From: Enterococcus moraviensis ATCC BAA-383
GTDB lineage: Bacteria; Bacillota; Bacilli; Lactobacillales; Enterococcaceae
Reading direction: 5' to 3'
DNA: 64,000 nt
NCBI RefSeq assembly: GCF_000407445.1
Contig: NZ_ASWB01000005.1
Coordinates: forward strand, 1-64,000
This document shows positions 1-64,000 of this stretch, in pieces (position 1 is the stretch's first letter; every line of letters begins with the position of its first letter). The notes below the pieces were generated by a model. That model made no database searches and had not been told where the DNA came from. It saw nothing but the letters and a program-made list of their open reading frames with translations. Made by a program: the position numbers and the translations under genes.

Positions 1-12
1 AAGTGTTGTCTT

Positions 13-85
13 GGAGGTTTAGCTCAGCTGGGAGAGCACCTGCCTTACAAGCAGGGGGTCGGCGGTTCGATCCCGTCAACCTCCA
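13..85 (+). tRNA. tRNA-Val(UAC)
   Basis: A 73-nt cloverleaf with a 7-bp acceptor stem and anticodon loop CTTACAA (anticodon TAC). CCA is not encoded. It is the first gene in the window. The order Val, Lys, Leu, Thr, Gly, Leu, Arg, Pro, Ala, Met, Ile2, Ser, fMet matches the rRNA-linked arrays of Bacilli, so a 5S gene probably lies just outside the left edge (inference). Confidence 0.97.
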
Positions 86-91
86 TTTTTT

Positions 92-164
92 GAGCCGTTA
101 GCTCAGTTGGTAGAGCATCTGACTTTTAATCAGAGGGTCGCAGGTTCGAGCCCTGCACGGCTCA
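92..164 (+). tRNA. tRNA-Lys(UUU)
   Basis: A 73-nt cloverleaf with anticodon loop CTTTTAA (anticodon TTT) and discriminator A. CCA is not encoded. It is a likely substrate of the MnmL/MnmM wobble-modification pair at 33151-34682. Confidence 0.97.
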
Positions 165-176
165 TAGAAATATTTT

Positions 177-258
177 GCGGGTGTGGCGGAATTGGCAGAC
201 GCACTAGATTTAGGATCTAGCGCCTTACGGCGTGGGGGTTCAAGTCCCTTCACCCGCA
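177..258 (+). tRNA. tRNA-Leu(UAG)
   Basis: An 82-nt class II tRNA with a long variable arm and anticodon loop TTTAGGA (anticodon TAG). CCA is not encoded. Confidence 0.97.
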
Positions 259-289
259 TTTTTAGTCTCGTTTAATACTTGGCGATTAC

Positions 290-362
290 GCCGGCTTAGC
301 TCAGTTGGTAGAGCATCTGATTTGTAATCAGAGGGTCGAGGGTTCAAATCCTTTAGCCGGCA
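290..362 (+). tRNA. tRNA-Thr(UGU)
   Basis: A 73-nt cloverleaf with anticodon loop TTTGTAA (anticodon TGT). CCA is not encoded. The bases just upstream (about 273-286) resemble the start of the dispersed repeat described under findings. Confidence 0.97.
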
Positions 363-370
363 TCCAAATT

Positions 371-442
371 GCGGAAATAGCTCAGTGGTAGAGCACCACC
401 TTGCCAAGGTGGGGGTCGCGGGTTCGAACCCCGTTTTCCGCT
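371..442 (+). tRNA. tRNA-Gly(GCC)
   Basis: A 72-nt cloverleaf with anticodon loop TTGCCAA (anticodon GCC) and discriminator T. CCA is not encoded. Confidence 0.97.
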
Positions 443-452
443 TAGCTTGTTC

Positions 453-538
453 GCCGGGGTGGCGGAACTGGCAGACGCACAGGACTTAAAATCCTGCGGT
501 GAGTGATCACCGTACCGGTTCGATTCCGGTCCTCGGCA
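453..538 (+). tRNA. tRNA-Leu(UAA)
   Basis: An 86-nt class II tRNA with a long variable arm and anticodon loop CTTAAAA (anticodon TAA). CCA is not encoded. Confidence 0.97.
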
Positions 539-565
539 TTGCATTGATACAGATGTATACATGTA

Positions 566-639
566 GCACCCATAGCTCAACTGGATAGAGTGCTTGACTA
601 CGAATCAAGAGGTTAGGGGTTCGACTCCCTTTGGGTGCA
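566..639 (+). tRNA. tRNA-Arg(ACG)
   Basis: A 74-nt cloverleaf with anticodon loop CTACGAA (anticodon ACG, expected to be read as ICG after A-to-I editing). CCA is not encoded. Confidence 0.97.
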
Positions 640-648
640 TTATAGCTA

Positions 649-722
649 CGGGAAGTAGCTCAGCTTGGTAGAGCACTTGGTTTGGGACCAAGGGGTCGCA
701 GGTTCGAATCCTGTCTTCCCGA
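649..722 (+). tRNA. tRNA-Pro(UGG)
   Basis: A 74-nt cloverleaf with anticodon loop TTTGGGA (anticodon TGG). CCA is not encoded. Confidence 0.97.
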
Positions 723-732
723 TTCATTTTGT

Positions 733-805
733 GGGGCCTTAGCTCAGATGGGAGAGCGCCTGCTTTGCACGCAGGAGGTCAGCGGTTCGATCCCGCTAGG
801 CTCCA
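733..805 (+). tRNA. tRNA-Ala(UGC)
   Basis: A 73-nt cloverleaf with anticodon loop TTTGCAC (anticodon TGC). CCA is not encoded. Confidence 0.97.
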
Positions 806-824
806 TTAGTACTTTTATTATTTT

Positions 825-898
825 CGCGGTGTAGCTCAGCTGGCTAGAGCGTCCGGTTCATACCCGGGAGGTCGGGGGTTCGATCCCCTTCGCCGCGA
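825..898 (+). tRNA. tRNA-Met(CAU), elongator
   Basis: A 74-nt cloverleaf with anticodon CAT. Its body resembles the elongator Met tRNA of Bacilli, and it sits directly before the Ile2-type tRNA as in Bacillus arrays. It lacks the initiator-type acceptor mismatch. CCA is not encoded. Confidence 0.9.
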
Positions 899-916
899 TT
901 CCTTTTTAAGAGCCAA

Positions 917-990
917 GGACCTTTAGCTCAGTTGGTTAGAGCAGACGGCTCATAACCGTCCGGTCGTAGGTTCGAGTCCTACAAGGTCCA
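917..990 (+). tRNA. tRNA-Ile2(CAU), lysidine type
   Basis: A 74-nt cloverleaf with anticodon CAT. From memory, the sequence closely resembles the Bacillus tRNA-Ile2 that TilS modifies to read AUA, and its position after the elongator Met tRNA fits. A plain Met assignment cannot be excluded from the anticodon alone. Confidence 0.85.
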
Positions 991-1027
991 TTGTAGTGAC
1001 GATTCATTTAATAGTACTTTTTATTTC

Positions 1028-1117
1028 GGAGGATTACCCAAGTCCGGCTGAAGGGAACGGTCTTGAAAACCGTCAGGCGGGTAAAACCGTGCAAGGGTTC
1101 GAATCCCTTATCCTCCT
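1028..1117 (+). tRNA. tRNA-Ser(UGA), copy 1
   Basis: A 90-nt class II tRNA with anticodon loop CTTGAAA (anticodon TGA) and a long variable arm. It is base-for-base identical to the copy at 1768-1857, and it opens the duplicated part of the array. CCA is not encoded. Confidence 0.97.
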
Positions 1118-1201
1118 TTGCTAAGAATTTCTTAGTACTTGTTGATCAATAGGAATCATCAAGAGTAACACCTTTCTATAGTCCATAAAGACTATAATTA
1201 T

Positions 1202-1275
<74 letters not shown>

Positions 1276-1328
1276 TTGCTTTTAAATAAAAAGCATAAGT
1301 ATCATAAAGTGATGCAATACATTACCTT

Positions 1329-1402
1329 GGTTTGGTAGTTCAGCTGGTTAGAATGCCTGCCTGTCACGCAGGAGGTCGCGGGTTCGAGTCCCGTCCAGAC
1401 CG
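1329..1402 (+). tRNA. tRNA-Asp(GUC), copy 1
   Basis: A 74-nt cloverleaf with anticodon loop CTGTCAC (anticodon GTC) and discriminator G. It is identical to the copy at 2105-2178. Confidence 0.97.
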
Positions 1403-1414
1403 TTTTGAAGTATT

Positions 1415-1485
1415 GCGGGTGTAGTTTAGTGGTAAAACCACAGCCTTCCAAGCTGTTGTCGCGAGTTCGATTCTCGTCACCCGCT
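1415..1485 (+). tRNA. tRNA-Gly(UCC), copy 1
   Basis: A 71-nt cloverleaf with anticodon loop CTTCCAA (anticodon TCC). It is identical to the copy at 2283-2353. Confidence 0.97.
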
Positions 1486-1489
1486 TTAT

Positions 1490-1563
<74 letters not shown>

Positions 1564-1581
1564 TTTTTAAATTATTTTCTT

Positions 1582-1669
1582 GGGGAAGTACTCAAGTGGC
1601 TGAAGAGGCGCCCCTGCTAAGGGTGTAGGTCGGGAAACCGGCGCGAGGGTTCAAATCCCTCCTTCTCCG
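1582..1669 (+). tRNA. tRNA-Ser(GCU)
   Basis: An 88-nt class II tRNA with anticodon loop CTGCTAA (anticodon GCT) and discriminator G. It is found only in the first half of the duplicated array. Confidence 0.97.
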
Positions 1670-1678
1670 TTTCATAGC

Positions 1679-1750
1679 GGCCCGTTGGTCAAGCGGTTAA
1701 GACACCGCCCTTTCACGGCGGTATCACGGGTTCGATTCCCGTACGGGTCA
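1679..1750 (+). tRNA. tRNA-Glu(UUC), copy 1
   Basis: A 72-nt cloverleaf with anticodon loop CTTTCAC (anticodon TTC). It is identical to the copy at 2451-2522 and a likely substrate for xm5s2U34 modification. Confidence 0.97.
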
Positions 1751-1767
1751 TTTTTTTATATTATTTC

Positions 1768-1857
1768 GGAGGATTACCCAAGTCCGGCTGAAGGGAACGG
1801 TCTTGAAAACCGTCAGGCGGGTAAAACCGTGCAAGGGTTCGAATCCCTTATCCTCCT
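1768..1857 (+). tRNA. tRNA-Ser(UGA), copy 2
   Basis: A 90-nt class II tRNA, anticodon TGA, identical to 1028-1117. It starts the second half of the duplicated array. Confidence 0.97.
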
Positions 1858-1980
1858 TTATTGAGAATCACAATGCTTTAGCATTGATGATGATTAGTAC
1901 TTGGCGAATGAAGTGAGAGAGTAACCTTACTAGAAATCACCAAGTTAACACCTTTCTGTAGTCAAAAAGACTATAATTAT

Positions 1981-2054
<74 letters not shown>

Positions 2055-2104
2055 TTGCTTTTAATTAAAAAGCTAAGTATTAAAGTGATGTAACACATTA
2101 CCTT

Positions 2105-2178
2105 GGTTTGGTAGTTCAGCTGGTTAGAATGCCTGCCTGTCACGCAGGAGGTCGCGGGTTCGAGTCCCGTCCAGACCG
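2105..2178 (+). tRNA. tRNA-Asp(GUC), copy 2
   Basis: A 74-nt cloverleaf, anticodon GTC, identical to 1329-1402. The spacer upstream is also similar to that of copy 1, which supports segmental duplication. Confidence 0.97.
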
Positions 2179-2192
2179 TTATAATAATTTTT

Positions 2193-2265
2193 GGCGCAGT
2201 AGCTCAGTTGGTAGAGCAACGGATTGAAGCTCCGTGTGTCGGCAGTTCGATTCTGTCTTGCGCCA
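2193..2265 (+). tRNA. tRNA-Phe(GAA)
   Basis: A 73-nt cloverleaf with anticodon loop TTGAAGC (anticodon GAA). It is present only in the second half, between Asp and Gly. Confidence 0.96.
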
Positions 2266-2282
2266 TTTGAAAGAAGAAACAT

Positions 2283-2353
2283 GCGGGTGTAGTTTAGTGG
2301 TAAAACCACAGCCTTCCAAGCTGTTGTCGCGAGTTCGATTCTCGTCACCCGCT
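2283..2353 (+). tRNA. tRNA-Gly(UCC), copy 2
   Basis: A 71-nt cloverleaf, anticodon TCC, identical to 1415-1485. Confidence 0.97.
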
Positions 2354-2365
2354 TTTTTTCTTGAA

Positions 2366-2439
<74 letters not shown>

Positions 2440-2450
2440 TAATTTTAAAA

Positions 2451-2522
2451 GGCCCGTTGGTCAAGCGGTTAAGACACCGCCCTTTCACGGCGGTATCACG
2501 GGTTCGATTCCCGTACGGGTCA
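2451..2522 (+). tRNA. tRNA-Glu(UUC), copy 2
   Basis: A 72-nt cloverleaf, anticodon TTC, identical to 1679-1750. It is the last gene of the array. Glu also ends the first block, so both blocks run from Ser(UGA) to Glu. Confidence 0.97.
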
Positions 2523-2572
2523 TGTATTGAAACATTTTGCTTGAGCATGATGTTTTTTTATTTTATATTTTT

Positions 2573-2610
2573 ATGAAAACGTTGACATTGTACCTGTAAT
2601 AAGGTATTCT
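2573..2610 (+). promoter_or_regulatory. Promoter with overlapping cre site for the beta-glucoside module
   Basis: The -35 box TTGACA (2582-2587) and -10 box TATTCT (2605-2610) are 17 bp apart. Bases 2573-2587 fit the CcpA cre consensus WTGNAANCGNWNNCW at every fixed position and cover the -35 box. This predicts catabolite repression of licT and the genes behind it (inference from the known consensus). Confidence 0.75.
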
Positions 2611-2637
2611 ATGCTTGTACACAACAAGTGAATAACT

Positions 2638-2668
2638 GGATAGTGATTGTTTAAATACAAGCTAAACC
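2638..2668 (+). promoter_or_regulatory. RAT (LicT/BglG antiterminator RNA site) 1
   Basis: A GGATAGTGA...GCTAAACC element fits the ribonucleic antiterminator consensus bound by BglG/LicT CAT domains. Its 3' AACC overlaps the 5' arm of the terminator at 2664-2733, the classical arrangement in which bound antiterminator blocks the terminator. This suggests licT controls its own transcription. Confidence 0.85.
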
Positions 2669-2733
2669 TAATTTTTCCAATGAAGAGGATTATCTTCTTT
2701 TTTGGAAAGGTTGGGTTTTTCTTTTTTACAATT
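2664..2733 (+). terminator. Intrinsic terminator controlled by RAT 1
   Basis: Arms with AACC and TTTTCCAA pair with TTGGAAA and GGTT near 2700-2728, followed by a T-run. It is mutually exclusive with the RAT because both use the AACC segment. Confidence 0.75.
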
Positions 2734-2765
2734 AAGGAGTTAAACGTGAAGAAGGGAGCGAAAAG

Positions 2766-3605
2766 ATGATTATTCAAAAAATTTTGAATAATAATGTTGT
2801 GATTACGTTGGATGCAAATAGGCAAGAACAAATAGTGATGGGACGTGGTATAGCTTTTAAAAGAAAAACAGGTGACATTATTTTAGAAGAACAGATTGAT
2901 CAAGTATTTCGGTTAGCGAACCAGGACACATCTTTGAAATTTCAAGAACTGCTTGGGGAAATGCCTTTGGAAGTAATGCAGCTATCAGATGAAATCATCA
3001 AATATGCGAAAACTAAGCTTGGTAGAAAGTTAAATGATATGATTTTTATTTCATTAACAGATCATCTACACACAGCTTTAGAGCGAATCAAACAAGGGAT
3101 AGAGGTAAAAAACTTTCTTTTGTGGGATATCAAACGCTTTTTTTCAGATGAATATTTTATTGGGAATAAGGCTCTGGAAATGGTTAAGGATAAATTTGAT
3201 ATTCAATTGCCAGAAGATGAGGCAGGATTTATTGCATTACACCTAGTCAATGCTGAAATGGATGAAGAAGTGGGAAACATTTATGAATTGACCAAAATAA
3301 TGCAAGAAATTACAAATATTGTTAAGTATCATTTCAAAATTACTTTTAATGAAGACTCTGTCTATTTTTATCGTTTTAGTACTCATTTAAAATTTTTTGC
3401 ATATCGTTTATTAAATCATAAAGAATTTCGTGATGAAGATGATGGAGAATTATATGAAATGATCAAGAAGAAGTACTGTAATGCTTATAATTGTGTGAAT
3501 AAAATTGCGTGTTTTTTAGCGGATAGTTATGATTACACCGTCTCTAAAGAAGAGAAGATGTATTTGATCATCCATATTGCACGAGTAGTACAAACCAATT
3601 GTTAA
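2766..3605 (+). CDS. licT: BglG/LicT-family transcription antiterminator
   Basis: A 279-aa RNA-binding antiterminator for beta-glucoside genes. Residues 1-55 form the CAT RNA-binding domain (it begins with the typical MIIQKILNNNVV and carries the GRGIAF motif). Two PTS regulation domains follow, at about 65-170 and 175-275, with conserved His residues such as those in DHLH and IIHIARV that are phosphorylated by the PTS in this family. The start has SD AAGGGAG. A RAT-terminator lies upstream and a second RAT lies before the permease, so the protein should activate both itself and bglP when beta-glucosides are transported and it is dephosphorylated by EIIB. The assignment is secure; the exact sugar is not. 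Confidence 0.93.
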   Translation: MIIQKILNNNVVITLDANRQEQIVMGRGIAFKRKTGDIILEEQIDQVFRLANQDTSLKFQELLGEMPLEVMQLSDEIIKYAKTKLGRKLNDMIFISLTDHLHTALERIKQGIEVKNFLLWDIKRFFSDEYFIGNKALEMVKDKFDIQLPEDEAGFIALHLVNAEMDEEVGNIYELTKIMQEITNIVKYHFKITFNEDSVYFYRFSTHLKFFAYRLLNHKEFRDEDDGELYEMIKKKYCNAYNCVNKIACFLADSYDYTVSKEEKMYLIIHIARVVQTNC

Positions 3606-3686
3606 TATACTTATTAAGTTTTAATAGATGTTTAAAATAAAATGAAGGATGACTAAAAGAACAATATTGAAAAAAAGAGACCCTTT

Positions 3687-3713
3687 GGATAGTGACATTA
3701 AGTTGGCTAAACC
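3687..3713 (+). promoter_or_regulatory. RAT 2, in the bglP leader
   Basis: GGATAGTGA...GGCTAAACC matches RAT 1 and the family consensus. Unlike RAT 1 it is not followed by a hairpin with a T-run. Instead bases 3712-3719 can pair with 3746-3753, which contain the ribosome binding site (see findings). Confidence 0.75.
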
Positions 3714-3743
3714 TTCAAATGTAATGTAAGTAAAAAAAACTAA

Positions 3744-5663
<1,920 letters not shown>

Positions 5664-5679
5664 AAATAAAAGAAAAGAA

Positions 5680-5718
5680 CGGACATACAGTAAAAAGATA
5701 GTTTTGCTGTATGTCTGT
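5680..5718 (+). other. Hairpin between bglP and the GH1 gene
   Basis: Arms GGACATACAG and CTGTATGTCTG, with additional AAAA/TTTT pairing, form a stable hairpin in the 74-bp gap. There is no T-run, so it looks like an mRNA-stability or processing element rather than a terminator. Confidence 0.5.
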
Positions 5719-5722
5719 ATAA

Positions 5723-7171
<1,449 letters not shown>

Positions 7172-7191
7172 ATAAAATAGGAGGAGAGAAA

Positions 7192-8010
7192 ATGAAAAAA
7201 AGTGTAAAACTATTAGGGGTTTTAATGTTAGGCTTATTAGCAGTAGCAGGATGTGGGAATGGTAGTGCAAAAAAAGAGGATTCCTCCACTGCTAAAAAAG
7301 CACCAGAAGAATTAACGTTGTATATTGTCCGTCATGGTAAAACAATGCTAAACACAACAGATCGCGTTCAAGGATGGTCAGATGCAGTTTTAACAGAAGC
7401 TGGTGAAGAAGTAGTAACAGCTGCCGGCATTGGTTTAAAAGATATCGATTTTCAAAATGCCTATAGTAGCGACAGTGGCCGTGCAATTCAAACCGCAAAC
7501 CTAATTATAAAAGAAAATAAAAAATCAGCCGATTTGAAAGTCATTACAGACGAGCGTTTACGAGAATTTAATTTTGGTACGTATGAAGGTGATTTGAATC
7601 ATACAATGTGGCAAGATATCGCAGATGACCAAGGTATAACATTGGAAGAATTTTTAAAAAATATGACGCCAGAATCATTTGCTAATAGTGTTGCTAAATT
7701 AGATGCAAAAAATGTAGAAGAGGTTAAGCTAAACTGGCCAGCAGAAGATTATGAAACAATCACGACTCGTTTGAAAGCTGGAATCGATGATATCGTCGAA
7801 AAAGAAATGAAGAATGAAGGCTCGGGTAATGTTTTGATTGCTTCACACGGACTAAGTATTTCTGCAATGCTTGATACCTTGTTCGATGATTTTAAAATCC
7901 CCGAAGGTGGTTTAAAAAATGCGAGTGTTTGTACGGTGAAGTATAAAGATGGAAAATTCACACTAGATAAAGTGAATGATTTAAGCTATGTGGAAGCAGG
8001 ACAAAAATAA
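7192..8010 (+). CDS. Histidine-phosphatase (phosphoglycerate-mutase-like) lipoprotein
   Basis: A 272-aa exported lipoprotein. The signal peptide ends in a lipobox at Cys21 (AVAGC). After a Lys/Ser linker the histidine-phosphatase core starts with the RHG motif at 47-49 (IVRHGKT), and the second catalytic His is in IASHGLSI. It is 20 bp behind the GH1 gene with SD GGAGGAG, so it is probably the last gene of the beta-glucoside operon. A lipid-anchored phosphatase outside the membrane may remove phosphate from sugars or other esters; the substrate is not known. Confidence 0.85.
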   Translation: MKKSVKLLGVLMLGLLAVAGCGNGSAKKEDSSTAKKAPEELTLYIVRHGKTMLNTTDRVQGWSDAVLTEAGEEVVTAAGIGLKDIDFQNAYSSDSGRAIQTANLIIKENKKSADLKVITDERLREFNFGTYEGDLNHTMWQDIADDQGITLEEFLKNMTPESFANSVAKLDAKNVEEVKLNWPAEDYETITTRLKAGIDDIVEKEMKNEGSGNVLIASHGLSISAMLDTLFDDFKIPEGGLKNASVCTVKYKDGKFTLDKVNDLSYVEAGQK

Positions 8011-8069
8011 TAGTGAAAAGCTTAATTGAAAAGCAGTAAAATATCAATCTGTTTCAATCATGCTCGCAT

Positions 8070-8105
8070 AAAATTCGATCAAAGAAACATTTTTGATCGA
8101 ATTTT
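8070..8105. terminator. Perfect 14-bp inverted repeat, probable bidirectional terminator
   Basis: Arms AAAATTCGATCAAA (8070-8083) and their exact complement (8092-8105) flank an 8-base loop, with A- and T-runs at the ends. It closes the beta-glucoside operon. A perfect -10 box TATAAT follows at about 8110, so the repeat could also act as an operator for the next gene. Confidence 0.6.
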
Positions 8106-8146
8106 GTGTATAATGAGAACAAAAAGAAAGAAAAGGGATGTTGATT

Positions 8147-8908
8147 ATGGTGACGATTACAAATTTTCGTGATATCGGTGGTATTAAGAATAAAGAAGGG
8201 AAACAGATTAAACAAAATCTCTTTTTAAGATCAGGGGAACTATCAAGTCTTGCAAAAGAGGATGAACAACGTTTAGAAACAACTTATCGTTTAGGAAAGA
8301 TCATCGATTTGAGAAGTGAAGCTGAAGTTAAGGAAAGACCAGATATGTCTGTTCCAAAAGCGGAATACATCCACATTGATATTTTAGAAGATATTCAAGA
8401 CGAAGGCGCATCAATTGAAGACTTCGTTAAGATTGGATCTCCAGAAAAATCAGCGGCTTATATGGAAAAGCTATACGCAGATATTGCATTAAATAAGACA
8501 TCACAAAAAGGGTATAATAAATTTTTTGAAGAAATTTTGGCTTTACCTCAACAAGAAAGTATCTTATTTCACTGTTTTGCTGGAAAAGATCGTACAGGTA
8601 TTGCAGCATTGTTAATATTAGAAACGCTAGAGGTGCCAAGAGAGGCTATTTATACAGACTATTTATTGACAAATAACCTGAGAAAAAAAGAAAATGCACA
8701 AATTTTAGAGCAAGCTAAAAAGGCTCACCTTGAGCCAGCAAACTTAGATGCATTACATGTTGCATTGAACGTAGACAGCAGTTACCTAGATAATTTTTAT
8801 CAAACTGTGGAAAAACAATATGGAGATGTCTCTACTTATTTGACACAAGCAATCGGAATGGATAAAGCAACAAAAGAAGCATTTAATCATCGCTTTCTTT
8901 TGAACTAA
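8147..8908 (+). CDS. Tyrosine-protein phosphatase (Y_phosphatase3 family)
   Basis: A 253-aa cytoplasmic phosphatase of the family found in lactobacilli and listeriae (dual tyrosine/lipid phosphatases). The P-loop HCFAGKDRTG holds the catalytic Cys and Arg (CX5R), and the N-terminal NFRDIGG motif is typical. The ATG at 8147 is chosen because the AAAAGGG SD ends 9 bases before it; the ATG at 8138 would overlap the SD. It is followed after 28 bp by the deaminase gene. Substrate not predictable here. Confidence 0.85.
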   Translation: MVTITNFRDIGGIKNKEGKQIKQNLFLRSGELSSLAKEDEQRLETTYRLGKIIDLRSEAEVKERPDMSVPKAEYIHIDILEDIQDEGASIEDFVKIGSPEKSAAYMEKLYADIALNKTSQKGYNKFFEEILALPQQESILFHCFAGKDRTGIAALLILETLEVPREAIYTDYLLTNNLRKKENAQILEQAKKAHLEPANLDALHVALNVDSSYLDNFYQTVEKQYGDVSTYLTQAIGMDKATKEAFNHRFLLN

Positions 8909-8936
8909 AAAGCTATAGAAAGAATAGGAATCATCT

Positions 8937-9419
8937 ATGAATAAAAATCAACATATTGAATTATTGACACGCTGCATCGAAATCTCTCAACAGGCACGTG
9001 AAAATGGGAATACTCCTTTTGGAGCCTTGCTAGCTGATAAAGAGGGGAATATTCTTTTAGAGCAAGAAAATATTGAGATTACAGAGAAAATTTGTACAGG
9101 GCATGCTGAGACAACTTTAGCAGCAAGAGCATCACAAAAATATAGCAAAGAATTTTTATGGGACTGTTTATTATATACCACGGCTGAACCTTGTGCGATG
9201 TGTACTGGAGCAATTTACTGGGGAAATATTGGAACGATCGTATATGCTATGACAGAGAAACGTTTGTTGGAGTTAACCGGCGATAACGAACAAAACCCAA
9301 CCTTTGATTTGCCTACAAAAGAGATAATAAGACATGGTCAAAAAGATATTCAAATAATCGGCCCATTTCCAGAAGTTGAACAAGAAGCGGCTGAGGTTCA
9401 CCAAAATTATTGGCATTAA
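8937..9419 (+). CDS. Nucleoside/nucleobase deaminase (CDA-like, guanine deaminase type)
   Basis: A 160-aa zinc-dependent deaminase. The HAE motif (GHAETTLA) supplies one Zn ligand and the proton shuttle, and PCAMC supplies two Cys ligands. The N-terminal GNTPFGALL motif and the overall length agree with guanine deaminase and other small deaminases of this superfamily. It is not the TadA tRNA editor judged by the C-terminal part (inference). It is probably cotranscribed with the upstream phosphatase. Confidence 0.82.
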   Translation: MNKNQHIELLTRCIEISQQARENGNTPFGALLADKEGNILLEQENIEITEKICTGHAETTLAARASQKYSKEFLWDCLLYTTAEPCAMCTGAIYWGNIGTIVYAMTEKRLLELTGDNEQNPTFDLPTKEIIRHGQKDIQIIGPFPEVEQEAAEVHQNYWH

Positions 9420-9439
9420 GCTTTGCTAAATAAGGTTTA

Positions 9440-9480
9440 AAGATATGGGGAAAACGAATGAACGTTTTCCCCATATCTTC
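9440..9480. terminator. Hairpin terminator after the deaminase gene
   Basis: A 17-bp perfect stem (arms AAGATATGGGGAAAACG and complement, 6-base loop). The T-run is poor, but the stem is long and lies directly after the stop codon. Confidence 0.55.
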
Positions 9481-9615
9481 GTCTATTAAAGTATAATGAA
9501 TTCTTGAAATGTAAATTAAAATGTCAGAATTTTCTAAAATGTTATTGACTTCTCTATGCGTTAAGGCAATAATAGATAAAATCACTTAAAAATGAATGGG
9601 AGTTGTTATGAAAAA

Positions 9616-9933
9616 ATGATTATTAAACCATCACTGCCACAAGAAATGACGATTTTTTTTGATGCAGAAAATCAACCAAACGAAAATGTTCAGATGGGCG
9701 TCGTTATCTTACAGCCTGGAGAAAAAAGACCTTTAGAAGGATTTGCTAGGCATGACCAAGATGAATATTCTTATGTTGTTTCTGGTGAAGCACATACGAT
9801 CTTAGAAGACGGACAAGATTTAGTCGGAAAACCAGGAGATGCTCAGCTGATAGAAGCAGGCGAAGGCCATATCAACTATAATGATGGAAAAGAAGCTGCC
9901 GTTGTCGTTTGGATGCTAGTTGAACGCGTATAA
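9616..9933 (+). CDS. Cupin-domain protein
   Basis: A small single-domain cupin of about 105 aa, with the conserved beta-barrel pattern PGEKRPLEGFARHDQDEYSY and a second block GKPGDAQLIEAGEGHINY. Metal-ligand His residues appear in both blocks. Start uncertain: ATG 9616 follows a GGGAG 13 bases upstream, while ATG 9592 adds eight residues but has no SD. It lies 22 bp before the OppA-like lipoprotein gene and may share its transcript. Substrate unknown. Confidence 0.75.
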   Translation: MIIKPSLPQEMTIFFDAENQPNENVQMGVVILQPGEKRPLEGFARHDQDEYSYVVSGEAHTILEDGQDLVGKPGDAQLIEAGEGHINYNDGKEAAVVVWMLVERV

Positions 9934-9955
9934 CATAAACATGAGGGAGAATTAT

Positions 9956-11593
9956 ATGAAAAAAGTAGTTAAATCAGTCATCGGACTAACAGCAATGATG
10001 ACCATCATTTCGGGATGTTCTGGTGGTAAAGAAGAAAATAAAGCGCAAGAAACAAAACCATTAAATTTGATGTCACCATCGGAATTGACTACATTGGATA
10101 CATCAGTTATGTTGGATTTTCCAGATGCAATCGTTCAAACAGCCGCATTTGAAGGCCTATATGCTTTGGATGATAAGGATCAACTAATACCAGCAGCGGC
10201 AAAAGAAATGCCAGAAATCTCTGAAGATGGTAAAACCTATACAATCAAATTAAGAGAAGAGGCAAAATGGAGCAATGATGATCCAGTAACAGCAGCTGAC
10301 TTTGAATATGCTTGGAAAAAAATGATCGATCCTAAAAATGGATTTGTTTATAGCTTTTTAGTAGTGGATACAATTTTAAACGCAGAAGAGATTTCAGAAA
10401 GTAAAAAACCGGTAGATGATCTTGGCGTCAAAGCGATTGATGACCATACATTAGAAGTCAAATTAAAAGAAGCAAAGCCTTATTTTACTTCTGTTTTAGC
10501 ATTTCCAACTTTCTTCCCGCAAAATCAGAAATTTGTTGAATCTAAGGGGACAGACTACGGCACAACAAGCGAAAATGTTGTTTACAATGGACCATTTACT
10601 GTAGAAAATTGGAAACAAACCGATTTAAGCTGGGATTTAAAGAAAAATGAAAAATATTGGGATCAATCAAATGTAAAATCAGATAAAATCCATTATGAAG
10701 TAGTGAAAGAAGCCTCAACTGCACTGAATCTCTTTGAAGATGGACAACTAGATGTTGCAACAGTAACAGGTGAGCTAGCAAAACAAAACCAAAGTAATCC
10801 CAATTATCATTCATATCCAACTGCAACAATGAATTATATTCGATTAAATCAAAAACGTAAAAATCAAGAGACACCTTTAAAAAATGAAAACCTAAGAAAA
10901 GCCTTAGCGTTAGGTATAGATAAAGAAAATCTAGTGAATAATATTATTGCAGATGGCTCAAAACCATTGTATGGAGCAATCACAGAAGGATTTGTAAGTA
11001 ATCCTGAAACAGGTGTTGACTTCAGAGAAGAAGCAGGCGACTTGATGAAGTATAATAAAGAAGAAGCGTTGAAACAGTGGGAACTAGCTAAGAAAGAGCT
11101 AGGTGATCAAATTACGCTTGATTTGATGGTAACCGATGATGGATCGTATAAAAAGATGGGAGAGAGCCTTCAAGGGAGTTTAGAGAAACTGTTCCCAGGG
11201 CTAAAAATCAATGTCACTGCTCTGCCAACTGAAACAGCATTGAACCTTAGTCGTGAAAGTGATTACGATATGTTCTTGATTTACTGGACACCAGATTATC
11301 AAGATCCAATATCGACGCTAAATATGTTACGAACAGGGAATGACCGAAACTATTCCAATGCTAAATATGATGCATTGTTGTATGAAGCGTCAAAAAAATA
11401 TGCAACTGATCTAGAAAAACGCTGGGAAACATTGATTGCTGCTGAAAAAGAAGGAATCGAAAATACCGCAGGAATGATCATTATCAGTCAGAACCAGCAA
11501 GCCGTTTTACAAAACGAACAAGTTAAAGGGTTGAACTATCATACATTTGCAGCACCATTAACCTTAAAAAATGTGTATAAAGAAGTAAATTAA
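9956..11593 (+). CDS. Oligopeptide-binding lipoprotein (OppA/SBP5 family)
   Basis: A 545-aa extracytoplasmic solute-binding lipoprotein. The signal peptide ends in the lipobox IISGC, and family 5 motifs follow, such as KWSNDDPVTAADFEYAWKKM and the NGPF region. The start at 9956 is set by SD GAGGGAGA, and the upstream in-frame codons look non-coding. No permease or ATPase gene is nearby, so it is an orphan that probably works with an Opp system elsewhere. A relative lies at 56847-58496. In enterococci such orphans can bind peptide pheromones (known for PrgZ/TraC); that role here would be inference. Confidence 0.9.
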   Translation: MKKVVKSVIGLTAMMTIISGCSGGKEENKAQETKPLNLMSPSELTTLDTSVMLDFPDAIVQTAAFEGLYALDDKDQLIPAAAKEMPEISEDGKTYTIKLREEAKWSNDDPVTAADFEYAWKKMIDPKNGFVYSFLVVDTILNAEEISESKKPVDDLGVKAIDDHTLEVKLKEAKPYFTSVLAFPTFFPQNQKFVESKGTDYGTTSENVVYNGPFTVENWKQTDLSWDLKKNEKYWDQSNVKSDKIHYEVVKEASTALNLFEDGQLDVATVTGELAKQNQSNPNYHSYPTATMNYIRLNQKRKNQETPLKNENLRKALALGIDKENLVNNIIADGSKPLYGAITEGFVSNPETGVDFREEAGDLMKYNKEEALKQWELAKKELGDQITLDLMVTDDGSYKKMGESLQGSLEKLFPGLKINVTALPTETALNLSRESDYDMFLIYWTPDYQDPISTLNMLRTGNDRNYSNAKYDALLYEASKKYATDLEKRWETLIAAEKEGIENTAGMIIISQNQQAVLQNEQVKGLNYHTFAAPLTLKNVYKEVN

Positions 11594-11600
11594 TCATATT

Positions 11601-11633
11601 AAAAAAGTCTTTCAAACAAGAAAGACTTTTTTT
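11601..11633 (+). terminator. Intrinsic terminator after oppA-like gene
   Basis: AAAGTCTTTC and GAAAGACTTT arms around AAACAA, with a run of seven or more T. Confidence 0.9.
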
Positions 11634-11702
11634 AGTCAAATCAATGTATGAAATTGCTAGAACATTGTATGATAGAGTTAAACAATGTGAAGGAGAAAAA
11701 GG

Positions 11703-12404
11703 ATGAAGCAAATGAGAAGTAAAAAAAATTTTGGTCATAATAATATGATCCAGCTGAAAAATGTAGAAGAAGAAATACAACGATTTATTCTTAAAATACG
11801 TCCTGATTTGACAGAAGAGTCACAAATTGCTTTTCCCAATTTACTAAATTACCGGTTAGACTATATAAAACAGTTGATTTCCACTGACTCTGGAAAAATG
11901 GAAAAATTAAATGAGACAATTGTTCAAAGTATCAAAGAAAATACAACGATTACGGATAAATTGAAGCCAACATCAACTAAAAAATTAACGTTGGGACAAA
12001 AGACGGCAGATGGGATTGCTAAATTTGGTGGTAGTTGGCCATTTATTTTTATTTTTATCATTGTTTTGGCTGTATGGATCATTGTTAATTCTACCATGAT
12101 TTTTTTTAAACCGTTTGATCCCTACCCATACATCTTACTTAACCTCGCTTTATCTTGTTTAGCGGCAATTCAGGCACCCATTATTATGATGAGTCAAAAT
12201 AGGCAAGAACAAAGAGATCGAGCAGAAGCAAATAATGATTATCAAATCAATCTAAAATCCGAAATAGAGGTAAATTTACTTCATGAAAAAATGGATTACT
12301 TGATTGATAGCCAATGGCAACACCTAGTTCAAATGCAAAATATGCAGATAGAACTATTAGGCGAATTACAAGAACAGATCAATGAACTAAAGGAAAAGAA
12401 GTGA
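11703..12404 (+). CDS. DUF1003 membrane protein
   Basis: A 233-aa membrane protein of the DUF1003 family. A soluble N-terminal part of about 95 residues is followed by two transmembrane segments (about 115-135 and 145-165) with the family pattern GSWPFI...ILLNLALSCLAAIQAPIIMMSQNRQ, and a long charged, helical C-terminal tail predicted as coiled coil. SD GAAGGAGA precedes the ATG. It starts a three-gene operon with the GrpB and GNAT genes. Molecular function unknown. Confidence 0.85.
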   Translation: MKQMRSKKNFGHNNMIQLKNVEEEIQRFILKIRPDLTEESQIAFPNLLNYRLDYIKQLISTDSGKMEKLNETIVQSIKENTTITDKLKPTSTKKLTLGQKTADGIAKFGGSWPFIFIFIIVLAVWIIVNSTMIFFKPFDPYPYILLNLALSCLAAIQAPIIMMSQNRQEQRDRAEANNDYQINLKSEIEVNLLHEKMDYLIDSQWQHLVQMQNMQIELLGELQEQINELKEKK

Positions 12405-12414
12405 GAAAATAAAA

Positions 12415-12954
12415 ATGGTTAGAATAATAGAAGTAGTTGCGCCTCAAGACAATTGGATAGAACAATTTGAGTTAGAGAAACAATTATTAGAAGACATTTA
12501 TACTCAAGAAATAATCGCGCTCCATCATATTGGTAGTACAGCAATCAAGAATAGTAAAGCAAAACCCGTGATCGATATGTTAATGGTAGTAAAAGAGCTA
12601 TCAAAAGTGGACAAGTACAATTTAGAGATAGAAAAAATAGGATACGAATGTCTTTTGGAAAATGGCATTTCTGAACGACGTTTTTTTAGTAAGGGAGGAG
12701 ACAATAGAAGTCACCATCTTCATGTATTTCAAGTGGGAAATCCAGAAATTAAGCGCCATTTGATTTTTAAAGAGTTCATGAATTGTCACCCAGAAGAGGT
12801 TAAAACATACAGTTACCTGAAGGAAACACTGGCACAGCAGTTTTCTAATGATATTGACGCGTACATGGCGGGAAAAGATGCCTTTATTAAAAATATCGAT
12901 CAAAAAGCTGAAAAGTGGTATGATAATAAGCATCGTTTTAGGAGGTCGGAATGA
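12415..12954 (+). CDS. GrpB-family nucleotidyltransferase-like protein
   Basis: A 179-aa GrpB/UPF0157 protein. The motif HHIGSTAI...KPVIDMLMVV corresponds to the nucleotidyltransferase-like core of this family. The length is typical. It begins 10 bp after the DUF1003 gene and overlaps the next gene by four bases (ATGA), which implies translational coupling. The reaction catalysed is not known. Confidence 0.85.
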   Translation: MVRIIEVVAPQDNWIEQFELEKQLLEDIYTQEIIALHHIGSTAIKNSKAKPVIDMLMVVKELSKVDKYNLEIEKIGYECLLENGISERRFFSKGGDNRSHHLHVFQVGNPEIKRHLIFKEFMNCHPEEVKTYSYLKETLAQQFSNDIDAYMAGKDAFIKNIDQKAEKWYDNKHRFRRSE

Positions 12955-13385
12955 AACAACATCCAGCAATTATAGCCGAATACGATCTTCTAGTAGAAAT
13001 CTGGGCAAAATCGGTTAAGAAAACCCATGACTTTTTACTAGAAAAAGATTTTGAAAGAATCAAAAATGAATTACCAACCTACTTTCCATATGTGGATCTA
13101 AACGTTTGGACAGATGGAGAAAAAACTATTGGCTTTTCTGGCGTGGATGGCAATAAGCTAGAAATGCTTTTTCTCGATCCTGATTTTATAGGAAGAGGAT
13201 ATGGTCGACAAATAATAACTTACTTACTTGAAGAAAAAGGGATTCAATATGTGGACGTCAATGAGCAAAATCAATCTGCTAAACTATTTTATCAAGTCAT
13301 GGGGTTTGAGGAATATGATCGAAGTGAGATAGATGACGCAGGTAGAGAATATCCTATTTTACATTTAAAACGAAGGACAAGATAA
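12951..13385 (+). CDS. GNAT N-acetyltransferase
   Basis: A 144-aa acetyltransferase. The acetyl-CoA-binding motif A is seen as MLFLDPDFIGRGYGRQII (R/Q-x-x-G-x-G/A), and motif B as NEQNQSAKLFYQVMGFEEY. SD GGAGG lies inside the end of the GrpB gene and the ATGA overlap links the two. It resembles YjaB-like enzymes; the substrate is unknown. Confidence 0.85.
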   Translation: MKQHPAIIAEYDLLVEIWAKSVKKTHDFLLEKDFERIKNELPTYFPYVDLNVWTDGEKTIGFSGVDGNKLEMLFLDPDFIGRGYGRQIITYLLEEKGIQYVDVNEQNQSAKLFYQVMGFEEYDRSEIDDAGREYPILHLKRRTR

Positions 13386-13420
13386 AAATTTTATTTAAAA
13401 AATATTATAGTAATCAAAAT

Positions 13421-13469
13421 AAAAAAAGGCTCACTTCCCTTGTAAATAAAGGAAAGTGAGCTTTTTTTT
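13421..13469 (+). terminator. Intrinsic terminator after the GNAT gene
   Basis: GCTCACTT and AAGTGAGC arms with flanking A- and T-runs of seven or more, so it could work in both directions. Confidence 0.9.
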
Positions 13470-13624
13470 GTGTGTAAAGTTGAAAAAAAATAGACATAGG
13501 AATGAAAAAAATGACAAAAAAACTTCATTTTAATAGCATATTACTTGATATAAAAGATTGAGAGATACTATAATGAAGATAAGTCAGCGGTTTTAGCTGC
13601 TTAGTTATGGGAGGAGAGAGCATT

Positions 13625-14056
13625 ATGTTCAGTTATACAGATATGATTTTGTCAGTAATGCAACGTGTTGAAGTCTACAATGAGATTTTTAATGCCATTT
13701 CTAAGGAAGTACAAGAGAACAGCTGTAGCCAAGCCATTAACAGAAGAGGCAAAGATACATACTTGTTTTGCCGCAGCAATGTTAACCGGTTCTTTGTAGA
13801 AGAAGCAAGTTTTAGGAAAAACTTAGTATTTTATGGCGAAAAAGAAGCAACAAAGATTTTGTTAGAAGGCTTAGATACCTATAAAGAAGGAATCTACTTC
13901 TGGTTGGAAGCGCTAAATGACAAATGTGAAGTTATCGATGAACTTCAGTATAAGCGAGGATTAAACAGTACAGAAAGTTCGTTTAGATTGATCAATCAAG
14001 CATGTAAAGAGGCATGCGGGGGAATTCAAAGTGCACATAGTGTACATAAAATGTAA
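13625..14056 (+). CDS. Hypothetical protein
   Basis: 143 aa, unrecognised. The ATG at 13625 is supported by the strong SD GGGAGGAGAG; an in-frame ATG at 13607 lies before the SD. It is a soluble, charged, mostly helical protein with six or so Cys residues, two of them near the C-terminus (CKEAC). No signal peptide or membrane segment. It stands alone between two terminators. The presence of both a good RBS and normal codon use argues that it is real. Confidence 0.7.
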   Translation: MFSYTDMILSVMQRVEVYNEIFNAISKEVQENSCSQAINRRGKDTYLFCRSNVNRFFVEEASFRKNLVFYGEKEATKILLEGLDTYKEGIYFWLEALNDKCEVIDELQYKRGLNSTESSFRLINQACKEACGGIQSAHSVHKM

Positions 14057-14216
14057 ACAATCGCACCAAAAGATCAAGGGAAAAAGTGACACTGATATTT
14101 TGTTAATTAGTATCTGAAAAAGATATTTCGTTGAAATAATTAATTGTAAACATATATAATGCATATTTAATTTCATTCATTTTGTAATTTTTTGAATTAT
14201 TTATTTGAAATTCATA

Positions 14217-14258
14217 AAATACCAAGACTATGCTTTCTGTAGTCTTGGTATTTTTTTA
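14217..14258. terminator. Bidirectional intrinsic terminator
   Basis: ACCAAGACTA (14221-14230) pairs with TAGTCTTGGT (14240-14249), with an A-run before and a T-run after. It separates the plus-strand gene at 13625 and the convergent minus-strand gene at 14262. Confidence 0.85.
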
Positions 14259-14261
14259 TTT

Positions 14262-14579
14262 CTACATTTTTGTTAAGAATTTTTCAATTAACTTGTCTAA
14301 GGCGTTATCAATCTGGTTACTATTCTCGTCATTTCTGTGCATAAATAATTGTGGAGAGGAATACATATCAATTAATTTTATTCCAACTACTTCCTCACCG
14401 TTTATAGAGAGTGTGATTTGAGGATGTACGATGCTATCACCACAGGGACCAGATAGTAAATAGGCAAGCTCCAGTGTGCTTGGATTAATTGTTCGGATTC
14501 GATAATAACCATCAGAAATAAATCTTTTTTCCTCTGTAAAGGCTGTTAATAGCTTGTCAAGTTGCTGTTTTCTATTCAT
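14262..14579 (-). CDS. Hypothetical protein
   Basis: 105 aa, unrecognised. The start is well supported by a GGGGGGAG Shine-Dalgarno before ATG. It is a small soluble protein with no export signal and an acidic C-terminal helix (NALDKLIEKFLTKM). It is convergent to the gene at 13625 and shares its terminator. The 358 bp to its right (14580-14937) are AT-rich with no further gene; they must hold its promoter and that of the divergent regulator. Confidence 0.65.
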   Translation of the reverse strand: MNRKQQLDKLLTAFTEEKRFISDGYYRIRTINPSTLELAYLLSGPCGDSIVHPQITLSINGEEVVGIKLIDMYSSPQLFMHRNDENSNQIDNALDKLIEKFLTKM

Positions 14580-14937
14580 TTTCTCCCCCCTTTTTAATTA
14601 TTGTACCATATCTTCGCAAACCATGGAGGACCAGTAAAAAGTGTTATAAATCAACAATTTAGACAATAAAAATCTAATTGAAATACTATATGATTTAATA
14701 AAGCCTAATGTATTTTTCACATAATTCTCAAATATTTGTGTTTTCTTTCAAAAAAATGATAAATAAATGATTGAAATTAAGTGGACTTAGTAAATGAAAT
14801 AGATTAAACTTATTTTAGTTTGAAAAGTATATCGATAATATATCGAATTTATAACTTTTTGAAAAATAATTTAAAATAAAAGTATGGAATGCTGGTTTGG
14901 ATGCTGGATTACCAAAAAATTTAAAGGGGAGCACCAT

Positions 14938-15627
14938 ATGTACAACATAGGATTTGTCTTGTTTGATAATAAAGATGAGCAAAAATACATAGATACACTA
15001 AAGAGTACTCAATTGGACGTACATCCAATCAATAAAAATGAGGCTGCTGAAACAATTGGGAATTATGACGGTATCGTCATCAATGAACAGCATATCCAAA
15101 ATATCGGTATGATTTGCGAACTGATTATTCTATTAAAGAAAAATCATAATACGTTTATTTGGGTGATTTCAGAGCGAAACAATAAAATGAACCATATTGT
15201 TTATTTACAATTGGGAGCAGACGGGATTATAGATAATGAATGTGATCCAGAAGAAAGTAAGCTGTTAATGATAAATGCATTTAATAGGTATAATCGAGAA
15301 CGTTTGATTGCTGATGAACAGGTTGGAAAGGTACCAAGTGTTCAGACGCTTCAGTTACGTCCGTGTAATTTTAGTGTTCTATTAAATGGAGAAGAAATCA
15401 ACTTGACTAAGTTGGAATTTAAGACAATCGAATTTCTGCAAACAAAGCAAGGTGTCGCAGTATCTTATGAAGATATTTACAAGAACGTCTGGGAAAATGA
15501 TGGAAATGATAAGCAGTACCGAGTATCAAATCTAATTTTTCATTTAAGACAAAAAATCGAAAAAGATGCGGCACATCCCCAATACATTAAGACAGTTCGC
15601 TCGAAAGGTTATAAGCTGACTTCGTAA
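14938..15627 (+). CDS. OmpR-type winged-helix regulator with atypical receiver
   Basis: 229 aa. The N-terminal half (1-120) has the length and pattern of a response-regulator receiver (GADGIIDNE resembles the GADDYI...P block), but the usual phospho-acceptor Asp position reads GIVINE. The C-terminal half (about 130-229) is an OmpR/PhoB winged helix (LTKLEFKTIEFL...VSNLIFHLRQKIE...IKTVRSKGYKL). The ATG at 14938 has SD AGGGGAG; upstream in-frame codons are poorly supported. No histidine kinase is adjacent. It sits directly before the WxL locus and probably controls it (inference from position). Confidence 0.8.
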   Translation: MYNIGFVLFDNKDEQKYIDTLKSTQLDVHPINKNEAAETIGNYDGIVINEQHIQNIGMICELIILLKKNHNTFIWVISERNNKMNHIVYLQLGADGIIDNECDPEESKLLMINAFNRYNRERLIADEQVGKVPSVQTLQLRPCNFSVLLNGEEINLTKLEFKTIEFLQTKQGVAVSYEDIYKNVWENDGNDKQYRVSNLIFHLRQKIEKDAAHPQYIKTVRSKGYKLTS

Positions 15628-15972
15628 AATCAGTTTGTAAAAATGAACCATTTTTTGAAAAATCTAAATGTCATGGCGGTTGCTCCGAAAAATCGAAGAC
15701 AATGACGGTGACAAAACTAAAAAACTAAGTTTTCTCTTTTTCAAGCCAACTATTGAACATAAACAAAATAGAGAAAATAAGTGTTCTTTTGCAGAATACA
15801 ATTAGAGAACAGCCATTCTCAAGTTGAATAGTAAACAAAAGGTAAACACTAATTTTCCCCTGCATTGTGAATGTATCAAAAAAGTAGACAATTGGCAAGG
15901 AAAATAGAAATAGATTGTACGTTTTTTTAAGACAAACGTGCAAAAAATGTTTTGGGGAGGAGTTGAGAATAT
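15628..15972. other. 345-bp intergenic region before the WxL locus
   Basis: No gene seen. It is AT-rich, with an SD GGGGAGGAG just before 15973. An imperfect repeat around 15670-15712 (CATGGCGG.../...CAATGACGGTGAC) and other AT-rich stretches may be binding sites for the upstream winged-helix regulator. I cannot define a confident promoter. Confidence 0.4.
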
Positions 15973-18900
15973 ATGAAAATCGGAAAAAAGTCTTATTTTA
16001 TTGGGCTAGCTTTTGTTCTATTCAGTATTTTAGCGGTTATTTTCTTTAATAACTCTAATAAAATTGAAGCAGCTGAGGAACCTTTGATAGAAAACGTTGA
16101 TTCTTCTACCCTATTAAAAACCGAAGAGGACCTGCATAATCAAGAAACGATTACTATTCCCCAGATGGAAGCCTATATGGATGGAACTAATTATCAACCT
16201 ACTCAGACAAAAATTGAGAACAAAATCACTGGAAGCATGACAAATGAGCAGTATCAAACACAATATGCTGATTTGAATGCTCAGCAAAATCAAGCATGGA
16301 ATACTCAATATAATTTCCGACCTGATACCAATGCCGTCCATGTAGCAACTTGGGCTGAATTTAGAGCAGCATTTGAGAATAATAAAGTCTCAAAGATCAT
16401 ACTTGATGCAGATATTTATTATGCTACTGCGATTGCTATTTCTAGAGCAGAATCAATTGAAATAGATGGTCAAGGGCATCTCCTTGAGATGCGAAATGGT
16501 TCAATCAACGTTGATGACTTAAGTTCTTTGGCAAGTTTCGGCAAAGCGTTTTCTGACGTACCAGTATTCCACATGCATGATATTCAAATTGCGAATAATA
16601 CTGGATATGGAGCGTTAGAGGGGAATCTGGGAACTGCGTGGTCGTTTGTTAATGGTAAAGGACAATGGGGGACAGGTGGTTCAACTGGCTCAAATAGAAG
16701 ATTATGGCGTTACAGAATTGGAAATATTTACACTCCTTATGACACTAGTAAAAAAAGTGATAACCAACGTGTAGGTGGCCGTTTGATCAGTGCTCCTCGT
16801 GCTGAAATCAGCATGTACGGATACAATGTCATTGTAACAGGTGCTGAAAATTTCTATACCGGTGGGATGACTTTTGAACCTAGTACCTTTTATAAAGGTA
16901 CAAACGCTGAGTATGATTATTCCGTTGTTTGGTTCATGGATAATACTGGTAAAAATGGTGATACTGATTCGACAGGGACAAGGAAATTTGATATTGGAGA
17001 AGGTAGTTTTGTGTATTTAAATTACACAGCTAACGGGACCAATTACCCTGCTGTGTATAACTTTTTCGATGAGCTAAGAGTCGGGAAAAATGCAACTTAT
17101 AATGCAAATATGCCAGGGTCAGCTGCCTATTTTAATGTGGACGATGCAAGCTTTATAGCGGAAGAAGGTTCAACAGTTAATTTACTTTCTCGTGCAGGCA
17201 GTCGAGCTACTGTTCAATCTGGTGCTGTAAATGCTACGAATACTGGTTCACAAGCGAATCCTAAAAATACTAAATATGAATTTAAGCCTAAATCAAATGT
17301 GTTTATTGTTGGGAATAACAATGGTGGAGTAGTTGCGTATAACTCAACTAATGGAGGAAATCAATTTATATTTGATAGTCCAGAGTCATTTGATATTCGT
17401 AATTCGTTTAATAGTACAACAACGACCAATGCCTTTTTGGGTGATACAACGTCGAATAGAGGAACCAACAGTTTCACTATAAAAAATTCTGATATATCTA
17501 TTTGGAATAATCAAGCAGGTATTGATGGTGCTCCAACCTATGACTATTCAAACGTAACAGATTTCACTGTAACAAATGGCATAGCGAACGGAAGTGTTAC
17601 AAGTTCTGATCCAACACTTCAAAGTCAATACAGTCGTCCAAATTACAAACGTATTTCTGGAATGAATAGCACACCAGAGTTGACATGGACGCCAGTAACT
17701 GATGCGGATTTCGACCAACAGAATCGTATTTTAATAGGATACACAGCAGTTGGTGGTAGTGATCCGTTTGATGAGGATGGTAATGCAAAAACAAAGCCAG
17801 TTTATGCAGATAGTATTCGTAAAGCCTATGTCGACTTTACAGATACTTTGGGAAATACGTTTACTGGAATAAGTACGGATGATAATTATGTACACTGGAA
17901 AAAGGCAGATCATACGATACCAGGATTTCAACTTGCTCAAAAAGACATGTTCGGAACACCGTATCGTGCATCATTTGTCAATAGTGTTTTGACACCGTAT
18001 AGAGTAGGAGAAAAGACACCGACAACAGTAATTGATGTCACACCACCTGAACCAGCTATTGTTACGGGTGATAAAGTCACCAATGGAATGAAGCAATTGA
18101 TTGGGAAAGATGCTGAACCAAAAGCAAAAATCTATGTTGATATTAATGGTACACGCCAATCTACTGTGGGAACAGTCAATGATGATGGTACTTGGGCTTA
18201 CAACTTGCCTCGTTACTTAAATATTGGTGAAACAGTTCAAATTTTCTTAGAAGATAACGCTGGTAAGATCACAGAAGTTTTAGATCCAGCTGCACCATCG
18301 ACCAATAGTGATACTGGAAATATCAACCCAGCTACTGAAATGAAATATCGCGATGCTACATTTAAGGCAGCGACGAAGTATACCGTCGAAGATGTATTAC
18401 CAGATAAACCAGTTATGGAAAAAACGGTTGTTTCTTCTGGTGGACAAACAACCCAAGTTGGAGATGTGTTGACGTATACGTTAACTGCTAAGAATAACAA
18501 GGCAGCAACATTTACTACAAATTGGTCAAAAGTTGTGATAACGGATACCCTTCCTGCTGGCTTAGATTTTGATCCAGCAACAGCTGATATTAAAATTAAT
18601 GATGTTACAGCTGTAAGTCCAGCTGATTATACGTATGATTCTGATTCTCGTGTATTAACAATCAATGTTGGAGATTTAGCAACAGGAGCAACCGCTAAGG
18701 TGACATTTAAAGCAACCGTTGCAGCCAAAGCTGTTGGGACGATCATTACGAATGAGGCGGAAGCAATCGGTGATTCTCCAAGAGAAACCCCATTTGTCGA
18801 AGGTCCAAATGATCCAAATGCAAAATATGAAACCTATTCAGCAAAATCACTTGCAGTAGATAATCCTGGTGGCACAGTTTTTGGTGTTTTAGAATTAGCC

Positions 18901-19329
18901 TCTGCACCAACAGAAATTGATTTCGGCAGTGTGAAATATCAAGGGAAGAAAACCCGAGTGAACGCGGCTGAACATCATGGTGCTGATCTTGTCGTTAAAG
19001 ATAGCCGAGCAAATAAAAAAGGCTGGTCTTTGACTGCTAAAATGACGACACCAATGACAAGTACAACACCAGATGCACCTGTCTATACACTAGATGGAGC
19101 GGTGAAGTATGTTTACAAAAACCGTGAGATCACGCTAAACGGTGGAGCACAAGATATTATGGTACAGGATGCTGTTACTGGTGGATCAATTGAAGGAGCT
19201 ACCTATAACATTAGTGATACATGGTCTGAGTCTGGTGACGGATTCAAATTTGAGGTTTCTGCTCAAGATGTGAAAGCACTTGGTTCTTACCAAGGAGAAA
19301 TTCTTTGGGAATTGGGCGATGCTCCATAA
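15973..19329 (+). CDS. Large WxL-domain surface protein with beta-helix region
   Basis: 1118 aa, secreted. A signal/anchor-like hydrophobic segment covers 8-27. A pectate-lyase-like beta-helix adhesive region spans about 105-560. A bacterial Ig-like domain lies at about 690-780 and a DUF11-type domain at about 805-940 (LTYTLTAKN...VVITDTLPAG). A C-terminal WxL domain lies at about 965-1118, with the two motifs GWSLTAKM and ILWELGDAP. WxL domains bind non-covalently to the cell wall. First structural gene of the locus, SD GGGGAGGAG. It probably acts as an adhesin or matrix-binding protein. Confidence 0.9.
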   Translation: MKIGKKSYFIGLAFVLFSILAVIFFNNSNKIEAAEEPLIENVDSSTLLKTEEDLHNQETITIPQMEAYMDGTNYQPTQTKIENKITGSMTNEQYQTQYADLNAQQNQAWNTQYNFRPDTNAVHVATWAEFRAAFENNKVSKIILDADIYYATAIAISRAESIEIDGQGHLLEMRNGSINVDDLSSLASFGKAFSDVPVFHMHDIQIANNTGYGALEGNLGTAWSFVNGKGQWGTGGSTGSNRRLWRYRIGNIYTPYDTSKKSDNQRVGGRLISAPRAEISMYGYNVIVTGAENFYTGGMTFEPSTFYKGTNAEYDYSVVWFMDNTGKNGDTDSTGTRKFDIGEGSFVYLNYTANGTNYPAVYNFFDELRVGKNATYNANMPGSAAYFNVDDASFIAEEGSTVNLLSRAGSRATVQSGAVNATNTGSQANPKNTKYEFKPKSNVFIVGNNNGGVVAYNSTNGGNQFIFDSPESFDIRNSFNSTTTTNAFLGDTTSNRGTNSFTIKNSDISIWNNQAGIDGAPTYDYSNVTDFTVTNGIANGSVTSSDPTLQSQYSRPNYKRISGMNSTPELTWTPVTDADFDQQNRILIGYTAVGGSDPFDEDGNAKTKPVYADSIRKAYVDFTDTLGNTFTGISTDDNYVHWKKADHTIPGFQLAQKDMFGTPYRASFVNSVLTPYRVGEKTPTTVIDVTPPEPAIVTGDKVTNGMKQLIGKDAEPKAKIYVDINGTRQSTVGTVNDDGTWAYNLPRYLNIGETVQIFLEDNAGKITEVLDPAAPSTNSDTGNINPATEMKYRDATFKAATKYTVEDVLPDKPVMEKTVVSSGGQTTQVGDVLTYTLTAKNNKAATFTTNWSKVVITDTLPAGLDFDPATADIKINDVTAVSPADYTYDSDSRVLTINVGDLATGATAKVTFKATVAAKAVGTIITNEAEAIGDSPRETPFVEGPNDPNAKYETYSAKSLAVDNPGGTVFGVLELASAPTEIDFGSVKYQGKKTRVNAAEHHGADLVVKDSRANKKGWSLTAKMTTPMTSTTPDAPVYTLDGAVKYVYKNREITLNGGAQDIMVQDAVTGGSIEGATYNISDTWSESGDGFKFEVSAQDVKALGSYQGEILWELGDAP

Positions 19330-19351
19330 AAGTAAAGGAGATTCTTAATCT

Positions 19352-19714
19352 ATGAGAAAAAAAATCAATATATTAATCTTCTCCTTTACTTTGCTATTAT
19401 CGCTAGCAATCAGTTATCCTTTGACTGCTATGGCTAATAACAATGGAGGAGAAGTGCAAACAGATGGTGTGATTCGTTTTTATGAAGATAGTTCTTCAAC
19501 GGAGCCATCAACAAGCACATCAACAAGTACACAACCGTCAAGTAACACGTCAACGAGCTCATCTCAAGTTGCTAAACCTGTTGGACGTTATCCGAGCACT
19601 GGTGAAATGGTAAAAACAAGTCTTGTATTTACCGGAGTCGCTTTGGTCATTATCGGATTACTTCTGTTTTTCTGGAAACGCAAGAAAGAGAAAGAAGGGC
19701 GGGATAACAAATGA
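19352..19714 (+). CDS. Small sortase-tailed surface protein (CscD-like)
   Basis: 120 aa. Signal peptide (1-28), then a short segment GVIRFYED (39-46), a Ser/Thr-rich spacer, a sortase-type signal YPSTG (80-84), a hydrophobic segment and a positively charged tail (WKRKKEKEGR). The usual Leu of LPXTG is Tyr. The segment at 39-46 is repeated in both WxL proteins that follow (see findings). It overlaps the next gene by four bases (ATGA), so translation is coupled. It corresponds to the small LPXTG members known from WxL (csc) clusters. Confidence 0.85.
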   Translation: MRKKINILIFSFTLLLSLAISYPLTAMANNNGGEVQTDGVIRFYEDSSSTEPSTSTSTSTQPSSNTSTSSSQVAKPVGRYPSTGEMVKTSLVFTGVALVIIGLLLFFWKRKKEKEGRDNK

Positions 19715-20520
19715 GAAGATTGAAAAAAATAATTAAATTTCTCGTTATGCCAATTGCTGTGATTTCTTTATTAGCGCTTACCAGTGATACTGCATTCGCA
19801 GAAGCAGAAGCAATAAGTGGACCTGGCAAAATCAAATTTTCAGGTGAATATCCGCAAGACATTGTTGATCCAGAAAAACCAGGTGAGATCGTCGATCCAG
19901 GAGAAACACCCCAACTTAAAGGGGATTTGAGAATTGATTTTGTTCCTAAACTAGATTTTTATCAGAATAAAATTTCCGATAAAGATGAAACATACTATGG
20001 AAATGCACAAAATTTCTTTGGTGCAACCAAACCTAGAGGAAACTTTGTTCAAGTCACTGACTTGAGACAAAAGCCAACAGGGTGGACGTTACAATTGCGT
20101 CAGGAAATGCAATTTACCAATAAAGAGACTGAACACAGCGAAATAAACGGGGCAATGTTATCACTAGATAAATCTTGGGTAAGTTCTACTCGAGATGCTA
20201 GTGGCGCGCCCCAACTCTCAAAAGAGATCATTAATATAGACAATATAGGTGCTTCGTATAACTTAGCACAAGCAAATGCTGGTCAAGGCGCAGGAACGTG
20301 GACAATTTCCTTTGGTGCATCTGAAGAAAATCAGAATAACCAAAAGAATACACTGGAACCTAGATTAGATCATACTGGTCAAGCAGTTTTAGATCCAGTA
20401 TTTGATAACAAACCTGTCTATTTGAATAAAGCTGTTTCACTATCAATTCCGGGAACAACAATCGTTGATCCGGTACCTTATACTACGGTGTTAACTTGGA
20501 TATTAGCCGAGTTGCCATAA
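19711..20520 (+). CDS. WxL-domain cell-wall-binding protein
   Basis: 269 aa. Signal peptide (about 1-30), the locus motif GKIKFSGE (39-46), a proline-rich IVDPEKP linker, then one WxL domain with motifs GWTLQLRQ and the C-terminal LTWILAELP. Length and layout are those of the simple WxL proteins of enterococci and lactobacilli. Exported and retained non-covalently on peptidoglycan. Translationally coupled to the preceding sortase-tailed gene. Confidence 0.92.
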   Translation: MRRLKKIIKFLVMPIAVISLLALTSDTAFAEAEAISGPGKIKFSGEYPQDIVDPEKPGEIVDPGETPQLKGDLRIDFVPKLDFYQNKISDKDETYYGNAQNFFGATKPRGNFVQVTDLRQKPTGWTLQLRQEMQFTNKETEHSEINGAMLSLDKSWVSSTRDASGAPQLSKEIINIDNIGASYNLAQANAGQGAGTWTISFGASEENQNNQKNTLEPRLDHTGQAVLDPVFDNKPVYLNKAVSLSIPGTTIVDPVPYTTVLTWILAELP

Positions 20521-20570
20521 ATAGAAACAACACACACACACTAACATACACAAACTAGGAGGAAACACAC

Positions 20571-21344
20571 ATGAAAACAAAAACATTATGTTCAGTAGCA
20601 TTATTAACTTTATTAGGAGTAAGTCTAGCAACACCAGCGGTAGCTAACGCTGAAGCAAAATCTTTACCAACTAACGGTAAAATCAAATTTACTGAAGACA
20701 ACGGTCCGAAAGACATCGTTGACCCAGAAGATCCAAAAGAACCAGTTATAGATCCAAAAGAACCAATCATCGTTAACCCAGATCGTGGTTCATTCAGTAT
20801 TGACGCTGTAACTGAATTAAACTTTGGTGAAGATAAAGTAAAAGCTTTCGCTTCTAACCCAGAATACTTTGCTGCAGCAATCCCAGTAACAACTTCTAAA
20901 GGGGATGTTACTCGTGGAAACTATGTACAATTTACAGACGTACGTGGTGTTGCAAACCATAAATACCAAGTAAGTGCACAATTATCAAAACAATTCGAAG
21001 CAAACGCTAACGCTGGAACTTTCTTGAAATCAGCTACGATTGATTACTCAAATGCAGCAATCACATCTGCTGATCCAGCAACACAATGGCCAGCAACAAC
21101 TGTTGCCGGATTCCAATTAGCAGCAGATGCAGCTGGAACAGGCGCTGGTTCTTCAGTAGTAGTTTTAGATAACAAAGACGCATCTAAAGGAATCGGAACA
21201 TACACAATTGAATTTGGTCAATATGGTGACGGAACAGCGGATACAACTGCTGAATCTGTTAAATTAACTGTACCAAACACAAACGTTTTACTAGCTGATG
21301 AATATACAGCTGAAATCACTTGGACAATTGCGGAAGTATTATAA
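20571..21344 (+). CDS. WxL-domain cell-wall-binding protein, highly expressed type
   Basis: 257 aa, a close relative of the preceding protein: signal peptide (1-27), GKIKFTED (36-43), IVDPEDP linker and a WxL domain ending in ITWTIAEVL. The first motif is degenerate (no clear internal WxL; HKYQVSAQL takes its place). Codon use is markedly biased to the preferred codons, and the gene has a CA-rich 5' leader with AGGAGG, both suggesting high expression. A hairpin with a short T-run follows at 21410-21444. Confidence 0.92.
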   Translation: MKTKTLCSVALLTLLGVSLATPAVANAEAKSLPTNGKIKFTEDNGPKDIVDPEDPKEPVIDPKEPIIVNPDRGSFSIDAVTELNFGEDKVKAFASNPEYFAAAIPVTTSKGDVTRGNYVQFTDVRGVANHKYQVSAQLSKQFEANANAGTFLKSATIDYSNAAITSADPATQWPATTVAGFQLAADAAGTGAGSSVVVLDNKDASKGIGTYTIEFGQYGDGTADTTAESVKLTVPNTNVLLADEYTAEITWTIAEVL

Positions 21345-21409
21345 TTTACACTGAATAAGTAGGTTGAATTATATCGCATACTTTAAGTAGTTATGTTCAT
21401 ATAAATGGC

Positions 21410-21444
21410 GAGACAGAAATAGTTATTTCTGTCTCAGCCTTTTT
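21410..21444 (+). terminator. Hairpin between the WxL and DUF916 genes
   Basis: A 12-bp perfect stem (GAGACAGAAATA and complement) with a 2-base gap at its centre, followed by AGCC and five T. It is probably a leaky terminator that lowers expression of the downstream genes relative to the WxL gene. Confidence 0.6.
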
Positions 21445-21460
21445 AAAGAGAGGGATAGCG

Positions 21461-22531
21461 ATGAAGAAAAAGCATCTATTATTTTTAGTAATGTCACTTA
21501 TGATAACAATACTTTTGCCAATCAAGACATACGCAGAAGAAAACAGCGGCGGCAACGCAACTGGCTTTACATATGAAACAATTAAACCTGACAATCAGAA
21601 GAGTCAAGACGCAGGCTACTTTGATTTAAAGATGACACCTGGGCAAAAACAAACCGTTAAAATCAAACTTAAAAACTTGGCATCAGAAGAGGTAGAAATC
21701 TCAGTGAAATTAAATGGTGCTAAGACAAACGCTAATGGAGTTATTGAATATGGTCCGACAACGATCAAAAAAGATAATTCATTAAAATATGATTTTGAAA
21801 GTATTGTTAAAGCTCCTGAAACAGTTAAATTGCCAGCCAATGGCGAAAAGGATGTCGACATAGAAATTACGATGCCAGAAGCTTCATTTGATGGAGTGAT
21901 TTCAGGCGGAATCCAACTGCAAAAAATTGAAAAAGAAGAAGCCTCAAAACCTAAGAAAACGGGTGTTATCAATAAATACGCTTATGTCATCGGGATGTTG
22001 CTTTCTGAAACGGACAACGAAGTTCAACCAAATTTAGAATTAAATAAAGTTTATGCTGAATTAAACAACTTTCGTAATACATTTTTTGTGAACTTTTCTA
22101 ATGTGCAACCTGCCTATCTAGAGAATATGACAACACAAGTTCAAATCATGAAAGACGGCAGTGACGAAGTTTTATATGAAACAAAACGTTCTGGTATGAG
22201 AATGGCACCAAATTCTTTGATCGATTTTCCAGTCAGTATGGAAGGGGATAGCATGGTTCCAGGAGGCTATCGCGCTAAAATCTTAGTGACTTCTGGTGAG
22301 AAGAAATGGGAATGGGATGAAACGTTCAAGATTACAGATGAAGAAGCAGATAAATTCAATAATCAAGACGCTGGTTTAGAAGATGTTCAAACCTTCAACT
22401 GGCAGTTGATTGCAGGAATTGTGGGAGGCGTAGTAGCCTTAGCAGTTATTATTTTCTTCGTAATTAGAGCCGTAAATAAAAAGAAACAAGCAAAGAAAAA
22501 ACAAGCAAGAAAAAAGAAACCTAAAAAGTAA
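21461..22531 (+). CDS. DUF916/DUF3324 WxL-associated surface protein (CscA-like)
   Basis: 356 aa. Signal peptide (1-25), an N-terminal DUF916 region (about 30-165, beginning GFTYETIKPDNQ...YFDLKMTPGQKQTVKIKL), a DUF3324 region (about 175-310), then a transmembrane helix (about 312-336) and a Lys-rich tail. In this family the protein binds both WxL proteins and peptidoglycan and tethers the complex to the membrane. SD AGAGAGGGA. It is a standard member of every WxL cluster. Confidence 0.92.
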   Translation: MKKKHLLFLVMSLMITILLPIKTYAEENSGGNATGFTYETIKPDNQKSQDAGYFDLKMTPGQKQTVKIKLKNLASEEVEISVKLNGAKTNANGVIEYGPTTIKKDNSLKYDFESIVKAPETVKLPANGEKDVDIEITMPEASFDGVISGGIQLQKIEKEEASKPKKTGVINKYAYVIGMLLSETDNEVQPNLELNKVYAELNNFRNTFFVNFSNVQPAYLENMTTQVQIMKDGSDEVLYETKRSGMRMAPNSLIDFPVSMEGDSMVPGGYRAKILVTSGEKKWEWDETFKITDEEADKFNNQDAGLEDVQTFNWQLIAGIVGGVVALAVIIFFVIRAVNKKKQAKKKQARKKKPKK

Positions 22532-22598
22532 TAAAGAACACAAAACAATTATCTAGTGTAAAAAGCTAGCGATATTTTTAAATGAAGGAGGTAAACAA

Positions 22599-23261
22599 AT
22601 GACTATATTAGATTGGTTTTTTATTGTTTCTTTATCCATAGCCAGTGTAGGATTATTATTTGCAGGGACCTCCTTTTATCTGATGATTCAAACTAAAAAA
22701 GCTTTAAAAAAAGTAAAAAGAACAAAAGTCAAAAAGAAAAAAAAGAAACAAAAAAGACGGAAAATCAGAGAACTAACAAGAAAAAGCAAAAAGCAGCGGA
22801 CGTTTGGGATCGTATTAAGCATTTTATTTTTACTGTCAACGTTAAGCGCAGGTTATTCATTGTATTATCAATCCATGCATTTAAGTCAAAAAGATTCTAA
22901 AGCGGTCATTCAAGGGTATTATCTAGTAGACAATATCGAAAAAGAACTGCAAGCAGCAAAAACAACGGATAATGATGTTAAAGCTGGGAAAAATATTAAA
23001 TTACTAGCAGGGCAGCTTTCAAGTTATGGTATTTATAAAGCAACGATCAGAAATACAGAACAAGGGCAAAAAACGTTGAATAAATACTATAAGTCAATGA
23101 AAGAGTTAGGAATAAACTTATCCTCTCAAACAGATGAATTTTTCAAAGATGAGACACTCTTAAATGCGTTTGAAGCAGATGTTGCGGCAGTTAAGAAAAA
23201 TCAAGAAGCAGTAGTCAGTTACTTTAAAATCAATGAAAAAGCGTTGGTAAATAAAAAATAA
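22599..23261 (+). CDS. WxL-locus membrane protein with Lys-rich loop
   Basis: 220 aa. Two transmembrane helices (about 7-29 and 68-92) frame a very basic 35-residue cytoplasmic loop rich in KKK/RRK. The C-terminal 125 residues are predicted helical and outside. No recognised domain. SD AAGGAGG. Similar proteins are found at this position in enterococcal WxL clusters, as far as I recall, but I cannot assign a function. Likely an assembly factor. Confidence 0.7.
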   Translation: MTILDWFFIVSLSIASVGLLFAGTSFYLMIQTKKALKKVKRTKVKKKKKKQKRRKIRELTRKSKKQRTFGIVLSILFLLSTLSAGYSLYYQSMHLSQKDSKAVIQGYYLVDNIEKELQAAKTTDNDVKAGKNIKLLAGQLSSYGIYKATIRNTEQGQKTLNKYYKSMKELGINLSSQTDEFFKDETLLNAFEADVAAVKKNQEAVVSYFKINEKALVNKK

Positions 23262-23273
23262 CCTGGTGATTTT

Positions 23274-23972
23274 ATGAAAAAAGCAACTCATAAAAATAGA
23301 GCGAAACGAAATCCAAAAAAACAAACCGCCCAAACAATAAACGCTAAAAAAACAGGCAAAAAAAAAGTTCCTATCAATTCAAAGAGACCTTCAAAAAAGC
23401 GTAAGAAGAAACAGAATAAGAAAAAGAGAAGAAAAATGAAGCTTCTTTTTTTTGAAATAGGCTTAACTATACTGGTAACAACTGTGGTGGTCTATCTATT
23501 GTCTCTATTTACCTTTTCTTTTGCGAAAGTTGAAGGTTACTCTATGAATGATACGTTGGAAGATAAAGATGTAGTTATTGTCAATAAACTAACAGATATC
23601 AAGCGTTTTGATCTTGTCTACATGCAGGTACCTAACTCTAAAGATAAATCAATTCGAAGGATCATCGGTCGTCCTGGAGAAAATGTCTATTATAAAAATG
23701 GACAGTTGTATATTAACGAAGAGGAAAAAGAGGAACGGTTTATTGCTGATTACAAAAGGCAATTTGAAAAAGATGGTATGATGTTTACCGAAGATTTCAC
23801 ATTAAGGTCTTTAACAGGAAAACCTACGATACCTAAGGGGAAGTATTTGGTTTTAGGCGATAATCGTCCCTATGCAACGGATAGTCGTTATTATCAGCTA
23901 GTAGATGAAAATGAGATTATTGGAACTGTCGAAATGAGAGTGTTGCCGTTACATAAATTACAAAAATTCTAA
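23274..23972 (+). CDS. Signal peptidase I-like protein with Arg in place of catalytic Lys
   Basis: 232 aa. A long Lys-rich cytoplasmic N-terminus (1-55), one transmembrane segment (about 57-80), then the S26 peptidase fold: Ser90 in GYSMNDT, the block normally K-R-x-x-G-x-P-G seen as IRRIIGRPGE with Arg128 at the catalytic Lys position, and box E GDNRPYATDSR (195-205). The CGA AGG codons are unambiguous in the sequence. It lies 12 bp behind the membrane-protein gene and ends the WxL operon. It is either a dedicated signal peptidase with altered chemistry or a non-proteolytic assembly factor. Confidence 0.85.
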   Translation: MKKATHKNRAKRNPKKQTAQTINAKKTGKKKVPINSKRPSKKRKKKQNKKKRRKMKLLFFEIGLTILVTTVVVYLLSLFTFSFAKVEGYSMNDTLEDKDVVIVNKLTDIKRFDLVYMQVPNSKDKSIRRIIGRPGENVYYKNGQLYINEEEKEERFIADYKRQFEKDGMMFTEDFTLRSLTGKPTIPKGKYLVLGDNRPYATDSRYYQLVDENEIIGTVEMRVLPLHKLQKF

Positions 23973-23984
23973 TGAAACACTGGG

Positions 23985-24020
23985 AAAACACCGCGATTTT
24001 ACGGAGCCGCAGGTGTTTTT
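23985..24020 (+). terminator. Intrinsic terminator ending the WxL operon
   Basis: AAAACACC and GGTGTTTT arms with T-run; the loop contains further GC-rich pairing. Confidence 0.75.
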
Positions 24021-24129
24021 ATTTCTATAAATCAACTTATCTTCTAGCGCTGATAAAAAAATAAAAGAGTTTTTCTAGGAAAGAATAAAAAGTAAGTTTT
24101 TTCTTTGGAAATCTGTTATACTAATAAGC

Positions 24130-24256
24130 GTTACAAGTTCCCGAAAGGATTTGTTGTGAAATTATAGAGTTTTAAATGATTAGCTAGTGGAACTAGTCTA
24201 AAAGTTACTCTATATTTTATACAAAGATGCCTTGTAACCGAATATAAATAGGGGGA
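24130..24256 (+). promoter_or_regulatory. SMK box (SAM-III riboswitch) of metK
   Basis: GTTACAAG (24130-24137) pairs with CTTGTAAC (24231-24238) to form the base helix. The following TTCCCGAAAGG contains the anti-SD CCC able to pair with the metK SD GGGGG (24251-24255). This is the lactic-acid-bacterial SMK box that blocks translation when SAM is abundant. A -10-like TATACT lies just upstream (about 24117). Confidence 0.9.
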
Positions 24257-24263
24257 ATACATT

Positions 24264-25451
24264 ATGACAGAGAGACATTTATTTACATCAGAATCCGTTT
24301 CAGAAGGACATCCGGACAAAGTTGCCGATCAAGTGAGTGACGCAATACTAGATGCGATTTTGGAACAAGATCCAAAAGCCCGTGTGGCATGCGAAACAAG
24401 TGTTACGACTGGTTTAGTTTTAGTTTTTGGAGAAATTTCGACTACGGCTTATGTAGACATCCAAAAAGTTGTTCGACAAACATTAAAAGATATAGGCTAT
24501 ACTCGAGCAAAATATGGGTTTGATGGAGACACAGTTGCTGTTTTAGTTGCAATCGATGAGCAATCACCAGATATTGCACAAGGTGTGGATGACGCATTAG
24601 AAACACGCGGCGACAAAGATACCAAAGACGATATTGGTGCTGGAGATCAAGGGCTGATGTTTGGTTTTGCGGTTGATGAAACACCAGAGTTAATGCCTTT
24701 ACCGATTTCATTGAGTCATAAACTGGTTGGTCGTTTAGCTCAGTTGCGTAAAGAGGAAAAATTACCTTACTTACGTCCAGATGCCAAATCACAAGTTACA
24801 GTTGAGTATGATGAAAATGGTAAACCACAACGTGTAGATACTGTTGTAATCAGTACACAACATGATGAAGAAGCTACGCTGGAGCAAATTCAAAAAGACG
24901 TAAAAAAACTCGTTATTGAAGAAGTAATTCCAGCAGAACTATTAGATGAAGAAACGAAATATTTTATAAATCCTACAGGCCGCTTTGTGATTGGTGGACC
25001 ACAAGGTGATGCAGGTTTAACAGGACGTAAGATCATTGTAGATACTTACGGCGGTTATGCGCGTCATGGTGGCGGTGCCTTTTCTGGAAAAGATGCGACG
25101 AAAGTCGATCGCTCTGCCAGTTATGCAGCACGTTACATTGCAAAAAACATCGTTGCAGCAGGATTAGCTGAAAAAGTTGAAGTTCAGTTAGCTTATGCCA
25201 TTGGTGTAGCACAACCTGTATCGATTTCAATCAACACTTTTGGGACAAGCGAAGTACCTGAAAGCAAATTGATTGAAGCGGTTCGTAAAAACTTTGACCT
25301 GCGTCCAGCGGGAATTATAGAAATGCTTGACTTACGCCGTCCAATCTACAAACAAACGGCAGCATATGGTCATTTTGGTCGTACAGACATTGAACTACCT
25401 TGGGAGCAGACAGATAAAGTCGATGCAATCAAGAAAAGCTTGATGGAGTAA
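24264..25451 (+). CDS. metK: S-adenosylmethionine synthetase
   Basis: 395 aa, makes SAM from ATP and methionine. The N-terminal [15 protein letters not shown], the ATP-binding [12 protein letters not shown] and the P-loop-like [16 protein letters not shown] motifs are all intact. Length is normal. Single-gene unit between two terminators, under SMK control. Confidence 0.98.
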
Positions 25452-25455
25452 ACGA

Positions 25456-25490
25456 GGCGGCGCTACTAATGAAAATTAGTGGCGCCGTTT
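25456..25490 (+). terminator. metK intrinsic terminator
   Basis: CGGCGCTACTAAT and ATTAGTGGCGCCG arms around GAAA, followed by TTTT. Confidence 0.92.
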
Positions 25491-25957
25491 TGCTGTGAAT
25501 CACCACGACTGGCTCCGCCAGAGTGGATGATGAACAGTACTTGGCGACCAAAGGGAGCGAAGTTTCATTACTAGTGAATCACCAAACGCTATAATGCTAA
25601 TAACAAATAGAAGCCAGCGACCAAGGGAGCGAAGTTTCATTACTAGTGAATCACCAAGCGCTATAATGCTAATAACAAATAGAAGCCAGCGACCAAGGGA
25701 ACGAAGTTCCATTACTAGTGAATCACCAAGCGCTATAATGCTAATAACAAATAGAAGCCAGCGACCAAGGGAACGAAGTTCCATTACTAGTGAATCACCA
25801 AGCGCTATAATGCTAATAACAAATAGAAGCCAGCGACCAAAGGGAGCGAAGTTTCATTACTAGTGAATCACCAAATGCTATAATGCTAATAACAAATAGA
25901 AGCCAGCGACCAAAGGGAGCGAAGTTTCGTTACTAGTAAATCACCAAATATGTTAAA
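25491..25957. repeat. 72-bp tandem repeat array joined to a dispersed repeat
   Basis: The array starts with a dispersed-repeat copy (25495-25590: a CTGGC/GCCAG hairpin, then TACTTGGCGACC...GGGAGCGAAG...ACTAGTGAATCACCAA). Units of 72, 72, 72, 73 and 73 bp follow, judged by the spacing of GTGAATCACC. Each unit has the sequence CGCTATAATGC, which contains a perfect -10 hexamer, and the GGGAGCGAAG block. Both strands can be read as repetitive ORFs, but they have no RBS or normal composition and I regard the array as non-coding. 25958-26121 shows no gene or clear signal. Confidence 0.85.
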
Positions 25958-26121
25958 CCAAACAACAAATACAAGCCAACAACCCACAAAATCAATCATC
26001 AAGTCAGTTACAATAAACTTAAAAACGCTCATATTCAATGTAAAGTCTCGCAATAGATGCAACAAAACTCTGTAAATGAATAAGTAACTATATCAAAAAA
26101 TAGCAAAAAGGATGGAGATAC

Positions 26122-27585
26122 ATGGAAAGAAAAACAAACGTCAAACTTGTAACGATCAGTGTTTTTGTTGCAACGTTTATGACAGCAATTGAAGGAACGA
26201 TCGTTTCAACTGCTATGCCAACGATCGTAGGATCCTTACATGGCATGGAAATTATGAACTGGGTATTTTCTATTTACTTATTAACAAATGCAATGCTAAC
26301 GCCTATTTATGGAAAGTTAGCGGATAAAATTGGACGAAAACCGATTTTCATGATTGGTATTATTATTTTTATTATAGGATCTTCACTTTGTGGTTTGGCG
26401 CAAAATATGATCACCTTGATCATTGCCAGAGCAATTCAAGGAATTGGGGCAGGAGCGATTATGCCTGTTGCATTAACAATTCTTGCAGATATCTATTCAA
26501 TTGATAAACGTGCAAAGATGTTAGGGCTGAATAGTGCTGCTTGGGGAATTGCCAGTATTTTTGGACCACTTGCGGGTGGTTTTATCGTGGATACAGTTGG
26601 TTGGCATTGGATTTTCTTCATTAACGTGCCGATTGGTCTTGTGTTGATGGGATTGATTGCTTACTTTTTAGTGGAACCTAAAAGAGAAAAATCCAAAGTA
26701 CCAATGGATATCTTGGGTAGCATTCAGTTGATGTTTGTTTTATTAACGCTATTATTAGGATTTCAATTAATTGGAGATGGCGGTTTTGATTTAAAAGTGT
26801 TCTTATGCTTAGGAGCCTCTGTGTTATTCTTTATTAGCTTTATTTTTGTGGAAAAAAGAGCCAAAGATCCCGTGATCGATTTGATGTTGTTTAAAAATTC
26901 TACTTTTGTGATTGTGAATATCGTAGCAGCATTGATCAGTGGATTTTTGATGGGTGTAGAAGTGTATATTCCAATGTGGATGCAAGGTGTATTGGGCAAA
27001 AGCGCTGGAATCGGTGGATTAGTATTAGCGCCAATGTCGATTTTATGGATGGTTGGATCGTTTATTGCCAGTAATTTAATGGAGAAACATACAACAAAAA
27101 GAGTATTAACGATCGGTTTGAGTATTACGCTATTAGGCGGTATTTTCTTAGTGTTGGTTCCAGCAACGATTTCATTTGTCTGGTTCTTTGCAATCTCTTC
27201 TGTTTTAGGGATTGGTTTTGGGATTACGATTACAACCACAACTGTGACAGCACAAAGCAGTGTTGATCCTTCTGAAATGGGTGTGGCAACATCCTTCAAT
27301 ACATTAGCGAGAACAATTGGGCAAACCTTGATGGTATCGATTTTTGGGGTTATTATCAATGCTGTGACAACTTCTGAATTAGCGAAAAGTACCTTAAAAG
27401 TTGATTCAGATGTGATGAATCAACTTGTGAATCCCCACACGGCTAATACCATTCCAGCAGATTTATTGAAACCATTACGTGGAATGCTTTATGCAGGACT
27501 TCATAATGTATATATCGTTGGCATCGGTCTGATTATTGTGGCGATTATTTTAAACATAAGTGTTAAAAAGAAAATAGCAAAATAG
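26122..27585 (+). CDS. MFS multidrug exporter, DHA2 (14-TM) family
   Basis: 487 aa, about 14 transmembrane helices. Motif A is seen in GKLADKIGRKP, and the DHA2 motif C region in GPLAGGFIVD. The N-terminal FMTAIEGTIVSTAMPTI is typical for EmrB/QacA-type exporters, which use the proton gradient. Monocistronic, with a hairpin after it. No regulator is adjacent. Substrate unknown. Confidence 0.92.
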   Translation: MERKTNVKLVTISVFVATFMTAIEGTIVSTAMPTIVGSLHGMEIMNWVFSIYLLTNAMLTPIYGKLADKIGRKPIFMIGIIIFIIGSSLCGLAQNMITLIIARAIQGIGAGAIMPVALTILADIYSIDKRAKMLGLNSAAWGIASIFGPLAGGFIVDTVGWHWIFFINVPIGLVLMGLIAYFLVEPKREKSKVPMDILGSIQLMFVLLTLLLGFQLIGDGGFDLKVFLCLGASVLFFISFIFVEKRAKDPVIDLMLFKNSTFVIVNIVAALISGFLMGVEVYIPMWMQGVLGKSAGIGGLVLAPMSILWMVGSFIASNLMEKHTTKRVLTIGLSITLLGGIFLVLVPATISFVWFFAISSVLGIGFGITITTTTVTAQSSVDPSEMGVATSFNTLARTIGQTLMVSIFGVIINAVTTSELAKSTLKVDSDVMNQLVNPHTANTIPADLLKPLRGMLYAGLHNVYIVGIGLIIVAIILNISVKKKIAK

Positions 27586-27726
27586 AGGAGTTATTATTTC
27601 TTTATAAAAAATGACGATAGAATACGAAGTTTCAACACAAAATGTTCATATTTTCTTTGTATGATTGAGACATACCAAAAGAAGACAACTTGAACAAAAG
27701 TATTTTTCATTTTTAACTCCTCCTCG

Positions 27727-27758
27727 ACTCGTTCTTCATTAGAAGAACGAGTTATTTG
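27727..27758 (+). terminator. Hairpin terminator between the MFS and esterase genes
   Basis: ACTCGTTCTTC and its complement around ATTA, followed by a T-rich stretch. Confidence 0.6.
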
Positions 27759-27828
27759 TTTTATCTATTTAGTCAAAAAATGATGGATTTAGTGCTACAA
27801 TAATAGAAAAAGAAATGAGGGATGTTGG

Positions 27829-28617
27829 ATGGCCTTTTTACAAGCAAATATTTATTCAAATATATTAGAGATGGAAGTATCATTGAATGTGATCTTACCT
27901 CAAAAAACGGAGAAAAAAATTGGAACAGCCTCAAAAGGCAATAGTAACGATGTTCCTGTGATGTATCTACTTCATGGGATGGGGGGAAATCATAGTGTAT
28001 GGGAACGTCGGACTTCGATTGAACGATATGTCTCTGATCTTGGAATCGCTGTGATCATGCCTTCTACAGACTTAGGTTGGTATACAGATACGAGATACGA
28101 CATGAATTATTGGACGTTTATTGCTGAAGAATTGCCAATGATTTGCCATGAATTATTTCCTCAATTAACAACTAGAAGAGAAAAAACATTTGCTGTTGGA
28201 CTCTCGATGGGGGGATATGGTGCATTAAAACTTGGGTTGTCAAAACCAGAAAAATTTGGAGCTGTGGCTTCACTGTCTGGGGCTGTAAATTTAGCTGATC
28301 GAATGGAAGACCTGCTATCTGTCAAAAGTAAGAATTACTGGGAAGGAATTTTTGGTCCGTTAGAACAGGTTCAAGGGTCGATCAATGATCCAATGTTTTT
28401 ACTAGATCAGTTAGTTAAAAGTGGGAAAAATGCGCCGAATATTTTTCTATGTTGTGGTGAAGCAGATCCATTATTATATGGGAATAAAAAAATGGCGGCA
28501 GCATTACAGGAGAATTATGTTGAGCATACTTTTGAAACGGGTCCTGGTCAGCACGATTGGGTCTTTTGGGATGAATGGATTCAAAGAGTTTTGGCATGGT
28601 TACCTTTAAATAGATAA
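27829..28617 (+). CDS. Alpha/beta-hydrolase esterase (tributyrin esterase type)
   Basis: 262 aa, cytoplasmic. The nucleophile elbow is GLSMGGYG, the oxyanion region LLHGMGGNHSVW, and the catalytic His is in GQHDWVFWDEW. It belongs to the esterase D/S-formylglutathione hydrolase-like group that includes EstA of lactic acid bacteria. Probably releases short acyl chains from esters. Own transcript, terminator at 28622-28660. Confidence 0.85.
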   Translation: MAFLQANIYSNILEMEVSLNVILPQKTEKKIGTASKGNSNDVPVMYLLHGMGGNHSVWERRTSIERYVSDLGIAVIMPSTDLGWYTDTRYDMNYWTFIAEELPMICHELFPQLTTRREKTFAVGLSMGGYGALKLGLSKPEKFGAVASLSGAVNLADRMEDLLSVKSKNYWEGIFGPLEQVQGSINDPMFLLDQLVKSGKNAPNIFLCCGEADPLLYGNKKMAAALQENYVEHTFETGPGQHDWVFWDEWIQRVLAWLPLNR

Positions 28618-28621
28618 AGAT

Positions 28622-28660
28622 AAAAAAAGCTTGGTCATTAAAAAATGTCCGAGCTTTTTT
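28622..28660. terminator. Bidirectional terminator between esterase and tetR-type genes
   Basis: AAAAAAGCTTGG and CCGAGCTTTTTT arms. It is flanked by A- and T-runs, so it serves both convergent genes. Confidence 0.85.
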
Positions 28661-28672
28661 ACGTATTTATAG

Positions 28673-29329
28673 TTAGACGAGCGTATCTAATCCATTTAAA
28701 AATACCCGTAGTGTCTTCATGAAGAAATCTTTTTGTTTTTCTTTTTGTCGATAGTGAATACTTTCGCTGATATTGTTCAGCTCATTTTCTTGGACATATT
28801 GTTTCATCAAAATGATCTGTTTTTTTAAATAATCATCGCCAGCCATCACTTTCGTATATAACTTCTTCTCTTCGGAAGAATCCATCAGCATACCAAATAA
28901 TAAATGCTGTAAGGACGTGACAGTCATGTAACTTAATTCGATTGAGAAACCAGCTTCATGAAGTATACCAAGGATTGCATCAAGATTCCTTAATCGAGAG
29001 GGGTAGGAAGGAATCGTTTGAATTTCGATCTCTATGGCACATGGGTATTGTTGGTATAATTCATAATAATTTTCCATATAAGCATAGATTGTTTCTTTCC
29101 AATTCTCTTGAGGTTTTGGTGGGATAAACTGGTTTTCTATTTCTTCAGCCATACTTTGGAGCAAGGCTTGTTTATTTTCTACATGCCAATAGATTGCAGG
29201 TGCTTGGATATTAAGTTTTTGCGCTACTTTGCGCATAGATAATTTTTCTAATTCAGGGTTTTCTGTCAATAACTGAAATGCTGCCTGAACGATTTTATCT
29301 TTTGATAATTTTGATTCCAATTTTATCAT
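28673..29329 (-). CDS. TetR/AcrR-family transcriptional regulator
   Basis: 218 aa. The N-terminal helix-turn-helix (about 12-55) reads IVQAAFQLLTENPELEKLSMRKVAQKLN..APAIYWHVENKQALL, and its APAIYWH core is that of the TetR(class)-like group. A helical ligand-binding domain follows. It is divergently placed 213 bp from the ABC exporter pair, so it probably represses that operon. The ligand is unknown. Confidence 0.9.
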   Translation of the reverse strand: MIKLESKLSKDKIVQAAFQLLTENPELEKLSMRKVAQKLNIQAPAIYWHVENKQALLQSMAEEIENQFIPPKPQENWKETIYAYMENYYELYQQYPCAIEIEIQTIPSYPSRLRNLDAILGILHEAGFSIELSYMTVTSLQHLLFGMLMDSSEEKKLYTKVMAGDDYLKKQIILMKQYVQENELNNISESIHYRQKEKQKDFFMKTLRVFLNGLDTLV

Positions 29330-29542
29330 CCTTTTATTTAAAAAATATAAGCTAACTTCTTGAATTTCATTGTTAAAAATGGTAAATTGTTATGCGGCCT
29401 AATTTTACAGTGTTAAGTTTGTGAATTTGATAAATGAAATAGACCACTTTATTTATCCATTAACACATAATAACATTAAATACTCGTTGAAAGTTGCACA
29501 ATGAATTGAATAGGCTAGATTTACAAAGAAAGTTGGGATTAA

Positions 29543-31264
29543 GTGAGTATTATTATGGAACACGTCAAGAAGTACAAGTTGGAAGTTACCATAGCATTGA
29601 TTACCGTTGTTATCATGGTCATGTCGGCCTTATGGCAACCTAAATTATTACAAAAAGTGTTAGAAGCCATTATTAAAGAAGATAAAAGCCAAATGAAAGA
29701 ACTAGGATTATACTTGATTGGAATCGCAGGCTTAGGATTGATTGCCGGAGTTTTCAATACAATTTATTCTGCCAAAGTAGCGCAAGGTGTTAGTGCCGAT
29801 ATTCGAGAAGCAACATTTCGTAAAATCCAAACATTTTCATTTGGAAATATTGAAGAATTTTCTGCTGGAAATTTAGTTGTACGTTTAACAAATGATGTTA
29901 CTCAAATTCAAAATGTGATCATGATTGCGTTGCAGTCATTGTTTAGAATTCCGATCCTATTTATCGGAAGTTTTATTTTAGCGATGATGACATTGCCTCA
30001 ATTATGGTGGGTAATTATTTTACTTGTCGTGGCAGTATTTATTATCACAGCTTTATCATTTTCTCAAATGGGCAAACATTTTATGATCATTCAAACATTG
30101 ATCGATAAAGTGAATGGGTTAGCAAAAGAAAATCTTTTAGGGATTCGAGTAGTGAAATCATTTGTTCAAGAAGATAATGAATTAAATCGTTTTAGTAAAG
30201 TCAGTGAAGAGTTGACGAAACATAATTTGATTGTAGGAACATTGTTTTCTGTTATGATTCCGTCATTTATGTTGGCAGCTAACTTAGCGATTGCAGGATC
30301 GATTTTTCTTGTTAGTAATCTAGTGAAAGATGATCCAACTGTTGTTGGTGGAATTGCTTCATTTATGAGTTATTTGATGCAAATCATGATGGCGATCATT
30401 ATCGGCGGAATGATGATGATGATGACTTCTCGTGCCGCTGTTTCAATCAAACGGATCAAAGAAGTCATGGATACAGTTCCTGCATTGACATATAAAGAAG
30501 TGCCAGAACAAAACCTAGATGGTAGTGTGACGTTTGACCATGTTAGTTTCCGATATCCAGGAGATGAGTCAGATACACTGAAAGATATTTCATTTTCTAT
30601 CAAGCCAGGTGAAATGATTGGTGTCGTTGGCGCGACAGGTGCAGGTAAATCAACTTTAGCGCAATTGATTCCACGATTGTTTGATCCTTCTGAGGGAACT
30701 GTAGAAGTTGGTGGTGTGGATTTAAAGGATGTTAATGAACAGAGTCTACGTAAAGCTGTTTCATTCGTCTTGCAAAAAGCAATTCTCTTTTCAGGTACGA
30801 TTTCACAAAACCTACGTCAAGGGAAAAAAGATGCTAGTGAAGCTGACATGAGTCGAGCTACAGAAATTGCGCAGGCAAAAGAATTTATTGAGAAACTTGC
30901 GTTGCAGTATGAAGCACCAGTTGCTGAACGAAGCAATAACTTCTCTGGTGGACAAAAACAACGTTTGTCTATTTCTCGTGGTGTGATCGGTGATCCTAAG
31001 ATCTTAATTTTAGATGATAGCACAAGTGCCTTAGATGCACGTTCAGAACGTTTAGTTAGAGAAGCGTTGGATAAGGACTTAAAAGATACAACAACGATCG
31101 TGATCGCTCAAAAGATTTCTTCAGTTGTGCATGCTGACCGTATTTTAGTTTTAGATAAAGGGCAATTAGTAGGCGAAGGAACACATGAAGAATTAGCTAA
31201 AACAAACCCAATCTATCAAGAGATTTACGAAACACAAAAAGGAAAGGATGAAAATAATGACTGA
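29543..31264 (+). CDS. ABC exporter half-transporter with degenerate catalytic site
   Basis: 573 aa, with six transmembrane helices (1-305) and an ABC domain (325-573). Walker A is GATGAGKST and the signature FSGGQKQR is intact. The Walker B Glu is Asp ([12 protein letters not shown]) and the switch His is Gln (IVIAQKIS). Those changes are those of the non-catalytic half of heterodimeric exporters such as LmrCD/BmrCD-type pumps. Its stop codon overlaps the start of the partner gene. Likely a drug or lipid exporter; it resembles enterococcal EfrAB-type pumps but I cannot tell which pair. Confidence 0.9.
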
Positions 31265-33026
31265 TTTAATAAGAGCAAGTAAATTCTTTTTTCATTATTT
31301 AAAACGATATAAACTTTCCTTCTTGTTCATCTTTATAACGATTGTGATTGCAACTTATCTACAAGTGAAAGCACCGCAATTTGTTGGTGAAGCGATTCAA
31401 GAATTAGCTAATTATGCTAGAGCTTTAGGGCAAGGAACAGATGATAAGAGTAAGTTTATTGATATTATCTGGAAGCTATTTATTTTCTATGTATTAACAA
31501 GTGCAGCCAATTTTATTTATAGTATTCTATTTACACAAGTTGTTGGAAAGTCAACGAATCGGATGCGGATTGGTTTATTTAATAAATTAGAAAAATTAAC
31601 GATTCGTTTCTTTGACTCTCATCAAGATGGTGAAATTTTAAGTCGATTTACGAGTGATTTGGATAACATCCAAAATAGTTTGAATCAAGCATTGCTTCAA
31701 GTATTGACTAATGCAGCTTTATTTGTAGGGATTTTGATTATGATGTTCCGCCAAAATGTTCAGTTGGCGTGGGCAACGATTGCCTCAACGCCAGTTGCGA
31801 TTTTGATTGCGGTAGTTGTCATCAGCAAAGCACGTAAATATGTTGATATTCAACAAGATGAAGTTGGAAAGTTAAACGGATATATGGATGAAAAAATCAG
31901 CGGACAACGTGTGATTATTACGAATGGTTTGCAAGAAGAAACCATTGAGGGGTTCTTAGAACATAATGATACTGTACGCAAAGCGACATTTAAAGGACAA
32001 GTATACTCTGGTTTGCTGTTTCCAATGATGCAAGGCATGTCTCTTGTGAATACAGCTATCGTGATTTTCTTTGGTGGTTGGTTAGCATTAAATGGTGATT
32101 TAGAAAAAACAGTTGCGTTAGGTTTAGTGGTAACCTTTGTTCAATATTCGCAACAATACTATCAACCATTAATGCAAATTTCTTCAGGTTACAGCATGAT
32201 CCAGTTAGCGATCACAGGTGCTCGTCGTTTAAATGAGATGTTTGACGAACCGGATGAAATCAATCCGAAAAATGGAAAAGAAATCGCTGGTATTAATGAA
32301 TCTGTTTCTTTAAATCATGTTGAGTTTGGATATGATCCAGAAGTGCCGATTTTAAAAGATGTTTCAATCAATGTAAGCAAAGGTGAAATGGTTGCATTAG
32401 TTGGACCAACGGGTTCAGGAAAAACGACGATCATGAACTTGTTGAATCGTTTTTATGATGTAAATAGCGGTTCCGTTACCTTTGATGGTACGGATATTCG
32501 CGAAATAGAATTAAGCAGTTTACGAAGCCATGTAGGAATTGTTTTACAAGACTCAGTGTTATTCTCAGGAACAATTCGAGACAATATTTCTTTTGGTAAA
32601 CCTGAATCTACTGAAGAAGAGATTATTGAAGCGGCAAAACAAGCGAATATTCACGAGTTCATTATGGAACAGGAAAATGGCTACGACACTGAAATTACGG
32701 AAGAAAATAACATTTTCAGTACAGGTCAAAAACAACTGATCAGTATCGCACGTACAATCATCACAAATCCATCATTATTAATTTTAGATGAAGCAACAAG
32801 TAATGTAGATACCGTGACTGAATCGAAAATCCAAAAAGCGATGGACGAAGCAATCAAAGGCAGAACAAGCTTTGTGATTGCTCACCGTTTGAAAACCATT
32901 TTGAATGCGGATCGTATTGTTGTTTTAAGAAATGGTGAAGTGATTGAAGAAGGAAGTCATCATGAATTATTGAAACAAGAAGGGTTCTATTCAGAATTGT
33001 ACTATAATCAGTTTGTATTTGAATAA
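31257..33026 (+). CDS. ABC exporter half-transporter, catalytic partner
   Basis: 589 aa with transmembrane domain then ABC domain. Walker [10 protein letters not shown] and Walker [11 protein letters not shown] with intact Glu and H-loop (IAHRLK) are present, while its signature is FSTGQKQ instead of LSGGQ. Those features complement the upstream half, giving one competent and one degenerate ATP site. The ATG at 31257 is chosen for its 8-base distance from GGAAAGGA; it overlaps the upstream stop by eight bases. Confidence 0.9.
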
Positions 33027-33107
33027 ATAAATGTCCTTAGGGGTTAATTCCTACAAACGGTTTGGAATCTCTAAAGTAGTATATATCTAAAGGTTCTAAA
33101 TAAAAGT

Positions 33108-33157
33108 AAATAGGTAGTAAAGCAAAACTGTCTATGTTTTGCTTTACTACCTATTTT
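33108..33157. terminator. Bidirectional terminator, 21-bp perfect stem
   Basis: Arms at 33108-33128 and 33136-33156 are exact complements around a 7-base loop, with T-run on the plus strand and A-run on the other side. The right arm overlaps the end of the convergent mnmM gene. Confidence 0.92.
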
Positions 33158-33714
33158 TTCTCAATGCAAAATAAAATTGGAGGATTATTCTTCTGATTAA
33201 TAAATTGATAAGTCAGAACACTGTATTCTTCTTGTGGAAGCTGTTGCGAATATTCTTTTATCAGCGCTAATTCAGCTTCACCACCAGCGTGACCATAGTA
33301 AACGACTAAAATGATTCGACCGTTAGAGACTAATCGAGTGAGTAGTGCATCTAAAGCTTGTTTCGTTGTATCTGGTTTTGTGATGATCTGTTTATCGCTT
33401 TTAGGTAGGTACCCTAAATTGAAAATAGCAGCACGTAAAGCTGTTTCTTCAGGAATAGCTGTTTCAATCGTCTCGTGACCTTGATGTAATAGGCGGACTT
33501 GCTCTCGTACTCCAGATTCCAAAAGCCTATTTTCAGTATTTTGCAAAGCTTGTTCTTGAATATCAAAAGCGTAAACTAAACCATTTGTACCAACGAGTTG
33601 CGCCAATAAAGCTGTATCATTTCCATTGCCCATAGTTGCATCTACAACCGTATCACCAGTTTGGATTATTTCTTTTAATAATGTATGACTAAAACGCATC
33701 GCCGTTTGTAACAT
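33151..33714 (-). CDS. mnmM: tRNA mnm5s2U34 methyltransferase-type SAM enzyme (YtqB/MnmM)
   Basis: 187 aa, class I methyltransferase: SAM motif VVDATMGNGNDTALLA and the NLGYLPKSDK motif are hallmarks of the YtqB family. In Bacillus the family was identified as MnmM, which methylates nm5(s2)U34 of tRNA. It is joined to the radical-SAM gene through TAATG (the stop and start overlap by one base). Targets would include the Lys, Glu and Leu(UAA) tRNAs seen in this window (inference). Confidence 0.85.
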   Translation of the reverse strand: MLQTAMRFSHTLLKEIIQTGDTVVDATMGNGNDTALLAQLVGTNGLVYAFDIQEQALQNTENRLLESGVREQVRLLHQGHETIETAIPEETALRAAIFNLGYLPKSDKQIITKPDTTKQALDALLTRLVSNGRIILVVYYGHAGGEAELALIKEYSQQLPQEEYSVLTYQFINQKNNPPILFCIEKK

Positions 33715-34682
33715 TAGATAGAAACCTCCTTTACATCTCGAACATTGTAGAGTCCTTGAACACTATTTCGACGTTTCATTTCATCATCAATTGCGTTCAA
33801 CACTTCCCATTTCTTTAAACTCCACATTGGTCCAACTAAAGCATCAGTGGGCGCATCACCGGTTAAACGATGGATCACGATCTCTGGTGGGATCATTTCT
33901 AATTGATCACAAATCACATTGACATAGTTCTCTCTCGTCATCAATTGCAAACGTCCTTCATGATAATCACGCAACATACGCGTATTCGTCATTAAATGCA
34001 GTAAATGTAACTTGATTCCTTGAATATCTGAATCAAGAATCGTACGACGGACATTTTCTCGCATCATCTCTAAACTTTCGCCAGGTAAACCATTGATCAA
34101 ATGTGTACAGACCCGAATATTATGTTTACGTAATTTAGCAACACCATCTAAATACGTTTGATAATTATGGGCGCGGTTGATTGTGTTACTCGTATGTTCA
34201 TAGGTTGTTTGTAAACCTAATTCTACCCATACATAATAACGTTGGTTCAGTTCTGCTAGATATTCTACAACATCATCGGGCAAGCAGTCAGGACGCGTAC
34301 CAATCGAAATACCCACAACGCCTTTTTCATTGACAACTTGTTCAAAACGGTGTCGAATCACTTCAACAGGAGCATGCGTATTTGTAAAATTTTGAAAATA
34401 AACAATATACTGGTCAACCTGTGGCCATTTTTTATGCATCATCTGTACTTCTTTTTGAAATTGAATCGGTAAAGGATCCTGTGGTGCTACGATCATATCG
34501 CCTGAACCTGAAACACTACAAAAAGTGCAGCCGCCTTTTGCAACTGTTCCATCACGGTTTGGACAATCAAAACCACCATCTAAAGGAACTTTAAAAATTT
34601 TACCGCCAAATTGTTGTCGTAAAGCATAATTCCATGTATGATATCGTTTATTTGGATCTTCAGTATATAAAAATTTTGACAT
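33714..34682 (-). CDS. mnmL: Radical-SAM enzyme, YtqA/MnmL family
   Basis: 322 aa, TIGR01212-type radical-SAM protein. The cluster-binding Cys residues are 40, 52 and 55 (C-x11-C-x2-C), the spacing typical for this family rather than the standard CX3CX2C. Bacillus YtqA was linked to the cmnm5-to-nm5 step of tRNA wobble modification (established in recent literature as I recall). Start at 34682 fits the conserved MSKFLYTEDPNKRY beginning; the longer reading would run into the upstream gene. Operon with the PAP2 gene (13-bp gap) and mnmM. Confidence 0.85.
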   Translation of the reverse strand: MSKFLYTEDPNKRYHTWNYALRQQFGGKIFKVPLDGGFDCPNRDGTVAKGGCTFCSVSGSGDMIVAPQDPLPIQFQKEVQMMHKKWPQVDQYIVYFQNFTNTHAPVEVIRHRFEQVVNEKGVVGISIGTRPDCLPDDVVEYLAELNQRYYVWVELGLQTTYEHTSNTINRAHNYQTYLDGVAKLRKHNIRVCTHLINGLPGESLEMMRENVRRTILDSDIQGIKLHLLHLMTNTRMLRDYHEGRLQLMTRENYVNVICDQLEMIPPEIVIHRLTGDAPTDALVGPMWSLKKWEVLNAIDDEMKRRNSVQGLYNVRDVKEVSI

Positions 34683-34695
34683 TTTCTTCTTCTTT

Positions 34696-35346
34696 CTATT
34701 GTTGTTTATTTTTAAAGCGCCAAACAAAACGTTTTTCTAAATAAATTGGATAGGTCATCAAGAGCCAAGCTAAACCAAAGCAAAAGCCTCCTAAAACATC
34801 ACTAGGGAAATGAACGCCTACATAGATTCTACTTATCCCAATCAGAAAAATGCCGACACCTAAGATAATTTGTAAAAACAAACAAAGATTTTTTTGTTTA
34901 ATAAATTGTGGAAGCAATAAAATAATCGTGCCATACAAAAGGACGCTTCCAGTAGAATGTCCACTGGGAAAGCTATAACTATGTTCCGTTACTAAATGAT
35001 GTAAAGTTGGACGAGTGCGCATAAATACTAACTTGATCAATGGATTTGCCACACCTGCAATTAATGCTGTATTGATTAAAAGCCAAAGGACTTCGGCATA
35101 ATAGCTTCCTCTAAACAATATAAAAGCAATAGTTAAAGTAAGGATTCCTATGGTCAATGGATCTGCGAACTTCGTATACCAAATAAAGAATGGATTAGCA
35201 GAAGGATAAGGCATACGTACAATGGAAGTGATCGTTTGGTCAAAACTTTTTAACCAACCAGGATAAAAACGAACGACATAACCTAAAAACATAAAAACGA
35301 CTAGAAAGCAGCTTCCTGCAAACTGATAATATAACTTATTCTTCAT
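34696..35346 (-). CDS. PAP2-family membrane phosphatase
   Basis: 216 aa, about six transmembrane helices. The three-part phosphatase signature is present: KLVFMRTRP, SFPSGHST and SRIYVGVHFPSDV. It is typical of undecaprenyl-pyrophosphate or phosphatidylglycerol-phosphate phosphatases; which one cannot be said. First gene of the operon with mnmL and mnmM. The link is probably only shared transcription. Confidence 0.9.
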   Translation of the reverse strand: MKNKLYYQFAGSCFLVVFMFLGYVVRFYPGWLKSFDQTITSIVRMPYPSANPFFIWYTKFADPLTIGILTLTIAFILFRGSYYAEVLWLLINTALIAGVANPLIKLVFMRTRPTLHHLVTEHSYSFPSGHSTGSVLLYGTIILLLPQFIKQKNLCLFLQIILGVGIFLIGISRIYVGVHFPSDVLGGFCFGLAWLLMTYPIYLEKRFVWRFKNKQQ

Positions 35347-35420
35347 TAAAAAATCCTCTCCAATTATAGATAAAGTTTATTATAACACCAAACAAATAAG
35401 AAGACATCTGAGAATACTAA

Positions 35421-35462
35421 AAAAGCCTATATGAAAACTTCAACGTTTCATATAGACTTTGA
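35421..35462. terminator. Hairpin terminator
   Basis: CTATATGAAA and TTTCATATAG arms with A- and T-rich flanks between two minus-strand operons. Confidence 0.7.
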
Positions 35463-35475
35463 TTTAAAAAGAAGA

Positions 35476-36507
35476 TTAGCTATCCTCACCATCTTCATAA
35501 TCTGATGGACCTTCAACTGAAATATCCCCAGAATTTGTTTGTAACGTGAACGTTCTTGTTGCTTTTCCTTGCTTATAAGAAGTGCGTTCCTTACCGAAAA
35601 TGGTACTATCACCTAACTTAGTTTTGGTTTTGATTGTTACATCATATAGTACTTCTTCTGTAAACAAGTCAATACTTCCTTGTTGTGTTTCAACGAGTAA
35701 CTCTTTAGGAAGTTCAGTGCCGTATAGTGAAAAATCACCATTGATACTTTTAACTTTTGCGTTCCCTTTAAGGTCTGTTGCGTGGATTTCACCATTAGTT
35801 GTTTCAATAGTAGACATCCCTTTGACACTATTCAATGAAATATCGCCTGAAGTACTACTAGCAGACCATTTAGAGGCAGCAAAATCATTTAATTGAATTT
35901 CACCGTTTTGGGTTTTGAAGGTTGCGTCATCAGCACGAACGTCAGTATGAACGTTCAGATTACCGTTAGTGGTCTCGATCGCTAATTTTTCCGTGTTGAT
36001 ATCACTAACAGTAACATCTGCATTGTTCATTGTGATGGCTAAATTTTTTGTTGTGGCTAATGAAACATTGATTGCGCCAGTTGCTTTTCCGTCTATTACT
36101 AGACGTTCAGTATTCTCTGGGATCGTTAAAGTCACTGCAGATCCGCCATCAAAAATGCCAAATTTAAACCCATCAAATTCGGACTTTTTCTTTGTACTAT
36201 TTGCTGAAATAGTTAGTTGATCCTTTTGTTCCTTAACATCTAATGAACTATTAAGTGAAACAGGTACAGAACTTCGTGTATCCATCGTTACTGTATTTGA
36301 ATTTTCAGTTAGAATATAAAATTCAGCATCTCCGGAAAGATCAAGATGAATTTCTTTTGAACTTTGTTTATTTTTTATCTCATAGGTTTGAGTTTTCATC
36401 TCGGTCATAGAGTGTTCAGCCCGTTTGAAATAAACGGCACTGCCAATCCCGCCGATGATCATAGCTAAAACACCTATGGATAGAAAAAAAGCAGTTGTCT
36501 TTTTCAT
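35476..36507 (-). CDS. DUF4097 beta-strand-repeat protein
   Basis: 343 aa. One N-terminal transmembrane anchor (8-27), then an outer beta-helix made of DUF4097 repeats (ETTNGNLNVH, STSGDISLNS, ETTNGEIHATD and so on). In Firmicutes such proteins accompany cell-envelope stress systems (the enterococcal LiaX also carries this type of domain). It follows the DUF1700 gene with one base between stop and start, so they act together. Role at the envelope likely; molecular activity unknown. Confidence 0.85.
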   Translation of the reverse strand: MKKTTAFFLSIGVLAMIIGGIGSAVYFKRAEHSMTEMKTQTYEIKNKQSSKEIHLDLSGDAEFYILTENSNTVTMDTRSSVPVSLNSSLDVKEQKDQLTISANSTKKKSEFDGFKFGIFDGGSAVTLTIPENTERLVIDGKATGAINVSLATTKNLAITMNNADVTVSDINTEKLAIETTNGNLNVHTDVRADDATFKTQNGEIQLNDFAASKWSASSTSGDISLNSVKGMSTIETTNGEIHATDLKGNAKVKSINGDFSLYGTELPKELLVETQQGSIDLFTEEVLYDVTIKTKTKLGDSTIFGKERTSYKQGKATRTFTLQTNSGDISVEGPSDYEDGEDS

Positions 36508-36508
36508 A

Positions 36509-37165
36509 CTAAATCTCTCCTCTTAAAACACGTATATTCCATTGTAGGTAATGTTTCAGGACTTTTCCAAAGAATTTTGTTAAGGGCGTCAAAATCAATA
36601 ACCCGATAATACCAGCACCGCAAAGGAATAAACTAAGGAACAGTTGGAACATTGTCCCATCATTAAAACCAGCGAAAACTGAGATCCCTCCTAAGATCGG
36701 TGAAAATAAGAATAGTACAGCTGCCAACCAACCTGAAAATAAAAGCATAATAGCAGTAAAAATCATCCAAAACATAAAAAGAAAGTTAAGTGAAAGGACA
36801 CCCGCTACTTGGCAAAAGCGGACAAAGCCATTGTGATGAGGTCGATCATCAGTACGATAGGTATAATCATAAGGATGCTCAGGTGCCTCTTCATAATAAT
36901 AATCATTCGTGGCTACGGGCTGAATTTCTTGCCAGCCTCCTCGTTCAATTTTTTTCTCCGGAACAGTGATATCAAATTCTTGTAAAATTTCTTCTGCAAT
37001 TCCTCTTGGTTTGCCTAAGCTTTTTGCAATCTGTTCTTCTGTCTCACCATTCGCTAAACGTTCTTTAAAAATTTCTTCATATTTATTCAAGATAAAGGAC
37101 TGCTGCTGACTGCTCAAAGGCTTCAAGTAGATTTTCAATTCAATTAAAAAGTGCTCTTTATTCAT
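36509..37165 (-). CDS. DUF1700 (HAAS-domain) membrane protein
   Basis: 218 aa. An N-terminal HAAS/DUF1700 domain (1-65, FLIELKIYL...GKPRGIAEEIL) is followed by a polar linker and four hydrophobic segments. Start at 37165 is set by the GGGGGA SD; codons before it are unlikely to be translated. This protein usually comes with a PadR regulator and a DUF4097 protein; here the PadR gene is absent from the immediate neighbourhood. Confidence 0.85.
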   Translation of the reverse strand: MNKEHFLIELKIYLKPLSSQQQSFILNKYEEIFKERLANGETEEQIAKSLGKPRGIAEEILQEFDITVPEKKIERGGWQEIQPVATNDYYYEEAPEHPYDYTYRTDDRPHHNGFVRFCQVAGVLSLNFLFMFWMIFTAIMLLFSGWLAAVLFLFSPILGGISVFAGFNDGTMFQLFLSLFLCGAGIIGLLILTPLTKFFGKVLKHYLQWNIRVLRGEI

Positions 37166-37473
37166 CTTTTTCCCCCATTTCATTTTACAATCTGACTTCT
37201 TCTTCTCCACTATAATTTTTTTTGGAAGTAATAACAAGTCCTGAATCAAAAAATCAGCCTAAGGTAAAGAGTTAAATCAGACTTGAGACCTAGTTCAGTT
37301 TCAATGAATCATGAAAGAATTGGAAAATCAAAAAATGAAAATAGAAAGAAATGTTTAACACATTTTTTTGTATATTAGGGAAGAAAAAAATAAAAAAAAT
37401 TTCTATTTTCTTTTAAAAAAGGGTATACTGTAATTCAAAGAATACTTTTTTTAGAAAATTCGGAGGACATATT

Positions 37474-39516
37474 ATGGAGAACTACAACACAACAAGGAAA
37501 GAGCGGAGGAAAGCCGAACAGAACAAGCTTGCTTACGATCAGTTAAAAAAAGGGACCACTATGCTGAGTTCAGCAATCGTCGTATCTTCGATCGCAGCCC
37601 CAATCGCTGCTCCAAAAATAGCGGAAGCTGCAGAAGACCAAAATTCAAGTGCACAAGTAAGTTACTCAGATACACCTACACATACAGAAGTCGTTCAGGA
37701 CACGACAACTGACACTAACAATTCGATGACACAAGAAACTCAGACAACAGAACAAGAAACATCCAGTGAAGCAACGTCTGAAACACAAGAATCATCAGAA
37801 TTAAATACATCAGAAACAACGCAAAGTACTGAGACAACTGAACCGACTGAAGAATCAACTGAATCAACAGACTCTTCAACAACTGAAACACAAGAAACAA
37901 CAGCACCAGAAATTATGATGCGCTCAGCAGCATTATCACAAACTAGAAGCATCAGCCCAAGTACCTTTATCGCTGATATAGCGGGTCATGCTCGATCAGT
38001 TGCTTCAGCGAACGATTTATACGCATCTGTGATGATGGCTCAAGCAATTCTTGAAAGTGATTGGGGAAGAAGCACATTATCAGCAGCACCAAATCATAAC
38101 TTATTTGGTATAAAAGGAAGTTATCAAGGTCAATCTGTTACGATGAAAACTTGGGAAGTGTATAATGGGCAATGGGTTCAAGTAGATGCTGCATTTAGAA
38201 AGTATCCTTCTTATTCAGAATCATTTAGTGACAATGCCTATGTTTTAAAAAATACAACCTTTCAAGCTGGTGTATATTACTATTCAGGTGCGTGGAAAAG
38301 CAATACAAGTTCATACAGAGATGCAACGGCTTGGTTAACAGGTCGCTACGCAACAGATCCTAGCTATAATACAAAATTAAATAATATTATTACTACGTAT
38401 AATTTGACACAATATGATACCCCTTCAACTGGTGGCGGCAATACAGGTGGAAATACAGGCAGTGGCAACACAGGCGGAACAAGTAGCCAAGATGTGACAC
38501 ACACAGTAAAAGCTGGTGATAGCTTATGGGGATTATCTGCCAAATACGGTACATCTATCGCGAATATCAAAAGTTGGAATAAACTGTCTAGTGATGTCAT
38601 TTATGTAGGCCAAAAATTAGTTGTGAAAAAAGGTTCTGGCAGTACTGGTGGCGGTAATACAGGCGGCAATACAGGTGGAAATACGGGTGGTTCTGGTAAT
38701 ACAGGAACAACAAACTCTTATTACACAGTAAAATCAGGTGATTCATTATGGGCAATAGCTAACGCCAACGGTATTAGTATTACTAATTTACGTCAATGGA
38801 ACAATTTAAGTGGTGATATAATTTATCCAGGCCAAAAACTGATTGTGAAAAAAGGCTCTAGCAGTACTGGTGGGGGCAATACAGGCGGGAACACTGGAGG
38901 CAATAGCGGTAATACAGGTGGTTCTAGCAATACAGGAACAACAAGCTCTTATTACACAGTAAAATCAGGCGATTCACTATGGGCAATAGCGAATACCAAT
39001 GGCGTAAGCATTGCGAATTTACGTCAGTGGAATAATCTGAACGGTGATATTATTTACCCAGGTCAAAAATTGGTTGTGAAAAAAGGATCTGGTAGTTCAG
39101 GAGGCAGTAATACGAATGGCGGTAACAGCAGCTCTTCAGGAAATACTGGTAGTTCAAATAACGCTGGCACTTCGAATAGCAACTATACAGTAAAATCAGG
39201 TGATTCATTATGGGCGATAGCCAATGCCAATGGCGTAAGCATTGCAAATTTACGTCAGTGGAATAATTTAAATGGTGATATTATTTTCCCAGGCCAAAAA
39301 CTAATTGTGAAAAAAGGTCAAAGTGGCTCATCAAGTTCAACGAGCACATCAAATAATCAAGGTGGTAGTCAAACAGCGGGCTCTCACACTGTAAAAAATG
39401 GCGATACGTTATGGGGACTGTCCCAAACATATGGAACTAGCGTTCAAAAAATAAAACAATTGAATGCCTTATCCAGTGATACAATTTATATTGGTCAGAA
39501 ACTGAAAGTGAAATAA
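37474..39516 (+). CDS. GH73 N-acetylglucosaminidase autolysin with five LysM domains (AtlA-like)
   Basis: 680 aa secreted peptidoglycan hydrolase. The long signal sequence (about 1-52) has the KERRKAEQNK N-region, then a Ser/Thr/Glu-rich segment (about 55-150), a GH73 glucosaminidase domain (about 165-312, catalytic Glu in AQAILESDWGRS) and five LysM repeats (from about 345 to 680) separated by Gly/Asn/Ser/Thr linkers. E. faecalis AtlA, which separates daughter cells, has six LysM. The middle three LysM are almost identical, so copy number may vary by recombination. Monocistronic with SD CGGAGGA. Confidence 0.93.
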   Translation: MENYNTTRKERRKAEQNKLAYDQLKKGTTMLSSAIVVSSIAAPIAAPKIAEAAEDQNSSAQVSYSDTPTHTEVVQDTTTDTNNSMTQETQTTEQETSSEATSETQESSELNTSETTQSTETTEPTEESTESTDSSTTETQETTAPEIMMRSAALSQTRSISPSTFIADIAGHARSVASANDLYASVMMAQAILESDWGRSTLSAAPNHNLFGIKGSYQGQSVTMKTWEVYNGQWVQVDAAFRKYPSYSESFSDNAYVLKNTTFQAGVYYYSGAWKSNTSSYRDATAWLTGRYATDPSYNTKLNNIITTYNLTQYDTPSTGGGNTGGNTGSGNTGGTSSQDVTHTVKAGDSLWGLSAKYGTSIANIKSWNKLSSDVIYVGQKLVVKKGSGSTGGGNTGGNTGGNTGGSGNTGTTNSYYTVKSGDSLWAIANANGISITNLRQWNNLSGDIIYPGQKLIVKKGSSSTGGGNTGGNTGGNSGNTGGSSNTGTTSSYYTVKSGDSLWAIANTNGVSIANLRQWNNLNGDIIYPGQKLVVKKGSGSSGGSNTNGGNSSSSGNTGSSNNAGTSNSNYTVKSGDSLWAIANANGVSIANLRQWNNLNGDIIFPGQKLIVKKGQSGSSSSTSTSNNQGGSQTAGSHTVKNGDTLWGLSQTYGTSVQKIKQLNALSSDTIYIGQKLKVK

Positions 39517-39545
39517 AACGATTGAAATTAACTGAAATATTTGGT
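39517..39545 (+). promoter_or_regulatory. Putative leuS promoter
   Basis: Just after the autolysin stop, TTGAAA is followed 17 bases later by TAGTAT, just upstream of the T-box leader. The match is moderate. Confidence 0.4.
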
Positions 39546-39574
39546 AGTATGATACCACATGATAGATATTGAAA

Positions 39575-39818
39575 CAGTGAAAAGGAATAGTAGAAAGAAC
39601 CATGTTTTAGAGAGCGTATGGTTGGTGAAAATACGCACAGAAGCTTTCGAACTCGCCTTTGAGTTATTTTACTGAACAAGGAGAAAAAATCTACTTTACT
39701 AAGTAAAATCGGTGGCGGCCGTTACAGCGCTGAGGCTTGTATCTATACAAGCGAATTTAGGTGGTACCACGTTGTCAATTATACGTCCTATAGGAGTTTT
39801 TCCTGTAGGACGTTTTTG
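39575..39818 (+). promoter_or_regulatory. T-box leader of leuS
   Basis: The T-box motif AGGTGGTACCACG is at 39759-39771, the antiterminator partner of the tRNA 3' end, followed by a terminator (ACGTCCTA...TAGGACGT plus T-run, 39783-39816). A stem I region with AG-bulge and GGTTGGTG-type elements lies at 39580-39680. The probable specifier is CTC (Leu) near 39651, as known for leuS leaders, though I cannot fold it here. Uncharged tRNA-Leu should allow read-through. Confidence 0.88.
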
Positions 39819-39819
39819 T

Positions 39820-40050
39820 TGTGAATCACTATGACTGGCTACGCCAGAGTAGATGATGAACAATACTTGGCGACCACAGGGAGCGAAGTAACCTTACTAG
39901 TGAATCACCAAAAGCCTAGATCTAAAAAAGTTAAGAGATGTAAGTAAATCACCATTAAGGTCTTAAATGATCAAAGCCAGGCTACGCCAGAGTAGATGAT
40001 GAACAATACAAGGCGTACAATGGCAGTAAAGTTAAATCGCCACTAAATAC
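39820..40050. repeat. Two dispersed-repeat copies between T-box and leuS
   Basis: Copy one (39820-39912) closely matches the element at 25495-25590, with the same CTGGC-GCCAG hairpin, ACTTGGCGACC and GGGAGCGAAG...ACTAGTGAATCACCAA. Copy two (39943-40045) is degenerate but keeps GCCAGGCTACGCCAGAGTAGATGATGAACAATAC in the same order. Both lie in the untranslated leader of leuS. Confidence 0.8.
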
Positions 40051-40086
40051 AATGAATAAAAGCTACCTAAATAGGAGGAGAAAAAC

Positions 40087-42600
40087 GTGAGTTACGATCA
40101 CAAGAAAATTGAGAAAAAATGGCAAAAATATTGGGCGAAGCATAATAGTTTTACAACACATGATGATCCTAATAAAGAAAAATTTTATGCGCTAGACATG
40201 TTCCCCTATCCATCAGGACAAGGGCTTCATGTAGGGCATCCAGAAGGATATACAGCAACAGATATTTTATCTCGAATGAAAAGAAGCCAAGGATACAGTG
40301 TTTTGCATCCAATGGGTTGGGATGCATTTGGCTTACCAGCAGAACAATATGCCTTAGATACAGGCAATGACCCAGCAGAATTTACGAAAAAGAATATTGA
40401 AACCTTTAAACGTCAAATTAATTCATTAGGTTTTAGTTACGATTGGAATCGTGAAATCAATACGACAGATCCAGAGTACTACAAGTGGACACAATGGATT
40501 TTCACAAAACTATATGAACATGGTTTAGCTTATGAAGCGGAAGTTGCTGTTAACTGGGTTCCAGAACTTGGAACAGTAATCTCAAATGAAGAGGTTATTG
40601 ATGGGAAAAGTGAACGAGGCGGTTTCGATGTTGTTAGAAAACCAATGCGTCAATGGATGCTTAAAATTACAGCATATGCAGATCGTTTGCTTGATGATTT
40701 AGACTTAGTAGATTGGCCTGAAAATATTAAAGATATGCAACGCAATTGGATCGGCCGGTCTGAAGGTGCGAATGTTGATTTTAAAGTCAAAGGAAGTAAT
40801 GAAACCATTACGGTCTTCACAACGCGTGCAGATACACTATTTGGAGCAAGCTATCTAGTCGTTGCACCTGAATTAAAAATTGTTGAGGATATCACAACGC
40901 CAGAACAAAAAGAAGCAGTACTTGCATATCAAGAAGAAGTTAGTAAAAAATCTGATTTAGATCGTACCGATTTATCTAAAACAAAAACAGGTGCTTTTAC
41001 AGGTGCGTATGCAATCAATCCAGTGAATGGCAAAGAGATACCAATTTGGATTGCGGACTATGTTTTAGGAAGTTATGGTACTGGCGCTGTTATGGCTGTA
41101 CCTGCTCATGATGAAAGAGATCATGAATTTGCTGATAAATTTAATATCGAAATGATTCAAGTCATTGAAGGTGGCGATATTACGAAAGAAGCCTATACAG
41201 GCGATGGTCCACATATCAATTCCGACTTCTTAGATGGCCTAACAAAGGATGAAGCCAACGAGAAAATGTACCAATGGTTAGAAGAAAAAGGCTGTGGTAG
41301 AAAAGAAGTGACGTATCGTTTACGTGATTGGTTATTCTCTCGTCAACGTTATTGGGGGGAACCGATTCCTGTGATCCATTGGGAAGATGGTACAACGACA
41401 ACTGTCCCAGAATCTGATTTACCGTTGAGATTACCAAAAACAGATGATATCAAACCAAGTGGAACTGGAGAATCACCGCTTGCCAATATTACTGAATGGA
41501 TCAATGTAGTTGATCCAGAAACTGGAAAAAAAGGGAAACGTGAAACCAACACAATGCCACAATGGGCAGGAAGTTCATGGTATCACTTACGATATATCGA
41601 TCCACACAACAAAAATGAAATTGCCAATTTTGAAAAATTAGAACGTTGGTTACCTGTAGATATCTACATTGGTGGAGCGGAACATGCGGTACTTCATTTG
41701 TTGTATGCTCGTTTCTGGCACAAATTCTTGTACGATATCGGTGTTGTACCAACAAAAGAACCGTATCAAAAACTATATAATCAAGGAATGATTTTAGGCC
41801 AAAGTTTCCGTGATAATCGTGGTGTATTGGTTCCTACAAATATGGTTGAAAAACGAGATGGCGTTTGGGTGAACATCGAAACAGGTGAAGAGCTTGAAGA
41901 AGCGCCAGCTAAAATGAGTAAATCGTTGAAAAACGTTGTCAATCCGGATGATGTTGTGGAAAAATATGGGGCAGATACACTAAGAATGTATGAAATGTTC
42001 ATGGGTCCACTTGATGCATCTATTGCATGGAGTGAAAATGGGCTTGAAGGAAGTCGTAAATTCTTAGATCGTGTATGGCGTTTGATTGTCGATGAAAATG
42101 ATAAAATGCGTGATCGTATTACTACGATCAACGATGGACGTTTGACTAAAGTATATAATCAAACAGTCAAAAAAGTAACAGAAGATATGGAAAATCTACA
42201 CTTCAATACAGCAATTTCACAATTAATGGTTTTTGTAAATGAAGCAAATAAAGTAGATGTTTTACCATACGAATACATTGAAGGGTTTGTTCAATTACTC
42301 GCACCAATTGCACCACATCTTGGTGAAGAGTTATGGGCAATTCTTGGAAATGAAGAGAGCTTAACGAATGCACCTTGGCCAACTTATGATGAAGCTGCAT
42401 TGATCGAAGATGAAGTCGAAGTCGTTTTCCAAGTGAATGGGAAAGTTCGGGCAAAGCTAAACATCACTAGAGGGCTAAGTAAAGAAGAACTAGAAGAAAA
42501 AGCGCTAGCTACCGCAGAAATTCAATCATTTATTGAAGGAAAGACGGTACGCAAAGTGATTGTCGTTCCAGATAAATTGGTGAACATTGTAGCAAATTAA
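40087..42600 (+). CDS. leuS: Leucyl-tRNA synthetase
   Basis: 837 aa including a GTG start with SD AGGAGGAG. The HIGH signature is seen as [10 protein letters not shown] and KMSKS as AKMSKSLKN. The editing (CP1) domain lies between about 220 and 400 with the T-rich TTRADTLFG motif. Class I enzyme that charges Leu tRNAs. The transcript is governed by the upstream T-box and traverses two repeat copies before the RBS. Confidence 0.98.
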
Positions 42601-42611
42601 TAACATAAAAA

Positions 42612-42655
42612 TTGGGCTGGAATCTAACTCTGTGAGTTACATTCCAGCCTTTTAG
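42612..42655 (+). terminator. leuS terminator
   Basis: GGCTGGAAT and ATTCCAGCC arms with an inner AACTC/GAGTT pairing, followed by TTTT. Confidence 0.88.
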
Positions 42656-42753
42656 CATTTAAAATAGAAGCTAGTAAAAAAGCCGTTGCTTCTTAATTTG
42701 TTTTTGACGTAACCTTATTACACTATAGAATTGAGAGCATGGGAGGAAATGAA

Positions 42754-43155
42754 ATGATCAGTCACATAACATTTATTGTGCATGATTTAGACAAAGCAAC
42801 CTTATTTTTTGAAACAATTTTTGATGCTAAAGAAATTTATTCAAGTGGAGCAGATACATATTCAGTAGCGGAAGAAAAATTTTTTTTAATTGGTGAGTTG
42901 TGGATAGCGATCATGCAAGGCGATTCTCTTCCTAGTAAAACTTACAATCATATCGCGTTCAAAATTGAGGAAGAAGAGTACGATTATTATATGGAAAAAA
43001 TCAATTCACTAAATTTGGAAATAATGAAAGGACGTACAAGAGTAAAAGGCGAAGCAAACGCCATTTATTTTTATGATTTTGATCATCACTTATTTGAATT
43101 ACATACAGGTACTTTAGATGAGCGATTGAGGTGCTATAAACAAAAATCAAAATAA
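42754..43155 (+). CDS. fosX: FosX-like VOC-family fosfomycin hydrolase
   Basis: 133 aa, vicinal-oxygen-chelate fold. It strongly resembles FosX of Listeria in memory: MISHITFIV, EIYSSG, KTYNHIAF and IYFYDFDHHLFELHTGTLDERL. Metal ligands His4, His66 and Glu115 are present, and Glu41, near the Mn-dependent hydrolysis base of FosX, is in AEEKFFLIG. SD GGGAGG sits seven bases before this ATG; an earlier ATG at 42739 lies upstream of it. It would open the epoxide of fosfomycin with water. Confidence 0.85.
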   Translation: MISHITFIVHDLDKATLFFETIFDAKEIYSSGADTYSVAEEKFFLIGELWIAIMQGDSLPSKTYNHIAFKIEEEEYDYYMEKINSLNLEIMKGRTRVKGEANAIYFYDFDHHLFELHTGTLDERLRCYKQKSK

Positions 43156-43226
43156 TCCTACTTTGCACAAAATAATGTATCATGCTACAATGTGTACAAG
43201 AAATGACGAGGAGGTGAATAAGTACA

Positions 43227-43346
43227 ATGGTCGACATGCCAAAAATAACAGCAGGTTTTTCATATATAATAACATACCTAGCTTTTTGTCATGCCATTAT
43301 TTCCATTTTTTTATCTCAAGGGACAAGTGTGTCCAAAAAGAGATAA
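43227..43346 (+). CDS. Possible small hydrophobic peptide (39 aa)
   Basis: A short reading frame with Met start, a predicted membrane segment (about residues 9-27, ITAGFSYIITYLAFC...) and a basic end (VSKKR). It lies behind a promoter-like TTGCAC-17-TACAAT (43163-43191) and GAGGAGG, 12 bases before the ATG. The layout resembles the small type I toxin (holin-like) genes of Firmicutes. The spacing of the SD is long and no antisense RNA could be confirmed, so this is tentative. The overlapping longer frame in another phase has a non-protein-like composition. Confidence 0.35.
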   Translation: MVDMPKITAGFSYIITYLAFCHAIISIFLSQGTSVSKKR

Positions 43347-43478
43347 AAAATTAAATAAAAAGGCCATTCAGACTTATTTACTTAAAACGAATCAGTCATA
43401 ATATAACAAGAAAAAAGAATTTCTTTCACGAAATTCAATTAGAGAATCAGTGTATATTTTGAATTAAGTAGTAAAATG

Positions 43479-43512
43479 AAGGTTGAACGAGGAATTTTGT
43501 TCAGCTTTTTTT
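43479..43512 (+). terminator. Terminator-like hairpin in the leader of the ABC-F gene
   Basis: Ten base pairs (AAGGTTGAAC with GTTCAGCTTT, two G-T wobbles) followed by a run of seven T, 84 bp before the ABC-F start codon. Probably an attenuator of the kind common for antibiotic-induced ABC-F genes, or the terminator of the short gene before it. Confidence 0.6.
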
Positions 43513-43595
43513 GTGCATGCTATTTTTTAAAACGTATATAAAAGAGAAGATTGTTTCATATATTTAATCTGTCTGAATGGCAGAATGAGGAAAAC

Positions 43596-45191
43596 ATGTT
43601 ACTACAACTGCAAAGAATAACTAAAAATTATGGAACAGAGCCACTTTTTGAGGCGTTAAACTTACAAATAAATAAAGGAGAAAAAATAGGATTGATTGGT
43701 ACAAATGGATCAGGTAAATCAACACTCTTAAAAATCATAACGGGTGCTGAGAATGTTGACTCAGGGACAGTTAGCTCTAAAAAAAATAGTCGTATTGGTT
43801 ACTTAGCGCAAATGCCAAAAGCTTATGAGAAAAAGGTGAAAGCATATCTGCTGGAGACTTTTACATTAGTAAATTCCATTCAAAAGCAATTAACACAAAT
43901 AGAGGAACAAATGACACAACCAGAATGTGATTTAGATAAATTACTAGATCGCTATGGACAAAAACAAGAAGAATTCCAACAAGCAGGCGGTTACGAAATA
44001 GAAAATAGATTAGAAATGATTGCAAACGGCTTGAAAATCGATCATTTGTTAACAAAACAATTTGCTCAGTTGAGTGGTGGAGAACAAACAATCGTTACTC
44101 TAGCAAGAATTTTATTACAAGAAAATGATCTTGTATTATTAGACGAACCAACCAATCATCTAGATGCTAAAAGAATTGCTTGGCTAGAAGGCTATTTGAC
44201 TCATGAAAAAACAGCTTATTTGATTGTTTCTCATGATCGCTTATTTTTAGATCGAACGGTAGAAAAAATTGTAGAATTAGAAGATGGAACTTTACAGGAA
44301 TACAAAGGAAATTATTCTTCTTATAAACGTCAAAAGGAAGAAAAAATTGAAAAACTAAAAAAAGACTTTGCGCAACAACAAAAGGAAATACAAAAAATAA
44401 AATTGGCGATTCGACGTTTTCGCCAATGGGGACATGAAGGAGATAATGAGAAATTTTTCAAAAAAGCAAAGCAGCTAGAGAAGCGTTTAGAAAAAATTCA
44501 AAGAATTCCAAAGCCAAATGAAGAGACAACAATAATGAATAAAACATTCAAAGAAACGAATCGTTCGGGAAAAGAAGTCCTTCAATTCAAAGAAGTCAGT
44601 AAAACATATGGCGACCGCCTATTATTTGATAAGGTAGATTTTTCATTGTTTTGGCAAGAACATTCAGCTATCGTAGGAGAAAATGGCACAGGAAAAAGCA
44701 CCTTATTAAAACTGGCGCTGTCACTAGAAAAGGTGGATGGCGGTGAAATCAAACATGGGACAAATCTTCAGGTGGGCTACTTACCACAAGTGATTCACTA
44801 TGACAATCCCAAAGAAACTATTTTACAATCATTCAACAATGCGTGTTCATTAGCAGAACAAGACAGTCGACGCGTTTTGGCAAAGTATTCGTTCTATAGT
44901 GATGACGTGATGAAGCAGGTCCGTTTTTTAAGTGGTGGTGAAAAAATTCGTTTAGAACTAGCAAAACTTATGCAAAATGAAGTTAATTTCTTGGTATTAG
45001 ACGAGCCAACGAATCATTTGGATATTGAAACGAGAGAGGAAATAGAGGAAATGCTAGAGGCATTTAAGGGGACTATGCTGGTTGTTTCACATGATCGCTT
45101 CTTTTTACAAAAAATGTTTAATACGTTTTTACTGGTTGGGCAACAGAGAATCGAGAAAGTAACAAGCCAATATATAGAAATAATCGAATAA
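43596..45191 (+). CDS. ABC-F ATPase (ribosome-associated, possible antibiotic resistance)
   Basis: 531 aa, two ABC domains without membrane segments. Walker A GTNGSGKST and GENGTGKST, signatures LSGGEQ and LSGGEK, and Walker B LLDEPTNHLD and LDEPTNHLD are all intact; the P-site-tRNA-interaction linker of about 80 residues lies between them. The start at 43596 has GAGGA five bases upstream. It could be a housekeeping translation factor or a ribosome-protection protein of Vga/Lsa/Msr type; the leader attenuator favours the latter. It lies close to the FosX-like gene. Confidence 0.88.
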   Translation: MLLQLQRITKNYGTEPLFEALNLQINKGEKIGLIGTNGSGKSTLLKIITGAENVDSGTVSSKKNSRIGYLAQMPKAYEKKVKAYLLETFTLVNSIQKQLTQIEEQMTQPECDLDKLLDRYGQKQEEFQQAGGYEIENRLEMIANGLKIDHLLTKQFAQLSGGEQTIVTLARILLQENDLVLLDEPTNHLDAKRIAWLEGYLTHEKTAYLIVSHDRLFLDRTVEKIVELEDGTLQEYKGNYSSYKRQKEEKIEKLKKDFAQQQKEIQKIKLAIRRFRQWGHEGDNEKFFKKAKQLEKRLEKIQRIPKPNEETTIMNKTFKETNRSGKEVLQFKEVSKTYGDRLLFDKVDFSLFWQEHSAIVGENGTGKSTLLKLALSLEKVDGGEIKHGTNLQVGYLPQVIHYDNPKETILQSFNNACSLAEQDSRRVLAKYSFYSDDVMKQVRFLSGGEKIRLELAKLMQNEVNFLVLDEPTNHLDIETREEIEEMLEAFKGTMLVVSHDRFFLQKMFNTFLLVGQQRIEKVTSQYIEIIE

Positions 45192-45212
45192 GTATCATTT
45201 AATAAATAGAAA

Positions 45213-45270
45213 TATCACGGAACAGGATAAAAATGATAGGAATTTTTATCCTGTTCCGTGATAATTTTTT
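45213..45270 (+). terminator. Strong terminator after the ABC-F gene
   Basis: A 22-bp perfect stem (arms at 45213-45234 and 45242-45263) with T-run. The region to 45512 is otherwise AT-rich without a gene and should hold the promoter of the following surface locus. Confidence 0.92.
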
Positions 45271-45536
45271 TTACTATTGCCATAAAAAGGTCAAAAACGA
45301 TATGAAAATTGAAGATCTTTAAAAAAAATTAATGATTTTGAAATATAAAACAAATGCACTTAAATGGTGAATAATGTATAGAAAGTTAAAAAAAATTAAT
45401 CTAAAATGAATAAAATAATAATGGAAATAAAAAAACTGTTGTTATTAAATTGAATTTTACTTGAAATTACAATACAATGATAGAGGGATGAAGATTTTAA
45501 AATCTGATTTCTATGAAAAAAGTAGGGGAGGATGTC

Positions 45537-48212
45537 GTGAAAAAAAGTATTCATTTAATTTTTATTAGCTTCATTATCTTAATGATATTTCCGATTGATT
45601 GGTCTTACGCTATAGAAACGACGCATTCTATTGAAGAAAGCTCTTCGACAGAAGAAAGTTCACAAACGACTGAGGTGACTGAGTCTACGGAAGAAGAGGC
45701 GGTTTCTGAATCGTCAGAACTACCAATCGACGATTCCTCTGTTGAGCAAGAATCCTCCGAGGAAGAAATAACTGTCGAAAGTGAAAAAATAACAGACGAT
45801 AGCAGTATAAATAATTCAATAGATGAAAATAAATCTGAAATAAATAGTAAACAAATGTTAAGGCTAGATGCTGCACAAGATGCGGACGGCTTTTGGTTAG
45901 TTGATTCAGCTGCTACATTAACAGAGTATTTAAAAGATAGTCAAAAACTAAACTTTCGTTTGACTGCTAATATTGATTTAGGATCAAATAGTTTTCAGCT
46001 TAAAGATCAAATGATCATTGATGGTGCTAATCACGTTGTTACATATAACAAAGGGGGTTCACCAACTAATGGTTTTTATGCGAATCAAGCAAATGCGGTA
46101 ATTGAGATTCGTAATACACAGTTTGGAAACAGTGACGGCTCTGGTGCAGTAGGCTATTATGGTATTTTATCTGGAGGATCAGCTGCTAATATGACATTTA
46201 TATTTGATGGTGTTGATTATTATTCAACAAATGGTCAAATGATTCATAACATAAACGGGTCGGTCATTATGCGAGGGCAAAACAATATCGATCAAAGAGG
46301 AACGAATACATATTCCCAGGAATGGGCAGAAATCAATTACGTAGAAATTCAAAGCGGTCATACTTCAATCAAACATGCTGGAACAACAGAAGCGTTTATT
46401 TGGTCGACCAGTACTACCTCGGCTAATCCACACGCAGGGACTTCCCAAATTGTAGTGAAGGAAAATGCTCAACTTGATATACAAACGAATGGAAATGTGA
46501 TGTATGGTAGTTTGTCACCAAGTTATATCGTTGAAAAAAATGGTATTTTTAATTTGGATAAAGTGACACTAGCATCAACAAGTTCAAAAAATCGTTTCTT
46601 TGCTGCAAACCTGACTCAGCCAGTTACTTTCGATTTTAAAGAAAATGCCCAAGTGAATTTTAAATTACCTTTACCGATTAACCTTTATACAGCTAAGGGA
46701 GGAATGTCGATAGGGGAAAATGCTGACGTTTCAATTGATGTTGAAAACGGCAGTGTCTTCACGACATCCTCATCTAGCACCTTTGCTCTCACTATGGATA
46801 AGGTAAAACAAGCTTCGTTTGCAGGAACTAGTCTTGGAACTTTTGGACTAAATGGTGCGAATGGGGTAAATAATTTATCTTTTACAAGTAACTATTTACA
46901 AAAAATAGAAACATTCTCAAGCAGAACAAGTAGCACACCGGAACAAGAGATAGTGAAGAAAGCTTCAGATTTGAGTGCACAAGGAACGAATTTTACGAAT
47001 ATAGCAACTTCTATCGATCCATTTAATGCATCAGAACTACTTGCTTTAAAAAATTCACAGAAAATTGTATTTAGTGAATTTATAGATGTTCCAGATCAAT
47101 TAGAATTATTTGCACTTGAGGCATCGGATACTTCTATTTCATTGTCTGGAAGTTCGATGAATAATGGAAGTCCAGCAACTGAAGTAAAATTCTTCATTTT
47201 TTCTGATGAAGATGATGCAAATGATTTGAGGAATGCAAGGCAAATTGTTACGTTAAATTCATTTGATGGTCAGATAAACACAGCAGTAAAGTCACATTAC
47301 AATGTCGTAGTGGATGGTCTAAATCCAAATACTCTCTATTGGGCTCAAATGATGGTGGTCAATCAAGCTGGGGAAAGCGCGTTTTCGGATACTGAATTAT
47401 TTGCTACTAAACCGCAACTAAGTAATCTCACAGCAGATGTCACAACAACTACTGCATTTATCAATGGCGAACTGGCAAGTGATTCAGGGAAGTGGACGGA
47501 CTATTCAAACGGAGAAGCCGCAGCAATACCCGATCAACCAGCAGATTTTGGTGCCAAGTATCGACAAGTAACAGTAGAATATAGTAAAAATAAAGATTTT
47601 CCAGAAACTGAAACAAGCACCCAAATTGCGGATCTTTCGGGAGATAAGAATCAAAAATTTAGTACGAAATTAAAAGACCTTGATGGAGATGTTACGTATT
47701 ATGTTCGTGTAAGAGTTGCAGGTGTTCACGGAGAAGAAGTAGTTTTAGCAATGACACCTCTAACCGAATTTCAAACGGTAACGGAAATTATTAAGGTGGA
47801 AGTACCAATTGAAATGGCTTTTCAGACAGAAAATAAAGATTTAGGAACTTTGAATGAAGGGAAAGTTAGTTCAGCGGACTATCCAATTATAAATAAAGGA
47901 AACACACCGACTAAACTATCGATAACGAATCTGACCAAGGAAAATACAGACGCAAACCAATTGTTATTACTAGATAACCTTTCTGGAAACACAGGGCAGA
48001 ATGAACTGGCGTTACAGTTACTTGTGGATAATAATGAGTCGAGCCCACTCTTTTTAACGAGTGACTTAGTCAATAATCCGCTATCGGTCGTGATCTTAAA
48101 AGCCAACGAACAAAAAAGTCTGAGTCTAAAGGGTAGATATTTCAATCCAATGGAGCAGGCTGTGTATCCAACCTATAAAATGACATTTAAAGTTGAAAAA
48201 GATGGACAATGA
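45537..48212 (+). CDS. Large secreted surface protein, non-WxL (locus 2)
   Basis: 891 aa from GTG 45537, which has GGGGAGG five bases upstream and starts a classical signal peptide ending in SYA. A Ser/Glu/Thr-rich stretch (30-95) is followed by a beta-helix adhesive region (about 110-470) like that of the large WxL protein at 15973. A fibronectin-III-like part occupies about 520-750, and a C-terminal domain (750-891) carries SADYPIINKGN. That domain resembles the whole mature part of the small secreted protein at 48817. It has neither the WxL motif nor a sortase signal. Confidence 0.8.
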   Translation: MKKSIHLIFISFIILMIFPIDWSYAIETTHSIEESSSTEESSQTTEVTESTEEEAVSESSELPIDDSSVEQESSEEEITVESEKITDDSSINNSIDENKSEINSKQMLRLDAAQDADGFWLVDSAATLTEYLKDSQKLNFRLTANIDLGSNSFQLKDQMIIDGANHVVTYNKGGSPTNGFYANQANAVIEIRNTQFGNSDGSGAVGYYGILSGGSAANMTFIFDGVDYYSTNGQMIHNINGSVIMRGQNNIDQRGTNTYSQEWAEINYVEIQSGHTSIKHAGTTEAFIWSTSTTSANPHAGTSQIVVKENAQLDIQTNGNVMYGSLSPSYIVEKNGIFNLDKVTLASTSSKNRFFAANLTQPVTFDFKENAQVNFKLPLPINLYTAKGGMSIGENADVSIDVENGSVFTTSSSSTFALTMDKVKQASFAGTSLGTFGLNGANGVNNLSFTSNYLQKIETFSSRTSSTPEQEIVKKASDLSAQGTNFTNIATSIDPFNASELLALKNSQKIVFSEFIDVPDQLELFALEASDTSISLSGSSMNNGSPATEVKFFIFSDEDDANDLRNARQIVTLNSFDGQINTAVKSHYNVVVDGLNPNTLYWAQMMVVNQAGESAFSDTELFATKPQLSNLTADVTTTTAFINGELASDSGKWTDYSNGEAAAIPDQPADFGAKYRQVTVEYSKNKDFPETETSTQIADLSGDKNQKFSTKLKDLDGDVTYYVRVRVAGVHGEEVVLAMTPLTEFQTVTEIIKVEVPIEMAFQTENKDLGTLNEGKVSSADYPIINKGNTPTKLSITNLTKENTDANQLLLLDNLSGNTGQNELALQLLVDNNESSPLFLTSDLVNNPLSVVILKANEQKSLSLKGRYFNPMEQAVYPTYKMTFKVEKDGQ

Positions 48213-48222
48213 GAGGAATTCT

Positions 48223-48753
48223 ATGGATAAAACAAACGAAGAGAAGAAGAAAAAGAAACGACTACTGCTACTATTATTGTTATTGTTACTTGTATTATCA
48301 GCTGGCGGTTTATACTATTATTTCTCTACTAAAACGGAACCTGTTCAAGTTGTTTCCGGGGACTATTTACCAGAAACAAAAGGTGCCAAAAAGATGAGTG
48401 ATAAAGAAGTGAAAGCAGCAGAACAAAAAGCTGTTGATGCAAGCAAATTCAATATGGTCATCAAGTCAGAGGCCGTATTTGAAACAGGTGACAGTGAAGG
48501 CAGCCTGTACATTCAAAATCCCGTCGAAAACGGTTATCCTATCAACGTAGTGATTCGTTTAGACAGCAACAATGAACAAATTTATTCTTCTGGTGCAATT
48601 CAACCAGGTTATGAAATAAACGGAGCAAAACTAGATAAAAAAATTGCTCAAGGAGATCATCCAGCAACAGCCACATTTGACATTTATGATTCAAAAACAA
48701 ATAAAAAACGTGGACAAGTACAAGCTGGTATTACAATTCGCGTCAACAATTAA
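48223..48753 (+). CDS. Membrane-anchored protein of surface locus 2
   Basis: 176 aa. A short, very basic cytoplasmic end (KKKKKR), one Leu-rich transmembrane helix (about 16-34) and an outer domain (about 75-176) with an Ig-like beta pattern (GSLYIQNPVENGYPINVVIRLD...ATFDIYDSKTNKKRGQVQAGITIRV). SD GAGAGGA supports the ATG at 48223. It lies 10 bp after the large surface gene. By its place it may be the membrane tether or chaperone of the locus, as DUF916 proteins are for WxL loci (inference). Confidence 0.75.
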   Translation: MDKTNEEKKKKKRLLLLLLLLLLVLSAGGLYYYFSTKTEPVQVVSGDYLPETKGAKKMSDKEVKAAEQKAVDASKFNMVIKSEAVFETGDSEGSLYIQNPVENGYPINVVIRLDSNNEQIYSSGAIQPGYEINGAKLDKKIAQGDHPATATFDIYDSKTNKKRGQVQAGITIRVNN

Positions 48754-48816
48754 TAATGTTATTTAACAGGATTTCTGTTAAAAATAAATCAATCACACAT
48801 AAGAGGGAGAAACAAT

Positions 48817-49473
48817 ATGAAGAAAACAAACTTTTTACTTGCTGCAATGATGCTAGGTTTAAGCGTATCTGGGTTAACACAACTGGCTTCTGCTCAAACA
48901 ATTGATGGGGAAAACTCAGCGGACGTTATTATTAACGGAACAATCGGTAAATTAGATAACAAAAATCCAGATACAGCTATTCCAGAAGGGGCTGATGAGT
49001 GGATCAACGTTACTGTTGATACTGCTACAGCATTCCACACAACAACAGCTAGTGCACACAAAAATATTGAATCAGCAGATTACAGTATTGTGAACAATTC
49101 TGGACGTGGTGTTGCAGTGACCTTGAATAAGATGGTCGGAACACCAACGTATGTTGATACACTAACGATCAATGCTAAAGGCAATGGTTTAGTTGCAGCG
49201 CCTGTAGCGACGAACTTGGTTGACGGAAATGCATTGGTTGACTTGACAAGTTCCCCTGTTTGGATGCGTTTAGCAAATAAAGATGGACGTTTGAACATCG
49301 AGACAGATGCTGCTTCAACGTATGCTAATTCTGCAAAATTTAACTATACAGGTACAACAGTTGCGAACTTACCAGCAGATGTTAATCAAAAAACAACTGC
49401 AGAAGATTACACATTGACATTGAAATTTACATCAATTCAAAAAGATGGTACAACACTTGGTGTAACGCCATAA
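48817..49473 (+). CDS. Small secreted protein with WxL-like layout but no WxL motif
   Basis: 218 aa. Signal peptide (1-26, ending in ASA), then DVIINGTIG (36-44), and a beta-rich domain with AF...SADYSIVNNSG (72-97). Codon use is biased as in highly expressed genes, similar to the WxL gene at 20571. The end, YTLTLKFTSIQKDG, lies where WxL proteins have YTxxLTW. The domain matches the C-terminal domain of the large locus-2 protein. SD GAGGGAG. Confidence 0.8.
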   Translation: MKKTNFLLAAMMLGLSVSGLTQLASAQTIDGENSADVIINGTIGKLDNKNPDTAIPEGADEWINVTVDTATAFHTTTASAHKNIESADYSIVNNSGRGVAVTLNKMVGTPTYVDTLTINAKGNGLVAAPVATNLVDGNALVDLTSSPVWMRLANKDGRLNIETDAASTYANSAKFNYTGTTVANLPADVNQKTTAEDYTLTLKFTSIQKDGTTLGVTP

Positions 49474-49497
49474 TTTAATCAAAGGCTGTGATAAACA

Positions 49498-49824
49498 ATG
49501 AAACGATTTAGTTGTCACATCATTACATTGATTCTTTTGGTGAGCGGTACGATTTTTTTACAAAGTTCTGCTTATGCAGCAACAGATGTAGAAATTTATG
49601 GGCAAATCGGTGGGAATCAAACTAGTTCTCATCCGCCAAAAGAATCAGAAGCAGATACAGGTACAAAACTAGCACAACTAGCACAACCAAAGCAAACGCA
49701 CATAGAACTAAGAAGATTTCCTAATATGGGTAGTATCGTAGAAAAAATCACGCCAATTGGATTGATTCTACTAATGATTTATTTACTCGTGAATAGATGG
49801 AAAGCACATAGAAAAGAAGTGTAG
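49498..49824 (+). CDS. Small surface protein with degenerate sortase-like tail (locus 2)
   Basis: 108 aa. Signal peptide (1-27), DVEIYGQIG (30-38), a polar spacer, the sequence FPNMG (74-78) where LPXTG would be, a hydrophobic helix and a basic tail (RWKAHRKEV). It is the counterpart of the sortase-tailed protein at 19352. Whether sortase can cut FPNMG is doubtful, so it may simply stay in the membrane. It ends the locus; a terminator follows. Confidence 0.75.
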   Translation: MKRFSCHIITLILLVSGTIFLQSSAYAATDVEIYGQIGGNQTSSHPPKESEADTGTKLAQLAQPKQTHIELRRFPNMGSIVEKITPIGLILLMIYLLVNRWKAHRKEV

Positions 49825-49860
49825 GAAAATTTTATATTTTCATACGTATATAAATGTTTG

Positions 49861-49899
49861 AACCGGACAACCTTTTTATTCAGTTTGTCCGGTTTTTGT
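49861..49899 (+). terminator. Terminator of surface locus 2
   Basis: AACCGGACAA and TTGTCCGGTT arms followed by five T. Confidence 0.9.
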
Positions 49900-49919
49900 T
49901 CTCTATTTTTGAACTCGGA

Positions 49920-49947
49920 TTGACAGCGTTTTCTTGTGTGGTATAAT
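49920..49947 (+). promoter_or_regulatory. Strong promoter before a structured leader
   Basis: TTGACA (49920-49925) and TATAAT (49942-49947) are both consensus, with a 16-bp spacer. The start of transcription should be near 49954. Confidence 0.85.
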
Positions 49948-49953
49948 AAAAGA

Positions 49954-50040
49954 CAACGGAATGTAACTGATATTTTCAGGCATAACCATAATGGAGTAGG
50001 ATGACAAGGACTTGTCATGTTTACGCTATTATGGTTTTTC
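49954..50040 (+). ncRNA. Structured leader or small RNA with intrinsic terminator
   Basis: After the strong promoter, ATGACAAG (50001-50008) pairs with CTTGTCAT (50011-50018), and AACCATAAT (49984-49992) pairs with ATTATGGTT (50028-50036), followed by TTT. The two helices are separated by an internal loop of 8 and 9 bases. The transcript could end here as an RNA of about 85 bases, or act as attenuated leader of the GH1 gene 95 bp downstream. I do not recognise the family. Confidence 0.5.
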
Positions 50041-50128
50041 TCGTTTTAACGGACGGTGTTCTGGCATCAGTAAAAATCATGTACCGAGCAATTTAGTGTT
50101 TCTAAAAAAGTAGAGTAAGGAGAAATGA

Positions 50129-51598
<1,470 letters not shown>

Positions 51599-51608
51599 GA
51601 AGAATTGG

Positions 51609-51641
51609 ACTTACTTCAAACTTTTGAAGTAAGTTTTTTTT
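51609..51641 (+). terminator. Terminator after the second GH1 gene
   Basis: ACTTACTTCAAA and TTTGAAGTAAGT arms with T-run. Confidence 0.88.
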
Positions 51642-51669
51642 ATGAATTTCAAAAAATGCACGTAAAAAG

Positions 51670-51697
51670 TTGTAGTAAAAAGAAACAGTGGTATACT
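51670..51697 (+). promoter_or_regulatory. Promoter of the rhodanese gene
   Basis: TTGTAG (51670-51675) and TATACT (51692-51697) are separated by 16 bp. Confidence 0.5.
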
Positions 51698-51780
51698 GCT
51701 AATGAAGCGAATTTATTGATTACAGAATAGAGTATCAGTAGTCAGTGTGTTGAAAAAGCTACAGGGGGAAAATTACTAGA

Positions 51781-52098
51781 ATGAAGAGAGTATCAGTTAA
51801 AGAATTAAAGAAATTAATCGAGTTAACAGTGAACGAACCAGTCTCAATCATTGATGTGCGAGAAGTAGATGAATTTGCTGCTGGCCATATCGTAACCGCT
51901 AAAAATTATCCATTGTCCACATTACCAGAAGCAATGGCGGAAATCGATCATGACCAACCTCATTATGTTATTTGTCAGCATGGTGTACGATCTGAGCATG
52001 CCTGTTCTTTTCTAGAGAATTATGGATACAATGTAGTTTCAGTATCAGAAGGTATGTCAGTCTGGGATGGCGAAAATAAAGTTACTAGTTATAGATAA
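51781..52098 (+). CDS. Single-domain rhodanese-like sulfurtransferase
   Basis: 105 aa. The active-site loop CQHGVR holds the catalytic Cys and the CX3GX-type motif; the N-terminal VSIIDVREVDEFAAGHI is the classical CH2A motif. Small cytoplasmic protein that carries persulfide sulfur. Monocistronic, terminator just behind. Confidence 0.9.
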   Translation: MKRVSVKELKKLIELTVNEPVSIIDVREVDEFAAGHIVTAKNYPLSTLPEAMAEIDHDQPHYVICQHGVRSEHACSFLENYGYNVVSVSEGMSVWDGENKVTSYR

Positions 52099-52099
52099 G

Positions 52100-52142
52100 A
52101 AAAAAGTCGTAATGAGCAGACAGCTTATTGCGACTTTTTTGC
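52100..52142 (+). terminator. Terminator after the rhodanese gene
   Basis: AAAAAGTCGTAATGAGC and AGCTTATTGCGACTTTTT arms with a few wobbles, then T-run. Confidence 0.85.
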
Positions 52143-52185
52143 AAATATAGTCAGAAATTGAGAAGAAATAAAAAAACTTATTTTT

Positions 52186-52229
52186 AGTAAGTAAATTCTC
52201 TTGTAAGTTTACTTACTTTTTGTTAGTAT
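52186..52229 (+). promoter_or_regulatory. Promoter and inverted-repeat operator of wrbA
   Basis: AGTAAGTAAA (52186-52195) and TTTACTTACT (52208-52217) form a 10-bp inverted repeat. TTGTAA (52201-52206) and TAGTAT (52224-52229) give a promoter with 17-bp spacer, so the right half-site lies in the spacer. Such TTACTTAC-type sites are common for HxlR/YodB-like quinone sensors (inference). Confidence 0.55.
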
Positions 52230-52272
52230 GTAAATATAGATAAGAAAACAACAGTTATTGGAGGAATAAATC

Positions 52273-52881
52273 ATGACAACAAAATTATTAATCGCTTATT
52301 ACAGTTCAACAGGAACAGGTACACAAATGGTAGAGTGGGCTAAAGAAGCAGCACAAGCAAATGGCGCTGAGGTTCGTTTAAGAAAAGTTCATGAGCTAGC
52401 ACCAGATGTAGCAATTGATTCAAATCCAGCATGGCGTAAAAATGTTGATGCAAGTACGGATATTCCAGAAGTGACAAGTGATGATCTATTGTGGGCGGAT
52501 GCGTATATCTTCTCTTCACCATCACGTTTTGGTGTAATGGCCAGCCAATTAAAACAATTCTTTGATTTACAAGGCGGACTTTGGGCACAAGGTAAATTAG
52601 CGAATAAATTTGTCACAGCATTCTCTTCTGCACAAAATCCAAACGGTGGACAAGAACAAGTGATTCAAGGAATTTATACTGTAATGCAACACTGGGGTGC
52701 GATCATCGTACCAGCAGGATATGTAAATCCTTCTACTTTTGCAGCGGGTGGTAATCCTTATGGAACGAGTGCGTCAGTTGATGGCGAAGGAAATATGTTG
52801 AAAGCTGATGAAGTAAAAGCAGCAGTTCAAGATCAAACAAAACGTTTGGTCGATGTAACAAGTAAATATTTAGGCGAATAA
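52273..52881 (+). CDS. wrbA: NAD(P)H:quinone oxidoreductase, WrbA family
   Basis: 202 aa flavodoxin-fold enzyme. FMN phosphate loop YYSSTGTGTQM at the N-terminus, SPSRFGVMASQLKQFFD and the conserved GYVNPSTFAAGGNPYGTS match WrbA. It reduces quinones by two electrons and so protects from redox cycling. Own transcript with an inverted repeat in the promoter and a 20-bp terminator stem behind. Confidence 0.92.
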   Translation: MTTKLLIAYYSSTGTGTQMVEWAKEAAQANGAEVRLRKVHELAPDVAIDSNPAWRKNVDASTDIPEVTSDDLLWADAYIFSSPSRFGVMASQLKQFFDLQGGLWAQGKLANKFVTAFSSAQNPNGGQEQVIQGIYTVMQHWGAIIVPAGYVNPSTFAAGGNPYGTSASVDGEGNMLKADEVKAAVQDQTKRLVDVTSKYLGE

Positions 52882-52894
52882 AAGCAGCTTTAAA

Positions 52895-52939
52895 ATTAAA
52901 CCCCTCCAAGAGAAGATGATTCTCTTGGAGGGGTTTAAT
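52895..52939. terminator. Bidirectional terminator, 20-bp perfect stem
   Basis: Arms at 52895-52914 and 52920-52939 are exact complements with a 5-base loop. It separates wrbA and the convergent histidine transporter operon. Confidence 0.85.
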
Positions 52940-52961
52940 CGTTCTATTGATTTAGTAGCGA

Positions 52962-53780
52962 TTACTTTGTCACATCTTCTCCAAACCATTCTTTGGAAAT
53001 ATCGGCAAGTCTACCAGATTCTCTGAGTTCTGCAAATGCATTATTGATTTTTTCTGCTAATTTTTTGTCAGACTTTCGTAAACCGACGGCAAAAGCTTCG
53101 CTTTCAAAATCACCACTCACAATCGAGAAATCAGCCAAATTATCTTCATGAGACAAATAGTAATTTGCGTAAACTCGATCGATCAACAATCCGTCGATTC
53201 TTCCTGATTTCAAATCCATAAAGGCTTCATTAAAGCCATCATACAAAATAGCTGTTTGGTTTTTGACATATGTTTTTAAAATTTCAGGTTGCTCTTCAAA
53301 ACTGTTATATCCAGAAGAACCATTTTGAGCACCTAGAACCTTTCCTTGCATATCTTTAAAGTGATTGATGTTATTTTTTTTCAGTGAGACGACAACTTGT
53401 TCGTTTTTCATATATTCATCACTAAAAAGTACTTTTTCTTCGCGTTCGGCACTTTTAGAATACCCATTCCAGATTAAATCAATTGTTTGATTTTGTAATT
53501 CATTTTCTTTCATTGACCAGTCAATTGGTTGAAAATCAACAGTGATGCCGTATAGGTCAAAGACTGCTCGAGCTAAATCGACGTCAAAACCAATAATTTC
53601 TCCGGACTTATTTTGAAAGCCCATAGGTACAAATGAATCATCTAAACCTACAATGACTCTTTTTTCAGAATGGATACGTGACCATTGATCTGTATCTGTT
53701 TTCTTTCGACCACAACCAGCTATTGTTAGGAAAAGGAATAAGGCGGTTAGGGTATACAATAAATATTTTTTCTTCATCAT
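52962..53780 (-). CDS. Amino-acid ABC transporter, substrate-binding lipoprotein (histidine predicted)
   Basis: 272 aa, SBP family 3. Lipobox in TIAGC; the signature VGLDDSFVPMGF...GFDVDLARAVFD is that of polar amino-acid-binding proteins. Last gene of a three-gene operon behind two T-boxes whose shared specifier is CAC, so histidine is the likely ligand, as in HisXYZ-type systems of Firmicutes. The binding preference is an inference from the RNA. Confidence 0.88.
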   Translation of the reverse strand: MMKKKYLLYTLTALFLFLTIAGCGRKKTDTDQWSRIHSEKRVIVGLDDSFVPMGFQNKSGEIIGFDVDLARAVFDLYGITVDFQPIDWSMKENELQNQTIDLIWNGYSKSAEREEKVLFSDEYMKNEQVVVSLKKNNINHFKDMQGKVLGAQNGSSGYNSFEEQPEILKTYVKNQTAILYDGFNEAFMDLKSGRIDGLLIDRVYANYYLSHEDNLADFSIVSGDFESEAFAVGLRKSDKKLAEKINNAFAELRESGRLADISKEWFGEDVTK

Positions 53781-53795
53781 CTTAAACCATCCTTT

Positions 53796-54431
53796 CTACT
53801 GAACTGGTGTTACGGTCAGTAAGTTATCTGCAATATTTTCAGCAAAGTTCATATCGTGAGTGACAACGATTTGAGTCATGCCTTGAGCTTTTAACGTTAA
53901 AATCACTTCTTCAACTTGCTGACGAAGTTCAGGGTCAAGTGCACTGGTCGGCTCATCGTATCCTAATACTTTGGGTTTCATGGCAAGTGCTCGTGCGAGA
54001 GCGACTCGTTGTTTTTGACCGCCAGACAGTTGATAAGGATAAAGCGACTCTTTACCGCTAAGGCCAAATTTTGTCAGTAGGTCGATTGCTTCGGCTTCAC
54101 TGGCTTCTTTTGTTTGTTTCAAGGAAAGAATCGGAGCTAAAGTAATATTGTCTAAAACAGAAAGATGTGGGAACAATTGGAAATCTTGGAAAACGATCCC
54201 CACGACTTGATCTGCATTATCCATTTCGACTGGATTGAACGGTACACCATCCATTGTCAGCTCACCTGAATCAATGGTTTCTAGTCCAGCTAAACAGCGT
54301 AACAACGTTGTTTTTCCTCCACCAGAAGGGCCAACAATCGTTAGGATTTCTCCATCTTTGATTTCTAAATTTAATTGATCGATGATTCGACGACCATCGA
54401 AGCTTTTGGTTAAGTTTTTAATTAATAACAT
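53796..54431 (-). CDS. Amino-acid ABC transporter ATPase
   Basis: 211 aa. Walker A GPSGGGKTT, signature LSGGQKQR, Walker B VLGYDEPTSALD, and H-loop VTHDM are all intact. Polar amino-acid transporter type. Slightly shorter than the usual 240 aa because it lacks part of the C-terminal end. It lies between the permease and the binding protein genes. Confidence 0.92.
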   Translation of the reverse strand: MLLIKNLTKSFDGRRIIDQLNLEIKDGEILTIVGPSGGGKTTLLRCLAGLETIDSGELTMDGVPFNPVEMDNADQVVGIVFQDFQLFPHLSVLDNITLAPILSLKQTKEASEAEAIDLLTKFGLSGKESLYPYQLSGGQKQRVALARALAMKPKVLGYDEPTSALDPELRQQVEEVILTLKAQGMTQIVVTHDMNFAENIADNLLTVTPVQ

Positions 54432-54473
54432 GATTTTCCTCCTAATTTAAAAGCTGAAAAGATTCGCTTAGTC

Positions 54474-55115
54474 TTATTTATAATATTGATAGTGTTTTTC
54501 TAATTTTTTTGATGCTAGAGTTAAGACTGCTGTCAATAACAAATAAATAATGCCAACTAAGACTAGAGGCAATAGACTTACATCACGACTCATTGCAATT
54601 TTCCCTGCTCTTAATAAATCACCCAACCCAAGAACATAAATCAAGGAAGTATCTTTCACTAGATTGATGACTTCGTTTCCGATGGAAGGTAAGACGACCT
54701 TAACAACTTGAGGTAAAATAATTCTTGTCACAGTTTGAAAACTAGTTAGACGTAAAACTTTAGCTGCTTCATATTGGCCCTCTGGAATCGATTGAATCCC
54801 ACCTCTAAAAATCTCGGCAAAATAGGCTGCATAATTTAAAATAAAGGCAAAAAGTGCTGCATCATAGCGCTCAAAAACAATACCAATCAAGGGCAAACCA
54901 TAAAAAACAAAAATAAGTTGTAATAGCAAAGGTGTTCCGCGCATAAGCCAAATGTAGATATTGATCAAGAAATTCAACGGTTTGAAATTTGTTTGTAACG
55001 CAAAAGCAACTAAAATTCCAAGTGGGATAGAGCCTAAAAGTGTGAAGATAAATACTTTCAATGTCATAAGTGCACCGTCTAATAATGCCGGCATGATTTC
55101 TAAAATGTAATCCAT
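54474..55115 (-). CDS. Amino-acid ABC transporter permease
   Basis: 213 aa, about five transmembrane helices, His/Glu/Gln/Arg opine permease family: MRGTPLLLQLIFVFYGLPL and the EAA-like loop GQYEAAKVLRLTSFQTVTRIILPQ. The start at 55115 is set by SD GGAGG; the longer frame runs into the terminator of the second T-box. First gene of the operon, transcribed from the promoter at 55809-55837. Confidence 0.92.
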   Translation of the reverse strand: MDYILEIMPALLDGALMTLKVFIFTLLGSIPLGILVAFALQTNFKPLNFLINIYIWLMRGTPLLLQLIFVFYGLPLIGIVFERYDAALFAFILNYAAYFAEIFRGGIQSIPEGQYEAAKVLRLTSFQTVTRIILPQVVKVVLPSIGNEVINLVKDTSLIYVLGLGDLLRAGKIAMSRDVSLLPLVLVGIIYLLLTAVLTLASKKLEKHYQYYK

Positions 55116-55158
55116 GTTTTTTCCTCCAGTTGTTAAGTTCATTTTTTTTAGATAATGC

Positions 55159-55430
55159 AAAAAGTCCCCTTGGCTAGTTAGCCAAGAGGACGAAATAATC
55201 GTGGTTCCACCTCAATTTGTTATTACCTCGCGATAATAACCTCATGGAATTTTTAGTATAACTAAAGATTCTTTTCTGATAACGGTGAATGCCGCATCTA
55301 CTTACTTTTTTCAGAAGATGACTGAATCAGATGTGTTCATCAAAGGTTTCCAGCTTTTTTTCTCAGCGAATAAAAAAGTCTCTGTCAGGAAAGTGTCTGT
55401 GATTACTTGTTCCGATCATGTGTTTTGTTT
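55159..55430 (-). promoter_or_regulatory. T-box leader 2 (proximal), predicted histidine
   Basis: On the minus strand the T-box motif GAGGTGGAACCACG lies at about 55200-55213, followed by the terminator GTCCTCTTGGC...GCCAAGGGGAC with T-run (55159-55191). Stem I lies about 55310-55415; the bases GAACACATCTG (55332-55342) hold the presumed specifier CAC (His). Confidence 0.85.
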
Positions 55431-55551
55431 GTATTAGAGTAGCTAATTGAAATTTTTTAATAGGTTGTTTTTATTTGTTGTGAAAGTATTGAGTGACGTC
55501 ACTAGGCTGATGTGCTTACCAAGTAACACTAAGTTAGTTCAAGATAAACAA

Positions 55552-55803
55552 CAAAAAAATCCTTTGGCAATTCAGCCAAAGGACGTAAAATTCGTGGTTC
55601 CACCTTTTTTTATTATCGCCTCACAACGATAACCTCATGAAGTCATAGACTTCCAATGCTATAACGGGCATACCCGAACTTTCCTACTGAACCTTTCAAA
55701 AAGTTAACTCCCAGATGTGGTTCGCTTTATCTTTCTGTCTTTTCTCACCAACCAAAGACTCTCTTTGAGAATAAAATAAAGGTACTCTTCTGCTCTTTGT
55801 TTT
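55552..55803 (-). promoter_or_regulatory. T-box leader 1 (distal), predicted histidine
   Basis: The motif AAGGTGGAACCACG lies near 55593-55607 on the minus strand, followed by a terminator (TCCTTTGGC...GCCAAAGGA, T-run at 55552-55558). Stem I includes GGTTGGTG and GAACCACATCTG near 55713-55724, again with CAC. It is the first of two T-boxes in series in one transcript. Confidence 0.85.
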
Positions 55804-55808
55804 TTATT

Positions 55809-55837
55809 ACTTTAACACCAGTTTTTCATCTTGTCAA
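55809..55837 (-). promoter_or_regulatory. Promoter of the T-box-controlled transporter operon
   Basis: On the minus strand TTGACA (55832-55837) and TAAAGT (55809-55814) are 17 bp apart, directly before T-box 1. Confidence 0.7.
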
Positions 55838-56061
55838 CAACTAATTGTTTAGAAAATTCAGAAAATAATAGTTTTTAAGCATAAAAGTTACCGATTAGGT
55901 CAAGTTGAGGTAAAATAGAAATAGTTGTTTCCTATTAAAAAGTAAGTAAACTGGTGATAGTCAAAAACTATCGCACGCACTCTATTTGTACTGTCCTTTC
56001 CTATATATATCTGATAAACTAGTTACAATTATTAGCGGAAAGTAAAAAGGAGTGGTGTCGT

Positions 56062-56784
56062 TTGAGACGACCGATTATTGGCATTGCAGCAAATGAGATT
56101 GAAGATGCAGGAGCACGATTATATCATTTACCGATTAGTTACACTCCTTGTGGATATATTAAAGCAGTTCAAAATGCCGGTGGGTTACCGTTGGTTTTAC
56201 CAGTCGGTTCTCCTGATTTGGCTAAGGCATATATCACTCAAATCGATAAATTGATTTTAGCTGGCGGACAAAATGTATCTCCAGCACTATATGGAGAAGA
56301 AATTCAAGTTGAAGAAGCAGCACTCTCACAAACAAGAGATCAATTTGAGTTAGCATTGATTGAAGAAGCCGTCGCTCAAAAGAAACCGATTTTTGCAGTT
56401 TGTCGCGGGTTACAACTAGTGAATGTAGCGCTTGGTGGAAGTCTGCACCAAGATATCAGCAGTTTGACTAATACTAAAATAGCGCATATGCAGGTGCCAG
56501 TATCCAGAGAAATTCCGACACATAAAATTCGTACAGAGGATACAAGTATTTTACGTAGTATTTATGGAGAAAAAACAACGGTCAACTCCTTTCATTTTCA
56601 AGCAGTTAAAGAGTTAGCAAAAAATTTGAAAGTCACTGCTTTCAGTGAAGATGGCATTATTGAAGGTGTGGAAAGTAAGGATTCAAGTTTGACATTCTTA
56701 GGTGTGCAGTGGCATCCAGATTTTGCTTATGATCATTTAGAACAAGAAATGAAAGTGTTTCGTTATGTCGTTGAAAAATTATAA
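56062..56784 (+). CDS. Gamma-glutamyl-gamma-aminobutyrate hydrolase-like class I amidotransferase (PuuD family)
   Basis: 240 aa. The nucleophile Cys is in FAVCRGLQLVN and the catalytic His in GVQWHPDFAYD. Family members remove gamma-glutamyl groups (peptidase C26). Starts with TTG, eight bases after AAGGAG. It is followed by the OppA-like gene after 62 bp, which might supply a gamma-glutamyl peptide substrate (inference). Confidence 0.88.
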   Translation: MRRPIIGIAANEIEDAGARLYHLPISYTPCGYIKAVQNAGGLPLVLPVGSPDLAKAYITQIDKLILAGGQNVSPALYGEEIQVEEAALSQTRDQFELALIEEAVAQKKPIFAVCRGLQLVNVALGGSLHQDISSLTNTKIAHMQVPVSREIPTHKIRTEDTSILRSIYGEKTTVNSFHFQAVKELAKNLKVTAFSEDGIIEGVESKDSSLTFLGVQWHPDFAYDHLEQEMKVFRYVVEKL

Positions 56785-56846
56785 ACTAGGAAGCTTTATA
56801 GAACAACTTGTTTTGTTTAGCTTTTAAAAAGAGGAGGAATTTGGAA

Positions 56847-58496
56847 ATGAAGAAAAAGTTTGGTATTTTTATTTTGGCAGCAGGGTTGTTATTGACAGCT
56901 TGTGGTGGGGGAAATGGCACGAGTTCTTCTAAGGAAAAAACAGATGGCGATAAAAGCTCTCAGACACAAGTGATAAAAGTTGCTTCTGGTGGTGAGCTGT
57001 CAACATTAGATAGCGCGCATTATACAGATGTTTATAGCTCAGACATGATTGGCCAAGTGGTAGAAGGTCTTTATCGTATGGATAAAAATCATGATCCAGA
57101 GTTGGCTGTTGCCGCAAGTGAACCAACAGTTAGTGATGACGGTTTAGTGTATACGTTTAAATTAAAAGAGACAAAATGGAGCAACGGAGATCCTGTTGTC
57201 GCTGGGGATTTTGTGTCAGCCTTCAAAAATGTTGTAGATCCAAGCTTTGGTTCAAGTAGCAGCAATCAAATGGATATTTTCAAAAATGGTCGAAAAATTC
57301 GTGAAGGACAAGCGAAATTGGATGAGCTTGGCGTGAAAGCAATTGATGATCAAACAGTAGAGATGACATTAGAATATCCAATTCCTTATCTAGCACAAGT
57401 ACTGGTTGGAACACCATTTATGCCTAAAAATGAAAAATTCGTCAAAGAAAAGGGCGATGCTTATGGTACTTCGGCAGATAATTTTGTTGGTAATGGTCCA
57501 TTCGTGATTTCTGGTTGGGATGGCAATACAGAAACTTGGAAATTAACGAAAAACAAGGATTACTGGGATCAAAAAAATGTAAAACTTGATACAATCGATG
57601 TTCAAGTAGTGAAAGAAATTGGGACAGGAACAAATCTTTTTGATGCAGGTGATTTAGATTACACTGTATTAGCAGATACTTATGCACTACAATATAAAGA
57701 GTCACCACAGGCACATTTTACACCTAAAGCGATGGTTGGTTATTTGAGTCCAAACCATAAACGAGAAGTGACAGGCAATGTAAATGTTCGCAAAGCGATT
57801 TTACAAGCAATCGATAAAGAAACATTCGCTAAAGACATTTTAGGTGATGGCTCGACTGCTATCAATGGTTTTGTACCGCAAGACTTTGCTAAAGATCCTA
57901 AAAATAATGAAGACTTCCGCAAAGAGAATGGTGATTTCTTACCGTTTGATTTAAAAGAAGCTCAAAAAAGCTGGGAGACAGCTAAAAAAGAACTAGGGAA
58001 AGATGAAATTGAGTTAGAATTACTCTCAGCGGATTCGGCCCTTGCTAAAAAGACGATCGAATACGTTCAAGGTCAGTTACAACAAAATTTACCAGGTCTA
58101 AAAATCACATTAAAATCAGTCCCATTGCAAAATCGTTTAGATTTACAAACTGCTAGTGAATTTGATTTAGTTTTTGGTACATGGACACCAGATTATGCAG
58201 ATCCAATCAACTTCTTGGAATTTTATGATTCTAAAAGCGGGTTAAACACTGCAGGGTATAACAATCCCGAATATGATAAAGGGTTGAATGATGCGAGAAT
58301 CACATTGGCAAATGACCCAGAAAAACGTTGGGATAAGTTAAAAGATCTCGAAAAAACATTGATTGAAAAAGATGCTGCTGTTTTGCCGCTTTATCAAGGA
58401 GCAATCGGTTACCTTAAAGCAGATCAGTTAAAAGAACTACAAGTTTTTCCTTTTGGAAGAACGGTATCCTATCGTTTGGCTTATGTAGAACAGTAG
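56847..58496 (+). CDS. Oligopeptide-binding lipoprotein (OppA/SBP5 family), second
   Basis: 549 aa. Lipobox LLTAC, then SBP5 motifs (KWSNGDPVVAGDFVSAFKNV, FVGNGPFVISGW). It is a relative of the protein at 9956, with the same domain order and the same GTWTPDYADPINFLEFY-type end. The start follows AGGAGG by nine bases. No permease genes nearby, so it is also an orphan; it is probably cotranscribed with the PuuD-like gene. Confidence 0.9.
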   Translation: MKKKFGIFILAAGLLLTACGGGNGTSSSKEKTDGDKSSQTQVIKVASGGELSTLDSAHYTDVYSSDMIGQVVEGLYRMDKNHDPELAVAASEPTVSDDGLVYTFKLKETKWSNGDPVVAGDFVSAFKNVVDPSFGSSSSNQMDIFKNGRKIREGQAKLDELGVKAIDDQTVEMTLEYPIPYLAQVLVGTPFMPKNEKFVKEKGDAYGTSADNFVGNGPFVISGWDGNTETWKLTKNKDYWDQKNVKLDTIDVQVVKEIGTGTNLFDAGDLDYTVLADTYALQYKESPQAHFTPKAMVGYLSPNHKREVTGNVNVRKAILQAIDKETFAKDILGDGSTAINGFVPQDFAKDPKNNEDFRKENGDFLPFDLKEAQKSWETAKKELGKDEIELELLSADSALAKKTIEYVQGQLQQNLPGLKITLKSVPLQNRLDLQTASEFDLVFGTWTPDYADPINFLEFYDSKSGLNTAGYNNPEYDKGLNDARITLANDPEKRWDKLKDLEKTLIEKDAAVLPLYQGAIGYLKADQLKELQVFPFGRTVSYRLAYVEQ

Positions 58497-58511
58497 AGAA
58501 AATTTAATAGA

Positions 58512-58562
58512 GTGAGTTGTCAATTAGAGGTAGTTCCTTTATATGACAGCTCACTTTTTTTT
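58512..58562 (+). terminator. Terminator after the OppA-like gene
   Basis: GTGAGTTGTCA and TGACAGCTCAC arms followed by eight T. Confidence 0.9.
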
Positions 58563-58753
58563 AATACCTGAAATAGTGTTCAAAATCCACATACACGTGT
58601 AGTTGGCAGATAAACAAAGAGTAAAAAAATGGTGGGTATTTAGCACAAACCATGCGTATCTTTTGTAATTGTTGAATAATGCGTTTAACATTAATTGTAT
58701 AGAGAAGAAAAAAAATTTTACAAAAGGACAAACAACGTTGGAGGGGAAAATCT

Positions 58754-59317
58754 ATGCGAGTGATGAAAGGCCTTATTTCATTGTTATTAGTAGCTGGTAT
58801 TTTTGGAATCACCGGTCTATATTCTCAAATAATGGATTTAGGCGTTGTGAGTACATTTTTTAATGATCTATTATTTCGATATGACTGGCTGTTTTATTTT
58901 TACCAAATCGTTCTTTTTGCGGTATTAGCAGTATTATTGCTCCTATTTTTACTGGTTGTATTCAAACCAATCACTAAAAAGCAAATACATCTAAAAAAAG
59001 ACACAGGTCAGGTGAATTTGCCGTTAAGCACCTTGGAATCGATTGCCAGATCGTCGTTACAAGGAATTGTTGACAGGGAAAATGTACAGGTAAAGGTCAG
59101 GCTGACTAAAAACCAAACAGCCGATGTAGAAGTTACGATAGCGGATGAGCAACAACAGCAATTTTTAAGCAGAGGAAAAAAGATTCAAGAAATGATTCCG
59201 CAAGCGTTGCAACAAATGGCAATGGTCGAAACACATAAAATAAACGTTATCTTTAAAAAGAAAAAATCAGAATCGACAATATTGCCAACAGCTAAAAAAG
59301 AATCTCGGGTCGTTTAA
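58754..59317 (+). CDS. amaP: Alkaline-shock membrane anchor protein AmaP
   Basis: 187 aa with two N-terminal transmembrane helices (about 4-25 and 48-75) and a cytoplasmic part. In staphylococci AmaP ties Asp23 to the membrane. SD GGAGGGG. First gene of a four-gene stress operon; the sequence between 58563 and 58753 holds its promoter but I find no confident boxes. Confidence 0.88.
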   Translation: MRVMKGLISLLLVAGIFGITGLYSQIMDLGVVSTFFNDLLFRYDWLFYFYQIVLFAVLAVLLLLFLLVVFKPITKKQIHLKKDTGQVNLPLSTLESIARSSLQGIVDRENVQVKVRLTKNQTADVEVTIADEQQQQFLSRGKKIQEMIPQALQQMAMVETHKINVIFKKKKSESTILPTAKKESRVV

Positions 59318-59330
59318 AGGAGGGAATAGG

Positions 59331-59546
59331 TTGAAAAAATTAATGACAGTCGCTCCTTATCGCAACCAAATCATTTTTACAATTTTAGCCAGTCTAATTG
59401 CCATCTTGTTGATGACGATTGGATTTTGGAAAACCGTTTTGCTTGTCGCTTTAACAGGAATCGGCTATTTTATTGGCAAAACGCAAGATGAAAAACGCTC
59501 TATCTCTTCAATTTTAGCTTCAGTGCAAGCTTTTTTTGAAAGATAA
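59331..59546 (+). CDS. DUF2273 small membrane protein
   Basis: 71 aa, starts with TTG after AAGGAGGG. Two hydrophobic helices. It regularly lies between amaP and the asp23/gls24 gene in enterococci and staphylococci, and is part of that complex by context. Confidence 0.87.
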   Translation: MKKLMTVAPYRNQIIFTILASLIAILLMTIGFWKTVLLVALTGIGYFIGKTQDEKRSISSILASVQAFFER

Positions 59547-59583
59547 AATAAATTGAATCAAAATCAGAAAGGTTGAGAAGACA

Positions 59584-60054
59584 ATGGATAACAAAGCAAA
59601 TGGAAACACAACTGAGGGAACCAACGTAAATGGGATCAAAACAAAATTAACATTTGACGATCAAGTCGTGAAAAAAATTGCTGGTATCGCCGTATCAGAA
59701 ATTCCTGGTATTTTAGGATTGAGCGGAAACGCGATCACAAACTTAACTGATAAATTCACGAATGGAAACAACCCAACAAAAGGCATTAGTGCAGAAGTTG
59801 GAACAAAACAAGTAGCCATCGACTTAGATGTAATCGGTGAATACGGGAAAAACATTGCACAAGTTTTTGACACAGCAACGAAAAAAGTAGCGGAAGAAGT
59901 CAAAAACATGACAGGTCTTGATGTGATTGAATTCAATATGAATGTAGATGATGTCATGTCAAAAGAGCAATATGAAGAAAAATTCGAAAACAAGAAAAAA
60001 GAAGAGAATGAAAATGAGAAAAAACAAGAAAATAACACACGGACATTACAATAA
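59584..60054 (+). CDS. Asp23/Gls24-family stress protein
   Basis: 156 aa. The Asp23 domain covers about 20-125 (KLTFDDQVVKKIAGIAVSEIPGILGLSG...VDLDVIGEYGKNI), then an Asn/Lys/Glu-rich tail. The family is a general stress and cell-envelope protein; E. faecalis Gls24 is linked to bile resistance and virulence. SD GAAAGG. Second partner of AmaP. Confidence 0.92.
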   Translation: MDNKANGNTTEGTNVNGIKTKLTFDDQVVKKIAGIAVSEIPGILGLSGNAITNLTDKFTNGNNPTKGISAEVGTKQVAIDLDVIGEYGKNIAQVFDTATKKVAEEVKNMTGLDVIEFNMNVDDVMSKEQYEEKFENKKKEENENEKKQENNTRTLQ

Positions 60055-60091
60055 TAAGTAGGTTTATTCTAATAAGAGGAGGAGAGGAATT

Positions 60092-60340
60092 ATGTTCGGT
60101 TTTATTTGGTCATTGATTGTCGGTGGAGTACTTGGTGCTATTGCTGGAGCAATTTTAGGAAAAGATGTACCTGGTGGTGTAATCGGTAATATTATCGTTG
60201 GGTTTATCGGAAGTTGGATAGGAACAATGTTATTGGGTAATTTCGGTCCCATTATCGGTGGATTTCCAATCATCTCTGCTTTAATCGGAGCAGTAATCTG
60301 TATTGCGATTTATTCGTTTATTGTTAAACGAATGGCATAA
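60092..60340 (+). CDS. glsB: GlsB/YeaQ/YmgE-family membrane protein
   Basis: 82 aa, three transmembrane helices with the Gly-rich pattern GGVLGAIAGAILGKDVPGG and GFIGSWIGTMLLG of transglycosylase-associated proteins. SD GAGGAGAGG. glsB lies next to gls24 in E. faecalis. Last gene of the operon. Confidence 0.92.
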   Translation: MFGFIWSLIVGGVLGAIAGAILGKDVPGGVIGNIIVGFIGSWIGTMLLGNFGPIIGGFPIISALIGAVICIAIYSFIVKRMA

Positions 60341-60351
60341 TATAAAAAAAT

Positions 60352-60400
60352 AAAAACAGTTCTACACAGCTTATAAAAGTGATGTAGAACTGTTTTTTTA
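60352..60400. terminator. Bidirectional terminator
   Basis: AAAAACAGTTCTACA and TGTAGAACTGTTTTTTT arms. Serves glsB and the convergent DUF960 gene. Confidence 0.88.
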
Positions 60401-60403
60401 TAG

Positions 60404-60724
60404 TTATTCCAGCATTTCTGCAGGCAATAAAATCGTTTCCTTATGACCGTCATCAAAGGCAAATACCTGAGACGGATACTCATCAGAGTAAACAAAAGGT
60501 AAATCAATAGCCATTTGAACATCACTGATTTCTTGAGAAAAATGAATTGTTACTTTCCCACCATTGTCTATCAAATCAAAATACAGCATATTCGTAAGTG
60601 GGATGACCCCTTTTAAATCTAAATCAATGATTAGCCAAATGCTGTCGATCAAAGCACCAGGTAAGCTTTCCACAACACCTAGGGATGCATAACGACTACG
60701 TTCACTATCAAAACTTTCAACCAT
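60404..60724 (-). CDS. DUF960-family protein
   Basis: 106 aa, soluble. It recalls the DUF960 family of enterococci and streptococci by its opening (RYASLGVVESLPGALIDSIWLIID) and KVTIHFSQEI. SD AAAGGAGG eight bases before ATG. Function unknown. Single gene. Confidence 0.8.
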   Translation of the reverse strand: MVESFDSERSRYASLGVVESLPGALIDSIWLIIDLDLKGVIPLTNMLYFDLIDNGGKVTIHFSQEISDVQMAIDLPFVYSDEYPSQVFAFDDGHKETILLPAEMLE

Positions 60725-60849
60725 TTATTTGACCTCCTTTAGCTATCTAATATCAACAGTATACATTATTTAACTGAAACTGGCTTCTGTCAAGTTTCAA
60801 AAAAAAAGCAACAATTACGCTTGCGGAGGGTATCTATTTTTTAGGGTAT

Positions 60850-60896
60850 AAAAAGAGCCTGGTACATAACTAAAAAGTTATATTTCAGGCTCTTAG
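60850..60896 (-). terminator. Terminator of the rplY transcript
   Basis: AAGAGCCTG and CAGGCTCTT arms, with an inner ATAACT/AGTTAT pairing; the T-run is on the minus strand. From 60897 to 61045 I see no gene but an imperfect inverted repeat (see findings). Confidence 0.8.
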
Positions 60897-61045
60897 TATC
60901 TGAATAAACGGTGGGCGCAAAAGTAATTACTACGCTTCGATCACATCAAACTCTAAGTGCTAAAGCACTAAGAGTTGAAGGCTTCTTATTTCTCGAAGTT
61001 AAACACTTATGACCCAACCTCTTTATCTCTATTTAAATTAGTGGA

Positions 61046-61660
61046 TTATTCTGGTTTTTCACCGATCACTGTAGGTTCAGCGGCTTCTCCAACACTTTCT
61101 TCTTCTGTTTCGGATTTAGCTTCTACTACTGCTGCAATTTGTTCTTCACCATCCGTAATGATGTCATAATCTTTACTCTTTGGTAAATCAGCGACAGTGA
61201 TAGCATCACCAATTGCAAGTTTTGTAATATCAACTTCTACACGTTCTGGCAATTTATCTGGCGTTGCCGAAACTAAAACATTGTATAAGTTTTGAGCTAG
61301 TTCACCACCAGCTTTTACACCTTCAGATTCGCCGACAAGCACGATTTCAGCTTCTACTTCTGTTGCTTCTTTCATGTTTACAGCTAAAAATTCAACGTGT
61401 TTCATTTTGCTTGTGAAAGTATCTAATTGAGCTTTAAACAGTAATGTATTGATTTTTTTACCGCCAACAGTCATTGTGATCACGGCGTTGACACCATTAT
61501 CTCGTAAAATTCTCGTTAATTCTTTTTCTTCCACTGAAATAGGAGTACTTTCAATTTCAAATCCATAAACGACGGCGGGTACTTGACCAGAGTGACGTAG
61601 TTGATTTCTTAGTGAACGCGGACGGACAGCTCTTTCTTTAACTTCTAATGATACTGACAT
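61046..61660 (-). CDS. rplY: 50S ribosomal protein L25 / general stress protein Ctc
   Basis: 204 aa, long (TL5/Ctc) form: L25 domain about 1-90 (RPRSLRNQLRHSGQVPAVVYG, 5S rRNA binding) and the C-terminal beta domain to about 180, then an acidic tail. SD GGGAGG. It follows a terminated leader (61876-61983). Confidence 0.95.
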   Translation of the reverse strand: MSVSLEVKERAVRPRSLRNQLRHSGQVPAVVYGFEIESTPISVEEKELTRILRDNGVNAVITMTVGGKKINTLLFKAQLDTFTSKMKHVEFLAVNMKEATEVEAEIVLVGESEGVKAGGELAQNLYNVLVSATPDKLPERVEVDITKLAIGDAITVADLPKSKDYDIITDGEEQIAAVVEAKSETEEESVGEAAEPTVIGEKPE

Positions 61661-61875
61661 AACCTAAATTCCTCCCTTGATTTAAAAGCCAAACAGGCTA
61701 GTGATACTAGATCAATCAAAATGAATTTATATTTGGTTATCTACAAAACGCAACATGATGGAAAAAAGGAGTTTTGTTGACGCAAGTTGTAAACATGTAA
61801 AAGCATAAACGTAGCTAAGGTTTTCCTGTTCAAAGTTGAAACGAACAAGCAGCTTCTACAAACGAGCAACAAAAA

Positions 61876-62018
61876 CAAAAAATCCCGAATAATTGTGCAC
61901 AATTATCCAGGGGGAAATTCCATATGATATCTTATTCTCTCCCAGGTCATTACGCTGTTTTTGAGAAACCTTATTCACTTTCTATATCAACCATAACGCG
62001 AATCCAAAGTTAAGTCAA
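61876..62018 (-). ncRNA. Terminated leader or small RNA upstream of rplY
   Basis: On the minus strand TTGACT (62013-62018) and TATGGT (61990-61995), 17 bp apart, form a promoter. About 105 bases further, a palindromic hairpin (ATAATTGTGCACAATTAT, with CCC/GGG at its base, 61884-61914) is followed by a T-rich run (61876-61882). The RNA may be an independent sRNA or an attenuator for rplY 215 bp beyond. Known families (T-box, SMK, RAT) do not fit. Confidence 0.5.
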
Positions 62019-62156
62019 GGGAAGTGAAGGAAGAACAGACGTCTTTTAAATAGTACTTAAAGAATGAATAGGGCGAATATGTTTTGCTTAATCGGCTTGT
62101 TTTCTTTTCATTCTTTAAAGTTTATACTAAAATATTAGATGAAAAGAGGAAAGTAA

Positions 62157-62912
62157 ATGCGTTTAGATAAAGTATTGGAAGTAGAAAAAATAGGTTCCAA
62201 AAGAAAAGTCAAAACACTGATCCGCAGTAAACAAGTGCGGGTCGATGGACAGATTGTCATGGATGAAAGTTTAAACGTAGATGCAGCCTTGCAAGAAATT
62301 TATGTTGGGGATAAAAAAATTCAACAAGAATCCCATGTGTATTATATGTTGAATAAACCTCAAGGCGTTGTGACCGCTGTCAAGGATACCCGCCATCAAA
62401 CTGTTATTGATTTAATCAGTCAAAGTGATCAACGAACAGGGCTGTATCCTATTGGTCGTTTAGATCGTGACACAGAAGGTCTGTTGCTGATTACAGATAA
62501 TGGTCAGCTTGGATATCAACTACTGTTGCCGCATAAAAAGGTTTCAAAGAGGTATGAAGTTAGAGTGAATGCAATGCTGACAACGAACGACTGTAACGTA
62601 TTTGCTGAAGGAATCATCTTTTCAGATGGGACAACCTGTAAACCAGCAACATTGACGATTTTAGCTTCAGAAAACAATGAAAGTCACGTCTATTTAGACA
62701 TCACGGAAGGCAAATTCCATCAGGTCAAAAAAATGTTTTTATCTGTGGGAAAAAAAGTGATCTATTTAAAACGATTATCGATGGGACCGATTCAACTAGA
62801 TCCTACCCTTGAAATAGGAGCATATCGGCCGTTAAACCAAGAAGAACTGCAGGAGTTACTGCCTTATTTTACGATTCATAAAAAAGAAAAGAGAGTGGAA
62901 CATGAAATTTAA
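62157..62912 (+). CDS. RsuA-family pseudouridine synthase (16S rRNA)
   Basis: 251 aa. An S4 RNA-binding domain (1-60, MRLDKVLEVEKIGSKRKVK) precedes the catalytic domain with Asp in GRLDRDTEGLLL and the family pattern YYMLNKPQGVV and KFHQVKKMF. RsuA/RluB/E/F class; by length and end RsuA or the RluE-type paralog cannot be separated. SD AAGAGGAAAG. Overlaps the next gene by 11 bases. Confidence 0.9.
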   Translation: MRLDKVLEVEKIGSKRKVKTLIRSKQVRVDGQIVMDESLNVDAALQEIYVGDKKIQQESHVYYMLNKPQGVVTAVKDTRHQTVIDLISQSDQRTGLYPIGRLDRDTEGLLLITDNGQLGYQLLLPHKKVSKRYEVRVNAMLTTNDCNVFAEGIIFSDGTTCKPATLTILASENNESHVYLDITEGKFHQVKKMFLSVGKKVIYLKRLSMGPIQLDPTLEIGAYRPLNQEELQELLPYFTIHKKEKRVEHEI

Positions 62913-63585
62913 AACATTATTATTTGATGTGGACGATACATTACTAGATTTTCAAGCAACAGAAAAAAAAGCATTACAAGCCCTTTTTGAAGAAGAAGAG
63001 GTAACATTGACGGATGAAATAGAAGCAACTTATAAACAAATCAATAGTCAATTATGGCGGGAATTCGAACAAGGAAAGACAGACAAAAAAACAGTTACAG
63101 ATACTCGTTTTAGCTTATTGTTTGATCAGTTGAATAAGACAGTCGATGGCAAAAAAATGGGAGAACGATATCGTTATCATTTAAGTCAAGGACACGATTT
63201 ACTGGGCAACAGTAAAGAGATTATTGAGCGTTTGAAACCTGATTATGACTTATATATTGTGACAAATGGTGTAGCAAAGACGCAGTATCAACGACTAAAG
63301 GATTCAAATATGACTGAATTTTTTAACGATATTTTTGTTTCAGAAGAAGTAGGCTATCAAAAACCGATGAAAGAATATTTTGATTATGTGTTTGACCGAA
63401 TTCCTAATTTTGAACATGAAAAAACGATGATCATTGGGGATTCCTTGGCATCCGATATTCAAGGTGGAAACTTAGCTAAAATTCAAACATTGTGGTTAAA
63501 TCCTTCAAAACAACCAGCCCATTCAGAGATTCAACCAACATATGAAATCAGTCGTTTGGATGAGATCTTTACTGTATTAGAATAA
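62902..63585 (+). CDS. HAD phosphatase, YjjG-type pyrimidine nucleotidase
   Basis: 227 aa. HAD motifs: DVDDTLLDF (I), VTNG (II), Lys in YQKPMKEYFDYV (III) and IIGDSLASDIQGG (IV). It is the YjjG family that dephosphorylates non-canonical pyrimidine nucleotides. Translationally coupled to the pseudouridine synthase through an overlap; a role in removing pseudo-UMP is imaginable but is inference. Confidence 0.9.
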   Translation: MKFKTLLFDVDDTLLDFQATEKKALQALFEEEEVTLTDEIEATYKQINSQLWREFEQGKTDKKTVTDTRFSLLFDQLNKTVDGKKMGERYRYHLSQGHDLLGNSKEIIERLKPDYDLYIVTNGVAKTQYQRLKDSNMTEFFNDIFVSEEVGYQKPMKEYFDYVFDRIPNFEHEKTMIIGDSLASDIQGGNLAKIQTLWLNPSKQPAHSEIQPTYEISRLDEIFTVLE

Positions 63586-63591
63586 TAACAA

Positions 63592-63634
63592 AAGAGAACA
63601 AGCGCTTTGCTAGAGGCTTGTTCTCTTTTTTTAG
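63592..63634. terminator. Bidirectional terminator
   Basis: AAAAGAGAACAAGC and GCTTGTTCTCTTTT arms. Confidence 0.9.
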
Positions 63635-63635
63635 G

Positions 63636-64000
63636 TTATACATCCATACTTAAACGAACCATATCTTTTAAAATCAGCTTATTTTCCACGATTTCTTCTT
63701 CATAGTGACGAATAAAAAAGTCTCGATCAATACTCGTCATCCGGAAGCCACATTTTTGATACAGATATAATTGACCAAAACTAGTGCTACCCGTGCCGAT
63801 TTCTACGGTTTTGTACTGGCTATTTTTAGCATAACTCAGTGCAAATTGAAGCAATTTCTCGCCGATTCCTTGGCCTTGATATGTTTCTGATACAGCAATA
63901 TTGACGATTTCTAAAGTTTCTGGTCTAGTAGGGAGCAAAGCTAAAATACCTACTGGACTACCGTCAAACATAGCATCAAAACAAACGCTACGTTTGATAT
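63636..64000 (-). CDS. GNAT N-acetyltransferase, 5' end outside the window
   Basis: At least 121 residues read on the minus strand. The frame stays open to the window edge, above the first in-window Met at 63971, so the true start is likely beyond 64000. The acetyl-CoA motif is VSETYQGQGIGEKLLQFAL, followed by YLYQKCGFRM. It resembles small GNAT proteins with a C-terminal FFIRHYEEEI. Substrate unknown. Confidence 0.85.
   Translation of the reverse strand, partial: IKRSVCFDAMFDGSPVGILALLPTRPETLEIVNIAVSETYQGQGIGEKLLQFALSYAKNSQYKTVEIGTGSTSFGQLYLYQKCGFRMTSIDRDFFIRHYEEEIVENKLILKDMVRLSMDV

Follow-up and report, generated by a model that had tools for sequence, protein, structure and literature searches.

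The four-gene locus that ends at position 49824 of the Enterococcus moraviensis ATCC BAA-383 window (the whole 64,000-nucleotide stretch analysed) raises the question of whether a surface locus can share the layout of WxL loci and be built around a different domain, and of how the products of such a locus would be held together on the cell. Four consecutive genes were claimed in the initial annotation, and g1 to g4 do lie one after another, all on the + strand. The features are as follows:

45215..45261, + strand: terminator-like hairpin of 20 pairs, which separates the cassette from the upstream gene
45513..48212, + strand: g1, large secreted protein; 899 aa from ATG 45513, 891 aa from GTG 45537
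47790..48209, + strand: g1 tail domain, residues 760-899, from IKVEV; homologous to g3
48223..48753, + strand: g2, 176 aa from ATG; N-terminal membrane helix and a single conserved outer domain
48817..49473, + strand: g3, small secreted protein of 218 aa; signal peptide, N-terminal strand, linker and tail-type domain
48919..48948, + strand: putative donor strand of g3, ADVIINGTIG, residues 35-44
49000..49470, + strand: g3 domain proper, which begins WINV at residue 62
49498..49824, + strand: g4, small anchor protein of 108 aa; signal peptide, strand, linker, FPNMG, membrane helix and basic tail
49585..49611, + strand: putative donor strand of g4, DVEIYGQIG, residues 30-38
49717..49731, + strand: sorting-like motif of g4, FPNMG

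The g1 protein is composed of a variable head, an Fn3-like stretch scoring slightly under the Pfam cut-off and the conserved tail domain, which forms the extreme C-terminus. GTG 45537, the g1 start in the initial annotation, lies shortly downstream of a GGGGAGG stretch and is a plausible start, giving 891 aa. A beta-helix region was placed in the large protein in the initial annotation; no Pfam family of that type was matched by g1 of the window, and among seven g1 relatives scanned against Pfam, only that of locus L038 matches Pectate_lyase_5 (E 1e-4, under the cut-off).

Genes resembling g2 were found at E up to 1e-8 in 64 of the 105 genomes of the family (Enterococcaceae) and in 65 of the 395 genomes of the order (Lactobacillales). 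Relaxing the threshold to E 0.001 raises the family figure to 71, but in seven of these genomes the matches are all weak (E 2e-5 to 8e-4), and six of the seven lie within much longer ORFs; the family count was therefore set at 64. The carriers include enterococci, vagococci, lactococci, a Listeria, Leuconostoc and Melissococcus. The profile search and gene-neighbourhood listing proposed in the initial annotation were carried out, and g1, g3 and g4 are all present at 57 of the 92 g2 loci (out of 101 distinct loci) that have more than 2.5 kb on both sides. The incomplete loci comprise 8 with g1 and g3 and without a detected g4, 13 with g3 and g4 and without a detected g1, 3 with g3 only and 11 with none of the three; at some loci, e.g. 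L062 and L064, g1 is hidden by a competing ORF call. These data indicate that g1 to g4 form a conserved cassette.

One domain is present in this cassette both alone, in g3, and as the tail of the large protein, as had been proposed for this locus. When 61 g3 proteins and 52 g1 tails were aligned separately and compared by hhalign, homology was detected with a probability of 99.2% (E 7.4e-20), and a profile seeded with either g1 or g3 retrieves the other protein. The sharing of the domain is thus far beyond chance. In the initial annotation it had been read from a spacing, AF-(15 to 20 residues)-SADY, in both proteins; the shared domain stands, whereas the range does not, the spacing being 16 residues in g1 and 12 in g3. 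The absence of W-x-L from g1 and g3 of the window was borne out. Two W-x-L motifs occur in none of 90 g3 proteins and none of 70 g1 tails (a single motif in 1 and 3, respectively). No match to the WxL domain PF13731 was obtained with the window's g1 or g3 (E up to 1) or with any of the 61 g3 proteins and 52 g1 tails (E up to 0.1), and in an hhalign comparison with 77 small WxL proteins, the signal peptide alone aligns. Judged by profile, therefore, the repeated domain is distinct from the WxL domain. Two findings had been named as speaking against a separate system, namely a lack of profile similarity between the g1 tail and g3 and a match of their domain to a known wall-binding family of which WxL is part. 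Similarity was found, and profile searches with the 61 g3 proteins and 52 g1 tails yielded no wall-binding family. In sequence searches of PDB, g3 matched nothing at E up to 1, and the g1 tail nothing significant.

Upstream of its domain, g3 carries a strand of the form V/I-x-I/V-x-G-x-I/L, which is also present on g4 and is not found on the g1 tail. This motif is short and was chosen after inspection of the alignments; counted over distinct proteins, it is present in 79 of 88 g3 N-extensions (300 shuffles gave 3.7 on average and 9 at most) and in 67 of 73 mature g4 proteins (3.0 on average, 9 at most). There is no enrichment in the 60-aa stretches upstream of the g1 tail (4 of 70, compared with 5.4 expected from shuffles), which makes the tail a putative acceptor only. 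With a profile trained on g3 strands only, 54 of 73 mature g4 proteins score above 99% of their own shuffles, and the same criterion is passed by 2 of 70 g1 upstream stretches, 1 of 70 g1 tails, 5 of 400 unrelated stretches and none of 17 LPXTG proteins of WxL loci. The median score is 10.3 for mature g4; the medians for g1 upstream stretches (-0.8) and small WxL N-extensions (-0.7) are above those of their own shuffles (-3.8 and -3.9, respectively) and far under that of mature g4. The strand is among the few best conserved parts of the g4 alignment, beside the anchor. When each g3 was paired with the g4 of its own system (60 distinct pairs), the likeness between their strands was greater within the same locus than between different loci (22.5 vs 19.3; p 2e-4, uncorrected for phylogeny), and within single genomes the values were 23.1 in 13 same-system pairs and 18.3 in 16 cross pairs, a difference given without a significance test. 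An alternating hydrophobic N-terminal strand of the fibre type, defined by a post hoc motif, is thus carried by the subunits and absent from the presumed tip protein. This pattern of strand-bearing and strand-less partners points to the shared domain as a module for subunit-to-subunit assembly.

The g4 protein of the window scores 42.1 bits (E 1e-10) against NF053819, the NCBIfam model for EF2685/EF0750 family sortase-dependent surface proteins, which is below the curated cut-off of 47. Among 40 g4 relatives, 39 match this model at E up to 0.001 and 19 match TIGR01167 (LPXTG_anchor). The window's small WxL and WxLIP proteins also match NF053819 weakly at their N-termini (E 1e-3 to 7e-6), so that weak matches alone are no proof of membership. 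An xPxTG motif, with the last motif match in each protein taken, is present in 42 of the 75 g4 relatives counted, which were chosen by their anchor-like end under a loose rule and are phylogenetically related. In the window, the motif has Met in the Thr position (FPNMG), a replacement that a sortase may not accept. Roughly half of the g4 set (the proteins of 36 of 75 loci) departs from the NF053819 family in lacking a signal-peptide-like run, and g4 there amounts to hardly more than a strand, a stalk and an anchor. The signal peptides and N-termini of g3 and g4 are similar; since a profile alone would thereby misfile some g4 proteins, the two were sorted by profile together with length limits. 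In a pairwise comparison, the similarity of g4 to the LPXTG protein of the WxL locus in the window is confined to the anchor (36 residues, E 0.001). A covalent link to the wall, if any, would be provided by g4, which is similar to the small LPXTG proteins of WxL loci.

The best conserved member of the cassette is g2, with a mean column identity of 33% vs 27, 23 and 20% for the others, and it is a candidate for a membrane-tethered assembly partner. The outer domain was taken as Ig-like in the initial annotation; g2 of the window matches no Pfam family at the curated threshold and nothing in PDB significantly. Among 63 relatives, weak matches spanned 55 families, and within the 25 most frequent of these, two members touched Big_3_5 at E 0.016 or worse. 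As the initial annotation had stated, the cassette contains no DUF916 protein: PF06030 and PF11797 are unmatched in g1 to g4 at E up to 1. Homology between g2 and WxLIP, structures of which are in PDB (9i25 and 9i1y), was considered and dropped, because hhalign gave no significant profile similarity between 63 g2 and 32 WxLIP proteins (at most 20%).

The WxL/Csc clusters, with which the locus invites comparison, consist of CscA (DUF916/WxLIP), CscB (small WxL), CscC (large WxL) and CscD (small LPXTG); a canonical WxL locus in the window itself (15973-22531) encodes both DUF916 and DUF3324 domains and three WxL-domain proteins. Both systems comprise a small secreted protein, a membrane protein and a very small LPXTG-type protein matching NF053819. 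In both, one domain occurs alone and as the tail of a large adhesin, and an N-terminal strand is present on the small subunit and the anchor and not on the large protein. In the WxL loci, a strand of their own was found in 48 of 54 small WxL N-extensions (proteins of at least 236 aa, 54 of 60), 11 of 17 small LPXTG proteins and 0 of 19 large WxL proteins (19 of 21). The latter were taken as ORFs of at least 600 aa ending in W-x-L/F/I, because the small-WxL profile retrieved no large WxL proteins. The cassette differs in its repeated domain, as judged by profile, in its lack of W-x-L pairs, in the sequence of its strand (the g3-type and WxL strand profiles show hardly any cross-recognition) and in having no DUF916/DUF3324 protein, the membrane helix of g2 being N-terminal. 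No homology was detected by BLASTP between g1 and the large WxL protein of the window (best E 0.23), and PDB holds no WxL-domain relative for three small WxL queries. The initial annotation had envisaged a parallel surface cassette with another repeated domain and with g2 in the place of DUF916. Conservation across Lactobacillales and the lack of a WxL profile match support such a cassette, as far as sequence comparison goes. The wall-binding role assigned there to the repeated domain gained no support.

Directly supported by the data are the genes with their conservation and order, the relatedness of the g1 tail to g3, and a strand that both g3 and g4 carry and that is not enriched ahead of the g1 tail. 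From these we infer strand insertion into a groove, polymerisation, sortase anchoring and a role for g2, by which the cassette would build a chain-like surface complex, long or short, through donor-strand complementation; we give this reading about an even chance. The tail domain of g1 and the domain of g3 would be incomplete beta-sandwiches, with g1 accepting, g3 accepting and donating, and g4 donating and anchoring. The free N-terminal strand of g3 would fill the groove of another subunit, either g1 or another g3, and g1 would therefore lie at the outer tip. In g4 the same strand would sit on a short stalk that runs into an LPxTG-like motif and a membrane helix, so that g4 would cap the inner end of the chain and fix it to the membrane, or to the wall after cleavage by sortase. 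Held in the membrane by its N-terminal helix, g2 would likely steady unfilled subunits, as has been modelled for WxLIP (DUF916/DUF3324) in the WxL system. That a small protein and a tiny anchor carry the same strand suggests that the parts assemble in the manner of Gram-negative pili, holding the large adhesin on the surface.

The strand could instead be a recognition tag on g3 and g4 for a third partner, such as the outer domain of g2. Its presence on both proteins and the conservation of g2 agree with this, but a tag would leave unexplained why the g1 tail shares the domain and has no strand, as well as the published gap in the modelled WxL sandwich (PMC10599100); we consider it unlikely. 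We find it equally improbable that g4 is a truncated duplicate of g3 with an anchor, the strand being a remnant or an ordinary first strand and the repeated domain itself binding the wall. The similar signal peptides and N-termini of g3 and g4 would be expected from such a duplication, and the layout is like that of WxL loci, whose domain is described as peptidoglycan-binding (PMC10599100). A remnant, however, would not be expected to rank with the anchor among the few best conserved parts of g4 or to match the g3 strand of the same locus, and g3 and the g1 tail matched no wall-binding family.

Possible, if doubtful, is a third reading, in which the g1/g3 domain is a far-diverged WxL domain without tryptophans and the cassette a derived WxL locus; it is compatible with donor-strand complementation. 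The common layout, the similar small LPXTG protein and the parallel order of N-terminal strand, linker and domain speak for it, whereas profile similarity ends at the signal peptide, PF13731 and paired W-x-L motifs are absent from the g3 proteins and g1 tails, and the two strand profiles scarcely recognise each other.

Under the donor-strand reading, a close parallel would be the chaperone-usher pili (type 1: FimH, FimG, FimF, FimA and FimC). PMC4786642 describes for these the same acceptor-only tip adhesin, which ends in a pilin domain, and subunits whose N-terminal donor strand, I-x-V-x-G-x-V, is like that of g3; the FimG and FimF donor peptides given there fit the cassette pattern, I/V-x-I/V-x-G-x-V/L/I. 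Eight Pfam families were matched by the 61 g3 proteins at E up to 0.1, and neither pilin nor camelysin/TasA families are among them. The cassette differs from these pili in being Gram-positive and in having a C-terminally anchored strand protein at the base; an usher would not be expected in a monoderm. Among Gram-positive systems, the TasA/TapA filaments of Bacillus subtilis are described as assembling by donor-strand complementation, with beta-sandwich subunits linked via their N-termini (PMC10151520); the cassette differs from them in its large adhesin and its dedicated strand carrier with an LPXTG-type end.

More tentatively, with somewhat less than even confidence, we propose that the cassette and WxL/Csc loci represent two lines of Gram-positive donor-strand-exchange fibres or chains, each with a membrane-bound, chaperone-like g2 or WxLIP, an acceptor-only tip, a donor-acceptor subunit and a sortase-anchored donor peptide, CscD forming the base in the latter. 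The tiny sortase-anchored peptide would then serve only to supply the final strand, by which the chain would be attached covalently to the wall. For the Csc clusters, the 2006 description states that very short LPXTG proteins hold other parts by 'as yet unknown interactions' and calls alignment not informative (PMC1534035); the donor-strand reading would answer what that description left open about the small LPXTG (CscD) proteins. Comparison with a second cassette indicates that the small LPXTG peptides share one system-specific strand with their own small subunit, and the question of how short LPXTG proteins hold their partners becomes one for a peptide-binding test. If the reading is right, Gram-positive bacteria carry a pilus-like display device that gene annotation has missed; on three annotated plasmid stretches, the cassette genes are called hypothetical, save one g4 called LPXTG protein.

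The four cassette genes (g1–g4) lie on the forward strand of the window, which belongs to a genome of 3.59 Mb, and a canonical WxL locus (Csc cluster), the compared system, is present in the same window:

15973-22531, canonical WxL locus with three proteins carrying the WxL domain (PF13731), one DUF916/DUF3324 protein and one NF053819 LPXTG protein
45215-45261, terminator-like hairpin ahead of the four cassette genes
45513-48212, + strand, g1 (large secreted protein), conserved tail and no anchor after the tail; alternative GTG start at 45537, shortly after a GGGGAGG stretch
48223-48753, + strand, g2 (176-aa membrane protein), a membrane helix at the N-terminus plus one outer domain
48817-49473, + strand, g3 (218-aa small secreted protein), signal peptide
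49498-49824, + strand, g4 (108-aa anchor protein), signal peptide, FPNMG, membrane helix and basic tail
49717-49731, FPNMG sorting-like motif of g4, Met in place of the Thr of most relatives

Directly downstream of the cassette, a promoter match, TTGACA-16-TATAAT without mismatch and with a TG ahead of the second hexamer (49920-49947), probably serves the next gene, at 50132.

Iterated profiles connected the small and the large protein in both directions, a g3 seed reaching the g1 tails and a g1-tail seed reaching g3. Separate alignments of 61 g3 proteins and 52 g1 tails matched each other with 99.2% probability (hhalign, E 7.4e-20). The match begins at the WINV/IKVEV strand, reaches almost to the C-terminus, and bears out the common domain proposed in the initial annotation. 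The claim that this domain lacks the WxL motif also held: two W-x-L motifs were found in 0 of 90 g3 proteins and 0 of 70 g1 tails (a single motif in one and three, respectively), and PF13731 was absent from the 61 g3 proteins and 52 g1 tails. When compared by hhalign with 77 small WxL proteins, the g3 and g1-tail alignments matched none past the signal peptide; PDB searches gave nothing for g3 (E up to 1), while the matches for g2 and the g1 tail were not significant. By sequence, these results make the domain a family of its own, unnamed in the libraries searched; this apartness from WxL concerns sequence and not fold.

Searches with g3 and g2, and a listing of the genes around g2, showed the cassette in both the family and the order. 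Within the family, g3 was detected in 59 of 105 genomes (E up to 0.001) and g2 in 64 (E up to 1e-8; 71 at E up to 0.001, seven of them through weak matches only). The g2 profile matched 65 of the 395 genomes searched in the order (E up to 1e-8) and 7 of 398 genomes in a class-wide sample; two of these seven, both weak (E near 1e-10), come from beyond the order. Named g2 carriers include Enterococcus, Vagococcus, Lactococcus, and Listeria ilorinensis, and the closest named g2 relatives among the matches listed are from Enterococcus caccae (92%) and E. ureasiticus (91%), which points to Enterococcaceae as the family. In the window genome itself, the g3 query found a single copy (E up to 1). Sufficient flanking sequence was available for 92 distinct g2 loci; with g4 admitted by a loose anchor rule, g3 was detected at 81 of these and g1, g3, and g4 together at 57; the incomplete sets comprise g3 and g4 (13 loci), g1 and g3 (8), g3 only (3), and none of the three (11). 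The commonest order, with g1 immediately ahead of g2 and g3 immediately behind, was observed at 53 of the 92 loci.

When aligned with the g1 tail, g3 is seen to have one extra conserved part ahead of the shared domain, namely a strand that reads (A)-x-I-x-V-N-G-T-L-G and leads into a DNTDP-like linker. A strand of this type is also carried by g4, shortly behind the signal peptide or the start Met. The pattern [VILFMA]x[VILFMY]xGx[VILFM] was selected after the alignments had been viewed. Of 88 distinct g3 N-extensions (the part ahead of the domain proper), 79 contain it, whereas 300 shuffles gave a mean of 3.7 and at most 9. The corresponding counts are 67 of 73 for distinct mature g4 proteins (shuffle mean 3.0, maximum 9) and 4 of 70 for 60-aa stretches ahead of the g1 tail (mean 5.4, maximum 17). 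In a cleaner test, a profile was trained on the g3 strands only, and scores above 99% of shuffles were taken as positive. By this measure, 54 of 73 mature g4 proteins were positive, compared with 2/70 g1 upstream stretches, 1/70 g1 tails, 2/88 g3 domains proper, 0/17 LPXTG proteins and 3/54 small WxL N-extensions of WxL loci, and 5/400 unrelated stretches. The median for mature g4 (10.3) is far above those of the g1 upstream stretches (-0.8 vs. -3.8 for shuffles) and the small WxL N-extensions (-0.7 vs. -3.9), both of which also exceed their shuffles. The strands of g3 and g4 are more alike within a locus than between loci (22.5 vs. 19.3; p 2e-4, 60 distinct pairs, the p value ignoring species kinship), and inside single genomes the values, from small numbers of pairs, were 23.1 for same-system (n=13) and 18.3 for cross pairs (n=16). 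All of these motif tests are statistical and were made on related sequences.

In the WxL locus of the window, a G-x-I-x-F strand behind the signal peptide is common to the LPXTG protein (19352) and the small WxL proteins (19711, 20571); the genome contains at least 27 WxL-domain matches (26 of the 39 candidates scored). Across 20 fetched WxL regions and the window, the WxL strand, Y-x-S-x-G-x-I/V/T-x-F with close variants, differs from that of the cassette. Among the small WxL N-extensions, 48 of 54 contained it (mean of shuffles 0.36), as did 11 of 17 small LPXTG proteins (0.26), but none of 19 large WxL proteins did, in either the last 350 or the first 150 aa. A WxL-strand profile detected 10/17 LPXTG proteins and 1/19 large WxL proteins of these loci, and 1/73 g4 and 1/87 g3 N-extensions of the cassette. 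This system-specific distribution indicates that most anchor proteins bear the same strand as the small subunit of their system.

The g1 tail has the domain without the strand, g3 has both, and g4 has the strand without the domain, which is the distribution that donor-strand complementation predicts. According to PMC4786642, the N-terminal strand of FimG completes the C-terminal pilin domain of FimH, and the donor peptides of FimG and FimF given there follow the same pattern as the cassette strand; TasA/TapA provides a Gram-positive precedent (PMC10151520). We give even chances to assembly of the cassette by this mechanism, in which g1 would be the tip, g3 the link, g4 the base, and g2 an assembly partner; only the anatomy is observed, whereas it is inferred that the strand inserts, how long the chain is, that sortase acts, and what g2 does. 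For WxL loci, Siezen et al. (2006) proposed that CscD, the small LPXTG protein, anchors the other Csc proteins via as yet unknown interactions (PMC1534035). Among the publications listed, judged by titles and abstract openings, none was found to link WxL to a donor strand; one paper of the library searched, PMC3796261, contains both terms as whole words.

The g1 heads vary between relatives, and Pfam matches were obtained in four of seven scanned (E up to 0.01): DUF285 and BspA-type leucine-rich repeats at locus L066, mucin- or carbohydrate-binding modules at L057 and L073, and a sub-threshold pectate-lyase-like adhesive domain at L038; none was found at L185, L067, and L044. Variable heads on a conserved tail are consistent with a shared mount on which the adhesin can be exchanged.

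The sorting motif of g4 is xPxTG in 42 of 75 cases, and in 16 more xPxT is followed by a different accepted residue. The anchor is no independent result because g4 was recognized by its anchor-like end. NF053819 matched 39 of 40 g4 relatives (E up to 0.001), a result whose weight is lessened by the model's weak matches to N-termini of other secreted window proteins. FPNMG is present in the window g4 and at L144, and its Met for the usual Thr makes sortase cleavage of g4 in this species doubtful. By the rule used here, 36 of 75 g4 proteins (35 of 73 distinct) lack a signal-peptide-like run, which is present in 89 of 90 g3 and 60 of 70 g1 proteins. These leaderless forms (L038-L041, L043-L052, L055, L056, L121-L123, L158-L178, not all loci within the ranges, and others) start almost directly with the strand (e.g. 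MKSTIYIEGILGS), followed by a stalk, and end in a sorting-like motif and a C-terminal membrane helix. An in-frame stop lies at most 14 codons upstream in all 36, and many have a GGAGG-like site within the 16 upstream bases. Judged from their sequences, their N-termini must reach the outside by another way than a signal peptide. The leaderless g4 of L036 is possibly a broken signal peptide.

In three annotated stretches inspected, the cassette genes are labelled as hypothetical proteins, except one g4 annotated as an LPXTG protein. Plasmids with g2 matches are known from Melissococcus plutonius, Leuconostoc mesenteroides, Enterococcus raffinosus, and E. gilvus. In the honey-bee pathogen M. plutonius (L185), the cassette lies on plasmid pMEPL_178, adjoining family 43 glycosyl hydrolase genes. 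A small mobilizable 10-kb L. mesenteroides plasmid (L186) carries g2 and g3; g1 and g4 are not annotated in the stretch shown, which is a circular record opened at its start. On the E. raffinosus megaplasmid (L187), an IS110-family transposase gene separates g2 from g3 in an otherwise complete cassette.
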